A DNA stretch of 64,000 bases, taken from Obelidium mucronatum. Lineage: Eukaryota; Chytridiomycota; Chytridiomycetes; Chytridiales; Chytriomycetaceae. Position numbers and translations under genes: made by a program. The first letter of the stretch is position 1, and each line of letters opens with the position of its first letter. The stretch spans positions 620,001 through 684,000 of the forward strand of contig JAIVFH010000001.1 in the NCBI GenBank assembly GCA_025765595.1, given 5' to 3'. Shown here in pieces: positions 1-64,000 of the stretch. Under the pieces are notes generated by a model that worked only from the letters and a program-made list of their open reading frames with translations, did no database searches and was not told where the DNA came from.

Positions 1-2831
1 GAGCTAATTGTTCCGAGACCGGGTGGAATCGAGCCAGGCGACCGTATAGCCGAGTCTGTGGCTACCAAGGTCTCTGAGGAGACTGTTTCGCTCAACTTTT
101 CACCCTCTATTCAAAAGTTACTCACTTTTTTTTTTGATTTTTCCGAGGACTCTAGTTACCTTTTTCATTCTGGATTTCTTTTCCGTGCCTCGCCAACTCC
201 AGCCTTGTTTGAATAATATGCAAAGTTTGATGCTTGATGTTGGTGAGATAACTGAAAATTAATTCATCGTTATCGACCAGCAGACACAAATCAATAATGA
301 CTTTCACAGCAGCTTCCCGTATTTCAGTAGTCTTGTTATGTAGTTGTGGCTCAGTAAAAGTCATCGCTGACTAATGTTATCCATTAGAGTTTGCAAGTTT
401 GAAGGATTTTTAAGAGTTTTTATACTTTGATAGTCAGCCCAGAACCGGCATTCTCCAACTGTTTCATGTCGTCCACGCCACTTTTCATCAACACAAGATG
501 CAGCGCATCGAGCCGCGCTATAATGTATCGTGGTGATGCCGTAGGCTTTGGAGGTTTGAGAAGGTACTTTATCACACTGTGAGGGATTATGTGATAAGCC
601 TTTGCAAGTAGGAGAACCAACTCAAGGCAAGCCTAATTTCCAAAGCAATCAGAAACAAATACTTTAACATCATAAATATGCTGTACCTGCTTCACACGAG
701 GATTCATGTGACCAGATTTTAAAAGCAACAAAGGCATTAAAGTATCCAACTGCCGAAAAACTAACAGTTTTGATATTTCTCGGCTAACGCACGTCTCTAG
801 GGAAAAAAATCATCAAATCTCGAAAAGCGAAGCTGTAGAATCATGTTTGGCATACTTGTCAAAAGCTCCCACAACGATAGAGATAACGTAATTGCCCTCT
901 CCCTGGAATCGTCGAGACCTCGTCCAACCGCAACAAATGTAGCTTCAATGAATGTTTCTCGGTCCACTTCGGGAGCGTCTATTTCCCGAGTCCAGTCAAC
1001 CCGAATCTTTTCTCGCCGAGGAACAACATCGGGAGGAGGTTTTTCCAAATCTTTCTTGCTTTTTTTGGTGGCTCGGTTGTTTGTACACCAGTCATCCACA
1101 CGCTGAATGACTTCTTCAACAGCCTTCTTCACGGAGTTTAAACTGCTTACTCAAGAGACAGCGAGTAATGAAACTCCCATAAACTTGAATCAAGATACCA
1201 TACTTGTCGGTAAGTTCGTCGTTCAGCTTCTCAGGTTCCCCCAATGCCTGTCAAACCTGACCCCCCACTTCCAACGTCCAAAGCATCCGGCTTCGATAAA
1301 TTATATCCGGATAAGTTGGGAAGTATTGGAATCGAATCCGCACGCTCTACTGGTGCGGGTTTCGGTACGCTTTGGTCGAGGCTCTGAGATTGCAGGCAGC
1401 GCATCAGTTAGACGCGTTTCGGGAACAGCTTCAATTAATTCCGTTTGCTGGAGAGCAGCGCTTTCGCGTTTTCTCTCTTCTTCTTCCAGGGCTTTCCGTT
1501 GCTGTATTAGTTCTTCTTCCTCTCGTCGCCTAGCAGCTTCCATTGAGTCAGCACGCATTCGTTCCATCAACGCTGCTTTTGGAAGATCCATGGTCGTGTC
1601 TGGAGTCTGAATTGGGGGATGCGTCGGAACCTTTGATATCACGGGTTCAATTTGTTCCAGCGGAATTATTCGATCATCCTGGGTTCTTTTGAGTCCCAGC
1701 TCATTGATTTTAGAGGCTAGAGCATCCTTAATTTGATCAATGTCATCCTGAAAAAAAAAAGATTACAACAACCAGATCAACAAATATTTTCCAAAGAAAC
1801 AGGATTTCTCCTACTTTTGCATCTTCAGCTAATTCATAGTCCTCGAGTTCAATGCTTTTTGCTTTGAGAAGAAGAAGTTTGGAAACCTCTTCCGACGCCT
1901 GGAATCAATCAGCCCAAGATGTATCAAAAAAAAAAGAAAGAGCCACGTACCTTCCTTGTTAATTCAACCAGCGTTTTTAATGCATTTGCCAACTTGAAAT
2001 TTTCATCTTTTCCGGTATGAAAGATGAGCATGAGAACATCTAGATAAGCACCATGACGTAACGCACCTCGAACTGCATCCTTTTTAGCTTGAATGGCGCT
2101 CTTCATGATTTTTACAAGATACTGATCTTGATAAGAAGAAACTTGGAACTCATCCGCCGTTGAGTCTTCCGCAGCAGCGGGGGCGTGGTCTGGCGCCAAT
2201 GGATCCAGCTGCGATGGAGGTGTCAAAAAACCAGCACGTGATAGAATACGAAAAGGGTATACCCCAATAATGGTTTTAGTTTGTTGGCCGACTCCTTGCG
2301 AGAAGATTTGGGTTTGGTCATATTCCCCAACAACAGTCAAGGCAACTAATCCGACCTAACGTAGTGGTTCAACATCCAAAACCAAAGGAAAGAAAAAAGT
2401 AATCCGCACCTGATTGTATAAATTCAGACTGTTTATATAGTTTTGATGGAATATTATCTTCAAGTATTCGCCTTCCTCGTCCACAGGTATAGACTTCAAT
2501 TCACGCGCCTTATATCCCGAGTTTGAGTTATCTCCCAGCGAAACAAATCTGTGGTCCAAACGTTGAGCCGGCTTACTGTCAGCTTAAAATTCTGAACCCA
2601 CCCCAGCCGCACATATCGAATTCCGTCCTGTGTTACATCTTGCTTTGAAGAGTTAGAATACCGTGACTTTTCTGAGCTGGCTGAAGATATTCGTTTGCAT
2701 CCAACGTACAACTCGAGTCGCGTTGAAATTTTGAAGTGATGGCTCAATATTTGAATCTTCTTAAGCCTGCATTCTCCCACTGTGAATCTTACAACAAGCT
2801 GCTGCGGAAATATGCAGAATCTGGAGCTCAT
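1..2831 (-). CDS. CEP104: CEP104/FAP256-like ciliary tip protein (partial, C-terminus beyond the left edge)
   Basis: CEP104 binds microtubule plus ends and the ciliary tip through an N-terminal jelly-roll domain and a TOG domain. The N-terminal domain reads SSRFCIFPQQLVVRF, then RYVRLG joined across an intron (2601-2549) to FVSLGDNSNSGYKARELKS, then KIIFHQNYINSLNLYNQV; all match CEP104 closely. Resolved exons include ..2602, 2548-2411, 2355-1951 and about 1900-1815, followed by a charged coiled-coil stretch. The TOG-like repeats lie near 1180-160 (for example REAAVKVIIDLCLL). The last visible exon reads off position 1, so the zinc-finger C-terminus is outside the window. The first exon upstream of 2831 is not resolved. 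Extra bases near 1123-1124 and in the C-run 1238-1242 break the frame; removing one base at each restores family sequence. Identity is sure; exon edges are inferred. Confidence 0.88.
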
Positions 2832-3047
2832 GACGTGAGAGTGTGTTTGTGTGCGCTTTGGCGCTCAAGTTTACCGTTCGCTTTGCCATCCTTTGGCAGG
2901 TTGTCCCAAATTGGGAGCAAGAAGCTCTCGGGGGTGGAATCCTTCCTCATGACTGGAAGCAGAGTAGATGTCGTAAGGGACTTTGCCATGAAGTAGCTTA
3001 GAAGCGGTTTCATGCATTCTTAATAAATAAATAATTAAACCATTATT

Positions 3048-4929
3048 TTATTTGACATGACGTTCAAGGCATTTCTCTCTGTTTAATGCGCTTAAAGAGC
3101 TTTTCCCAAACTGAACATTGGCATGGAATGAAACTCGTCTGTCCACGAATGAAGGAGTGACATGTATTTGGCAATTCGAGTCGAGCGACTCTTTCGATGA
3201 TCCAACGAGAGTTTCTCGGGAGGTGCCAGTTGACTTTGGCTTATTATTCCGTTTAATAATTGGCTTCAAAAAGTTTTGGACCTTTCTTGTTGATGGCTGT
3301 TCAGGTGGCTTTGTTCTTGCCTCAAATTCACCAATCGTCTCATTTATCGCTGGAGTATCATGCAACTGAGACATTTGGGTTATTTTTCCAGATGTTAAAG
3401 CCGCAGCAAATTGACTCGTGTTTCCTTTTTAGTCTCGGATTAGCCTTAGAAGTCAACAAACTGCATACCATTTGGATTATGTGGTTTGAAACTGTTGGTG
3501 TCTTCCAAAATTGCAAAAGCGACGAGATCAAAATGCATTCCGTTTGGATCGATTTGTCGCAGAGCCCTTTGAAAGATTTCCGCAGCATGTCGCGGAGGTG
3601 TGCCATGAGCACCGCAGCCGAAAGCCCCAAGCACCAATAATCGATGTTGCTCTCGAATTGCAACATTTAAAATCAGTTCGATTTTTTTGGCGTATGCGGT
3701 CGCTCCTTTTGAAGTCATTCGCGGTTCAAGCTCCTTGTTTCCGTATTCCCCATTCCACACCGAGTCCTTCCGTTTTTGGAGCTTGGGAAACAGCTTCTGC
3801 GGGTTTTGATAATTGTATTCTCTGACCATTGTTGGGGGAATACATACGCACGAAGTTACACTGGGGCTATTGAGAAAAGCGTATCCTTCACGTTCAGAAT
3901 CTCGCATAACCTTTTGGTTTTACTTTCTTAAGTAGATGAAATCGATTGCAATTGTTAAGGATTATAAAATCTACCGTGATGTTTGGAATGTAGATGCAAG
4001 ACGTGTCAGATATAGGATATTTCCACATACGAGTTGGTGCAAGAAGAGATGATGCAATTGAAACAGATGAACCGAGATGGCTTCCAGCTAGAGAATTTAA
4101 TACTATTGAGTTTAAAGACACCGATGATCCTTTCGCTGCTGGCTTGGTGTTAAAGCCGCTGTGCTCATACGGGTCCTGTAAGCAGTCCCACAGGTTTGTT
4201 CGCCGACAAAAGTCTTCTTCTGGCGATGGGCCACCTCTTCGATAAAGAGGAATGGCCGGATTGATGGGAATCATGGCTAAAGGAGTGACACGGAAAATGC
4301 GGCGAATTTGGATTGCGACTGCGATCAATTGAATATTTAGAAGGCAAAATCCGATGCTCAGCAGTACAGATTGTGAAAGAATGTTTACCTTGAAGAGTAT
4401 CGCCTTCAATAACCATGATTTTAAGTTTATTGCTACTGCCAGAGAGCAAAGTGGCTTGGAGTTTCATTTCATCGGGCGAAGGAACGTCGTCTTTGTCCAA
4501 GGAATCATTACTTTCCGATTCATAATAATGTTGCTGAGTTTTGAGCGGGCGATTTTCGTTGAAATCATTTGTTTGATACAGCTTTGACTTTGCCACTGAC
4601 TGAAACAATCGCGCTTTGCAGAGTTTAACCTCACCATATGCCCCCAAGTATCGACCGGAGAGGCATGAAAATATGGTTCCAATTTGTATTACGCAACGCA
4701 ATCCAACTTTCATGTTCTGTGTCTCTGCTCGCTTGAAAAATGATAACCATTGTTTGCAATCGAAAATATACTTAGTTCCCAGCAAGACTTGCGCGTTTTC
4801 AGCGTCTTCAGTCACCGACATTGCCGTATGAAAGAAATCATCAGGAGCTATCGATCTTGGTTGGGTGGGAAACCTTGTTTCTTGTAAGCCAAATGGTGGA
4901 ATCATGATTGACGTATAAAAATGGAACAA
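3048..4929 (-). CDS. Macrodomain-like microbial-type PARG family protein (TIGR02452/DUF2263)
   Basis: Related to the poly(ADP-ribose) glycohydrolase-like macrodomain family common in bacteria and fungi, which would remove ADP-ribose from proteins. The order of motifs fits: VIEGDTLQ joined across an intron to VAIQIRRIFRV, INPAIPLYRRGGPSPEEDFC (the pocket region with the paired glutamates), then ITV spliced to MRDSERE, SVTSCVCIPPTM, and LLVLGAFGCGAHG followed by FDLVAFAILED near the end of the fold. The N-terminal ~170 residues and the C-terminal basic, Ser/Thr-rich tail (3374-3048) are not family-conserved. Start taken at 4929; the last intron near 3446-3375 is not fully resolved. The usual GGG of the pocket reads RRGG here. 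Family placement is fairly sure, activity is inferred. Confidence 0.72.
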
Positions 4930-4995
4930 TGAGGAAAAAAAGTACGATGATTGGTTATCGTTGGTATGAACTGTATTATGCGGTAAGCGGACAGC

Positions 4996-6360
4996 TCACT
5001 TCAGTGCTACAAATGCCGTATTTCGGGTCCACACACCATCCTCTAAGTCCTCATACAAGACATACGCTCCAGATGCTAGCACATCTTCAGATGCGAGATT
5101 ATGCCGTTCGACAACACCAGAACTAATATCCGTCACTTCCATGGAGAAAGTATAGCTCAAGGAGCGGTTTATCATAACCGTATTGGTGTTGATCCTCACC
5201 ACTAAGCTACCATCATCAGAAATTACCGACCGCATCGGCGAGGAGCGGAAAGCATGCGGCTGAGTAAAAGCAAGCGATCCTACCCTGCCTGCTGCATTGA
5301 AATCACTTGCAATAAGCTCATGATCACAGGTTGCCAGAAGATGAAAACGAGAGCATGTCAAGTATGTTGAATTTTTGCTCAGGAATTTGTAGTGCTCCGC
5401 CGGCCTTCCATCCACATAGCCAGCAACCACTTCTCCCGTCACAATGCTCACGACTTTGAAATCAAAGAGAGAATCATTGGATCTGAATATCATGAATGCG
5501 TCATGATTATCAACAAATAAGGACTGGACGAAAGGTACCAGTTGGGTCCATATGATTTTGGCTTCAGCAACGAATTCGCCTCCCACGTCACCCAGCGTAA
5601 TTCGAACAGCCGATAGTTTAATCCTGGCATCATCCGCGTTCCCAGTGGGCTGAGCCTTTACTCCAATAACAACCACATCTCCATATCCACGTATTGGAAT
5701 GATTTGGCCGTTGCCAGACGAGGTGAGTATGTCTGCCACAGTGTCGCAGAAGACTGACGATTCCACAAATTCCAGCGTGTTCTTAGTGCTGTCAAAGTAA
5801 CCCAACTGATACTCTCCATACGAGTCTTTAAACACCACCCAGTTTGCGTGGGGTACGGCATAAGAAAACCGGACTCTTTCCAATCTTCGATCCAGGACCA
5901 CAAGTCCACCAGAAGTTAAATTAACAGCTTTTAACACAGGATCCCTAAAGTAGAAAGCCAATGGTCCAGAAAGAGTCCATCGAATCAGTACTCGATGTGA
6001 AATTGGCTCCGCAACCAGGAACCGCCTCTGCTCTGGATTGATAGTCGGAAGAGCTTCAATCACGCGGTGGTTGATTTGGCGTGTTGAAGTGGAAAGGGGT
6101 TGTTTCTTGTTCCATGACAAATATTTGCGAACAACGTCATAGTGGCTTTCTCCCTTGATCATCCGCACAGCTGCGAGAGACAAAGGATAGTGGCTTCCGA
6201 GACAGAGTTCTTGAGCTTTTCGCTTCCACAACAGAGAGTTTTTTTGGGGATCAGATAGATCTTTAAATTGCTGGCAAACCCTCCGCAACCTGATAATGAC
6301 TGGGACTGGACAAAAGAGCATAATGTGATGCCATAGTTCGCGAGGAAGAAAATCAAGCAT
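4996..6360 (-). CDS. F-box protein with unknown C-terminal region
   Basis: Single-exon gene of 454 residues. The first 45 residues (LPRELWHHIMLFCPVP, then RLRRVCQQFKDLSD) form an F-box, the SKP1-binding motif of SCF ubiquitin ligases. The remaining ~400 residues are beta-rich with alternating hydrophobic residues (VVIGVKAQP, SLVVRINTNTV). This could be an irregular propeller-like substrate-binding domain, but no WD, Kelch or LRR signature is clear. It ends close to the start of the PARG-like gene downstream and begins 68 bases from the end of the channel gene upstream, so the minus-strand genes are tightly packed. Substrate unknown. Confidence 0.8.
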   Translation of the reverse strand: MLDFLPRELWHHIMLFCPVPVIIRLRRVCQQFKDLSDPQKNSLLWKRKAQELCLGSHYPLSLAAVRMIKGESHYDVVRKYLSWNKKQPLSTSTRQINHRVIEALPTINPEQRRFLVAEPISHRVLIRWTLSGPLAFYFRDPVLKAVNLTSGGLVVLDRRLERVRFSYAVPHANWVVFKDSYGEYQLGYFDSTKNTLEFVESSVFCDTVADILTSSGNGQIIPIRGYGDVVVIGVKAQPTGNADDARIKLSAVRITLGDVGGEFVAEAKIIWTQLVPFVQSLFVDNHDAFMIFRSNDSLFDFKVVSIVTGEVVAGYVDGRPAEHYKFLSKNSTYLTCSRFHLLATCDHELIASDFNAAGRVGSLAFTQPHAFRSSPMRSVISDDGSLVVRINTNTVMINRSLSYTFSMEVTDISSGVVERHNLASEDVLASGAYVLYEDLEDGVWTRNTAFVALK

Positions 6361-6428
6361 TTCTGTATGTACGGGCGGCGGGAGTGTGTGCTTTTTATCA
6401 CTTTATTTTGAAAACGTGGAAGGATCAT

Positions 6429-9400
6429 TTATTGTTTTGACTCTTCAGCCTGTTTCACCATTCTTTCGGCTTCTCTCGCCAACTTTTCGATACGATTCTT
6501 CATGTCAGGAAACTCGTTGATGACAGCGTGGAAGTCATGCCGTGTTAATTTATACAGAACACAAGGAAGAACTGCTTGCACAGTGGCTGTACGCAAGTGC
6601 CGAGTAATGAGAGACACTTCTACAAGTGTTATAACGAAAATGTGAGGAGGAGAAAAAGGAACCTGTGTAGTCAACTATCCAAACCTCCTAAATACGCGCC
6701 ATCATACAGTGAGACTACTTTTGCGCCATTTACATATACATTGACTTTTCCTGACAGAATAAAGTACATTTCGTTTCCAGAATCACCCTCTAATTGGACG
6801 ATTTTAACGGTAACCAAGGCTAAGAAGGGAACAACTCACGTTTAATAATGAAATCGCCAGGAATAAAGTAATGTGCGTGAAGAACTGTGGCGATTCGATG
6901 GAAGAAAATTTCGTCTCTGCCATCAAGCTCATTTCGTTGAAGAAACGGAACCTTCTCAATCAGTCTCTGTGTATTGTGGAGAGCGATTTCCTATCAAATT
7001 TTTGAGTTCCAGTTGGGCCAAATGGAGTTTATACCTCTCGTAGCGACTCGTTCATATCCGAGAGCAAAGTATCCTCTTCAAAATATTTCCCCCTGTATTT
7101 TGTCTCGTAATAGCTAACTAATTTATCTTTTGTTTCTTCACTCAGATTTTTCCATCGGACATAGTCTATGAGTTCTTCCATTTTCTGATTGTACAGCCTT
7201 CCTGACGGATTAATTGACATTGCCGCGGAAGATACATATCCGACGAATGCAGCATACTTAACAAATTTGATTCAGCCATCGCCTTTGATTCGTTTGTCTA
7301 TCTTTTTTGAATTATCTTACCAACACAGCCCCAATTACAATAAACACAATCGCAAAAGCTTGTTCAAATGCAGTTTGTGGTCTGAAATGGTTTAAAAAGA
7401 ATGTGAGCAGATTGAATTGAATTTTCGCTGGAATACACTCACTTGAAGCTCATTGGAAATATATTTCCCACAGCCTGCAAGAAATAACTTAGTTTTAACT
7501 CATAAAAATGAAGCAATTATTTATACTTGAAAGAACGTCCATGTGTACACTTGATACACAGCAGAAGGATCAAATTGTGGCCAAAGTATCGACCAACCCA
7601 GGAATCCCTCTCGAGAACCAGTCAAATAAATAGCACACGCATTGAAATGGATAAAGTAAAAAATCCCAAACGCGATCGGAACAATTTTGGAGAAACCCAT
7701 TCCCATTAATTTGTCAGCCCACAACTTGGCTTTTGTAAAGTAGGCGCAACGAAGTACTTTATCGCCTAGCCTAGGAAATCTCAAAAATCGAAGCCAAAAT
7801 AGAAATATGTAGTAGTCTTTGTCGTGAAATATCAGCTCGAACGGAATCTGAAGTTACGTTCACAAGGGGGTTGGTTATTACATACAATCGTATGGACAAA
7901 GTCCTTACCATTGATATTCCCTCTAAAATTAAGTTTCCTCGGATCCAGTCAATCATCCATTCCGATAGAGCGGGTCTCATTGACTCATATTCTCTGAAGC
8001 TACCCATGAGATTGACCGTTCGCGGTTGCGGAGTTATGAGGGAAATGATAGAATCGATAGCGAAAAATACAGTGAACCTATGTACTTTGAATTTAATATC
8101 TCTGCCTTATTATGCTTATATCTACTAACAAAATTGAGCACATCCATATTAAATCTGCTGGGAGCTCGTGAACATAGCTTGTTAGAAAAGGGATAATCCA
8201 TAATACAGCACAATATCCGACTAGTTTCAAGATTGTCAGAACTAACAGCATTCCATATATCAACGCTTACAAGATGTCAAAAAGTCCCATAAAGTTATAA
8301 AGTACGATTTTGGATGCAATCCATTCACATTGAAACTTATGGCTTCAAAATCTGCCTCATCGAACTGATCTAAAGTGAGATTCCTTCCCTTGTTGTCATA
8401 GGCTGGCAAGACAATAAAGCACATGCACTTCTGATACAAAGTCAATTCGGCCATGCTTTCTTGCTGAAGATCTAGTGATATATAAGATCGTCGGAGATGC
8501 TCTGATTGAGCACTAGACTTTGGTGTTCTCTCGCGTGCAATAGTTGACGACTGAACACTTGGGTCGGCACTATATTTCCTCAAATGAGGTTGAAGAATAT
8601 GACTATCCCTGCGTTGATGTATGCTGTAAGAGGTGCTTGTTCGTCTTGATGTGTTGGTGGTATGTTTAGATCCCATAATACTGTATGCCAAACTAGTTCG
8701 CCTTGATCGTGCACGGTCTTGCTGGATAGCAGAAATATTCTTATTTTGCGGATCAAATTCAGAAATAGGTTTTTCTGATTTGTCTCTTTTCATGCGATAG
8801 GAATTTGCAGTGAAAGACCTTGACAGCCCATCTTTCGGTGTGATGACCGTTTTCTGGCGATCTAGACCAGCCAAATGGAAGACACTAGCTCCAGGTTTTG
8901 TGGGTGCAAAAGTGTAACGTGGAATTTCTGTTGATGCAATCGACGCATTGCTTTTATCTGGGCGGCCAACGTATTCTTCGTCGTCTCCTATGTTGACAGA
9001 CACAAATCCAGAGGCAGTAGATCCGGCAGACTTATCAGGCTTTCGTTTTAAATTGGTTGATCCTTTGAAATTTAGTCCAGCGGACTTTTGTAGAGGAACG
9101 TCCTCCACAGATAAGTACATTCCAGCGGCATCGGAACTGTCCACAGAGTCGAAGCTGGCACGCATCTCGCTCTTCCCCATTAATTGCCGAGTAATAGCTC
9201 TATGGCTTTGCGAGCGTTTTAAAGTTCCAGGAAATCGAGGAGGCGGTCCTGGTGGTAACCGAATTGTTGAGGACTTTCCGGCCTTTGGAGTCCTGGAATC
9301 ATCTGAATACTCGTCCGACCTTGTACCATCCACTGAAGCGCGATGCGTCATGTCCCGCCGCGCTAAAGATGATCGACCTCCCCTTCCGTGATTTGTTGCT

Positions 9401-10576
9401 GAATCTATCGAGCTTCGATGCGAAGCCAGTGCACGTATTATACTTGATGCCGAGGACTCTGTTGAATCAACTTCATTTCCGCCACCGGCTTTTTCTTTTC
9501 CATCTTCGTCTTCTTCCTTGACTGTGGCTACCGCGAGCTCCAGATTGGTGATTGTATTGGTTATCGGCGCCGGCGAAGGAAGTCCAATTTCAGAGGCAAG
9601 TTCTACGCCCGACTTTGAATCTGAGATTGAACCTTCAATCGATATACTATGCGCCAGTTTCGAGTGCTCTATCGATTCAGTTCCCCTGTTGTTGTTATGC
9701 GTGTTGCTGTTTTGGCCGTTGTTTTCTTGTGCTGCACTGCGGGATATGGATGGAGCAGACCCTTTGAGATGCCACGTTCCCCACACTTCCGAAATTTCCA
9801 GGTGCCTCACTGATTTCCTTGGTTTTATTTGAATAATCCGAATATTGTAGTTGATTCAGCTGTTTGCCGCTCTGTCCTGCTTTTGGTGTTCCGCTGTGGA
9901 CACTCTTGAAGTCTCTCGCAGTAGTTGGGAGTCCAAATGCTTTGGCATAGGTAGGTGTATATGCAATTGGATCTGAAGTTTTTGCGTATATAGATGGCTG
10001 CGGTAAAACCGGCACAGCTATTGATTCTTGCACGACATCGTCACCACTTGCGCTCAACATGGCATCAATGTCCATCGCGCTCCCAAACCTACTGTCAAAG
10101 TCCCCACTGTCGTTTGACTCGCGAATAATTTTTGGGGTTCTGGCTGGAAGAGGACTCCTCGACATTTTCTTGGAAGGTGTTGCTGAGGAGGTGGAACCCC
10201 TCCCAATCACGCTCGATGTTTGATCGCCGGCCAATATCAAATCGATATCGTTTCCATCGATTCTGCTTTTTCGGTGTCCCTTGTTGAAAACTCCGACGCC
10301 GGCTTTTCCAAGTCCAACCACGTCGTTGGTATAGTCACTCGCGTTCAACCGCAGTCCTTGATCCAAATATGCAGTACTATCTTCAGCTGATGTCTCCTCG
10401 TCTTTGATTTCTGCTGCAGCTGTCAGAACAGAAGTCAGCGGTGTTCCTCCAAGTAAGCCAATGATTTTCTCTGCCTTCATCAAGTTGCCGAGAATATCCT
10501 TTCGTAAATCGATCACATCGGCCAGGATCGCCTCATTGAACTCGATACAGCGAGTTGAGTTGCACTTGCGGTCCAT
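6429..10576 (-). CDS. Cyclic-nucleotide-gated (CNG/HCN-like) cation channel
   Basis: A six-helix, cyclic-nucleotide-binding channel. The N-terminal ~750 residues (10576-8300) are disordered, rich in Ser/Arg/Asp. S1 is near 8240-8180; S2 reads FTVFFAIDSIISLI; S3-S4 reads IPFELIFHDKDYY, then FLFWLRFLRFPRLGDKVLR; S5 reads VPIAFGIFYFIHFNACAIYL; the pore helix ends YQVYTWTFFQ and is spliced to AVGNIFPMSF. A C-linker follows (SEETKDKLVSYYETKYRGKY). The binding domain reads FIIK spliced to QGDSGNEMYF, then GAYLG spliced to EVSLITRHLRTATV, so the phosphate-binding arginine is present. It ends in a charged helix. An extra base in the CCC at 9760-9762 breaks the N-terminal frame. Fungal CNG channels are known in zoospore phototaxis; that role here is inferred. 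Splicing near S1 is not fully resolved. Confidence 0.85.
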
Positions 10577-10701
10577 ATGATGAGGATGGAGACCAGTGGA
10601 AGAAAGGTGGTTGACGCTTCTTGATTTTTGGGATTTACGGTTGGAAATCTCTCAAAAAGTGGATGAATACTTTTTTTCTCTTTGTACCTTTTTTCAATTT
10701 A

Positions 10702-13010
10702 TTATTTCTTGAAAGATTGAATCCATTCACACATTTGTTCCAGCAGAGCAGAATCTCCAGATTCAACTGACAAATTACCTGTGCTAGAAAACACCAACCT
10801 CCCCAAATCTAGCTCAATAACGACACCATCTTCTGATTTCTCTACAACGACGCCATTTCTCTGCGGAAGTATAAACAAGCGCAAAGTTTAACTTTTCATA
10901 AACAGCAACCACGAGAAAAAGAAAAAAACAACACAAACATACCTCCAACAAAGCAGCATCCACCAACCTCTCGACAAACCCCGTATTCACGAATTCGACT
11001 TTCCCCAAAGATGAAGCCCCTCCTCTCAAAGTACTTACATAATCTCCAATTTCCAGAACCCCAGAAACGCCTTGCACAAGTTTGATTTAAAAACTCAGAG
11101 TTCTCAGCAACAGACTTTTCTATTCGCACATATCGCCTTCTTGAATCAATCGGAATTTCAAACGCTCGCGGCGATGCATTTTTGGTGTGGCTGCTTTGGT
11201 GGCAGAATACAACAAGATCCTGGAGCCAACGCGTTAAAGGCTACTGTGCCTTGAGGAATCACAATTCCTAGACCGGGGTTGATTGATTCCAGAATCGTGA
11301 TATACTCTTGCTCAGATGCACCCAAATTAAAGGGGCAATGAAGAAAGCTCGTCCGAGAGGTGGAAAAGATTGCATTTAGACGATCGGGTAGTTCGCTTTC
11401 TTGTCATTCACAAAAAAAAAGAGATTAAAAGAAAGAAAGAAAAAAGTGCCTAGTTCGAAGAGGGTTGTGTTTCATCTTTACCTGGAAGAATGTAAACACA
11501 TCGATCTCCACGCCATTTCAACACTGCTGAAAGAACTTCATTACTGAGCTCCCCGTAATCCAAGAAAAGTACTTGTGGCTTCTCGCCAAACACAGTGTGC
11601 ACCGAATTATGCGTTATAAGACGTTTGGATGTGATCATTCCTTCCAGTGGCCTAATGGCATATTTGAGCCGAATACAGTATCTTGCCGCTCCTTATTCAT
11701 CCTATTTAAAAGAAAAGCCTGTTAATCTACAGGCGGGAACCGCTTGAAAAAAAAGAGTTGCCACTAACACAAACCATTCACCAAGGATATTACAAACAGT
11801 CAAAGACTCACTAGCTACATTCGAAACAACATGAACAACGACAGTCATTCCCATACTTGCCATCATAGTTTCTACAAGTTCCAGCAAGTCAAAGAGGGTT
11901 CCAAACGGTTTACAAAGGAAAACAACAGTTCCGCCAGTTTCTATAGCGCGTAATAAATGACTATATATGGTTTTCGCAGATTTTTGGAGAATTTGAGAGT
12001 CGTTGGTGGAGCTAGCGGTGGCTGCCGGCAAGGGAATACGTGCTTATTGGCAACCACAAAGTCCGCTGATTTCAACGCTTCGATATTCGAGAGGAGACGA
12101 ATGCTTGTTGAGGGACACACTCGTTGTGGATAGGTATAGGATCTGCACGAGAGTGAGAAACAAAACCGATTGATCAACATAAAAAAAGAATGCCACCACC
12201 TTTTGAAAGTGATATTCAATCATCCAATTCGCCGAGCCGAGGCAGAATCCAGAGCTTGATGCCGTTAACATGAATGGTCCCACAGTCTATTAATATGTTT
12301 TTTAGTTCCCTTTTTTATCATAAAATAAGAAAGGACTCACAAAGATTTCAGTTGAAACGGACGCTCTTGATTTTCGAAATAGAAGAACGAGCTTCATTTA
12401 TGGAATAGCATGGCCTCGTGGTACCGTTTGCTTCATAAATAAGTGGCTTGCTATTTTTACACTAAGACGCGTGAGTTGAATCTTCAACAATTGAAAAACA
12501 AAATTATTTTTTCATATTCCATTATACCTTCTTATGAATTCTTCCAATCGTAACTTCCCAAACATGACGGTAGGATCGGTTGCAAAGATTTGCCCTGGCA
12601 GTGAAACAAAAAAACACTGTCTGTCAAATCAAGCTGATGCTGCGTTTTTCCTTTGTCCAAAAAACCTTTAAATCCTCCAAATTCTGTAACATAAGGGAGA
12701 CTGAGGAGAGTTTCATAGTTGGACAACAGTATGATATCAATCGTTCGAATAAGCTCCGAGTCAACATTGGGTATCAAAAGGCGCGGCGGTTGACTGCCTC
12801 CTTCTGATAGAGAACAATCAAGAAGAATTCTGTATCGAGTATTTTAGTTGAATCTTTTGACAGTAAGTGAATGTAAGTCGTACCTCTGGTTGCCAAGCGT
12901 TAGCAACCAACAAGGGCAAGACGAAGAAGCCACCGACTGAGGCTGTGATAGGTTCAGATTGATCTATTTTCCCGGGATGGGTTGGATTGTATCGCAAAAA
13001 GTTGGGAAGG
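10702..13010 (-). CDS. INTS9: Integrator complex subunit 9 homologue (beta-CASP metallo-beta-lactamase fold)
   Basis: INTS9 pairs with the INTS11 endonuclease to cleave snRNA and other nascent transcripts in the nucleus; INTS9 itself lacks full zinc ligands. Family segments appear in order: IDIILLSNYETLLSLPYVTE with the following glycine-rich turn, FCLGSANWMIEYHFQKV, a SADFVVANKH strand, KTIYSHLLRAIETGGTVVFL, VVSNVASESLTVCNILGEW, PQVLFLDYGELSNE, FLHCPFNLGASEQEY, and a small C-terminal domain ending MCEWIQSFKK. At least eight exons. The HxHxDH zinc signature of active nucleases is replaced by LLSNYET, as expected for INTS9. The extreme N-terminus (upstream of LPNFLRYNPTHPGK near 13000) is not resolved. 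It is divergent with MDM12, about 170 bases apart. Confidence 0.85.
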
Positions 13011-13183
13011 TCAAGTCTTTTTTAGTACCAAGTTTGACCCCATTCTGCCTTTCCACTAATCCTGCAGTATTTATATAGCCTTCAAAAGTTATTTCGAAGT
13101 TCAAAGCACACTATAGGACCCAGAAGTAAAGACAAATTGACTGTTTAATTTATCTCCTTTTTTTTAGAAGTTTCTCAAATTCC

Positions 13184-14363
13184 ATGTCTCTCGACATCAA
13201 CTGGTCCTTATTGGATGCGGAATTAGCCAAACAAGCACAAGACTGGCTCAACGATCGTTTGCAAGAACTAGACGATAAAAGACCAGCCTTCCTTGGGAAA
13301 TTGAGTGTCGAAAACCTGGACTTTGGATCGATCCCACCTGTGATTGCAATCCAAGGTTTGAGTTTCCCCTTTCCTTTTGGTGGATGGAATTAATCTTGTT
13401 TTCTTTTAAAAAAGCGTAGATGTAACTAATGTAATCGATGAGTTCTATTTACCTGATGAGTTTGATATCTACAATCCACAACTGCCTACAACAACACACT
13501 TGGCTCAACTACTCGCCCAAGCATCGCTCAATGGACAAAATAATAACAACAGTAGCAGTAGTCATCCACCGTCATCCGCTGCCTCCTCATTCCATCCGTC
13601 CCCTGAAAAGAACAGCACAAACAGCCACAACAATCACCATCACCAACCTCATCTTCACCACACAATGCCACCAAAGGCAAAAACAATGTCCGTAGAAGAT
13701 ATGGTCTCTCAATACGCTCAAGCAATGCGTCGAGAGACGGATATACAAATTGAAGTCCTTGTGGATTATCAAGGAGACTTCAAGTTCACTGTGACAACGG
13801 AATTGATTGTAAATCAGCCGACACCCGCGTTCATTACATTACCGCTCTCATTGAGTTTGACGGGATTTTCGTTTACTGGTATAACCGAATGACTTGTTGT
13901 TGTTTTTGGAGATGTCTCTTACTATTTCAACACTCTGTGCAGCCGTGGCAGTGGTTTCTTATCTCGGAGATCGAATCAACTTTTGCTTCAAAGAAATGGG
14001 CGATAATCGAGGGTAGATTGAAGGGGTGTGTTTTTTCCCTTCACAAAACTAATTTATTGTACTTTATTATTTTTTGTGATAGGACTCTTCAACGAGATAC
14101 ACATCGAATCGGAGATTGGAGACAAGAATAGGCCGATGGGGGTGCTGAAGAATGTTGGAAAGATTGAAAAGTTTGTGATGGACCAGGTGCGAACTCTTGT
14201 ATCTGACAATTTGGTGTATCCAAATTACCATTGCCTATCGTTAATCAATGAGAATGATGAAGGAGACTGTGAAGATGGTGAGGATGGTCAGGTGGATTGT
14301 GGAGATATGCTGGAAGGCCTTGAAACAAATAACGACAGCCTGGAGGGCGGGGGGGATTCCTGA
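13184..14363 (+). CDS. MDM12: MDM12, SMP-domain subunit of the ERMES ER-mitochondria tether
   Basis: MDM12 bridges Mmm1 and Mdm10/Mdm34 and carries phospholipid between ER and mitochondria. The start SLDINWSLLDAELA is the family N-terminus. Exons: 13184-13355, 13420-13878 (begins DVTNVIDEFYLPDEF; contains a Ser/His/Asn-rich insert, then DIQIEVLVDYQGDFKFTV), 13943 onward (AVAVVSYLGDRINFCFKE), and a last exon with FNEIHIESEIGDKNRP, VLKNVGKIEKFVMDQVRTL and NLVYPNYHC, all diagnostic. The third exon contains an in-frame TAG after GGG at 14011-14013; removing one G gives GRLKG and a clean splice, so one extra base is likely. The acidic tail after YPNYH is long. Spliced length is about 330 residues. 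Confidence 0.92.
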
Positions 14364-14528
14364 AGTGCCTTATGGAGAGTCTGAGTGATATATTGCTTAC
14401 TTTTAATATTACAAACTGTATATTCCAAGACTTGTTACGATGCTGTTTCAACTTGTCTCCATCCCACGCACGCCGACAGTTGTCTTTGAAATAACAATTT
14501 TTGGGGGGCGCGTTTCAACAAAAACGGG

Positions 14529-14536
14529 TATAAAAA
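14529..14536 (+). promoter_or_regulatory. TATA box of the small gene at 14579
   Basis: TATAAAAA lies about 43 bases before the ATG and is followed by an AC-rich leader with an A-rich start context (CCAAAAAAATG). Few genes in this window have such a clear TATA, which suggests a strongly transcribed gene. Confidence 0.5.
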
Positions 14537-14578
14537 CTGGGCGGTAATGAAAGTCGTTACGAAATAACAACCAAAAAA

Positions 14579-14937
14579 ATGACTGGATTCCTGGACCAAG
14601 TCGCTGAATCTTTCACCAAGAAGGGAGACTACAAGGGTGAGAAGCTTGCCCTCGGAGCTGTTGCCATTGCAGGAGTTGGTTACCTCGGATACCAGGAGTG
14701 GTTGAAGGTGTGTACAGTGTACTCTAACGTGAAGATCGAAGATCGTAAGCAATGTTTGGATCCCAGATCAACATACTCCATCAGTTATGACATTGTGGCT
14801 GATCGCTAACCATGAAATAATAGCACCACGACAAGGAACACTCTGACGAACACGAACAGCACTTCAAGTCATTGGTTGAGCCAGGTCATGAAAACCACCC
14901 AGATTACATTGCCAAGTTTGGAAGCAAGGAACAGTAA
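14579..14937 (+). CDS. Small two-exon protein, unknown function
   Basis: Exon 1 is 14579-14709, ending in WLK before a GTGTGT donor. Exon 2 is 14824-14937, beginning HHDKEHSDEHEQHF and ending FGSKEQ. The product is about 80 residues. It starts with a short amphipathic helix (TGFLDQVAESFTKKGDY), continues with a Gly/Ala-rich hydrophobic stretch (LALGAVAIAGVGYLGYQEW) that could span or dip into a membrane, and ends in a very hydrophilic His/Glu/Asp-rich tail. Codons are the preferred kind (AAG, GGA, CTC), and a TATA box lies just upstream, both consistent with high expression. A polyadenylation signal (AATAAA) lies near 15022. I do not recognise the family. Confidence 0.7.
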
Positions 14938-15127
14938 ACATTTGTGCCTGTAGTTGGAGTTGTGTCTGATTGAATGATTGAACCGAAACAATAAGCATAA
15001 GTTATGAGATCTCAGAACTGTGAATAAACAACCATCTAGCAAGTAAATGAAATGAATGAAAGATGTTCTTCCAGCCAGTTGTTGGAGTTGTTAAATTGGT
15101 TTCATTTTAATTAAATTTCAGGCTCGA

Positions 15128-15628
15128 ATGATCCGCGCAGATTCCGTCGACGAAAAGCGCCGCTCGTCCATCACGATCCCGTCGCTGGGCCGCCGCATCT
15201 CGCGCGAGCAGACCGTGTACTCGGACGACTGCCCCGTGTCGCCGACGCTCATGCCGCCGCCGTCGCCGCCGCCCCCGCGCATGTCGCACAAGAACTCGCG
15301 CACGTCGCTCGACGGCTCGCCCGCGGCCGAGCCCGCGGTGCCGCTGCCCGCAAAGAAGGCGCCGGCCCATGCGCAGGGTTACACAGGCGCAGACAGGGGT
15401 TACACAGGCGTGCCGCAGGCGCTCGCGCACAGCTCGGACGACTCGGTTGCCGCCTTGGCTGCGCGCTTCGAGGCGGTGACGCGCGATCTGGTCGAGAAGA
15501 TGGACGCGCAGAGCAGTCTGCTGGACCGCATGTTTGCCCACGTGCAACGCATCGACAAGGAAAGCGAAGCTACAACTGGCGAGCTGGCGCTGCTGCGGAA
15601 AGAGCTTGAGCGCATCAACAAGAAATAA
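15128..15628 (+). CDS. Disordered protein with C-terminal coiled coil, paralogue 1 (GC-rich)
   Basis: About 166 residues, Ser/Pro/Arg-rich, with a proline tract (MPPPSPPPPRMS), a short internal repeat (GYTGADRGYTG), and a C-terminal heptad region (DAQSSLLDRMFAHVQRIDK, then ELALLRKELERI). The heptad region matches the end of the next gene, so the two are tandem paralogues. Base composition is very different from its neighbours (46 of 60 bases are G or C in 15241-15300). TTTCAG directly before GCTCGAATG looks like a splice acceptor, so a short upstream exon may be missing and the start is tentative. Confidence 0.65.
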   Translation: MIRADSVDEKRRSSITIPSLGRRISREQTVYSDDCPVSPTLMPPPSPPPPRMSHKNSRTSLDGSPAAEPAVPLPAKKAPAHAQGYTGADRGYTGVPQALAHSSDDSVAALAARFEAVTRDLVEKMDAQSSLLDRMFAHVQRIDKESEATTGELALLRKELERINKK

Positions 15629-15701
15629 TGCCGACAGTTAAAGTACATAAAAGTAAATAAAAGCATAATACAAAAGTAAAATAAAGAGAAGTACGACAAT
15701 A

Positions 15702-16256
15702 ATGGTAAGGGTCAACAACACCAACCAGAGCGCCACCCGCTCCTCCGTCTTCTTTGGCGACGACTCGCCGTCGGCGTCTCCAAGTCAGCGCCGAACTATG
15801 CGATCGCCGGCACCCTCAGATCAGCGTGCCACGTCTCCCACGCCATCGTCAGCGTCATCGGCAAATTCTCGCTTTTCAAACTACGGCGCGCGAAACTCTA
15901 ACTTGTCGATGGGCGATGATCGCTTTCCTCCCACTCCGCCAAGCTCTCATGTTCAAGCGCATCATGTTCAAGCTTCCAGCGGAAGCCAGCTTGAACACCA
16001 CCAGGAAGCCAGACAGGCTTCCCGACCACTTTCTCCCACTATGCCAGCTCCTAAACTTGCCAATTTGCCAACATCGCCTTCTTCGTCTTCAACTTCGAGT
16101 TCAACAGAAACCGTACTTGCAGAAATGCAAGCAAAATTGGATGCTCAAAATGCGCTTCTCTTGGACATGTTTGCTTACATTCGACGCATCGATAAGGATG
16201 TTGGATCTATCGGAGACGAAGTTTCAGTGTTGCGAAGTCGTCTGGAAAGAATGTGA
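15702..16256 (+). CDS. Disordered protein with C-terminal coiled coil, paralogue 2
   Basis: A 184-residue protein that starts VRVNNTNQSATRSSVFFG. It has a low-complexity Ser/Pro/Gln middle and a coiled-coil end (LDAQNALLLDMFAYIRRIDK, then EVSVLRSRLERM) that aligns residue by residue with the end of the upstream gene. The N-terminal SSVFFGDDSP resembles the SSVVLGDDSP of the Jupiter-like gene downstream. It begins only 73 bases after the upstream stop. Composition is ordinary, unlike its GC-rich sister. Function unknown; scaffold or microtubule-associated roles are possible. Confidence 0.68.
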   Translation: MVRVNNTNQSATRSSVFFGDDSPSASPSQRRTMRSPAPSDQRATSPTPSSASSANSRFSNYGARNSNLSMGDDRFPPTPPSSHVQAHHVQASSGSQLEHHQEARQASRPLSPTMPAPKLANLPTSPSSSSTSSSTETVLAEMQAKLDAQNALLLDMFAYIRRIDKDVGSIGDEVSVLRSRLERM

Positions 16257-16438
16257 ACTTCAGAAATTATTAAGATTCCTTCGCAAACAACAGTTAAAAT
16301 AAAAGCCTGGAGATTCATATTGTAAGATTTCAATTGCGAAATGCGTGAGAGAGAGTATTCAGTATGCAGTGATTCCAAAAGTTTCAGTTTGAACCAATAT
16401 GAGAGAAATTCTCATCAAGAGAAAAAATCACACGAAGA

Positions 16439-17264
16439 ATGAGCAACCGAGTTCCTCCAGGCGGCCTACTCGTCTTTCTCATTCGGCAGTTATGAGGCTG
16501 TTACTCCACCAGTGACCCCAGCCAGACCATCCCCACTTCTTGGTGAAGCCTCCAGCCCTGCCGCCGCACAACCAGCGACCGGAGGACGCAGATTTGGAGG
16601 AGTCCACAAGTCATCGATTGTATTCGGTGATTCAGAAACACCATCCTCAGGTATTGTGAAGATAATATCATTGTGGATCGTCGTAAATACTAAAAAGTGA
16701 TTACAGCTGCCAAACAACCTTCCACGAGAGGCAACAGCAATATCTTTGCCCAAGACACAACTCCTACAAAGCCAGTCACCGCCCGCTACTCCGGTCACTG
16801 TCATTCCTCTCGAAGACCCACAACCTTTCATCCCTTCGAAGAGAATCATTACTCCTCCCGCATCCACTGCAAACAACATCCCAGAAGAGCAAAAGTTTGT
16901 TCCGGGGCTACGTCAGGGAGCTTGTGAACCATAACTCCAGTAGCTTCACGTTGGGGATTGATCAACTTTCAGTTTCAGATTCCGACTCGAACACAGCAGT
17001 GGCTGGCACCATCATTCAAACACTCGCAAGCTTGAAAGCAGTGTTGTTTTGGGTGATGATTCTCCCCGTTCTCCGGAATTTGGACCTCGTAAGCATAAGC
17101 CAGGTGTCAAGTTGTTGAAGAAGGAGGAGCCGTTGAGGAATTTGGGTGAATTCAGTGGATACGATGGTGTTGAAGGAAAAGCCAGTAAAGATGACAAGAA
17201 GCTTGATCCTGCAAGTGTCGAAATGGTTGCTGGAAAGAACTCTGGGAAGCACCGAGTTTATTGA
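16439..17264 (+). CDS. Jupiter/HN1 (JPT) family microtubule-associated protein
   Basis: Jupiter/HN1 proteins are short, disordered microtubule-binding proteins with repeated S-S-x-x-x-G motifs. Here the start MSNRVPPGG followed by SSFSFGSYEAVTPP matches the conserved R-x-PPGG-x-S-x-x-x-G N-terminus. KSSIVFGDSETP precedes an intron near 16650-16706, then NIFAQDTTPTKP, and a second copy SSVVLGDDSPRSPEFGPRKH. It ends KNSGKHRVY. At least three single-base excesses must be removed to read it through: CC at 16465-16466, CCC at 16782-16784, GGGG at 16904-16907. The frame near 17000-17040 is also broken. The family call rests on short motifs, so confidence is moderate. Confidence 0.62.
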
Positions 17265-17377
17265 AAGTGTGTCTCACAATCCACTCCTTGCACAAATCAA
17301 GAAAGAGGTTTCTAACATCAATAAAGCTATTTTATTGATGCGTTTAGTTCTTTCCCTGTTCATCGCATAATTCTTCA

Positions 17378-18081
17378 TCAGTTCTTCGACTTGACAAAGG
17401 TTCCTTGAATATCAGTGACACCCACAGAACAGCTTCCCTTTTCATCATAACCAGCCCAATCTCTCTCCCCTTCCTCGAATTCAATATCATCAAATACGGT
17501 TCCAGATTCAATTCCTTCCGCAATCCATGATTGTCCATGAGTAGGCTTCCAATCAATGAAATCAAGACCTCTCGTTTCAATAGTGAGTACTTTTTGAGGC
17601 GCTGCATTGTCGCTCGTGTATGGTTTGAATGAGTCCTTTAGAATTGCTGTTGGGTATAGTCACAATGAGTATACATCATTCATAAACATGATCAGCAAAA
17701 CACAGAAGCGAAATTTAATACTTTACATGCATTTGTTTGGGTCTTGCATGACTTGCATTTCATGTTGAAGTTGGCTGAGCCTCTGCTGTTTGGGATCTCT
17801 TCTTCTTCGACAGAGTTGAATGAAATCCACCCATTGTGGTCTTCATGGCAGTTTGTGCATTTGACCTAACAAAACAGACATCTTTTTGAGCGAAATGGCC
17901 GAAAACCAACAAGTCTCACAACAAACAAAAACAAAAACTCAACTCTAAAGCTCCACTCATAGTCCTTGCCAGATACCCTCAAATTGGTAAGATTTTCGAG
18001 CTCGGCAGTAATTACTAGATCGAGTTTCTGGATTTGAAAAGATTCAGAATTCTGTATAGGGATTGGGTGGAGCTTCACCAC
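17378..18081 (-). CDS. CZIB: CXXC-motif zinc-binding protein (CZIB/DUF866, C1orf123 family)
   Basis: A small conserved eukaryotic zinc-binding protein of uncertain cellular role. Motifs in order: LDLVITAELENLTNLRV, YEWSFR spliced to VKCTNCHEDHNGWISF, RGSANFNMKCKSCKTQTN (two CxxC pairs that bind zinc), KDSFKPYTSDN, IETRGLDFIDWKP, ESGTVFDDIEFEEGERDW, YDEKGSCSVGVTDI. The stop is at 17378-17380. The family usually starts M-x-K-x-L; this fits if the ATG at 18079-18081 is a mini-exon spliced to AAACTCGATC, otherwise the N-terminus is about 15 residues longer. It is convergent with the Jupiter-like gene. Confidence 0.85.
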
Positions 18082-18196
18082 TCAACTGGCATTTTTTTTT
18101 TCAATTATTTTTTAATTTATCAGCATTTTGAAGTGCTTCCAAAAGCTTCTAAAATTAAAGAAAATAACAAATGTTTTATGTATTCAGCTATTAAGT

Positions 18197-20922
18197 TTAA
18201 AACTCTATGTCGACTCTCTGATTCTCTCTCCCTTGAATACACTCCTCATCCAGATGCGGCCTCCCCGTCCTCCTAACCACGTGCTTCAAAGTATCTCCCA
18301 ACACATGGTCTTTATACCTCATCCACTCACACCTCTCTAAATAAAGCCTCTGAAACCTTTCCACAGCCGCATCCCCTTCCAATACCTCCATCAGCCCCAA
18401 ATAATCCACAGCAACTCTCCGTACAAGGTCAGGAAACGCTTGCATCTCCTTGACAAATGTATGCTTATTAATCGCCACGTATTTCAAACTGGTTGCGGCT
18501 GTCAATGAAAATCCGGATTTTGTTGCTTTTGAAATGTCGAGGAAGGATCCGAGGGTGGCGATTTGGCTGGGAGATCCGACAGAGGCGAAGGCGGAGGCGG
18601 TGCCGTAGTGTTCGCCTTCGTTGATTTTGGTGATTCGAGCGAGACGGGTGATTTTTTGGGATCCGTGCGTTGTAGTTGTTGTTGTTGAGGGGAGAGGGTA
18701 TGGGTGGAGTTTGAACCTGTTGGTATCGGGGCTGGTTTTTACTTTTGCTAGGTGGATGCATTTCGAGAGGTGGCATTGTCCTTCACTGTTGTGGTGTTTT
18801 TTTTGATTTAGTTTAGAATCTCTACCATTGAAAACAATCCTCACCAAACAAGATACACGTATTTAGGAACATCTCCCTCCGTTATAATATGCGTGTTTGG
18901 CTGAACTTCCACCACTTGAGCAGTTTGCGCGAGGCTCCGAATCACCTTTTTCCCAAATCGAGCAAAGAAAGGACTATTGCTAATCAAAGTGATTCTCTCA
19001 TTCAGTGATCTGATTGTCTCGTGTTTCAGAATGGGTTCGAAATCGTCTCGTGTTAACCAGAGGAGCTCTGTTTCTTTGGTAGTAATGACAGTTGCTTGTC
19101 GTTTTGCTTCGGCCGGACCCAGGAGGGCGAGTTCTCCGAAACTTTGACCGGTTGACATGGTCAAGACGAGGTGTGTTCGTGAATCCGTTTCCTTGTATAC
19201 TTCCAACTGTCCGGACATGATAAAGTAAAAGTTTTGTGCAACATGCCCCTTATTGCGAAAAAGAAGAAAAAATTATGCATATACAATTGATATTAAAAGA
19301 ATATAGAAGGTAATACCTGCTTCAAAATAGTCCTTCCAGCGCCAAACTTGCTGTACCCAATAACACGCCCCATGGCCATCTTGGTCTCTTTGCTATAACT
19401 AGAAAATCCAGGAAGCCCCTTCATCATTTTACTCAACTCAATCACATCCTCCTCACTCCGATTCCCTGGAACCTTCAAAAGCGCTTCTGTAACCCGTTCA
19501 GAACCTCCCAAAGGTTTCGCTTTGGCCTTGAACCTGTCGAGATTGAATTCCAAATCCTCGTTGGATCCATCATTGACTTCATTTTGATCGTATTTGAAAA
19601 ATGTGCGGTTAATTGTGATTGCATTGGTTGCATGGATCATTCTGATTACTTTCCGGATCGCCCAGCGCCAGAGAGAGCGGTAGCGGAAGTTCCGAGTTGC
19701 CCGCCGGGCAAGCACTCTGGCGTTTACGACTGTGCTAAAGTGGACTGGTTTTCTTTTGGCGGCGGCAGTGTTTGGAGAACATGGCTCCATTTCGAGATCA
19801 TCATTGCTTTGATAATCCGAGTACAGAGATGAAATCGACGATAATGCAGAAGTAACCATGACGGATTCGTTCCTTGCCTTGATTGAAGAAAGAGCGTTCC
19901 TTATTTTTGTGTCGTGTTTGGATAATGCGGTTTGCACATCTCCCAGTGCGGTTGTTGTTGAGTTGCGACGACTCACTGATCTTGAATTGTTGACAAGAGC
20001 TGTTGCAGATTCTTGGCTGTTGATTGACTCTCGTCTTTTGTTTTCAAGATCTTCGCTTTGGCGGCGCATTTGTTCAAATTGGACGCTTCGTTGTCGACTT
20101 TCTGGAATCGTGTAGGAAATACTGCCTCTATTACCAAAGGATGGCCGGCAGGAAGCATTGTCGTTGATTTTAAGATTGTTTGCTGATTTACTGATTGCTG
20201 ATGATATTGCATTTACAATTCGAGTGTCGTGGTTTGAAAGCGCCGATTGTAACTCTTTATCGTAGCCATTTCTGTAACTAGGGGTTCGAGAAAATTTTGA
20301 ATAGTTTGGTTTTAAGTCGGCTGTGGATGCTGAAACGAAAACTTGAATATGACAGGTGAGCGAAAAGACAAAAGAATAGCCAACCTTTCGGACTGCATAC
20401 AGCTACATCGTCATCACATTCAATCTTATTGAGGAACATGTATGAAATGCTTCCGCCGTTGCAAAATGACGAGAGCGATGCTGACGACGAAATATCTGGA
20501 TTTGAGGCGCCAGCGATATCATGCGAATTGGTGGTATGGATATTAATTGCGGGAATAAACTGCACCGCTGCTGCTGCTGTTGGATTGATGGCTAACGGAC
20601 TCTTTCCATTTTGCTTGACATCGCTCTTTTTTGTCAATGAAGTGGGAAGCGATGCGACGCGAGGAAGAATCAAGGCAACTCGCGGGAGGCCCTTTTCAAG
20701 ATGTCCCAAAGATTCGCTTCTTGTTTCGCCTTGAAGCCGCGAGTATTTCGCCACTGTAAAGTTTGCGGATTTTGAGAGGAAGTTGTGTTTTCCAAGATGC
20801 TCAAAGTTGCTGATTGGCGGCAGTCCGTTATTCGTGTCCCAGATGTTTTCTGTGGCTGTTTCAAGCGTCTGAGACGCCATTCGTTCTGTTGTCTTTGTTG
20901 ATACTTTTAACAATATTGACAA
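18197..20922 (-). CDS. Protein with two cyclic-nucleotide-binding domains (CNBD2-like)
   Basis: About 850 residues. The N-terminal ~450 are disordered, followed by an Arg-rich helix (ARRATRNFRYRSLWRWAIRK). The first cNMP-binding domain starts at LSKMMKGLPGFSSYSKETK and runs through FGAGRTILKQ, spliced to GHVAQNFYFIMSGQLEVY, with a phosphate cassette FGELALLGPAEAKRQATV. The second follows from LISNSPFFARFGKKVIRSLA to IITEGDVPKYVYLV and onwards; it has a long, divergent insert and no clean cassette, so it may not bind nucleotide. Spliced introns lie near 20400, 19310-19220 and 18840. It resembles metazoan CNBD2, known from sperm flagella. It is not a PKA regulatory subunit, since no dimerisation/docking or inhibitor site is seen. 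Confidence 0.7.
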
Positions 20923-21037
20923 TGAGTTTTTTTCAGAAGATAAGGTTCAAACCAATCAGAAACAAGATGTGTAATGGGGCAAAAAGCCCTCATTTCCAAT
21001 TTCCAGTTTATACTTTTCAATTTCCAACAACCCATCG

Positions 21038-23269
21038 ATGCTTCTGCAGCTGCAGAAACTGTTTACTCCACCGCAGAAGATCGCGTACGCCGGCATGGTG
21101 GAGCTGCTGCTAGCGGGCAGCCGCTTCGAGCCCCGCTGGCGGCAGCACACTTCCCGCCACCTGTTTGCGTTCCTCGACGTCAGCGCCGAAGAACAAGCAA
21201 TGCTTGCCAACCTGGCGGATCCGCAGGCGCAGCTGGTGCCGGGGGACCTGGTGCACGGCCTGTGCGGCGTTGAAGTCGATGTTGATCAAGGGGAGGTTGA
21301 TGATGAAGACTCGGTCGCTACGCTTGCGGGCAAGGACTGCATCAAAGAGACTATTATTGCCCACTTGCTGATTTTGCTCGTGAGCGGAAACAACGCCGTG
21401 TACGATGCGAGAGCAAGGGCGTTGCTGCTGCAAGTGGCGGGTGTCCTGAAATTGACGCTTCTCGATGTTGTTCGGGTCGAGTCAGAAGTTCGGGACTCGC
21501 TTGGTTTGAAAACAAGTCTTCTCTCTGATGGATCGGCAAAGGAGGAAGTGGATCGGAGAAATAGGACTGATTCTGTAAAACGGGTTGCGTACGTAACTCT
21601 TGCAACAATTGGTAAGGAAACTCTTTTTTTTAATTTCCGCCAATACTGCTATACTGACTGCTTTTTGGTTGGGTTTGATTCAAGCTGGGGGAGTTTTGAT
21701 TGGTGCAACAGCTGGTTTAGCGGGTCCTGCGGTGGCTGGAGCCTTTACATCAGCACATGCTATACACTGTGGTGGAACTGCGGCTGTAGGTTTAGGGTCA
21801 ACTGGAGTAGCGCTTTTTGCGACTGGTGGAGCCGTAACAGCAGGAGGTGAAAAAACCCCCCTTCGTGCCCCCTCCAAATTAGCTTACACCTCGAACAATA
21901 TCAATCAGGAATGTCGGGATTCAAAATCATGAAGAAAACACGAGGAATTTCAGAGTTTGAGTTCATTTCATCTGACAGCCAGAAATCAATCGAGTCGGAT
22001 TTCGAAGCCGTTTCACTGACAGAAGCTACAACACAAAAACCGTGCCACAAGACAAATACCATCACTCTTCATTCGCCAATATCCCCAACATCTCCCCTAC
22101 CTGCAAAATCCTCGCCATCACCAGTGGATCTCGAGTCAAATACACAACCCACCACCGCCAATCTAAAAAAACCCATGAACGTAATCATCAGTGTCCCCGG
22201 CTTCCTCGGCTCCACAAACTCATCCCAAACAGACGCACTATCACCCTTCGAACCCCTCTCCCCTTACGGCGACTCATTCACTCTTCTCTATGAATCAGAA
22301 ACCCTTCAAACCTTGAACGCAGCCATCACACTCACAACGTACTACACACACCTGAAAAAACAAACCATCCAAAAAAGCGCGTCCTCTTTTTCCAACGGTA
22401 GACAGAAAACCCTTGTCGAGTCAATGGCCGGTCCACTTTGGGACCATCGCATTTCATACCTGATTGACAAGCCATGGGCAATCGCCTTGGAAAAAGCAAA
22501 GGCGTGTGGATACCTGTTGGCTGATGCGATTGAAATGAGGATTCAAGGGGGTAGACCTGTTACCCTGGTTGGATTCAGTTTAGGCGCCAAGGTTGTGTAT
22601 CATGCCTTGTTGGAGCTTTCCCGACGCGGCGGTGGTGGTGGTGGTGGTACGGGAAATAGTAACGGAAAGAGTTCTGATGGTGGAAAGACGACGGCGAGTG
22701 TTCAGTCATATGTGGATAGTGTGTATTTGATTGGTTGTCCCGCGGTTGTTGAGGTTGCGGATTGGAAGCAGATTGCGCAGGTTGTGACGGGGAAAATCGT
22801 GAATGCTTATTCCACGCAGGATGCAGTTTTACAGCTTATCTACAGGCGGGAGCTGTACGCCGCTGCCGCCGCCGGCGGTGGCGGTGGTGTGTCCAATTGC
22901 CAAGTTGCCGGGCTAGGACCTGTCGCTGGGTTGGACAACATTGTAGAAAACATATTCCTGGACAGTATTATTCAAGATCATGTAGATTACTATAGTAGAA
23001 TGGATTCAGTTCTGGAATTGTGTGGGTTTGCGCTTGTAGATGGCGGTCAACAAAGGTCCGAGAAGAAAGAATCAGAATCGGCTCGAGTTCGATTTGAAAC
23101 TGATTTGGAGGATGCGCAAGAGCGATTCAAGGACGAATGGAATCGGGACGTGGATTTGGTTCCGAAGCAAGAAGCCTATGACCAAAGTAACGGAGTAATT
23201 GGGGGAAACAAGGGGCTGTTTAGTTGGTTGAGCAAAAGCTCCGAAACTTTGAAGTCGCGTCGCAATTAA
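21038..23269 (+). CDS. TMCO4-type DUF726 membrane alpha/beta-hydrolase
   Basis: Three exons join cleanly: 21038-about 21610, about 21686-21846 and 21909-23269. The N-terminal helical region is followed by a Gly/Ala-rich double membrane segment (AGGVLIGATAGLAGPAVAGA, then HCGGTAAVGLGSTGVALF) and FKIMKKTRGISEFEF. The hydrolase domain contains NVIISVPGFLG, the nucleophile elbow VTLVGFSLGAKVVYHAL, SVYLIGCPAV and KIVNAYSTQDAVLQLIYR, all typical of DUF726. Insertions of Gly/Ala runs interrupt the hydrolase part. The substrate is unknown; relatives are secretory-pathway or ER membrane proteins. It is divergent with the double cNMP gene (start codons about 115 bases apart) and convergent with TEX2. 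Confidence 0.88.
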
Positions 23270-23352
23270 AATTCTGATATCGTTACAGTTACAATTGTGA
23301 AGCTGGGGCATTTGCTGTCTTAAATCTCATAGTACTAATCTATATTCACGGG

Positions 23353-26300
23353 TCATTCTACTGCGCGGCATTCATACCCAATACTCATAGTTGACTCGTC
23401 TTCACTCTCCGCATCATCTGTCTCACATTCACCCACTATAAACTCCACCATTCGAGATGGTCGATGCTCTTCAACATTCAAACTATCCACCGACGTTTGC
23501 ATAGATTCAACCCCGAGTCCTTCTCCTTCTCCTGCCAAAACTTGTTGAGGTGCCGGCACATCAACAGAAACCGATTGGTCATCTCTCTCAACATTCACAT
23601 CCATTTGCAGTGTCCCACCAATCGCACCTTCAGCCAAAGAAGACATTGAAGAAGGAGTCAATAAATCCGCCAAAACAGCTTCATGCAACAAAGAAGATTG
23701 GGGCAAAGAGGTTTCCTTCCTTGACAGAAACGAGTCTTCCAAAACGCATGCAGGGCTATTTGAAGGAGACGGAAACTGCTCAGCGAGCCGTTTTGGAGGG
23801 ATGCGATGATGGGCAGTGGTACTCGGCTTTATCGAAGGGAAATGAACCATTGGGTCACTTTGAGGTGACTTTTGAAGATTGGATAAAGGTTCGGGATTTT
23901 TGAAGTTGCTGTTTTTGTTGTTGTGGTTGATGTTTAGTCCAGCATCAAGACTGGTTGTTTGCAATTGCTCTGGTTGCTGAAACGCACTCGGTAGAGATCG
24001 AAGAGAATTGGTGTTGGCTTTGTTTGTTTGGGCTTTACTCGTCAGGAAAGTATTGCTGGTGACTTGCGAAAGTGACTGCCTTTGAAATGGACGAGTTACC
24101 GAACTGGCGCGGCTTGAGCTGGTTACAGAATTGGAGCCGCTTCTACTCCGATTCGGACTGCTGGTGTGGATTTCGATCCCCTATGAAGGATTATTATCAG
24201 TGGGGGTTGTATTTGATAAAAAATCTCTCTCTGCGCCACTACTCACAAACGCCTCCAAAAGACTTGTCCTATGCGTGACTGAAGAACATCTTGAACTCAA
24301 AGAGTCCTGAGAGTCAGCGTACTTTTCAGAAACTTTTTGCCTTGGAGAGTCTTGAAAACTGCGGTCAACGCTACTTTTTCTGTCGTCACTATCCCGACTT
24401 GTGTCTCGTTTCCTGTCATCGTGGCTCTTTGAGGATTCCGGACTCTTGTTTGTAACTTTCAATGGACCTCTCTTTGTTCCGGAGGGTCTCTCCTCGGAAA
24501 CTTTTCCTGCATCTGCAACAATACCCGGTTTTCGCTCGCGAGTATATCCCAAATACCCCAATCCAACATCCGCGGCCAGAAACGCTGCCTTTCCAACAAT
24601 TTTCCCAATTTGCTTGATGCGATATTCTCTTGTCTTTACCCCTGCATACTCTGCGAGACCTCCCAAGTATTCAAAAACACCAGTTGCTACTACTTTGGTT
24701 GTTGTTGTCGCTGCTGGAATTTCTTTTGTTTCTTCAAGCAGCGATGCATAGTTTTCGCTGTGTTCTTGGTTGATTTCGTTTTCTGGTGGTGTTGAATCTG
24801 GTGGTTGTTGTGGTAATTCTTTGTCAGAGGTTCCCCCCACAACACAAAGTTTCGTCTTGGAATGTTTCAAGATGCTCTGTCTCAGCATTTCATCATCGTC
24901 CGAGCTGAATTCGGAGGAGCTTTGTGGTTTGATCCAGAACTCGTTTGTTTGAACTGCCACGCTTGGACTGATTGATGAAATAGACGAAAAAGGCCGTTGT
25001 TGTGGAGGTGCCCCATTATTCGCAGTATCTTTCATCAAAGAGGTTTCGAGTTTTTGCTGTTGTTGTTGTTCTTTAGGTATGTTCTCTGTGGAGGTTGCGA
25101 TGCTGCTGCTTTGTCTTCTTATTCCTTGATTATATGTTGGATTCAGGACGTCACTGTTCCTCCTTGAAGTCGAAATCTTGCTACTACTCCTCCTACGCAT
25201 ACAAAGTTTTTGAGCGGAAACACCGACAGACGCCCGCCTTTCAGATTCCGAAAAATAAGCCACCCCAGAAACACTTGCATCATCCACATCATATTCATCA
25301 TCTTCCTCCCCCTCCTCACCATCTCCATAATCATCCCAAAAGAACCCACCCGCCCCTCTCCCACCTTGTTGAAACGGCCAGAACCCAAAATCATCCATAT
25401 TCGGCAACACCAAGAATTCCTGCAGAGCATTCTTGACGCGGTTCTCAATCACCTGGTTCACGAGATCCAATTTCAACAACCGGTTGCTAATAACGGGGTC
25501 GACTTGGATCCCAATGTCAAAGTCGGGATGGATACCAACCCATACACGTGAAGTTTCGTGAAATGGTTTGATTTTGAGGCGTATTGTTGCGCGGATGTGG
25601 CTGATTTTGATTGTGACTGTGAGTGGGATTGTGAAGGGTGCGAGGTTTAGTTTGCTGACGCTGATGGTTGCCAGGGTTGCGGCGCTGATTTGGATTCCGC
25701 CGGTATAGTTGAGGTCGAGGTCGACGATTAAATCACCTTCCGAGATTCCAAAGTTGACGAGACGGGGGTTGGAGAGAACTGGGATCGAGTCGCCAATGTT
25801 GATGTCTTGGACGATAATGTCGCTGAGGAAGTTGTCGGAGGATTCTTTTGTTGCGGCGGTGGTGGTGGTGGTGTTTTTGGTTGTTCGGCTGTGGCGGGAG
25901 AACTTTTGGATGAGGTAGCGTTTGATTCTGGGATTGGAACGGAATCCGACAAAGATTCGACCGAGAAGGGCGTTGATCCAAGCACTTGCGGGGTCTCTTT
26001 CGATAGCAGCTGTTAGTTTTTGCATGCTTTGGATGTAATTCTGTTGAATATCGGGTTGGGTTGGAAGAGGGACGCCCGATGATGGATCAGTTGAACGAGA
26101 CATTGTGCCGCGACGGAGGAGCAAGTACCAATCTTCCTTTTCAGAGTTGGTTAATGAATAAATAAATAGATTTTGGGGCTGTTGAGGGGCTGCAACGGCC
26201 GCCGTTGCTGGCGACCTACAAGACAACTGAAGCGGTGTGTGGCGCTGGTAGATTTCATGATCATTCGCATATCCCTATCGATAAATATTAAACCAAAAAG

Positions 26301-27059
26301 ACATCCTTTTAGATTTTCTCAACTCAACTCACTTGAGATAGTATCACATCATATTGCCACAACAAAAAGACGTTTTGACATTCCAACTTTTCGTCCGAGG
26401 AATAGATAAACAAGGCGTCACTCTTGATAACCGACAAATACATCCTTCCATGGTGCCACGAAAACTTCTTTGACGGGATCTGAAGGCTCTGTTACAATTT
26501 GAGGCAAAACTGCCTGTTCTCCCAAAAACTTTGACACCAAATATCCCGAAGTTTGTAACGACACTTGTGCGACTGTACTCATCAAGCTGTGCGATTGAAT
26601 GGATGGAGTTTATATATGAGCGATGATTTGCAGTAATTGGTGGTGGTTCTGGGGCAAACGCGCCTCCTGGACTCTTTTGATCTCCAGCGACATCAGAACC
26701 AAGTCCTCCGAGAAAATAAAGTGTATCATTTCCTGCACTAATTTATTTTGGATGGTTGTTTAAGTTGGCGTCCAGATGATGGAGTTTGACATGTTCTTAA
26801 CCTGTCCATATAGAGCTGATCCAAAGTCAATGGCGCCTCTGACACACGCAACCAGCCAACTTTTTCGAGTTGTGGATCGTACTCGTCCACCGCCAGCTTT
26901 GTTGTGTTCTTTGATATTCCAACATTGACGCGTTTCTCTGTCTTCAATGATCTCAACAGAAAGGCAACATGCAACAGCAATCGACAAAAACGCGGACGCA
27001 AAACCAACGACAAAGGACGCAATAATGGACGCGGCGCTCATTACGGTGTGCTTATGCAA
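23353..27059 (-). CDS. TEX2/NVJ2-type SMP lipid-transfer protein
   Basis: ER-anchored lipid-transfer protein of membrane contact sites. Order: N-terminal membrane anchor (AASIIASFVVGFASAFLSIA); a PH-like region split by introns (VDEYDPQLEKVGWLRVS; RMYLSVIKSDALFIYSSDEK; FLLWQYDVILSQ spliced to YANDHEIYQRHTPLQLS, then NLFIYSLTNSEKEDWYLLL); the SMP domain (SAWINALLGRIFVGF; NPRLVNFGISEGDLIVDLDL; FHETSRVWVGIHPDFDIGIQ; ENRVKNALQEFLVLPNMDDF); and a long disordered Ser-rich tail. A TAG at 24181-24183 lies in a good intron (GTGAGT at about 24253, ending CATAG), so the tail continues to 23353. One extra base near 26930 breaks the N-terminal frame. Confidence 0.85.
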
Positions 27060-27121
27060 GTGTGTCAGTCTTCAGTCTTGTATTGCAACAAAAATCCCTC
27101 CAAAAATCCATCGATATCATT

Positions 27122-30100
27122 ATGACAAAGTCGCCTCCCGTCACTTTCCAGATTCGACTGGAAGGCAACGGTTCGCCGTCCCATCGCAAGAAGGTGCTTG
27201 GATTGAATGGCCATCTTTGCAATTCACTCACTTCACTTCTGTCTGCAGTATGTCCGGCTGCCCCCGCCTGTGGCGGACAGCCCGTACGTGCTGCGGTTTG
27301 TGCTCACAGCGGGCACGGCGGCGGCGCGCGCCGACACGGTGCTGATGACCAATCACACGAACGGCCGGTGACTCTTGCGCGACTTGTGCGGCCTTCTCTG
27401 AACACACAAACAAAAACAGCTTCGAGCGCGACTCGCTGCGCGCGCTGCCGTTCGCGCGCGCCGGCGCCGGCGCGGACTTTGCGTGCGAGCTGACAGTGGC
27501 GGCGCCGGGCGTGTTCCGCTACTTTGTGCAGACGGCGTCGAGTCAAGCGGCGGCGGGCGGCGGCTGCGTGGTCGTCGACCCGCGGCTGCTGGTGCCGCGC
27601 CGGAGCATCAAGGGAAAAGAAGCGGCGGGCGACGGCGGCGGCGGCAGCGCGATTCTGCTGCCGCTCGACGCCGTGTGCGTGCTGACTGTCGTGCCAAAGT
27701 GGTGCGTGTTTGCGCGCGTGTTTGTCTCCCAAATGTTTACCATCTTGATCTCGTCTGCAGGATGCCCGTCGTCGACAAGTGGCCCGCGTACTTTGAATCT
27801 TTTGCTGACGCAGGATACAACATGGTGCACTACGCCCCCCTCAACACGCGTGGTGACTCAAACTCGCCGTACTCCATCTACGACCAACTCTCGCTCTCGT
27901 TCGATCTATTCGGCACTGATCGCCACTTGGACGAAAAAATTAGAGAAAAGAAGCTCAGGGACATGTTAAAGTTGGCCCATCAAGAGTATGGAATTTTGGC
28001 CGTGACTGATGTCGTTTGGAATCACACTGCACATAATTCAGCATGGCTGCAAGAGCATCCTGAAGCAGGTTTGTTCTTTTATTTGGAGTGAAATCTGATC
28101 CCCTGAACCGAATTGACGACTGCTTTTTTATTTTGTTTTTCGTTCAGGATATAACTTGGAAACTGCTCCTCACTTGCGGTCGGCTTATGAATTGGACGAA
28201 GCAATCATGGGCCTATATAAAGACATGGCCAAAGCTGGAATATCATGCAATTTGCGTACCGAAGAACATTTGACACAGATTATGGAACTCTTCAAAGGAA
28301 CCGTCCTTCCACGTTTGCGTTTATGGGAGTTTTATGTCATCAATGTTGCGTACCACGTAGAAGAACTCAAGAAATTGTGGTCTGCAAAATACAGTAAAGC
28401 CGGCTCCCACCAGACATCTGCAATTGACAATGCTTTCAAAAACATTGGGCTGGGCGGTTGGGCGGCGGCTCTCAGAAAAGAGGCAATGTCTCCCAACACT
28501 ATCCTTGGCACTCGATTCAACAAGAAAGTGGATCATGTGGCTGGATTGAAGATTGTCGAACGACTAGTGTCTCCTGAATCTCGTGCTGGAAGATGTTGTC
28601 AAAATCTATACTGATATTCTGAATGAGGTCAATGCTCCGTTATATAAAGAACATGATGAGGATGTTGCGGCAATCATCACAAACGTTTGGAGTCGTGCTC
28701 GGTTTTTCAGAGTGGATCCGCATGGTCCTAAACTTGGCCCCATCAGCGAAGCAGTTGCGTAATTTTGTGGCACTTTTAGTTACTCAGTCTCAGATATTAA
28801 TATTTCTGGTTCAGCGATCCATTTGTTGACACGTATTTCACTCGTCTTCCCCTCACTGTACATACACACAAACTTCATCCCGATGCAATGTGTTTAGCAA
28901 ACAATGGGTGGATTTGGAATGGTGATCCTCTCAACAACTTTGCAGGACCAGGCTCCAAGGCATATTTACGACGCGACGTTATTGCTTGGGGTGACTGTGT
29001 GAAGCTCCGATATGGAGACGGACCGGTATGGCAGGTGATTGTCCTTGCACTTTTTAACTAAAACGGGGTTTTATATACATAGGCTTCGAATCCTTGGCTT
29101 TGGGCTCATCAGAAGGCCTACACTGAAAAAATGGCCCGCCTATTCCATGGATTTAGAATTGATAATTGTCATTCTACTCCTATTCATGTTGCTGCCTACT
29201 TGCTTGATGCAGCTCGTGTTATTAATCCGGACTTGTATGTGTTTGCAGAACTGTTTACTGGATCAGAAGACACCGATATCAAGTTCGTCAGTGAGTTGGG
29301 AATAAACTCGTTGATTCGGGAAGCCATGAGTGCTTGGGACCCCAAAGAAATGAGTCGCCTTGTTCATCGATATGGTGGAACTCCTATCGGTTGGTTTGGT
29401 CGTCTTTTTTTTTTGTTGAATGTTGTTGAATTTGACCTTTCGCCCCCATCTAGGATTCAGTTGACTTCAAAGGAAGAGTACTTTCCATTAGACATTCTTG
29501 GACATCCCCTAGACTCCACCTTCTTTACTCCTATTACTTCTGGTGAAACGATGGTAGTTGATGTGAAGGGGTCTTCAACGCACGCCCTCTTTATGGACTG
29601 TACTCACGACAATGAGACTCCGCATCAAAAGAGAACTGCTGAAGACACACTTCCCACCTGCGGCTCTTGTAGCCATGACATCATCAGCTATTGGAAGTGT
29701 GAAGGGATTCGATGAAGTTGTTCCAGAGTTGTTGAATGTGGTTACGGAAACCAGACGGTATCGTATTCGCTGAGCAGCATGAAGGAATTATTCCTGCAAA
29801 GTCGATTCTTACTACACACTCACTCGAAAATGGCGCGGGAGGGGTACACTGAAATCCATGTCCACCAAGAGCACGATGTGAGTTTTTCTTGGTTTCATCC
29901 TCGCTTTTGCCGATTGCTTATTTTATGCTGTAAATTAGTTTATTTCTGTTCACCGTGTGCATCCAATAACTCATGACGGATACTTGCTGATTGCCAGATG
30001 CGCATTTTCCAAAACTCATGGATCCAATGTCCACTCTCCAATTGTTCTTCGAAACCAGGCGGCTCATATTGTGGAATCAGCTGGCCTCAGAGTTCAATCA

Positions 30101-33100
30101 CATCTTGCCCCTTCCCACTCATCTGAAGACTTCCTGAGTGCTCTCAGCGGACCCCACGGTCCCCACGACTCGGAAGCTATCGCGCATGCTCGCGATGAGC
30201 GTTCCCGTGTGCACGGTCGGAAAACAATTGGTGCCATTACTGGATTACCATGTTTCCTCGATTTCAGTGCGGTTCTAACGACGCTTGTTCATTCTCGAGT
30301 GGAACCAATCAATAGCCCATCAGGGGTCCCAGGAATTCAAACAGTACTGACAGTGAATAACGAAACATTCCTTCCTGGCTCGATTGTTTTGTATAGAACG
30401 TGGATGCAAGGAAGTGGAATGGATTTGGTTGTCCCGGATCCATCCATGTCGCCAATCCCTTCGCCCATGAGACATGCTGTGAACTTGACGCAGTCTGGTG
30501 GGAACTCTAGTGTCTCTCCATCACCCCTGCTGGTTCGGAAGTTGGTCATGAAGCCGTCGCCACGAGCGTTTGTGGAAGGGATTGAAGTGTCTGATTATGA
30601 TCAAGGGCAGTTGGAAAAGCTGTGGTGGTTGATGGGAGTGGACAATCGGAATCGCGGGGCAGAGATTATGGTTCAAATGGGACGCGATGTTTTGGATAGC
30701 GCTGTGTTGGCGTTTACAGAGGATCGGAGCAAGTGGCCGCCTGGGTTGTGGGAAGCGACTGTGGAGGAGGCGCTTGGGCCTGAGGAAGTGAATGTTGTTT
30801 TGTATCGGTGTGGGAGTGAGGAGTTTGAATCTATTGGTGAGTTTTTTTTACTATTTTGTTTTTGTGGATCTTTTTTTTTTGACTGCTTTTTTTTATATCG
30901 TGTTTTAGGAGATAATGTTTACGATATTCCTGGTCACGGTCCCACTTCCATACTGTGGTCTCCAAGGTTTTATTTCTGTTATCCAAAAAGTGGCGAGAAA
31001 TAATGATCTTGGGCATGGAATTTGCTCGAATTTGCGTGCGGGTCCTTGGATGATGGATTATGTTGTTGGAAGACTCAACAAGTAAGACCTTTCTTTTCTC
31101 GAAATGTCACTGCAGTTTTTAACGCTTCCTGTGTTTAGGTACTCTTCTCAATATCCCAAGATCTCCAAGCTGGCCAACTTGGTTGGCAGAACGCTTCGCT
31201 ATTGTCAAGGACATTTCTCCATCATTTGTGCCCAAGTACTTTTTCCAAATTATTTATCTGGCCTACAACGCCGTTCGTTTCAGTGTGATCCGTGGCATTA
31301 GCAAATCTGCTTCCTTTCATTTGCCCAGACACTAGATCCCACCGTGTCTCGTCACTTGAAGTGTTTGCTCAGGCACTTGCCATGACATCTCACCAGCTTT
31401 ATGGGCGTGTGAGCACAACCAGCTTTATTCCCTATCGGACAATATCAGGAAGCCCCCTTCAATAACCCGCTTGGACTTGCGTCACTAGCTGCCGGACTTC
31501 CCCATTTCGCTTCTCGTCACATGCGGTGCTGGGGTCGCGACATTTTTATTGCGCTCCGTGGCCTCTTTTTGATTCCTGGTCACTTTGATGCAGCCAAAAG
31601 CCATTTGATTGCGTTTGGATCCACCTTGCGTCACGGATTAATTCCCAATCTCCTCGACCAAGGAAACTTCCCGCGCTACAATGCGCGCGACGCAGCGTGG
31701 TGGTGGATGTGGGGAGTCCAGCAATACTGCAAATCATCACCCGAAGGCCTCGACTTTTTGAAAGTCAAAGTGAAAAGACGGTTCCCCCCGCTTCGACGAT
31801 ACCGCAGCGGGACCGCGGATTACTTGAAAGTGAATGAGGAGGACTGATATCTCTGGAGACCATGATGAAGGAGATATTTTTGTATCTGCGAGTGGGGATG
31901 TGAAGGATAAGAGGCTGTATGCGTGGGAAACGAGTGTTGGTGAGATTTGTCATGAGATTTTGGAGAGGCATGCGCGTGGGATTTCGTTCAAGGAGTGGAA
32001 TGCGGGTCCAAATTTGGACCATGCCATGAAAGATTCTGGGTTTTTCGTTGAGATTAAAACGAGGTTTGAGGATGGGTCGGGGATTGTGGGTGGTGGTGGG
32101 AAAGATAATTGTGGAACGTGGATGGATAAAATGGGTGATTCTGAGAAGGCTGGTACGAAAGGTGTTCCTGCTACGCCTAGAGATGGGGGGAGTGTGGAGA
32201 TTGTGGGGTTGGTGAAGGCGGCGTTGAGGTGGGTTGTTGAAGATGTCAAGGACAAGTTTCCGGCTGATCATGTCGTTGTGAGAGGTATTTTTATGGCCCT
32301 TTTTTGTTATTTATTTTTTTTTTCAAGTGTGTTTGTCTCAACCATTTTTTTGTTTGTAGATGCTCAAGGTGCCAACAAGAGTCATTACCTATGTGGAATG
32401 GAACAAGATGCTTCAACAATCTTTTGAAACCTAATTACTATATTCCGACAGGTAACTTAGGTGTTTTCCTTAAAGTAGAATCGGTTTTTTTAAATCGTCC
32501 TGATCAGATGCGAACGATGATAAAAACTATCGCTTGGGAAATGTAGCCTTGATTAATGCCCGGGGCATTTACAAGGATACCGTCGGTTCTTCTGCACCGT
32601 TCACGGATGTACAGTTTCGACCCAATTTCTGTGTTGCTCTGGTTGTGGTGAGTTTGTCTTGGGAACTTCAGAAAGCGAAAGCGAGCTGAATTTTTTGTCG
32701 TAGGCACCTGAGCTCTTTGACCCCGAACACGCGCGTATTTCTCTGGAGTCTGTGAAAAACAGTCTGTTGGGTCCTCTAGGTACTGAAACATTGGATCATC
32801 TGATCATCAAAACATGTATTAAAACAAAAACGCAGGCATCAAAAGCTCTGGATCCAAAGGATTGGGCTTATCGAGGAGATTACGACAACTCAAATGATTC
32901 TACTGATGGGTCTGTTGCTCATGGGTTCAACTATCACAATGGACCGGAATGGGGCTGGTTGGTTGGATACTTTTTGAGAGCTTATTTATACTTCCACACT
33001 GTTGCGCCCTGGCTCGATTCCCTAGCAAGGTATTTGCAAAGAAAAAAATCAATGATGCTTCATTTATTCCTTCTTTTTCTCATGGCGTTTTGTATTCCCG

Positions 33101-33304
33101 TGTCCATGTAGAAAGCAGAGGTAGTTGATTGGATCCAAAGCTGTTTTGCTTCATCAGAAGAATTTCATCTTTGATCTTGATCGGAATCCATATGCTGGTT
33201 TGCCTGAACTGACCAATGCGAATGGGGAGTATTGCCATCATTCGTGTCCAACTCAAGCTTGGAGCTCTGCAACGTTGTTGGAGGTTGTAAATGATTTGAA
33301 TTAA
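27122..33304 (+). CDS. AGL: Glycogen debranching enzyme (4-alpha-glucanotransferase / amylo-alpha-1,6-glucosidase)
   Basis: A bifunctional enzyme that removes glycogen branch points: a GH13-type transferase moves a maltotriosyl unit, and a GH133 glucosidase releases the remaining glucose. The N-terminal exons start [16 protein letters not shown]. The transferase half contains [41 protein letters not shown] (nucleophile Asp) and [11 protein letters not shown] (acid/base Glu). The glucosidase half contains [66 protein letters not shown] and [17 protein letters not shown], ending [15 protein letters not shown] with [15 protein letters not shown]. Length is near the family's ~1,500 residues. Exons 2-3 (27240-27700) are strikingly GC-rich. 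Frame breaks near 28580 and 33100 look like single-base excesses. The start lies 62 bases from the divergent TEX2 start. Confidence 0.92.
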
Positions 33305-33610
33305 ATCAGCAGATGTATTTGAGATGTATTTTGCATGTTTTATCAATGTGGCCAAGTCCCCCCTTTGTTCAGTCACGTGGATTGACATTTTCTTGTTTTG
33401 ACAAACCTCAACTTTTTTCACCCCCAACAACCAACCTCGCACTCGCTCCTGTCGTTCTCAACACCTTCCACTCGCATTTTTGAGAAGAAGCTACGCGTAG
33501 GATCACTACTCGCCCACTCGTTATCACAGCACATCAAATTTAGACCAGATCCAAGTTGGCCAGATTAATCAGCACAAAAAGATTCATACCACTCACTACA
33601 TTGAGAAAAC

Positions 33611-36600
33611 ATGCCTGACGAAAAACCAAGCACCCCCAAGAAGAAGGATGGTGAGGAAGGAGAAGTGGTCGTTGTCGTTGACGCGCGATCATACTGGTTC
33701 GAAGACAAGGTCTGCGCAGCTCTAAAGATCAAAGCAGACAAGTTCAAAAAGATGTTGACCTTCCCTGAAAACATGTGAGAATTAAGAAAATAATTTGAAG
33801 GAATATGCGTATGTTTTTGTTACTGATCGATCTCTTTGGTTTTCCTTTGCAAACAGTGAGATCTTTGGCAACTTTCTTGAAAAAGAATACAACACCCTCC
33901 TCTTCTACCTAAACCAGAAGGAAGAACTTTTACCCGCTGTCAATTTCCCATCTCAACTCAAGAAGAAGTCCATCTATTTTTTGAAGAAAAATCTTGGACA
34001 GCCAGTCACTGATATGTCAGAATTGACGATTGGTGATTTATCAGCAAATCCGCTCGAGTTTCTATCTACACTTTTGGAGGAAGTTTACCTGCCTTTGCTT
34101 TCCAATCCGAAAAATTTGGAAGCTTGGCCAGAAGTTGTAGCCAATGATGTTCTTCGACACTTTCACCAGTTGAATGGTGCTGTCTTTGTTATTAGTGGAA
34201 AATCAAAGGTATTGGTTGAGTTGAACCTGTAATCTCATTTGATCTCATTGATTCTAAATAGGGGAAAACGATGCTGCCTCTTCCGCATGGAGCGAGGATA
34301 AATGCGGAATCAGATAAATCTATCCTCCACACTCTTGAATCCGCGGTTATAGATTGGACCCATCAAATCAAAGAAGTCATCAAGAGCAATTCAGCAGCTC
34401 CACTGGAACAAGGGTTGAACCCAGGTCCAATGGTCGAAATTGACTTTTGGGCAGCGAAAGCCGCCAACCTCAAAAGTATTCACCAGCAGCTGACGGAAGA
34501 CAAGATTCAAAAGATCTCAAAAGTGCTGCAGGCCAGCAAAAGCACATACTACCCAGCTTTTAAGATGATCTTTGACGAAGTTGTGTTTGGTAATGCTATT
34601 TCTCGTAAATTTCCACAAAATACTAATCGACTAACTCACATAAATAATTAGCTCTAAATGAAGCCAGCGATATTAGCACATATCTAAAAGCTCTTCGACC
34701 AAGTGTTGAAAGACTGACTGGTGCTTCTGAATTCATTGAACTTGTCCAGATCTTCCCAGGAATGCTGCAAACCCTTGTGCTGATTTGGAAGTACTCGAAA
34801 TTCTACAACACTCCAAGTCGCTTGAGCGTTATTCTACAAGAGATTTGCAATGACATTATTGAGCAGGCTAGAAACTTTATCCAACCCGCCGAACTGTTCA
34901 CAAGTGAACGTGAGTATCTCGATTTTTTTTTTTTTTTTTTTGGTTCTCACAGGAATCAAATTCTTACAAACCAAAAACTACAGCCGAAGAAGCAGCTGAG
35001 AAGCTCCGATTGACTTTGAGAGTTTGTAGCGCCTTTAAGCAGACTGTCTTTGAAAACAAGGCAGCTCTTGCTGACTCGCCGCGGCCATGGATGTTCGATG
35101 CTAAGATTGTGTTTGGCAGATTAGAAAAGTTTGAATCGAGAGTGCAGCAAATACTCAGTCTATTTGACAGTATCATTGAATTCAATCGCCTTGAAAAAAT
35201 TGAAATTGGAGGAACAAAGGTTTGTGATATCTTGAATTTAAAGAGCTTATTATTGATATCTTGTGTTATTTCTAGGGCAAGATCTTGAGCTCTCAAATTG
35301 TACAAATCTTCACCGAATTTCAATCGGCCCTTGGAGCATTTAGCAAACTTAAATATGATGTTTTGGACATAAGTCTGCCGAATTTCGATGTAGACTTAGG
35401 CAACTTCCACACAACCATTACTGATTTGGACCGACGGATTGGGTTAGTTAACTAAAATCGCAGAAAGAACCTGTCTAACGAGGTTTATAATCTAGAACAA
35501 TTCTCTGCCAAAGCTTTGATGATTGCTCCGGAATTCACTCCATCTTTCGACTCCTTGAGTCGTTTTCCGGCCTATTGAACCGCTCAGTCATCCAACAAGA
35601 TTTTGAAAAGAAATATTTCTCATTGCTCAAAACATATTCTCAAGACCTAGACGAAGCTAATGTCATCTTCTTGAAATTCAAAGATAGTCCACCAATCCAT
35701 TACAATATGCCCCCTGTTACCGGTGCCGTCGCATGGTGCCATGAGTTGAAAGATCGAATTGGAAAGTCCATGGAGAAATTGAAGACGGTTTGTTAAGCAA
35801 ATACTTATGAACCATGAAAATACTCACGCCCCTTTTTAGCTTAACCACAGCATCATGAATAGCGAAGAAGCAAATCTTGTCAAGAACAAGTACAACGAAT
35901 TGCTGGCTGCTCTTGATGCACATGAAAAGAGTGTTTACGACAAATGGGCGGGCACAATCATTGATGAGTCCGAAGAGAATTTGAACAAGCCTTTAATTAT
36001 ACGACAAAACGGACTTCTCGAAGTCAACTTCGACCCTAAAGTAGTGGCGTTACTGCGAGAAGTCAAATATTTCGCTTCACTTACTGTTGGAGTACCTGAA
36101 ACAGCCGGCAATATCTACGGGAAATCTGACGTCTTCCGAAAATACATTTACTCCCTTGAACATATAGCGGGGATGTACAACGGGATTCGAACGGGTGTAC
36201 TTGACGTTGAAAGGCCACTTATTCAAAGCAAGATTGATGCGATCGATGAGCAAATAGAAGTTGCATTGACGACATTGAACTGGAATGCGAGTACCGTTGA
36301 AGAATATATTGGCGCCATTGCGGCGACGGTGGGAAATTTAAATTCCGTTCTTCAAATGACCAAGAACAATGTTGCCCAAATTCAAAAAACAATGAAAGTT
36401 TGGGCAAGCTCGCCATTCCTGGAGCGCAAAGATGGAAAAAAATTACTTGCTATGGAAGAAAAGGATGCGAAATTGAATGCTGTCTATGAAATGGTCAAAA
36501 GAGATGGCCAGAGTATTCACAACTTGGTTAAGCAAACTGCCGAAGTGCTAGGAGCTGACCCAACGAGTGAAATTTGGAGTAATTACCTTGTATATGTTGA

Positions 36601-39600
36601 TAATATTGTGCGCGAAGGATTTTACAATGCCATCAAAACTAGCTTGGATTATTTGGCGGAAAATATGGACAGAGATCGTATGGCAGGAAAAGAAATTGGT
36701 CCTTTACTGGAAGCAAAACTCGAGCTTGATAATGATACACTTGTTTTCACACCGGGAATGAGCGAAGATGCGCCTGATGGTCTCCTAGCTATCATGTCAG
36801 ATTTGCTCAGTGGTATCTATGAGATCTCTTCCCTGATGGAACGTATTGCCCCCCCAAAAGAGAAGCCAAAAAAACCTGTCGTACGCAAAATTGTTGATGA
36901 AAATTCAGACGGATCTGAGGAAAGTGGTGTTGATCTCGCTGAACAAGAAAGGCAGCTGCATCGCCAAGAAATCGAGAGTCAAACTTATCTTGGGGAAATG
37001 AGCAGGGATGAAATCCTTGAAACTACACGCCTAGAAATCTTAAATCGCGTCAGCGTCATTTTAGAGGAGTGTATGGCGTACAGGGAAGGCTACGAGCAGT
37101 ATGCCTACCTCTGGACGGTAATTCAGCATTTTTTTGACTTATGATTTCTGATTCTCCGTTTGTAGGAAAACCGTCAAGAATATATGGCTAGATTTCTTGC
37201 CGCCGGTAAAACCGAAGAAGAAAAGTCACATGAAAACTGATGAGGATCAACCAATTCAGCTGGAAAAGTTTGAAAATGAGATTCGAAAGTTTGAAGGAAT
37301 TCACAAGACCGTTATGGTATGGAACCTCAATGCCGCATAAGAAGCATAAGTTTAACTGGATTATATGTCAATAGGCTTTAGATCCAGAAATCATTTTTGA
37401 GAGTTGGTTCCGTGTCGATGCAAAGCCACTTAAACAAAGTTTGAATGTCGTGGTGAAAAAGTGGTCATACACCCTTACAAAACACCTCTCTGACCAATCT
37501 GTTACAACCCTGAACGACTTGAACAAATTTGTGAAGAACACCAAAAAGGGTCTTCTGGCCAAAATCGAGGAAGGAGACTACAACGGCCTTGTCACCGCAA
37601 TGGGCCTCCTTCATGCTGTTAAGCACCGCATGGCAAATATTGATGCTATGTTCGAGCCCCTCAGAAAAACCATCAATTTACTCCGAAACTTCAATGTCGA
37701 GATGCCTGATGAAATCCATAAGCTCCTTGCCGACCTTCCTGAAGAATGGTCGGATGTAACTAAACGATCAGTAGCCATAAAAGATCTTGTTGCTCCCTTG
37801 CAAGCCAGAGAAGTTGATGTTCTTCAACAAAAGTGCAACCGCTTTGAGTCCAAAAACCACCAGTTTCGAGAAGACTTCCGAAAGAAAGCCCCATTCAAGT
37901 TTGAAATTGGCCCCGAGCGAGCCTATGAACTTATTGACCAGTCACATATGGATGTATCCGCAATGGAAGGAGAAGCGCAAGGCATTAAAACGTCTTGCGA
38001 ACTCTTTGAGCTGAATGTTCCGAACTATAAGCAACTCATTGATTGCAGAAGAGATGTTGGAATGCTTAAAGCCGTGTGGGACGTTGTTTCTTTAGTTACA
38101 TTTATGTTTGAGGAATGGAGAACCACTCTTTGGACTGAAATCGACACAGATTCAATGGAAAACAGATGTCGTGATCTTGGTAAAGAGTTGAGAAGAATGG
38201 ACAAAGAGATCAAAGGTTGGGATGTATACACTGGTTTAGATCAGATGGTGAAGGATATGATAACAAGTTTGCGGGCAGTTGGTGAACTTCGTAGTGGAGC
38301 CATTCGAGACCGCCACTGGAAGCAGCTGATGAAAACAACAGGAGTTACTTTCGTCCTTACCAAGGATATGAAATTCCAGGATCTTTTGTCCCTTCAACTC
38401 CACAAATTTGAAGATGATGTGAAAAACATTGTTGACCGAGCCACCAAAGAACTGGCGATGGAAAAAGTCTTAAACGACCTCTCAAAGACTTGGTCGGCAA
38501 TGGAATTCACTTATGAAATGCACGAAGCAACACATACATGTCTCCTTCGTTCATCAGAAGAACTGATCGAGACTTTGGAAGACAATCAAGTGATGCTTCA
38601 AAATATGATGAGTTCCAAATTTGTTGCCCACTTTGAAACCCAAATCAGCAAATGGCAAAACACTCTATCCACTGTTGACACCGTTTGCACATTGTGGCTG
38701 GAAGTCCAGCAGACCTGGAGCCACTTGGAGAATATCTTTATGGGGTCAGAAGATATCAGAGCTCAGCTTCCAGAAGATTCTAAACGTTTTGACGGAATCG
38801 ACTCCAAGTACAAAGAACTTATGCAAGAAGCTTCAAAGACTCCAAATGCAGTGGAAGCATGTACACGAGAGGGTCTATTTGAAACTCTTGAGAAACTTCA
38901 AGGTCAATTGGCGCTCTGTGAAAAATCACTTGCTGAATATCTAGAAACTAAGCGATTGGCATTTCCCCGGTTCTATTTCGTCTCTGCATCTGATTTGCTG
39001 GATATCTTGGCGAAGGGTAATATTCCAATTGAAGTCGCAGTGCATTTGGCCAAGCTGTTTGATAGTATTGCCAGACTTGAATTCCAAAAGAATGAAAAGG
39101 GAGAATTTACAAAAACAGCCGTTGGAATGTATTCTCAGCAGGACGAATATGTTGAGTTTGTCGAAAAATGTGAATGTACCTGGCGCCGTCGAGGTTTGGC
39201 TGAATCGTCTTATCACCACAATGCGAAAGACTTTGAAGCATCTTCTCGGAGAAGGAGTATCTACCTATGAAGAAAAGCCCCGTGAACAATGGATCTTTGA
39301 CTTTCCAGCTCAGATCACCTTGGCTGGATCTCAGATTTGGTGGACCACTGAAGTTAATGCCGCTTTCGCTCGTTTGGAAGAAGGATATGAAAATAGCATG
39401 AAAGATTACTACAAAAAGCAAGTGAACCAGCTTACTGCACTCATCTCCCTTATTCAAGGAGAATTGTCTCGAGGAGATCGTCAAATGATTATGACTGTCT
39501 GCACTTTAGATGTGCACGCCCGTGATCAAGTCGCCAAGCTTATACAAGAAAAGGCAGAAAACGCGCAATGTTTCTCATGGCAATCACAGCTCCGTCTTCG

Positions 39601-42600
39601 ATGGGATGATATGGAAGGAGACTGCTTCATTAACATTTGCGATGCACTATTCCGATACAACTACGAATATCTAGGAAACACACCTCGACTTGTAATCACC
39701 GCCTTGACAGATCGTTGCTATATTACTTTGACGCAAGCGCTGCATTTGATTTTGGGAGGAGCCCCTGCAGGTTTGTTTCTTTATTGATTTAAGACATGCT
39801 GAGCTAACACTTCGACACAGGACCTGCCGGAACAGGCAAAACTGAAACTGTCAAGGATTTGGGAAAAGGCACTCGCCATCATGGTGTATGTGTTTAACTG
39901 CTCCGAACAAATGGACTACAAATCCATCGGCAACATTTTCAAAGGACTAGCACAGTCAGGAACTTGGGGATGCTTCGATGAGTTCAATCGAATCTCTGTA
40001 GAAGTGCTTTCTGTCGTCGCCACACAGGTCAAGAGTATTCAAGATGCTTTGCGCTTCAAAAAAGCGCGATTCATGTTCCAAGGCGAGGATATTAGTCTTT
40101 GTAGAACTGTTGGTTACTTTATCACGTAAGTCATCTCAGCACATAGATATAATTACTGAAAAAGTTCAATACAGCATGAATCCCGGGTATGCTGGTCGTA
40201 CCGAACTTCCTGAAAACATCAAAGCTCTCTTCCGTCCGTGCTCAATGTGCGTGCCTAACTTGGAGCTGATTTGCGAAATCATGTTGATGGCGGAAGGTCT
40301 GTAGTGATACGTATGCCCATCTTCGGTTTCCATTAACCACTGAAAATAGGATTCATTGAAGCGAGTTCTCTGGCCAGAAAGTTTAACACTTTATACAAGC
40401 TGAACAGAGAGCTTCTTTCAAAGCAAGATCACTACGATTGGGGATTACGGGCAATCAAATCCGTGCTGGTCGTTGCAGGATCACTTAAGCGTGCTGATCC
40501 TCATGTTAACGAAGAAAACGTATTGATGAGAGCTCTCAGAGACTTTAATTTGCCCAAAATTGTTGCTGATGATCTTCAAGTCTTCATGGGTCTGATTGGA
40601 GACTTGTTCCCTAAGATTGAAGTACTACGTAAGAGAAATGAAAAGCTGGAGGAGGAAATACGAAAAGCTACCCTTGAGAATGGTCTCCAAGCGGAAGAAA
40701 TTTTCGTCCTTAAATGTGTACAGCTTGAAGAATTGCTTGCAGTGAGACACTGTGTTTTCATTATTGGAAATGGTGGTACTGGAAAGTCTCAGATTTGGAA
40801 AATGCTCTCCAAAACATATATCAATATGGGAAAAAAATGCGTTGTTGCAGATTTGAATCCCAAAGCGGTTAGCACTGACGATCTTTTCGGCTGCATCAAT
40901 CCATCGACTCGTGAATGGAAAGATGGTCTTTTCTCTTGTATTCTTCGTGATCAAGCTTCTATGCCGGGCTCTGAACCTAAGTGGATGATATTAGAGTGAG
41001 TTGATAGTCTTCTGCAATGTAAAACTGATAAAATATAAACAGCGGTGATATTGATCCAAACTGGATTGAGTCTCTAAACACTGTAATGGACGACAACAAA
41101 ATGCTTACCCTCGCGTCAAACGAGCGTATTCCATTGAAACCATATATGAGACTGATTTTTGAAATCGGTGACCTTAAATATGCTACTCCAGCTACAGTTT
41201 CGCGTGCTGGTATTTTGTATCTTAACGTAACAGACGTCGGTTGGAACCCATACGTTCAGTCATGGCTGGACAAACGAGAAGATCAGTCCGAGAAGTCTAG
41301 TTTGTCTGTATTATTTGACCGTTACGTCAACATCACTTTGGATGCCCTCAGATCAGGAAAATTCAAGATGGTTAATGTTGAAGAATTCTCTTTGGTGGTT
41401 GCCCTCTGTAATATTTTGGAGGGGCTTTTGACACCTCAAAACACACCAAAAGGATGCGACAAGGAGTGGTTTGAAATATACTTTGTATTTGCTGCCGTTT
41501 GGGCGTTTGGTGGATGTATTGTTCAGGAGCAAATCGTTGATTACCGTAGTGAGTTCTCCAAATGGTGGAACGGGGAATTCAAAGCGATCAAATTCCCACC
41601 TGGAGGAACGGTATTTGATTACTATGTCGAACAAGAAACAAAAAGGTTTTTAAACTATAACTCAATGGAGCGTTTATTGACTTTAAGAAAATAGGTTTTT
41701 GCCTTGGACTGACCGAGTGCCAGTTTATGAATATGACCCTGAAATGCCATTGTCCTCAGTTTTGGTGCACACTGCCGAAACTACGAGAATTAAGTACTTG
41801 CTGGATGTCTTGGTTGACAACGGAAAGCCCGTTCTTTTGATTGGGTGAGTTGTGCTTAGTTCTGAATTCCAAACTTAATGACTTTTATCAGAAACGCCGG
41901 TTGCGGTAAAACTGTGCTGATGCAAGATAAACTATATTCTTATGGTGAAGATCGTCTTATTGTTAATGTCCCATTCAACTTCTACACTACGGCTTGGAGT
42001 CTTCAAACAATTCTTGAAAAGCCGTTGGAAAAGAAGGCGGGTCGTAATTATGGTCCTCCAGGAAGCAAGAAATTGATTTACTTCCTTGATGACTTGAACA
42101 TGCCAGAAGTCGACAAATATGGAACTGCGTCACCCCACACTCTTCTTCGACAATATTTGGATTACCGACACTGGTATGATCGGGCCAAACTCACTCTGAA
42201 AGAAATTCACAACTGTCAATACGTTGCGTGCATGAACCCAACTGCCGGTTCCTTCACAATTAGTGGACGTCTAGGACGCCACTTCGCTTCCTTCAGTGTT
42301 AACTTCCCAAGTGGAGAATCATGCCAATCTATTTATCTTCAAATTTTGGGTGCTCACTTGAAAATCTTCCCCAACAACATTGCAAAACTTGGAGAAAAAC
42401 TTGTTCTATCCACACTGGCTCTCCACAAAAAAGTTGCTTCCTCATTCTTGCCTAGTGCCATTAAGTTCCACTATATCTTCAATTTGCGAGATTTGAGTAA
42501 TATCTTCCAAGGAGTGTTGTTCTCAAACAAAGACACGCTCAAAGAGCCAATGGATTTAATTCGCTTATGGCTACATGAAACTACTCGAACATACGCTGAT

Positions 42601-45600
42601 AAGATGGTGGAGTTCTCTGATGCCCAACAATTCCAAAAATTCCAACAAGAAATTGTGAAAAAGAGCTTCGACGATATGGACCAAGGCGCCGTAAACGCTG
42701 AACCCATTTTGTTTACGCACTTTGCCGGAGGAATTGGGGAGCCTAAATACGGACAAATTAAGGACTGGGCCCATATCAAGCGACTTTTGGATGAAGCCCA
42801 GACTCAATACGAAGAATCAAATGCTGCAATGAACCTCGTTCTTTTCGAAGACGCCATGAGTCATATTTGCAGAATTAATCGTATTCTCGAAAGTCCGAGA
42901 GGAAATGCGCTTTTGGTTGGAGTCGGAGGAAGTGGAAAGCAGTCTCTCTCCAGATTAGCGGCATTCATCTCGTCAATGGATGTCTTCCAAATCACAATCA
43001 GAAAAGGGTACTCAATCAACGATCTTAAAACAGATTTATCTGCGTTGTACACCAAAACGGGTCTCAAGAAACTGCAAATTATGTTCCTACTCACTGATTC
43101 TCAAGTAGCTGATGAAAAGTTTTTGGTTCTTATCAACGATATGTTGGCTTCAGGAAATATTCCTGGACTGTTCCCAGATGAAGAAGTTGACAATATTATC
43201 AACGCCATGAGAAACGAAGTCAAAGCGCAAGGACTACAGGACACCAGAGAAGTTTGTTGGGATTGGTTCATTCGAACCGTAAGAAAGAATTTGAAGGTGG
43301 TCTTGTGTTTCAGTCCAGTTGGAAACACATTGCGATCCCGGTGCAGAAAATTCCCTGCTATTGTTAACTGCACTATGATTGATTGGTTCCATGAATGGCC
43401 AGAGGAAGCTTTAGCGTCTGTAGCAACCCGGTTTATTTCAACTTGTGATCTAGTTCCCTGATTTCTTGAAGACACCCGTTACAAAGTTCATGGCTTTTTG
43501 TCACCAATCTGTCAATGCTGTGTCTCGAAAATTCTTGATCAACGAAAAAAGATACAACTACACCACGCCGAAATCTTTCTTGGCTCTTATTTCTCTGTAC
43601 AAGGAGATGCTTGAGAGAAAATCTACGGAATTGACAAGAGCCATGGACCGTTTGGAAAATGGTCTAACCAAACTGCAGTCCACAGCTGCTCAAGTAGATG
43701 ACTTGAAGGCGAAATTGGCCTTCCAAGAAGTTGATTTGAAGGCGAAAAATGAAGATGCTTTACGTCTCATTGAACGTGTCGGAATTGATACTGAGAAAGT
43801 GAACAAGGAAAAGGCCATTGCCGCCGAAGAAGAAAAGAAAGTAGATGCCTTCACCAAAGAAGTTCAAGAAAAGGCTGCATCTTGTGAACACGATCTTAAA
43901 GCTGCCGAACCAGCCCTAGCTGCTGCTGCGAATGCCTTGAATACTTTGAACAAGGCCAACTTGACGGAATTGAAGTCTTTCGGTTCTCCATCTCAAGAAG
44001 TAGTCAACACGGTTGCTGCTGTCATGGTTTTGCTTTCACCGCCCGGTAAGATTGCCAAAGATCGAAGCTGGAAAGCCTCCAAAAATATGATGGCAAAGGT
44101 CGATGCCTTCTTGGAATCCCTTATTTCGTTCAACAAAGAGTCCATCGATGTCTCTAACTTGGACGCCTTGCAGCCATACTTGAGCGATCCAAATTTCAAC
44201 GAAGAATTCATGAAGAGTAAGTCACTTGCTGCTGCTGGTCTTTGTTCCTGGGTTGTCAACATCGTCATGTACTACCACGTTTATTGTGATGTCGAGCCCA
44301 AAAGAAAGGCCTTGGAATCTGCAAATAGTGAACTGCAGGTGTCTCAAAACCGTTTGAAGGATATTCAGAGCAAGATTTCCGAATTGGACAGAAACTTGGC
44401 TGAACTGCGTGCCAAATTCGAAAAGGCCACCCAAGACAAGCTGCGATGTGAAGAGGAAGCAAAATCAACCCAAGATACAATTATTCTTGCAAACCGTCTC
44501 GTGAATGGACTTGCCTCTGAAAAAGTCCGTTGGAGCGAAGCGGTTGGGAGATTTAAGGAACAGGAGAAAACACTAGCCGGAGATGTGCTCCTCTCTGCTG
44601 CATTCGTATCTTACGTCGGCTGCTTCAGCAAGCGGTACAGAGAAGAACTTCTGCAGGACAGTTGGCTCAAATACCTCAAAGAGGGAGGCGAAAAAGAGAG
44701 AATCCCATTGTCTCCCGACGTTGATCCATTAGTTATTTTGACCTCAAGTGCAGAGGTCGCAAAATGGAACAATGAGGGTCTCCCCACGGACAGAGTCTCT
44801 CTTGAAAACGCAACGATGGTGACATCATGTAAAAGATGGCCACTGATTATTGATCCTCAATTACAAGGAGTAACTTGGATCAAAAATCGTGAGGGTGCAA
44901 GCTTGAAAATTGTTCGTTTGGGAGCGCGCGGATACTTGGACCTTATTGAAAAGGCTGTTTCTGGTGGAGATCCTGTACTTATTGAGGACATTGCTGAGAG
45001 CATCGACCCTGTGCTCAACCCTCTTCTTGGTCGTGAAACTATTAAAAAAGGAAAGTATGTCAAGATGGGAGACAAGGAGGTCGAATATGACCCTCGCTTC
45101 AAGATGATTCTGCAAACGCGCAGAGCCAACCCGCACTACCCTCCGGAAATTCAGGCTCAAACAACTTTAATCAACTTTACAGTAACATTGGCTGGTTTAG
45201 AGGACCAGCTCCTGGCCGATGTCGTCAATATTGAACGTCCAGATCTGGAGCGAACGAAGGCAGAGCTGACCAAGCAACAGAACGAGTTCAAGATTAAATT
45301 GACAGAGCTTGAAGACGCTTTGCTGTCTCGTCTATCTGCTGCTCAGGGTAACTTCTTGGGAGACACAGCCTTAGTAGAAAACCTGGAAATCACAAAGAGA
45401 ACTGCAACGGAGATTGAACAAAAAGTAGAAGATGCCAAGAAGACTGAAAAGAAGATCAACGAAACTCGTGAACTTTATAGACCAGTCGCTGCTCGGTCCT
45501 CACTGATGTATTTCTTATTAAACGACTTGTGGCAGATTCACCCTGTAAGTTCCTACTTCTCATACCACTTTTGACTTTTTCAACTAATCCTCCTGTAGAT

Positions 45601-48021
45601 GTACCAATACTCCCTGAACGCATACAAAGTAGTCTTCCAAAATGCCATCAACCGAGCTGATGCCTCCGAAGACATTAAAGAGCGTGTACTTCTTCTCATC
45701 GACTCCATCACACATATGGTCTTCATTTACACTACTCGTGGACTGTTTGAACGTGATAAGCTGATTTTCTTGGCTCAAATGACGTTCCAAATTCTTGGTG
45801 CACAAGATGACATGGACCCTATTGAAAAAGACTTCTTGCTGAAAGGACCGCGTGTACCCAACATTAACAGTCCATTTCGAATGGCTCGCAGCACCAAATT
45901 GGCAAATGGTCAAAGCGCTTTCAAACCTTGAGCCATTCAGGTCGTTGTCATCAGACATTGAAGGATCCGCCAAACAATGGAAAAAGTATTGTGAAAATGA
46001 ATGCCCTGAAAGTGAAAAGCTGCCACAAGAATGGAAAAATAAGTCCGCTCTTCAAAAGCTCTGTATTCTTAGATGTCTCCGTCCGGACCGTATGAGTTAT
46101 GCTGTCCGCAACTTTATTGGAGCGAAGATGGGAGCAAAATACATGGACTCTTCGCGTATTCCTCTTGCGAAATCTTATGAAGAAATGAAACCAGCCACAC
46201 CGATCTTCTTCATTTTGTCACCGGGAGTAGACCCTGTCAAGGAAGTCGAAGCACTTGGTCGCACAATGGGAATCTCAGAAGACAACAAAAACTTCCACAA
46301 CGTGTCTCTTGGACAAGGCCAAGAAATTATTGCCGAACAGAAGTTGGATATTGCTTACAAAGAGGGTGGATGGGTCATGTTAGAGAACATCCACTTGGTC
46401 GCAAAATGGCTACCTATTTTGGAAAAGAAACTTGAAGCCCTATCAGTAGGGTCGAATCCAGGATTTAGAGTATACTTGTCTGCCGAACCCGCTGGAGACC
46501 CAGCATACCACATCATTCCGATTTCAATCCTTCAAGCATCTATCAAAATCACGAATGAACCGCCAACAGGAATGCAGGCCAACATTCATAGAGCTTTAGA
46601 TAACTTTACACAAGAGTCTTTAGAACGATGCTCGAAAGATGCTGAGTTTAAGGCCATCTTGTTTGCGCTTTGCTACTTCCATGCCGTCGTCCTTGAAAGG
46701 AGGAAGTTCGGAACACAAGGTTGGAACAAGGGATACCCCTTCAGTACTGGTGATTTGATGATTTGCACGGATGTCTTGTTCAACTATCTTGAGGTTTGTG
46801 TGGTTAATCTATTAATATTCATCCGATAATTAACAATTTTCCATTAGCAATTCTCCAAAGTACCATGGACCGATCTCAAATACATCTTTGGTGAAATTAT
46901 GTATGGTGGACACATTTCAGACGATTGGGATCGTCGCCTGTGCTCATCTTACCTCGATGTTTACCTTCGCGAGGAAATGCTGGATGGTAGCTTTGAGCTT
47001 GCACCCGGATTTGCGGCACCACCGACCTCTGACTACAAGGAATACCATCGCTATATTGAAGACAACCTTCCTCCGGAATCTCCTTATTTATACGGTCTCC
47101 ACCCCAACGCCGAAATTGGTGTGCTCACAAAAATGGCCGACAAGTTATTCCAAACAATATTGGAAATGCAGCCTCAAGACGCTGCCGGAGGAACAGCGAT
47201 GTCAAAAGACGAAAAGGTCAAATCTTTTATTGAAGAGATTATTAGCACCCTCCCAGACAACTTTAATGTTCCGGAGTTGATTGCCCGAGTGGAAGAACGC
47301 TACTCCATATATCTCCGTTGCTATTCAAGAGTGCGATCGAATGTCTATTCTAACAACAGAGATTCGAAGATCCCTCAAAGAGTTGGAGTTGGGTCTTCGC
47401 GGAGACTTGACGATTACTGAAAACATGGAAACACTCATGAACGCAATGTTCTTGAACCAAATTCCCGCCTCGTGGGAAAAGCTTGCCTTCCCTTCTTTGA
47501 GTGGTCTAGCTTTGTGGTACGCTGATCTGCTGTTGCGTATCAAGGAGTTAGAAAACTGGGTTGCCGAGTTCCAGTTACCAGCTGTAGTATGGTTATCTGG
47601 ATTATTCAACCCACAGTCTTTCTTGACCGCCATTATGCAAACCACGGCGAGAAAGAATGAATGGCCGCTCGATCGAATGGTTTTGACTGTGGATGTCACC
47701 AAAAAAGCGAGGGAAGAGTTTTCTGGAGCACCAAGAGAAGGGGCCTATGTTCACGGTCTCTTTATGGAAGGAGCTCGTTGGGACACAAATACAGGTCTCA
47801 TTCAAGAGTCGCACTTGAAGGATTTGACTCCTGCGATGCCGGTTATTTACATCAAAGCTATTCCGGTAGATAAACGTGAAACAAAGGGAATTTATGAGTG
47901 TCCAGTATACCGCACAAGACAACGAGGACCAACCTTTGTCTGGACCTTCAACTTGAAGACAAAGGAACGACCACAGAAGTGGGTCCTTGGTGGAGTCGCC
48001 CTACTCGCTTCTATTGATTAG
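33611..48021 (+). CDS. Axonemal outer-arm dynein heavy chain, beta class (DNAH9/11/17-like)
   Basis: The motor subunit of the outer dynein arms of the flagellum, about 4,450 residues. The start is [18 protein letters not shown]. Then come the tail (DHC_N1, 34-37 kb), linker (37.4-39.5 kb), AAA1 with P-loop [10 protein letters not shown] split by an intron (39771-39820) and Walker [12 protein letters not shown]2 GNGGTGKSQ (about 40766), AAA3 GNAGCGKTV (41892), AAA4 GVGGSGKQS (42916), stalk and microtubule-binding domain (43.6-44.5 kb, [15 protein letters not shown]), AAA5-6, and a C-terminal domain with [20 protein letters not shown] typical of beta chains. It ends in ALLASID. Single extra bases break the frame near 39179, 39868, 43456, 45875 and 47301; removing each restores dynein sequence. 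At least 20 exons. Confidence 0.95.
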
Positions 48022-48049
48022 AGAATCTTTCCTATTTATTGTTTGTGTG

Positions 48050-48055
48050 AATAAA
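48050..48055 (+). terminator. Polyadenylation signal of the dynein heavy chain gene
   Basis: AATAAA lies 28 bases after the dynein stop codon in an AT-rich tail (TTTGTGTGAATAAAAGTATAC). It is the only such hexamer between the dynein stop and the next gene, so it is the likely 3'-end signal. Confidence 0.55.
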
Positions 48056-48150
48056 AGTATACTTCGTTTGTAATCGGGCTTGGCGCGGCTTAAAGGTGTT
48101 TTTTGGTTGTTAATTTTGAGTATAAAATTTCATCAACTTCTTTCAGTTTC

Positions 48151-49389
48151 ATGTCAACATTGGAGTCTGAACAGGCAATGAGCAGCGTTACTCCAACCAA
48201 GACGGGTGTCTTTCATCGCATATTACCGTAAGCACACCAGAAGCTGTCCAATTTTGTTTCTTCTTTTGTGTTTTAAGATTGTAAGACTGTAGTTGAACTC
48301 TCTCTATCAGGCAGCAGACCGAAGACATGACGGTGCGCTGGGCGCGAACGACTCTAGGTTCCATGATTGCCGTGTGTGTCATCAGCATTGCATTGGAAGT
48401 TTGGATTATCATTCTAGAACTGCAAGCCTACACTTCGTTTGACGGAGTAAATGAAGAGGCCATAGACCCCAATGATATGTCTAAAAACATTGGAAACTTC
48501 ATCATTGGTCTTACATATCATGCCGTATTCATTGGTTCTGTCTTGTTTCAACTGTTTGTCACTTGGAATGGTCTACTCCACCAAAACAGCCTCCAAATTA
48601 TATCCATCAATATCTACAACATCTCTCTTTGGATATACTCCATCACTCAAATTATTCAAACAAGAAAAGACTTGGATGCTTTGTATGATGGAATACCATA
48701 CGACTTCAAGCCATTCCTTGCCGCCATGCTCCCGCTCGCCATTGTGACAGGGGCATTCATACCAATTTATGCATATTTAACGTATCGGCTGCGTTTGGAA
48801 TTTGCTTGGAGAATGTATAGAATAACTGGGGGCGAAAAGAGGGTGAAGGATATTTTCACAACATATCACATTCTGCTCCTCTTGAACAAGTATGCCTTTT
48901 GCTTCGTAGTTGGCTTTACGTTCCTTCATTTGGTATTGGAATAATCATCTTTGATTCGTGTGCTTTTTGTATTAAGGTTAAACATTGATTTTGTTGCAGG
49001 TGTTGACACCAGTTTCACTGGCTGGGTTGATCTCAATCCCCCTGGCAGTTGCAATCGTTGGAGTCGCAGTGACATTATTTGGCCACTATGCGGTTCGAAA
49101 TGAATCAAAGGGCCTGATGTTTCTCTACTTTTTTGGCTGTCTTGCAGGTTTTGGGTTCCTAATTGAGCGCATGTACAACACGCTTTCCAGGGGAAACACA
49201 GATTTCAAGCGAATTGAGATACCGTTTCTGATGTACTCTTCTATTGCTTTGAGTTTGTCCTTTGCCTCTTTCATTTGCGGTTTGTTTTGCTGGTTCAATT
49301 TTGGAAAAGGTCTTAAGCAAGTTCTGATGCAAGAAACAAAGATGCGAAGTGGACAGCTTGAAGCTCCAGTTATCGATTTGGATGCATGA
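48151..49389 (+). CDS. Fungal multi-span membrane protein family, copy A
   Basis: Exons 48151-48227, 48311-48932 and 49000-49389 join in frame without correction. About eight hydrophobic segments can be seen, among them SMIAVCVISIALEVWIIIL, AVFIGSVLFQLFVTW, IISINIYNISLWIYSITQII, PLAIVTGAFIPIYAYL, FCFVVGFTFLHLV and LSFASFICGLFCWF. After the fourth comes the family signature LEFAWRMYRITGGEKRVKD. The C-terminus is FGKGLKQVLMQETK ending APVIDLDA. A TATA-like TATAAAAT lies just upstream near 48121. Three related genes follow. I recognise a fungal family of unknown function with this helix-then-WRxYRxTGG layout, but cannot name a role; a receptor or transporter is possible. Confidence 0.8.
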
Positions 49390-49421
49390 AAATAATAATA
49401 AAAATATTAAAAAAAATAAAA

Positions 49422-50843
49422 ATGGCCAACGCCACCACCGTGGGAGCAAAGAAGCAAAAGACTTTAAAAGAGCGACTTATTCCGTTGAGTGAATGTTGCT
49501 TGGTTCATTGGCTGAGACCACCCGGAACAAACACTCATACAACACTCAACAAACTCACAGCCAACAGACCGAAGACGTTACTGTGAAATGGGCGCTGAAT
49601 TCATTGACTGCAATTGCCGTAGTAACATTTCTCTGTGTGCGTATGCATGGGCGGTCTTTGTAGCATTCATTTAGATCAATCTCCACTCATGCAAATGACA
49701 ATGGACAGGTTGGCTGCGAAGTGTGGATTATGGTCAACGAAAACACTGTCAAGAATCTTCTGCTTAAAGATTTGAAAACAACTGTTGTCGACTCAAAGTC
49801 GTTTGATGCGATCCAAAGCAATTTCAGAGTTGGCTTAACGTAAGGTGTGCTTGCTGTCTCTTTTGTATTAAATCTTCATCAGATATCATTCTGTATTCTT
49901 GGCTTCTCTTCTATACTGGTTTGTCATAACGTGGGACGCTGTCATGTACGTCTTAGCCGCCCATCAATATGGTGCTCAAATCTGTTTTGCCACTTAGGAA
50001 CGCAAACATCATGCAATGTATATCAGTCAACTTTTACAATGTCGGTCTGCTTGTCTATGCAGTTACTGCAAATTCTCCAAACTGCCAAGGACTTGAATTT
50101 GATCGACCAAGCTGATTTTTCCAATCCGTCATTGTCTAGCTACAACTCAGGCTACTTTCTAGCCGCCCAACTCCTGCTTCCTGTCATTATCGGTGTTTTC
50201 ATTCCGGTTTTTGCGTACTTCACATACAGGATGAACCTTGAGTTCGGTTGGAGGCAGTATCGCATCACTGGAGGAAACATCAAGCTCGAAAAAGTTTTTT
50301 TTGCGTACCACATTCTTCTACTTTTGCTCAAGTATGCTCTATTTTTCGTGTGCGGATTTACTGCGTTGGATTTGGTAAAGTGACAACAGCAGATGAATCA
50401 ACGAGTATTCTTTCTTCTGAAAAAAAAACTGAACACAGATTCTCACGTATGTGACGGAACGAGGCAAGATGATTATTGCTGTGTCTGCAGCTGTAGTGGG
50501 AATTCTGGCGTCCGCATGTGGCTATTACGGGGCGCGTTACGAAAGAAAGGGAATCATGTCACTCTACATTATTGCATGTCTAGCTGTTATTGGATACCTC
50601 ATTGAACGAGTATACGATGCTATTGTAAGAGCTCAAGATGAAACCAAGACGTCGGATTTCGAGCGAGCGAAAGGACCGTTTTTGTTGTATGCTGCGGTGT
50701 CAGGTGTTTTGGTTGCCTCCTCATTCATATATGGTATTATTGCGTATTGCAATTTCAACAAGGGACTCAAACAAGTTTTGGACCAAGAAAAGAAGCGGAA
50801 AAATGGAGAAGTAGAACCAGTGGAGATTGATTTGGATGCGTAG
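49422..50843 (+). CDS. Fungal multi-span membrane protein family, copy B
   Basis: Starts ANATTVGAKKQKTLKERLIP only 32 bases after copy A stops. Split into at least five exons. Shared blocks: TEDVTVKWALNSLTAIAV, CEVWIMVNENTVKNLLL, YHSVFLASLLYWF, ISVNFYNVGLLVYAV, SGYFLAAQLLLPVIIGVFIP, the signature LEFGWRQYRITGGNIKLEK, FAYHILLLLLKYALFFVCGF, and a C-terminus FNKGLKQVLDQEKK ending VEIDLDA, like copy A. A frame correction is needed near 50060-50090, between the third hydrophobic segment and LQILQTAKDLN. Close spacing suggests a recent tandem duplication, though sequence divergence between A and B is already large. Confidence 0.78.
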
Positions 50844-50962
50844 ATGGAACACTAATCAAAAACATCATCATTTTATGTGCAGTAAATAAATAGCTTTCAA
50901 TAAAATGGATACCAGAACCGTTTCGTTTGCAGTTGCTACTACGTCCTAGTCCAACCAATGAA

Positions 50963-52259
50963 ATGCAAATTCAAAGACACAAAACTAGCTCTGGAATGAA
51001 GCACCGGTTTCTTCCGTAAGCTGGGGATACTTTCAAACCACCCGCAGCTCGCTTATCATTTCAATCCAGGCAAGAAACGGGTGACTTGAAAGGTTTATTG
51101 GGCAAGATTTACTTTGATCTCGATTGCTATTGTTGCATCTATCTGTGTATGTATTGCTCCTGGTGAGACTCTCTCAGTTTTAACTGTGTTTATATTATAG
51201 GCGATGCTGGAGATATGGGTTTTGCTCAACCAAAAAGCACTCAAGGATCTGCTTTTGTCTCAAGTTAAATCTGAAGACGACTGGGAAGATATCTGGTTCA
51301 ACTTCAAGGTTGAAATGACGTGGGTGGCCTTGGTTTTTGCAGGTGGTGCATGTTCTAATTTTACCCGTCTGAAGTTACGAATCTGTATTCCTGGCTGCAT
51401 GTGCTTACTGGGTATTCATTGTATGGGATAGCATCATGTATGTAAGATTATGTTTGTTCATTTCGAATTGACTCATGACTGTTGTTGTATACAAGGAATC
51501 TAAACACCATGGAAGTACTATCAATCAACTTTTACAACATTGGACTCATGATCTACTCGATTACACAAATTATTCAAATATCTCAGTGATCGCACTGTTT
51601 TTGCCAACGACCTTGAGAATCTGGCGGCAGGGCGAAATAATGGATCCTTTCTGATTGCCCAAATAGCGCTTCCCATAGTGATCGGACTCTATATTCCTCT
51701 ATTCCTATATTGTACTTTGAAACTTATAAAGGATTTTGGGTGGAGACAGTATCGTATCACTGGCGGGGACATTAAGCTGCAAAAGGTCTTTTTCGCATAC
51801 GATATTCTACTTCTCTTGATCAAGTACTCTCTGTTTTTCATTTCTGGGTTCACAGTCATCAACTTGGTCCTGACTCAAGTGACTCCAAACGGAATTTTGA
51901 TTATTCCAATAGTTGGGTCTCTGGTTGGGTTCGCAATCGCATTGGCAGGTTACTATGGGGTTCGATACGAATTGAAGTGGCTAGCGATTCTCTATTTGTT
52001 TGGAACCATTGGCGGCAATCGGGTATCTGGTGAATCGTTTGTATGAAGCCTACCAAAGAAGCGGGAATGCGATTGGAAGGATAGAGGTTCCGTTTTTATT
52101 GTATGCTGCTACATCTGGACTAGTTGCTCGTTGCATTCGTTTGTTTCTGGTGTGGTTTGCATGATGAATTTTGGATTGGGACTGAAGGAGACTTTGAATA
52201 AGGAGGCTTTAAGGAAACGAGGCGATTATACACCGAGTGCGAATGACTTGGATGCTTGA
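50963..52259 (+). CDS. Fungal multi-span membrane protein family, copy C (frame-broken)
   Basis: Family blocks are present throughout: RKETGDLK then WARFTLISIAIVASIC, MLEIWVLLNQKALKDLLL, DIWFNFKVEMTW, ESVFLAACAYWVFIVWDSIM, LSINFYNIGLMIYSITQIIQ, LPIVIGLYIPLFLY, the signature KDFGWRQYRITGGDIKLQK, and an end FGLGLKETLNKEAL with ANDLDA. Four breaks occur: extra G at 51092-51093, extra T at 51587, extra A at 52017-52018, and apparently one missing base near 52127. Either the copy is decaying into a pseudogene or the bases are assembly errors. The first exon (near 50963, MQIQRHKTSSGMKHRFLP) is tentative. Confidence 0.68.
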
Positions 52260-52338
52260 ACTGATGATGATTCTGAGTCATTCTGTTATAACAATTAACG
52301 ACAATTAAACATTTGCTTCTCGAAACCGTTTTTTGGCG

Positions 52339-53160
52339 ATGAATACAAATTCCAACAGCGAAGAAGACCTTCGAAACGTGTCGGCGATTGGCAGTTGGTC
52401 CGTGTCTTCGCACAAACACGGAGGAGGTTTTGGCGTTGACTGTTTGCGAGACGGGTCAATAGACACATACTGGCAAAGTGATGGTTAGGCCAGTTTTCAA
52501 CCTACTAGAAGTCAAACAACAAACCTTTGCACTCAGGACCGCAGCCGCACTTTGTTAACATTCACTTTCTTCGAAAAACCGAGCTGCAAATGCTGCGAAT
52601 CTACTTGGATTACAGGCAGGATGAATCGTATTGTCCAAGCAAGATATCAATCAGAGCAGGCTCAACTCTCCAAGACGTCCAGGTAAAACTCGCCTAGGCA
52701 AATGTCATTAAAAACTGAAAAAAAAACTCGTATAGGAGCTTCACTTACTGGAACTGGAAGGTTGGTCTATGTTCTGAAAAATAGTGTTGTTGACAAGTTT
52801 GGAATAGAACCAAGTGGATGGATTAACGTGGATCTACGGGATGAAACTACTGGACATCCTTTGCATGCTCATCTGGTTCAGATCGCAGTTCTCTCAAATC
52901 ATCAAAACGGGAAAGACACACATATGCGGTGGGGGTTTGGTTTCTTTTATTTTCGAGCAAAAAAAGCTTGGTGTCAACTAAAAGCTTACTGCCAGGCAAG
53001 TTCAGTTATTTGCGCCAGTCAAGAATTCGGTTCTCGAAGATATTCCATTTTCTTCAACCGAATTTCTCATGTAAGTACGAGGTGTTCTGGTTATGATGTT
53101 TTTTTTTTTTTTTTTGCTTACAAAACACTGTCTTACATCAGGTTTTCAACGATTCGATGA
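52339..53160 (+). CDS. APC10: Anaphase-promoting complex subunit 10 (DOC1)
   Basis: APC10 is the processivity subunit that helps the APC/C ubiquitin ligase hold D-box substrates in mitosis. Five exons read through cleanly: start NTNSNSEEDLRNVSAIGSWS, then CLRDGSIDTYWQSD joined to GPQPHFVNIHFLRKT, LRIYLDYRQDESYCPSKISI, LELE spliced over 52760-52806 to PSGWINVDLRD, then LVQIAVLSNHQNGKDTHMR and QVQLFAPVKN. The last codons splice to give FLMFSTIR, which has the Ile-Arg tail that docks into TPR subunits. Small (about 180 residues) as expected. A polyadenylation-like AATAAAG lies near 53186. Confidence 0.93.
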
Positions 53161-53264
53161 CATCCAAGAACTTTGAAATCTTGAATAATAAAGTTGCGTT
53201 CCTAGATCTTTGTTGTTGGATCATCCTTTTGCATTTGGTCAAGTCCGCTGACGCAATATTAATA

Positions 53265-53272
53265 AAAATCGA
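53265..53272. repeat. Left target-site duplication (AAAATCGA)
   Basis: Eight bases AAAATCGA directly abut the left terminal inverted repeat. The same eight bases in the same orientation abut the right repeat at 56880-56887. Confidence 0.85.
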
Positions 53273-53461
53273 CACCCGGTCTTTTCCTGTGTGTCAATAA
53301 AAGATTGAGAAATTTTTTCCGTCTCCCCTATCTTTCATTGGCAGGAAAAAGAGACGCTTTTTGAGACCGGAGAAAAGACAGAAAAAAGCGAAGTCCCGTC
53401 CAAGTCCATGAAGAAACTTCAAGTGCGAATCAACTCACCAACGGGCCGCAATCGAATCGAC
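53273..53461 (+). repeat. Left terminal inverted repeat (189 bp)
   Basis: Identical, as reverse complement, to 56691-56879 over all 189 bases by direct reading. It ends inside coding sequence, just after the codons for SPTGRNRID. Confidence 0.88.
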
Positions 53462-54290
53462 GTCAACCGAAAGCGGTACTGACTCTTCAATCGGCCAGCA
53501 GCTGTCGACGACGACCCGGAAGCGACGGCAGAGGCCTTTACGGCTGCCAGCGAGATGCAGCGCCAACAGCAACGGCAGCGGCAGCGGCGGTAATTCATCG
53601 TGTCCTCGGGCAGACGTCTTCACGCGGCTACGGCGAAGACTTTGAAACAATGGACGCATCGATCAATGGTAGTGTCTTTATTCTTCATACTCTATTCCAT
53701 CCCTTGCAGGTCCTCATTGATATTCACTAATATTTACAGTACCTCTTCTACGTCTTCTTCTTTTTCTTCTTCTTCTTCTTCACAGGTATTGAAGAGTCTG
53801 ACGACGCCGAAAACGAGATGACGGTGAGTTCAATATTCGCTTGCAGTCCCAACAAACGCGTCGCTAACGTGGATCTCTGATTCTGAAGTTTGGGTCTCGC
53901 TCATGCACGACTCAACCACGTGCCACTTCCTGTCACTGTTAGAGCGCCAGAAAACGTTCCGGTTGGACACTCATTGCGCGAATCCAGGCGTGGTTGGTGC
54001 TAGATGCGCTGCTGCTGGCGCCGGCGCTGGCGCTGGACATCCCGTCTGACCTGCGGGGCTTTTTGCTGACCCGACCCAACTATTCAGGATCATCTCCCCC
54101 CTTACAAATTGCAGCGACTCTTGGAATTCGAAACTGTCTTCTAAAGCTTGACATAACTCAAGCCAATATGTCGAAGGTGCTGAAGCTCTTATCGTGTCTT
54201 GCGGTGACTTTAGATCTTTGCTGGTGTTGCATGTCTCTTAAATCTCCTTCTAGAATTGACCGATTCCAATTCGCCAGTTACTTCCAATAA
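53408..54290 (+). pseudogene. Left inward gene of the element, unknown family, frame-broken
   Basis: ATG at 53408 inside the terminal repeat gives KKLQVRINSPTGRNRID, then the frame is lost. A Gln/Arg/Ser-rich stretch follows. GYGEDFETMDASIN before a GTAGTG donor matches GGYNEDFETMEASTHF of the right copy. The next exon after a pyrimidine tract (near 53785) is IEESDDAENEMT, again matching EESQESG in the other copy. GC-rich ORF at 53994-54290 reads DALLLAPALALDIPSDLRGF, unknown. The several breaks suggest a decayed copy or unresolved introns. The function is not recognised. The N-terminus looks vaguely ubiquitin-like, which I would not rely on. Confidence 0.4.
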
Positions 54291-55155
54291 TTCTGCAGAT
54301 CATTTGATCTGAGCAACAGCCGTTCTATGAAGTGGAAGAGGAATTGTTTTTGGAAGAACACAACTAAACAAGTCAAACTCTGCAGCAACCGTGCTGGATC
54401 CAAAGGGCAGCACATTCACCAAATTTACGTACAGCTGTTAGTGGCAGCACCCAACGATCCGTGTGCAATGGTCAAAAGTGTTTCATTGTAGTTGCTTATA
54501 ATTAACTGCTAACCCCAGCGTTGCATATGCAAATAAACTCTTCTTACTTTTTTCATTAATTAAGATTAATTTTTTAAGTCATGCCACCTCCAATGTGTTA
54601 TTCTCATCAGAACACATAGCAAACCTATGTTGAATTCTTACCTCTTTCACGCGTTTTCAGACAAAATAAACTCTCTTAGTATTAGGTGTGAATGTCTAGT
54701 AGCGCTCGAGTTAGTATATTTCGCGTAATTGAGAATATTGTGTTTTGGCAGATATTCAACTTCCGAAGTATATGGTTTATGCCTAGAAGGAAAAGACAAT
54801 TCAATAGAATGCACTAATATTAGTACAAATGTACAGTTTGACGAGGGTCTGTTCAAAGATGCTTGAGATCTTGAAATCAAAAGTTTGTTGTGGTGTTTGG
54901 AAAAAGGTGATAAAAATAAAAATAAAAACTATTTTTTTGAACCTCATTTATTCATTTGAAACATTACTTTAAGACTTTTGATTGTATTTTGAGGGCGTTG
55001 GTGGCGTTATGGGTCTGTGAAAGTCAAGTTTTGGTTTCGGAAATGTAATCTTTTGCCATTATCTCCTTTATTTCTCAGTATATTTCAACCAAACGTTAGA
55101 ATCAATTTAAATTTGTGTACTCGATAAAGTTATCAGAAAATGGTTGGTATGTGTA

Positions 55156-56744
55156 TTAAGGTGTAACCTTGAACTTGGACAGAGTATTCACCCACTCCTG
55201 TCTTGTGAGAATCCAAACCCAGCGTGACTCAGGGCTACAATTCAATCCCGTCCAGCCTTGTTCATTGTTTTTCAGTTTAGGACAGAGTTTGATGTGGTTT
55301 GGTCCAGCTTTTGACTTGCATTCCCTGGCTGCCATCATCCATGCACACAACAACCCTTGAGAGTTACCAACACAAACATTCAGATAAATATCCATCTTTA
55401 TTGAATTTTCAAACCATTGACAATCTCACTGCAAAATGGTCCCACAAATTGCAGCTGAAGCTGCTGGTTCTTAGCATCCTTCCCACCTCTTGGAAAAGAG
55501 TGAATGCTCTATGTGGTGTTTCACAATGGCAAACTGTTGAATTGCTTCCATGTATGGTTGATAACAGCCAGTCGCTTTAGAATCCTTGAAGTCAGAATCA
55601 AAAAACTCCATGTTTGAAGGAGTTCCCAGCGGGACACGCGCAAGACGTCTGGCAGAACTTCCCACTACGCCTCGCGGGCGACACGATGCGCGGGTTTGTC
55701 AACGGACCGACCGCTGGGGCTGGCGGCGTCTCTCGGCAAGTTTCGGAGTTTGAGACCAAAGGACACCAGTTGGGTCTGATCTGACAAACTTATCATGAGT
55801 AGAATGACAACAGACTAGAAGTTAAGGACGCTTACTGGTCTGCTTTATACGAGATGGAAAAAACCCATGATGCAATAGCACGACACACATCTCCTTCCCG
55901 ATTTCATGGTTGGTGAACGTTGCCAAATTCAGCAAATGCAACAGCACTGGTTGTCTTCCAACTCCATGAGCGTACTGGCAGCACCGAATTTCTTTCTTTA
56001 CAGCCACGCCGCCAACTATTGTATGGGAAGCTATAAAGACTTATCAAGAGCTTGATGGCAGTGGTGATTTCGTCGGCGTAACGTAGCGTGACTTGTGCAG
56101 ATATGGTAGAAAAGGCTTACTAACTGGTTATTAGCACTTGAAGGTTGGGAGCCCGGCAAGTTGCATTAACACATTGGCTAATTGGGGTGGTGTCGACAGT
56201 CTCCAAACAGGCAACGGCCTAAACCAGCTGGGGAAACAGCCCCCGAAACGAGGCCTTGAACTCTTGGCGGCTTTTGGACCAATCTGCTTGACTTCCTTAT
56301 TCAGTGGCAGTGAATCCAAACTCGGCGCCAGGCTCATCGGTCCACCCAGCAGCGGAAAAGTCTGGGGTGGATTCAGCGACGCCAGACTCTTGAGACTCTT
56401 CCGTATCTGAAGAAGAAGGGGAGGAACAGTTAATGTAAATGACAACCTACAAGGATTGGAATATAGTGAAGAATGAAAACACTACCTTGAAGTGGGTTGA
56501 TGCTTCCATTGTTTCGAAGTCCTCATTGTATCCGCCGCGAGAACTTCTGGCCGCAGACGGTACGGATTGCTACCGCTGCCGCTGCCGTTGCTGTTGGCGC
56601 TGTATCTCGCTGACAGGCAGTGACAGCCGTAAAGGCCTCTGCCGTCCCTTCGGGGTTGTCATCGACTGCAGCTGGTGGTTGGTTAATACTGTCGATTCGA
56701 TTGCGGCCCGTTGGTGAGTTGATTCGCACTTGAAGTTTCTTCAT
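55156..56744 (-). CDS. Right inward gene of the element, unknown protein (diverged copy)
   Basis: Starts at 56744 within the right terminal repeat with the same KKLQVRINSPTGRNRID, then SINQPPAAVDDNPEGTAEAF. A frame change leads to GGYNEDFETMEAS before a GTAGTG donor (near 56480). The next exon, after a TTCTTCAG acceptor near 56411, is open for about 90 codons (IRKSLKSLASLNPPQ through CFPSWFRPLPVWRLS). A separate minus-strand ORF (55395-55156) with spaced cysteines (ARECKSKAG, HIKLCPKL, GLNCSPESRW) ends SKFKVTP and may be the last exon. Which pieces join is uncertain. Not recognised. Confidence 0.38.
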
Positions 56745-56879
56745 GGACTTGGACGGGACTTCGCTTTTTTCTGTCTTTTCTCCGGTCTCAAAAAGCGTCT
56801 CTTTTTCCTGCCAATGAAAGATAGGGGAGACGGAAAAAATTTCTCAATCTTTTATTGACACACAGGAAAAGACCGGGTG
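56691..56879 (-). repeat. Right terminal inverted repeat (189 bp)
   Basis: Exact reverse complement of 53273-53461. Outer end CCGGGTG is followed at once by AAAATCGA. Confidence 0.88.
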
Positions 56880-56887
56880 AAAATCGA
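56880..56887. repeat. Right target-site duplication (AAAATCGA)
   Basis: Matches 53265-53272 exactly and in the same orientation. The next gene's ATG follows 21 bases later. Confidence 0.85.
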
Positions 56888-56908
56888 CGCAAAAAAACGA
56901 ACAACATC

Positions 56909-58403
56909 ATGTCAGCCACCGACTTGCTACGATACGCTGGGTCACCCAAGTACTCAACGTTCTCTATGGATGATGCTTCGAGTGCTGACATACAGTTTGG
57001 TCAAGTCGAGGAAACTCCTTTGACTCGGTCGCATTGGGTCAAGGATCTGTTTGTCCCGTGAGTTGTTCACCCCCTAACTGCCCATCAAGTTGAACCGGCA
57101 CTGAAACTCGATCGCATTCAGAAAAGAAACGGGCGATATGAAAGTTCTATGGGCGAAAAGGACCCTTGCTGCCATTGGGGCTGTTGCATTTCTGTCGGTT
57201 GGGTTCTTTTTTTTTTCCGAACTGAACCCATGTCATGTTCTCCAACTACACAACATTCAGGCTGCCTGTGAAATCTGGATTATTGTCAACGAAGCAACAA
57301 TCAAAAATCATCTTCTTGGATCAGTTACTGAAAATGGTGCAAACGACATTTGGTTCAACTTCAAAGTGGAATTGACGTTGGGTTCACAATACTTTTATAG
57401 CAATGAGTTAATAGTAAATCTGATTTTTATTTATTTTATTTCTTTATAGATATCATTCTGTGTTTCTTGCTTCAATTGGATTCTGGGTTTTTGTTTTGTG
57501 GAATGCGATCATGTTGGTGTTCTTCTGCTTTTTGGGATGAAAAGGGGTGTTGATTCTCAAACATGTAAAAAACAGGCATCAGAACTTTATCCAAATCATT
57601 GCAATCAATTTTTACAATTTCGGGCTTTTTATTTACTCGATTCTGCAGATTGTGCAAACAGCCAATGATTTGAATAATGTTCGTGGACAAGTTAAAGATC
57701 CAAACGTTGCCAGCAATAGCGGGTACTTTCTCGCAGCACAAATTCTATTACCTTCTATTATTGGGCTATTTATTCCTATATATTGCTACCTGACATTTCA
57801 ACTGCACCGAGAGTTTGGCTGGCGAATGTATAGAATCACAGGCGGTGAAAAGGTCGTTACACGAGGTAAACGTAGTCGTATTATTTAAACATTAATCTCG
57901 CTGATTTTCCCCACTTTTATGTTTGTGTTTAAGCATTTACATCTTACCACATTCTCCTGCTTCTACTAAAGTTCTCTGCCTTCAGCGGCACCGCTTTCAT
58001 CATTTTAACTCTCGTCCTCACATCCATCACTGAAAAGGGAAGAATCGTCATCCCCCTCGTTGGCGCCCTTGTTGGAATCGCGACCCTCGTGGCAGGATAC
58101 TACGGCGCCCGTTTCGAAATCAAAGGACTCATGGCTTTTAGCATTATTGGCAGCCTGACAATCTTTGGATACACAATCAGCCGTTTTGTAGACGCATTCC
58201 GTCGCGGCGGTCGGGAATTTGAGCGTGCCAAAATCCCGTTTCTCATGTTTGGTGTCTTGAGTGAACTCATGTGGTTGCTTACAATTGTTTTTTCTGTTGT
58301 GTGTTGGAGGAATTTTGGGAAGGCTGGGTTGAAGGATGTGTTGGATCAGGAATCGCGGAGGGCGAAAGGGAAATATCAACCTCCACCTACTGTGATTGAG
58401 TAG
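56909..58403 (+). CDS. Fungal multi-span membrane protein family, copy D
   Basis: Starts SATDLLRYAGSPKYSTFSMD, with a longer cytosolic N-terminus than the other copies, then RKETGDMKVLWAKRTLAAI after the first intron. Shared blocks: ACEIWIIVNEATIKNHLLG, NDIWFNFKVELT, YHSVFLASIGFWVFVLWNAI, IAINFYNFGLFIYSILQIV, SGYFLAAQILLPSIIGLFIP, the signature REFGWRMYRITGGEKVVTR, SYHILLLLLKFSAFSG, GYYGARFEIKGLMAF, and an end with LKDVLDQESRR. The C-terminus is PPPTVIE, not the IDLDA of A-C. About five introns, no certain frame breaks. The mobile element lies immediately upstream and may supply or disturb its promoter. Confidence 0.78.
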
Positions 58404-58826
58404 TTTTTTATGGAAGAAGAAACAACAACAAGACATTTCTTTGGTTAATTCTGGTCTTTTTCCGGGTGTCAAATTCTTTGGTATTGGATTTTTGCTTTTG
58501 CTGGGCACGCGTAGTGTTGATTAAAAAGATTTCGCCACGCACGCCAGTTCTGAAACTGATTACCAGCTGCTTCATCAGGGCAAACCAAATGACCAAGCTA
58601 CTACCGACAAGAGTAACAACGAAGGCTTCATACCTTTTTATTATTCGTCTAATTCTGCACTGCGACTGGATCTGGATTCATTGAGGTGCGTGCCTAGATG
58701 CTTTTAATCAAATTTGTTAAGCCCACGGGCACGCCAATCTTTTCGAGATCTGAAAGAACAACAAGAAAAAAGCCAAAATGAAGAAGTAAAAAAAAAAAAA
58801 AGATCCTTAGAAAAAACAAGCCATCT
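58404..58826. other. Intergenic stretch, no gene seen
   Basis: Between copy D and the nuclease gene. Short ORFs on both strands lack family features and start codons in good context. An A-run (58787-58801) lies shortly before the nuclease start. Confidence 0.5.
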
Positions 58827-60025
58827 ATGTTGACCACTGTCATCCTCGCTGTATCTGCCGTCTCTACCGTTAACGCTTGGGGATCCCTTGGTCACTCCAC
58901 CACTGGAGAAATCGCTCAAAGAGTTGAGTCTAAAACACTCAAGTCGTAGGGAATAAAAAAGTTTACTAAAAAACACTGCTCCCTTTCTTAAACAGAACTT
59001 GAACGAGAATGCCAAGAACTTGGTTGCGTACCTCTTGATGCCTGAGTTCAAGAAATCCCTCTCTGGCGCAACTCCAAACTGGGCTGACGTTTGGAGAAAA
59101 GACCACCCAGAGACTGCCCCATGGCATTACATCAACTACCCAGAGAACGATGTGCCAAAGACCTGTGGGTACACTCCAAATGGATGTACTGGTACTGGTT
59201 GCGTTCTCAGCGCCATTACTGAGCAGACCAACGTTTTGTTGAAAAACAATTGTGCACTCAACACCAACACTACTTTGGCTGTACAATATTTGACTCACTT
59301 TCTCGGGGATATTACGCAGCCTCTCCACAACTGTAACCGTCAAACCGGTGGTAACGACGCTTTGGTAAAGAGAAACTTATAGAACCCATCCAAAAAACAA
59401 AACTTGAACTAACCCATGATTTTTTAAAAAAAAAACCCCCCAGCTTACTTACTCAGGAAAGAAAGCTAACTTCCATGGAATCCACGATTACTCTATCCCA
59501 GAGCAATACGTGAAGGAAGTTGGAATCAACGTGACTGACCACGTTGCATACGCAACCCACTTGATTACCAAATACGGTGCCAACAAGGCCGTCTATGCAT
59601 CCAAGAAGTTTGTCGACCTCCACACTCCAAGAGACCAATACTTGAGTGCTGCCGTTGAAATGTCCATCGAAGGCGACTTGATGCTCTGTGACAAGTCCCT
59701 CTTTTGGACTCTTTACGACAAGGACCCAAAGCAGGATTTCAACGGAACATACTACCAAGCTACCAAGGATGTTTTGAATGAGCAAATGACCAAGGCTGGG
59801 TACAGAATGGCTGCATGGTTTAACGCGATTGCGGATGAATGTGCTGCTGTTCAACCTGTTGACCCAGTTGTTACCAAGTGCAGCAAGCCGGCTCCAGTTC
59901 CAACTCAGTACCAAGTTTCTCCAGTGGCTCCAACTTACAAAGCACCATCGACCAACTTGTACAGCGCTGCTTCCGCTGTGGTTGGATCTGTCAGTGTTGC
60001 CGCTCTTGTTGCTTTGGTATTTTAG
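58827..60025 (+). CDS. Secreted or surface-anchored S1/P1-type zinc nuclease
   Basis: S1/P1 nucleases cleave single-stranded DNA/RNA with three zinc ions. The signal peptide is LTTVILAVSAVSTVNA, cut before WGSLGHSTTGEIAQ, which gives the mature Trp N-terminus and first His ligands. Further ligands: NWADVW (Asp), PWHYINYP (His), LTHFLGDITQPLHNC (His-Asp-His) and NFHGIHDYS (His-Asp), so the full zinc set is present. GGNDAL splices to LTYSGKK. The C-terminus has a Pro/Thr spacer and a hydrophobic tail (AVVGSVSVAALVALVF), suggesting GPI or membrane anchoring. Three exons; the first intron's donor (near 58943) is unclear. Likely nutritional or nucleic-acid scavenging at the cell surface. Confidence 0.88.
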
Positions 60026-60158
60026 ATTCTTTTTACACACCACCGAACTAGGACCCATAGAATAGTTGAGAATTGTTGCAACTTTGCAAGCAAATAATAA
60101 TATTATATTAAAATGTCAAGAGTTGAAGTTGGATTTTGATTTTAAAACAGTAAAATAC

Positions 60159-61346
60159 ATGGGTTCTGATGACGAAACTGGAGACGACTTTATCGAGCTC
60201 GAACACGCGCACGATGATTCTGCCGCTAGCAACTCTTTGACTAACGACGCACCCTTGAAAGAAACCTCGAAAGAAACGTGTCCGATTTGCCTGGAGTCGC
60301 TCTCTTCAACACAATGCTGTCTCGTCAGCTGTTTTCACTCCTTTTGCCTCGACTGCATTTCAACGTGGGCAAGAACTAGCGAACATTGTCCTTTGTGCAA
60401 ATGCAACATTAGTGATGCACTCTCGTCTCTTGGTATTGTGAAACTGCGGAGTCCATCAACATCACAAACACAGACAACCTCAACCTCTCGACCCGCTCAG
60501 CAGCAGCATACTGCGGCACCCACTTCAAGAAGAGTGACGAATCACATTCGATGGGGTGTTCGAGAAGACCTATCGTCCATGCTTGAGTCTACATCCCATC
60601 GGTCAATCATCTACACGAATTCTCTCTTTGTCAAACATGTGGCGTCCAACATACACACGAAATTTCGTCCTCTTCCATCACCTACGGAATTCCGTCGTCA
60701 ATCGATGCAGAATCCGTCATTTCGTTCAAAGATGGTCAACTGGATACGGAGAGACTTGCGGGTCATCTTGGGACTGCAGGACGTTGAAATCGTGATTGAA
60801 TATGTACTGGCTGTTTTGGAGAAGCATCCGTTGCAAACTGAAGATGCGATGCAGCTGTTGCGGCCGTATTTGAGAGACAGGACTGAGCATTTTGTGCATG
60901 AGTTGGTGTCTTTTCTGCGCTCTGGATTGACAATAGATGCCTATGATGCGGTTGCTCAATATGACAGTGTGATGACTTCACCTGACCGTAGTGGTGGTGA
61001 GATGCAACCAGGAAACCGACATTACAGCAGCAACGACGGACACAATGAAAGCGGCTCATCTACTAGTACAGGTGTATCTATTTCAGCAACACACTCACCA
61101 AGAAGCGATGATGGTCTCAGGAATACAAGGTATCGACAACCAGACTCCTTGCCATTGGATCCACCATTACTGAAATCAAACGATCCAAACCTGGCTGGGC
61201 GTAAAAGGCGCATCGAAATCGTAGAAATCCCAGTCCCGCCTCCCAAGGAGCTCCGGATAGCAGGCTGTACTTCAAACAGCCTTGATGAACCACGGAAAAT
61301 GTCCTTTAGAATTGTAGGACGAGCGAATAAAGAGGCAGATGTCTGA
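60159..61346 (+). CDS. Topors-like RING finger E3 ligase
   Basis: Single-exon ORF of about 395 residues from the ATG at 60159 (GSDDETGDDFIELEH); an upstream in-frame ATG at 60066 lies in poor context. The RING reads CPICLESL, CFHSFCLDCISTW, HCPLCKCN (C3HC4). The mid-region WIRRDLRVILGLQDVEIVIE, LRPYLRDRTEHFVHELVSFL, then DAYDAVAQYD is the conserved domain next to the RING in Topors, an E3 for ubiquitin and SUMO that is nuclear and also found at ciliary bases. The C-terminal third is disordered with a basic cluster GRKRRIEIVEIPVPPPKE. Serine/arginine repeats of animal Topors are absent. Confidence 0.8.
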   Translation: MGSDDETGDDFIELEHAHDDSAASNSLTNDAPLKETSKETCPICLESLSSTQCCLVSCFHSFCLDCISTWARTSEHCPLCKCNISDALSSLGIVKLRSPSTSQTQTTSTSRPAQQQHTAAPTSRRVTNHIRWGVREDLSSMLESTSHRSIIYTNSLFVKHVASNIHTKFRPLPSPTEFRRQSMQNPSFRSKMVNWIRRDLRVILGLQDVEIVIEYVLAVLEKHPLQTEDAMQLLRPYLRDRTEHFVHELVSFLRSGLTIDAYDAVAQYDSVMTSPDRSGGEMQPGNRHYSSNDGHNESGSSTSTGVSISATHSPRSDDGLRNTRYRQPDSLPLDPPLLKSNDPNLAGRKRRIEIVEIPVPPPKELRIAGCTSNSLDEPRKMSFRIVGRANKEADV

Positions 61347-61508
61347 GTAAAACAATGAACTCGTTTAGAATGCTTGGACAATGCTTGGGACAGGTTTGGA
61401 CACGTTTGAACACGTTTGGTGCCTGGGCGCCTTGGCGTTACGAATGAGTTTCCAAGAACAGCATTGCCACAGTGCACCAGACAAAACAGCTTCAAAAACA
61501 GCAGCAGC

Positions 61509-63570
61509 ATGCCCGACGGCCGCACCAGCACAGTCCGGGCGCCGCTTCTGCGGTTCGACACGCGGCGCTTCGGCTTCCTCGGGCGCGCGAGCATCGGGTC
61601 GCCGCCGCCGGACGCGGGGCTGCTCGCGCTGGCGTTCGACGCGCCGGGCGGCGGCGACAGCGACAGCGACAGCGACGCTCTAGCCCCGCTGGGCGCGGCG
61701 CAGGTGCTCGCGCTGTTCTGCGCCAACGAGCCGCTGCCCGCGGGATCGAAAGTGGCGCCGCGCCTCGTCGGCCGCTTCGGCCACAGCATCAACGACGCCG
61801 GCATCGCCATGCTGTGCGACGAGCCCGTCAAGCGGCTGTCGTGGGTCTTCGGCCCTGACACAATCGCCGGCTTCCTGACGAAAACACCCGCCGAGGCGAT
61901 GCTGTCCGTGGGCTTCTCAAAGACCTGGCTGAGTCACAGGATCGAAGACAAAACAACCCATTCGCTGCTCTTGTTTGAGTGTCCGGAAAACGAGCGCGTC
62001 CTGGCAACGTGGGACAATGTCATGGCCTTGATAAAAGAACACTACGGCGACGACATCTACGAGAGAGACTGAAGCCTTTCGTGTTTGACTTGAAGACTAC
62101 CCATATCAAAGATATTGACCCAAAAGGCCGACTCCGGTATGGTATTTGAGTACCGTATTTCCATTGCTCTGCTCTCACAACACAATAACTATAACTCTAA
62201 ACTCTTCTCGAAAACCAATTAGATATATTTACGAGCTTCCCATGATTGAAAAAGTCTTTCATCCGGAATTTTACTCGCCTGAACGATTCTGTGCGAAAAA
62301 GTTGGAAAGTCTAAGCCTCTACGACGTAAGTTCGATTTTAGAGTATACCAAGCAAGGCTAAATTGCATTAAAATTATTAAATAGGCCCGTGGATTCTTGT
62401 ACCACACCATAGGATGCAGTTACCTCTTTTTCGGAAAAGGTCATTCAAGAGACCCAAATGGCGAAGACAAGTTTGAATATCTAGTACCCAACCAACGAAT
62501 CAGCAGCATCCCCAACTACGCGATGGAAAAAGTGGAGATTTCTGCTACTGATTTGGTGGGAATCTATGGCGGAAAGATCCTGAACAAGAAGGAACGATGC
62601 GAATTGATTGCAAAAATGTTTAGAGATAACGAAGCTATTCAACCCGACTCGATGCTAACAGAAGGGATTGTTGGAAGATTTGTGGCTGGAACGAGGAATG
62701 AGGACTTTGAGAGGTTGGCTGGAGAATCTGTGAACGAGGTTGCATTTGTAAGTATCTTTTCATTTCTGTGTGATTTTTGGCTGACACTGTAAAACGTAAG
62801 GTTTTTGGAGGCGATACTATTCGAACGTTCTGTGGCATGAGCGCGTCCAAAGCCCTTATTTCCCTTGGATTCACCAAAGAAACTTTGGTTTCAATGAGCA
62901 AGAGCAATTTCAAGCATAAGCTCATTTTATTTCCAGAACCGTCTCTATGTCGCCAAGCCAAATGGCATCACGTGATGGAAATGGTGCTAGACTGCTATGG
63001 ACAAGATGTGCACAGGAAGTTGTTGCCTCATTTGACGGATCTGAAGCTGACGGATTACAAGGACATTGATCCTCACCAGCGTTTGATGTAAGAGAAATGG
63101 AGAAAAATTGTTGGAAATTTTTTGTAACTGTTTAAACTTCAACAAACAGAGAAATCGCGTCTCTTCCTCATCATGAAAAGATGAAGCACCCTGAGTTCTA
63201 CTCACCATCGAAAATACGGAAAATTAGTAACGTTAGCCTCTATGATGTAAAAAGATTGTACTTCTACTACCAATTTCTGTTACATTTGCTTACCCCCAAA
63301 AAAAATCATTAGGCGCGAGGTTTCTTCTACCATTCAATGAGATGCAACCCCCTGTTTGAAGGTTCAACTTTAAGAAACCCCATTTCCTATTTGGTGTGCT
63401 AATCTCTTCCTCTTTCCTTTTTTTTCTTATTCCGATTAGGACTTGGTTATACACGATCGAGAAATGGAGATGACGACCGAGCGGAATATCTTGTCCGGAA
63501 TCATAAAATCTCTGAATTGGTGGATGCAGTTGTTGTGGATGTTGAGTTTTATGAAAACGAGTTGGTTTGA
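61509..63570 (+). CDS. Unrecognised protein with two copies of a ~250-residue module
   Basis: First exon (61509 to about 62069) starts PDGRTSTVRAPLLRFDTRRF and is extremely GC-rich at its 5' end. Module 1: LVGRFGHSINDAG, VFGPDTIAGFLT, TPAEAMLSVGFSKTWL, DNVMALIKEHYGDDIYER, HIKDIDPKGRLR, HPEFYSPERF, SLYD spliced to ARGFLYHTIGC, EYLVPNQRI, VEISATDLVG. Module 2, in the same protein: IVGRFVAGTRNE, VFGGDTIRTFCG, SASKALISLGFTKETL, HHVMEMVLDCYGQDVHRKL, YKDIDPHQRLM, HPEFYSPSKI, SLYD spliced to ARGFFYHSMRC, EYLVRNHKI, VEFYENELV, stop at 63568-63570. The SLYD/ARGF splice site is conserved between modules. I do not recognise the fold or function. Confidence 0.65.
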
Positions 63571-63599
63571 TTATGATATAATATATACTTGGAAACGGT

Positions 63600-63800
63600 A
63601 ATAAAATGACAGTTAAGGAGATTTTTGTTCTTTGATATTCCTGAAAGAGAGAATGTTTCCTTGTATGACATAAGAAATGTGTTTTTGAATTCTTTAGTCT
63701 AACTAATAACGCAGAAAGCCAAAAGGATTCTTTCATCACTCTATGAGGTGCGATTCCATGTTTGAAGGTTCAATGTTATTCTTTTTAGTGTCAGAATCGT
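63600..63800 (+). pseudogene. Partial third copy of the SLYD-ARGF module
   Basis: ERENVSLYD at about 63645-63675 is followed, after an intron-like gap ending ACGCAG, by KPKGFFHHSMRCDSMFEGS (63718-63775). Both parts match the second module (NVSLYD; ARGFFYHSMRCNPLFEG). The preceding VFG-to-DIDP part of the module is missing, so it is a decayed fragment or a further exon of a gene whose other parts lie outside this window. Beyond 63800 I see no gene. Confidence 0.45.
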
Positions 63801-64000
63801 TAGATTTCGGAATTGGAAGAAGCCGTGGAGTTTTAAGAGGTAAGCCTCATAAGAATAATTCTCTCAAGATAGAGACATTCACAGTATGCTTACATTATTT
63901 TTTTTTTTACATTGAACGAATATACCCAAACCCCACAACACCACCAAAAGTCTTCTTCTTTTGCCGCGCCAATTCAGCCTCCTTTATCACGTCCATAAAA

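Follow-up and report, generated by a model that had tools for sequence, protein, structure and literature searches.

A probable non-autonomous derivative of a KDZ-superfamily transposon in the chytrid Obelidium mucronatum

The closest described relatives of the element reported here are probably transposons of the KDZ (Kyakuja-Dileera-Zisupton) superfamily. In Cryptococcus neoformans, the active elements KDZ1, KDZ2 and KDZ3 are described in excerpts of PMC12810828 as having terminal inverted repeats (TIRs) of 241, 139 and 169 bp, with target-site duplications that measure 8 bp in KDZ1 and range from 4 to 8 bp in KDZ2 and KDZ3. Duplications of 8 bp are likewise given for Zisupton and for a Dileera family in excerpts of PMC12730594, where Kyakuja elements are listed with 7-bp duplications and CA..TG termini but no TIRs, so that long TIRs are not universal among KDZ elements. 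For Zisupton in Pristionchus, the relevant excerpt of PMC9297572 reports TIRs and no duplications. The fungi with structurally described KDZ transposons are few, at least in the excerpted literature compared here. No paper on the transposons of Obelidium mucronatum was found in the open-access literature searched, and none of the matches listed there combined KDZ with chytrid; one of them, PMC11258239, contains Zisupton together with chytrid.

The window, by which we mean the whole 64,000-nucleotide stretch of O. mucronatum (Chytridiales) DNA that was analysed, lies on a contig referred to below as C1 and contains an element of 3,607 bp (53273-56879). Its two arms of 189 nt are fully complementary, as an earlier, sequence-only reading had noted with the right coordinates, and inverted similarity continues inward in weaker form (77-87% in pieces) to about 53811 on the left and 56372 on the right. 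The two 8-mers that abut the element are identical, which also agrees with that reading. The parts are as follows.

53265-53272, no strand: left target-site duplication, AAAATCGA (from the sequence)
53273-53461, plus strand: left TIR, 189 bp, beginning CACCCGGTCTTTTCC, 100% complementary to the right arm
53462-53811, plus strand: imperfect inward continuation of the left arm (inverted pairs I2-I6, I9 and I10, at 77-87%)
54252-55460, no strand: interior without a reading frame, in common with the C11, C22 and C114 copies at 80-86% (from comparison of copies)
55489-55605, minus strand: KDZ transposase remnant, 51% identity to the KDZ gene of C12 over 39 residues
55837-55908, minus strand: KDZ transposase remnant, 42% over 24 residues
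56144-56281, minus strand: KDZ transposase remnant with one internal stop, 33% over 46 residues, colinear with the other two
56372-56690, minus strand: imperfect inward continuation of the right arm, with inverted similarity to the left side
56691-56879, minus strand: right TIR, 189 bp, terminating CCGGGTG, 100% complementary to the left arm
56880-56887, no strand: right target-site duplication, AAAATCGA (from the sequence)

The element is one of a family. When the left arm was compared to the complete assembly (694 contigs, 48.3 Mb), a check that had been suggested from the sequence alone, 25 matches were obtained. A stricter end pattern, CACCCGGTCTTTTCC with at most one mismatch, gave 22 matches compared to 2 for the same pattern written backwards, and the pattern CACCYGGTYTTN{4,18}AATAAA located 20 ends on 12 contigs, with none for its control. 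Both ends are present in eight copies (C1, C13, C11, C22, C114, C58, C128 and C180), the C13 copy being the same 3,607-bp element in different flanks, with 99.9% identity to the window copy. Seven of these eight are bounded by an exact 8-bp duplication, every one different (AAAATCGA, GTCATTCA, TGTATGTT, AAGATATT, CACATTTC, ATTTTATT and AGAAGGCT), and the flanks of C180 match at seven of eight bases (GGGAAAAA/GGGAAAAT). Given that all 56 pairings of non-partner flanks differ at three or more bases (mean 5.3), the agreement between partner flanks is not due to chance. Single ends occur on C124, C182, C17 and C468, the last two being homologous contigs with the same end, and remnants without ends are found on C67 and C24. 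The right end of C114 has lost one G and was for that reason missed by the pattern. In C11 the right end is present as a tandem duplicate, 44 bp apart (L010 178-235; C11:157577-157634), of which the outer one fits the 8-bp duplication. Four additional one-mismatch matches to CACCCGGTCTTTTCC were checked: the one at C180:43253 is a family end, and those on C3, C95 and C130 show no further similarity to the element beyond the motif. A search with the translated arm peptide of C180 recovered family copies plus weak matches on C6, C53, C97 and C520 (E 2e-6 to 9e-5).

Two homologous sites without the element were found, as the sequence-only reading had proposed to look for. Of the homologous contigs C128 and C182, the former has a 1,144-bp copy and the latter a single AGAAGGCT with no element. 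The target in this case is part of a terminal repeat that belongs to a DUF6589 transposon; two copies of this repeat elsewhere (C16, C56) are also unfilled. The second site is on C449, the homologous contig of the window locus (L056, near 190), whose identity to the window is 96.8% in the right flank and, over 177 bp, 95.5% in the left flank. The empty site reads AATAAAAATC followed by AAAAAAACG and, compared to the joined window flanks, lacks five bases at the insertion point (GACGC, or CGACG in the alignment); a second gap of 3 bp lies 15 bases further on. The five-base deficit can be read as an old indel or as the scar of an excision. Since C13 carries the same element in other flanks and C449 represents the same locus without it, misassembly is an unlikely source of the inverted arm. 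C17/C468, C128/C182 and window/C449 are all homologous pairs that diverge by a few percent, and the assembly therefore seems to hold both haplotypes in part. The ATG (56909) of a downstream reading frame starts 29 bp beyond the element end (window 56880-56911), so that just one of the alleles carries the 3.6-kb insertion immediately before this gene.

How recently did the element move? The C1 and C13 copies differ at only 4 of 3,607 positions and occupy separate sites, whereas the alleles of the window locus are 3-4% apart. If rates of change are similar, the movement of this subfamily would be recent when set against the divergence of the alleles. The perfect arms had been taken earlier as a sign of either recent insertion or recent homogenisation; perfect arms by themselves do not establish youth, because mixed arms occur within single copies. 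The arms of C1 are identical throughout their 189 bp, and those of C13 differ at positions 33 and 36. Among 19 arms compared, position 36 is A in four (both of C1, one of C13 and one of C58) and G in 12, the arms of C180, C17 and C468 not being in register there. The mixtures in C13 and C58 suggest that sequence may have been exchanged between arms or copies. Conservation is strongest towards the outside: over the outer 80-100 bp most arms are 90-100% identical to the window left arm, and beyond 300 bp nine of the 11 arms that extend there are only 53-79% identical to it, the exceptions being the left arms of C13 (100%, same subfamily) and C128 (79-95%). The ends of C180, C124, C17 and C468 are more divergent or shifted, and similarity is lost after about 60 bp for the C182 end and about 80 bp for the C58 left arm. 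Copies that share ends and have different insides would be consistent with an enzyme that acts in trans and recognises the ends.

The element does not encode such an enzyme in working form. In an alignment of the C1, C11, C22 and C114 copies, no common reading frame and many frame-breaking indels were seen by eye. Ten open reading frames of the element gave nothing above the Pfam cut-off, with one weak CVNH match (E 0.16); the KDZ catalytic domain PF18758 was not found in any of the ten, and the element is for this reason not classed as an autonomous KDZ transposon. The sequence-only reading is supported in that this is a real transposon insertion and in the non-autonomous character that it had considered. 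A different picture emerges from comparison with the transposase genes of the same genome, for which eight family sequences were divided into 272 six-frame pieces and compared to 18 transposase loci. Pieces of the window copy match KDZ genes with a best E of 5e-13. In a translated comparison, three fragments on the minus strand (56281-56144, 55908-55837 and 55605-55489) follow the order of the C12 KDZ gene, with a joint E of 4e-15 unmasked and 3e-14 masked. They correspond to the N-terminal half of KDZ transposase genes, and the best single fragment comprises 39 residues. The alternative that had been raised earlier, a family with an unrecognised enzyme, gives way to these recognisable remnants. 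Antisense matches to the KDZ locus L037 (E 3e-4) and one out-of-order match to L038 were taken as noise.

The other copies add to this. C11, C22 and C114 also match KDZ genes, including portions further along the gene; in C11 and C114 the matches fall on both strands, which fits the inversion seen inside the interior, and C180 has weak matches (best E 2e-4). Two KDZ proteins from databases, P0002 and P0003, match C11, C22 and C114; at an E of 0.01 neither matches the window copy, and neither begins before the end of the part that is preserved there. Exact 12-mers of the KDZ locus on C124 account for 383 of the 387 residues of P0002. In the matched loci on C12 and C198, PF18758 is located in downstream exons; this domain has 16 matches genome-wide, 15 of them above the cut-off. 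At an E of 0.01, none of the eight family sequences, including those of the window, C11, C22 and C114, matches any of 11 MULE, DUF6589 and rva_4 loci. As controls, reversed KDZ loci were matched by nothing, and five reversed elements match no KDZ locus. Some of the 11 are matched when loci are taken whole, with their flanks or nested transposons (L013, L016 and L014 via flanking or overlapping sequence, and L054 to a MULE locus at E 0.001). In the search with unmasked pieces, a window piece of 40 residues matched an rva_4 locus (E 0.046) and a C180 piece of 18 residues a MULE locus (E 0.022). In several copies, portions of the arms translate to a serine-rich, acidic peptide, and we infer that these may be first exons inside the long arms.

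Is there an autonomous partner? The sequence-only reading had suggested a search for longer copies with the same ends and a transposase, and no intact one was found in the assembly by the two end patterns. None of the 16 PF18758 matches lies between pattern-found family ends; among them, the KDZ gene closest to a family end is on C124, 16 kb from the lone end of that contig. The C12 KDZ locus is 98% identical to that on C124, the C12 contig has no family end, and no alignment of C124 to C12 was obtained around the lone end. Several candidates were rejected. The long C11 copy (9.8 kb) holds a nested unit whose terminal direct repeats of 236 bp are 99% alike, which we read as an LTR retrotransposon, and the long C22 copy (6.1 kb) holds one whose inverted ends of 45 bp are 84% alike. 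A Plavaka-like reading by eye of reading frames on C124 found nothing in Pfam. DDE_Tnp_4 on C67 was taken as a nested neighbourhood, with only two of 37 matches (both on C67) less than 10 kb from a known family remnant. The DDE_Tnp_4 gene fragment itself (L046 6276-6665; C67:128778-129164) is about 300 bp from a piece of element interior and has 37 related matches genome-wide.

The DUF6589 gene in C180 was likewise dismissed as the missing enzyme, as it belongs to a different element that lies nested within the C180 copy and has ends and a 9-bp duplication of its own. That element (C180:38213-43222; L057 with L050) has 377-bp inverted repeats, 99.5% identical, and the duplication ACAAAAACC. 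DUF6589 (PF20231, of unknown function) looks like a transposase, with thirteen matches that have open frames of 896 aa. The copies on C16 and C56 (L062-L067) have common inverted repeats of at least 268-306 bp with ends TAGGCTCAGTG, and 9-bp duplications ACTTTATGC and TCTTACAAT. No paper was found for DUF6589 by name in the open-access literature searched.

Taken together, we consider it very probable that a KDZ-superfamily transposon gave rise to the element, which would be a non-autonomous cut-and-paste transposon mobilised in trans by a KDZ transposase. Internal deletion, rearrangement and decay would have turned a KDZ ancestor into the present element. The transposase gene, formerly read leftward from the right arm, would have been reduced to shreds of its N-terminal half, with the catalytic part gone. 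The enzyme now absent from the element is most likely KDZ: a transposase from elsewhere in the genome would recognise the conserved outer part of the arms (about 80-100 bp), excise the element and insert it at an 8-bp staggered cut, the repair of which would leave the 8-bp duplication. Among the three kinds of enzyme listed earlier for duplications of this length (hAT, P and KDZ), KDZ fits best. In a different form of mobilisation, which would come into play because the assembly retains no element whose ends are cognate and whose enzyme is intact, the outer 80-100 bp of two subfamilies that are ~20% different inside would have been kept near-identical by exchange between arms or copies, and both would be moved today by a diverged KDZ enzyme of elements with different-looking ends. 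We regard such cross-mobilisation as rather unlikely.

As no autonomous copy with family ends was found by the two end patterns, the KDZ fragments might be captured passengers. This brings in Mutator-like elements (MULEs), because a non-autonomous MULE carrying KDZ passengers and moved by a MULE transposase would have much the same architecture. According to excerpts of PMC5225508, Muta1 of Aedes aegypti and other MULEs make 8-9-bp duplications, TIRs exceed 100 bp in 12 of 14 mosquito families, and non-autonomous derivatives have common ends and different insides. The window element has the long TIRs and a duplication within the 8-10 bp that mark MULEs, and the genome has six MULE matches, five of them in open frames of more than 500 aa. 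However, no fragment similar to any of the six MULE loci is present in the window element (E 0.01), its remnants are all of KDZ type and stand next to the right arm in the order of the gene, and the pattern-found family ends are not at the contigs or places of the MULE matches. We therefore judge a MULE origin improbable.

The rva_4 transposase (PF24764) deserves mention as a mover because a family end of 63 bp (95% identical) on C182 has an rva_4 gene directly on its inner side. The similarity of the C101 relative stops at C182:8962, precisely the joint with the end; the relatives on C101 and C124 are without a family end and no inverted ends were seen around them, and end-like motifs near the rva_4 genes of C124 and C45/C15 lie within coding sequence of other genes (frames by eye). 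On these grounds rva_4 was dropped and is very improbable as the enzyme. The three rva_4 copies are 95-96% alike in DNA, with different flanks and no visible inverted ends (L039 6975-8500; L017, L058, L059). Finally, hAT and P elements both make 8-bp duplications, but their inverted repeats are short and the hAT target pattern nTnnnnAn fits none of the eight left-flank 8-mers, making a derivative of either similarly improbable.

Compared to known systems, the probably KDZ-derived family of O. mucronatum resembles KDZ1-3, as far as excerpts of that work describe them, in being fungal DNA transposons with long TIRs and, for KDZ1, an 8-bp duplication. The difference is in size and content: KDZ1-3 encode KDZ transposases and have a length of about 9-11 kb, whereas the window element has 3.6 kb and remnants only. 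The 8-bp duplication is shared with Zisupton and a Dileera family and the CA..TG termini with Kyakuja, as these are characterised in excerpts; Kyakuja departs from the 8 bp and 189-bp TIRs of the window element in both duplication length and absence of TIRs. MULEs, in the account excerpted above, are alike in long TIRs, duplication length and derivatives with common ends, but encode a MULE transposase, to which the window element has no similarity. What it does have are the features of a KDZ derivative, namely interior homology to KDZ transposase genes, an 8-bp duplication and long TIRs, and the family would show that KDZ elements can leave non-autonomous derivatives. The ends of this chytrid family are defined and its 8-bp duplications consistent; it also has an empty site that is clean and bears marks of recent movement, and it offers concrete substrates for testing KDZ transposition.
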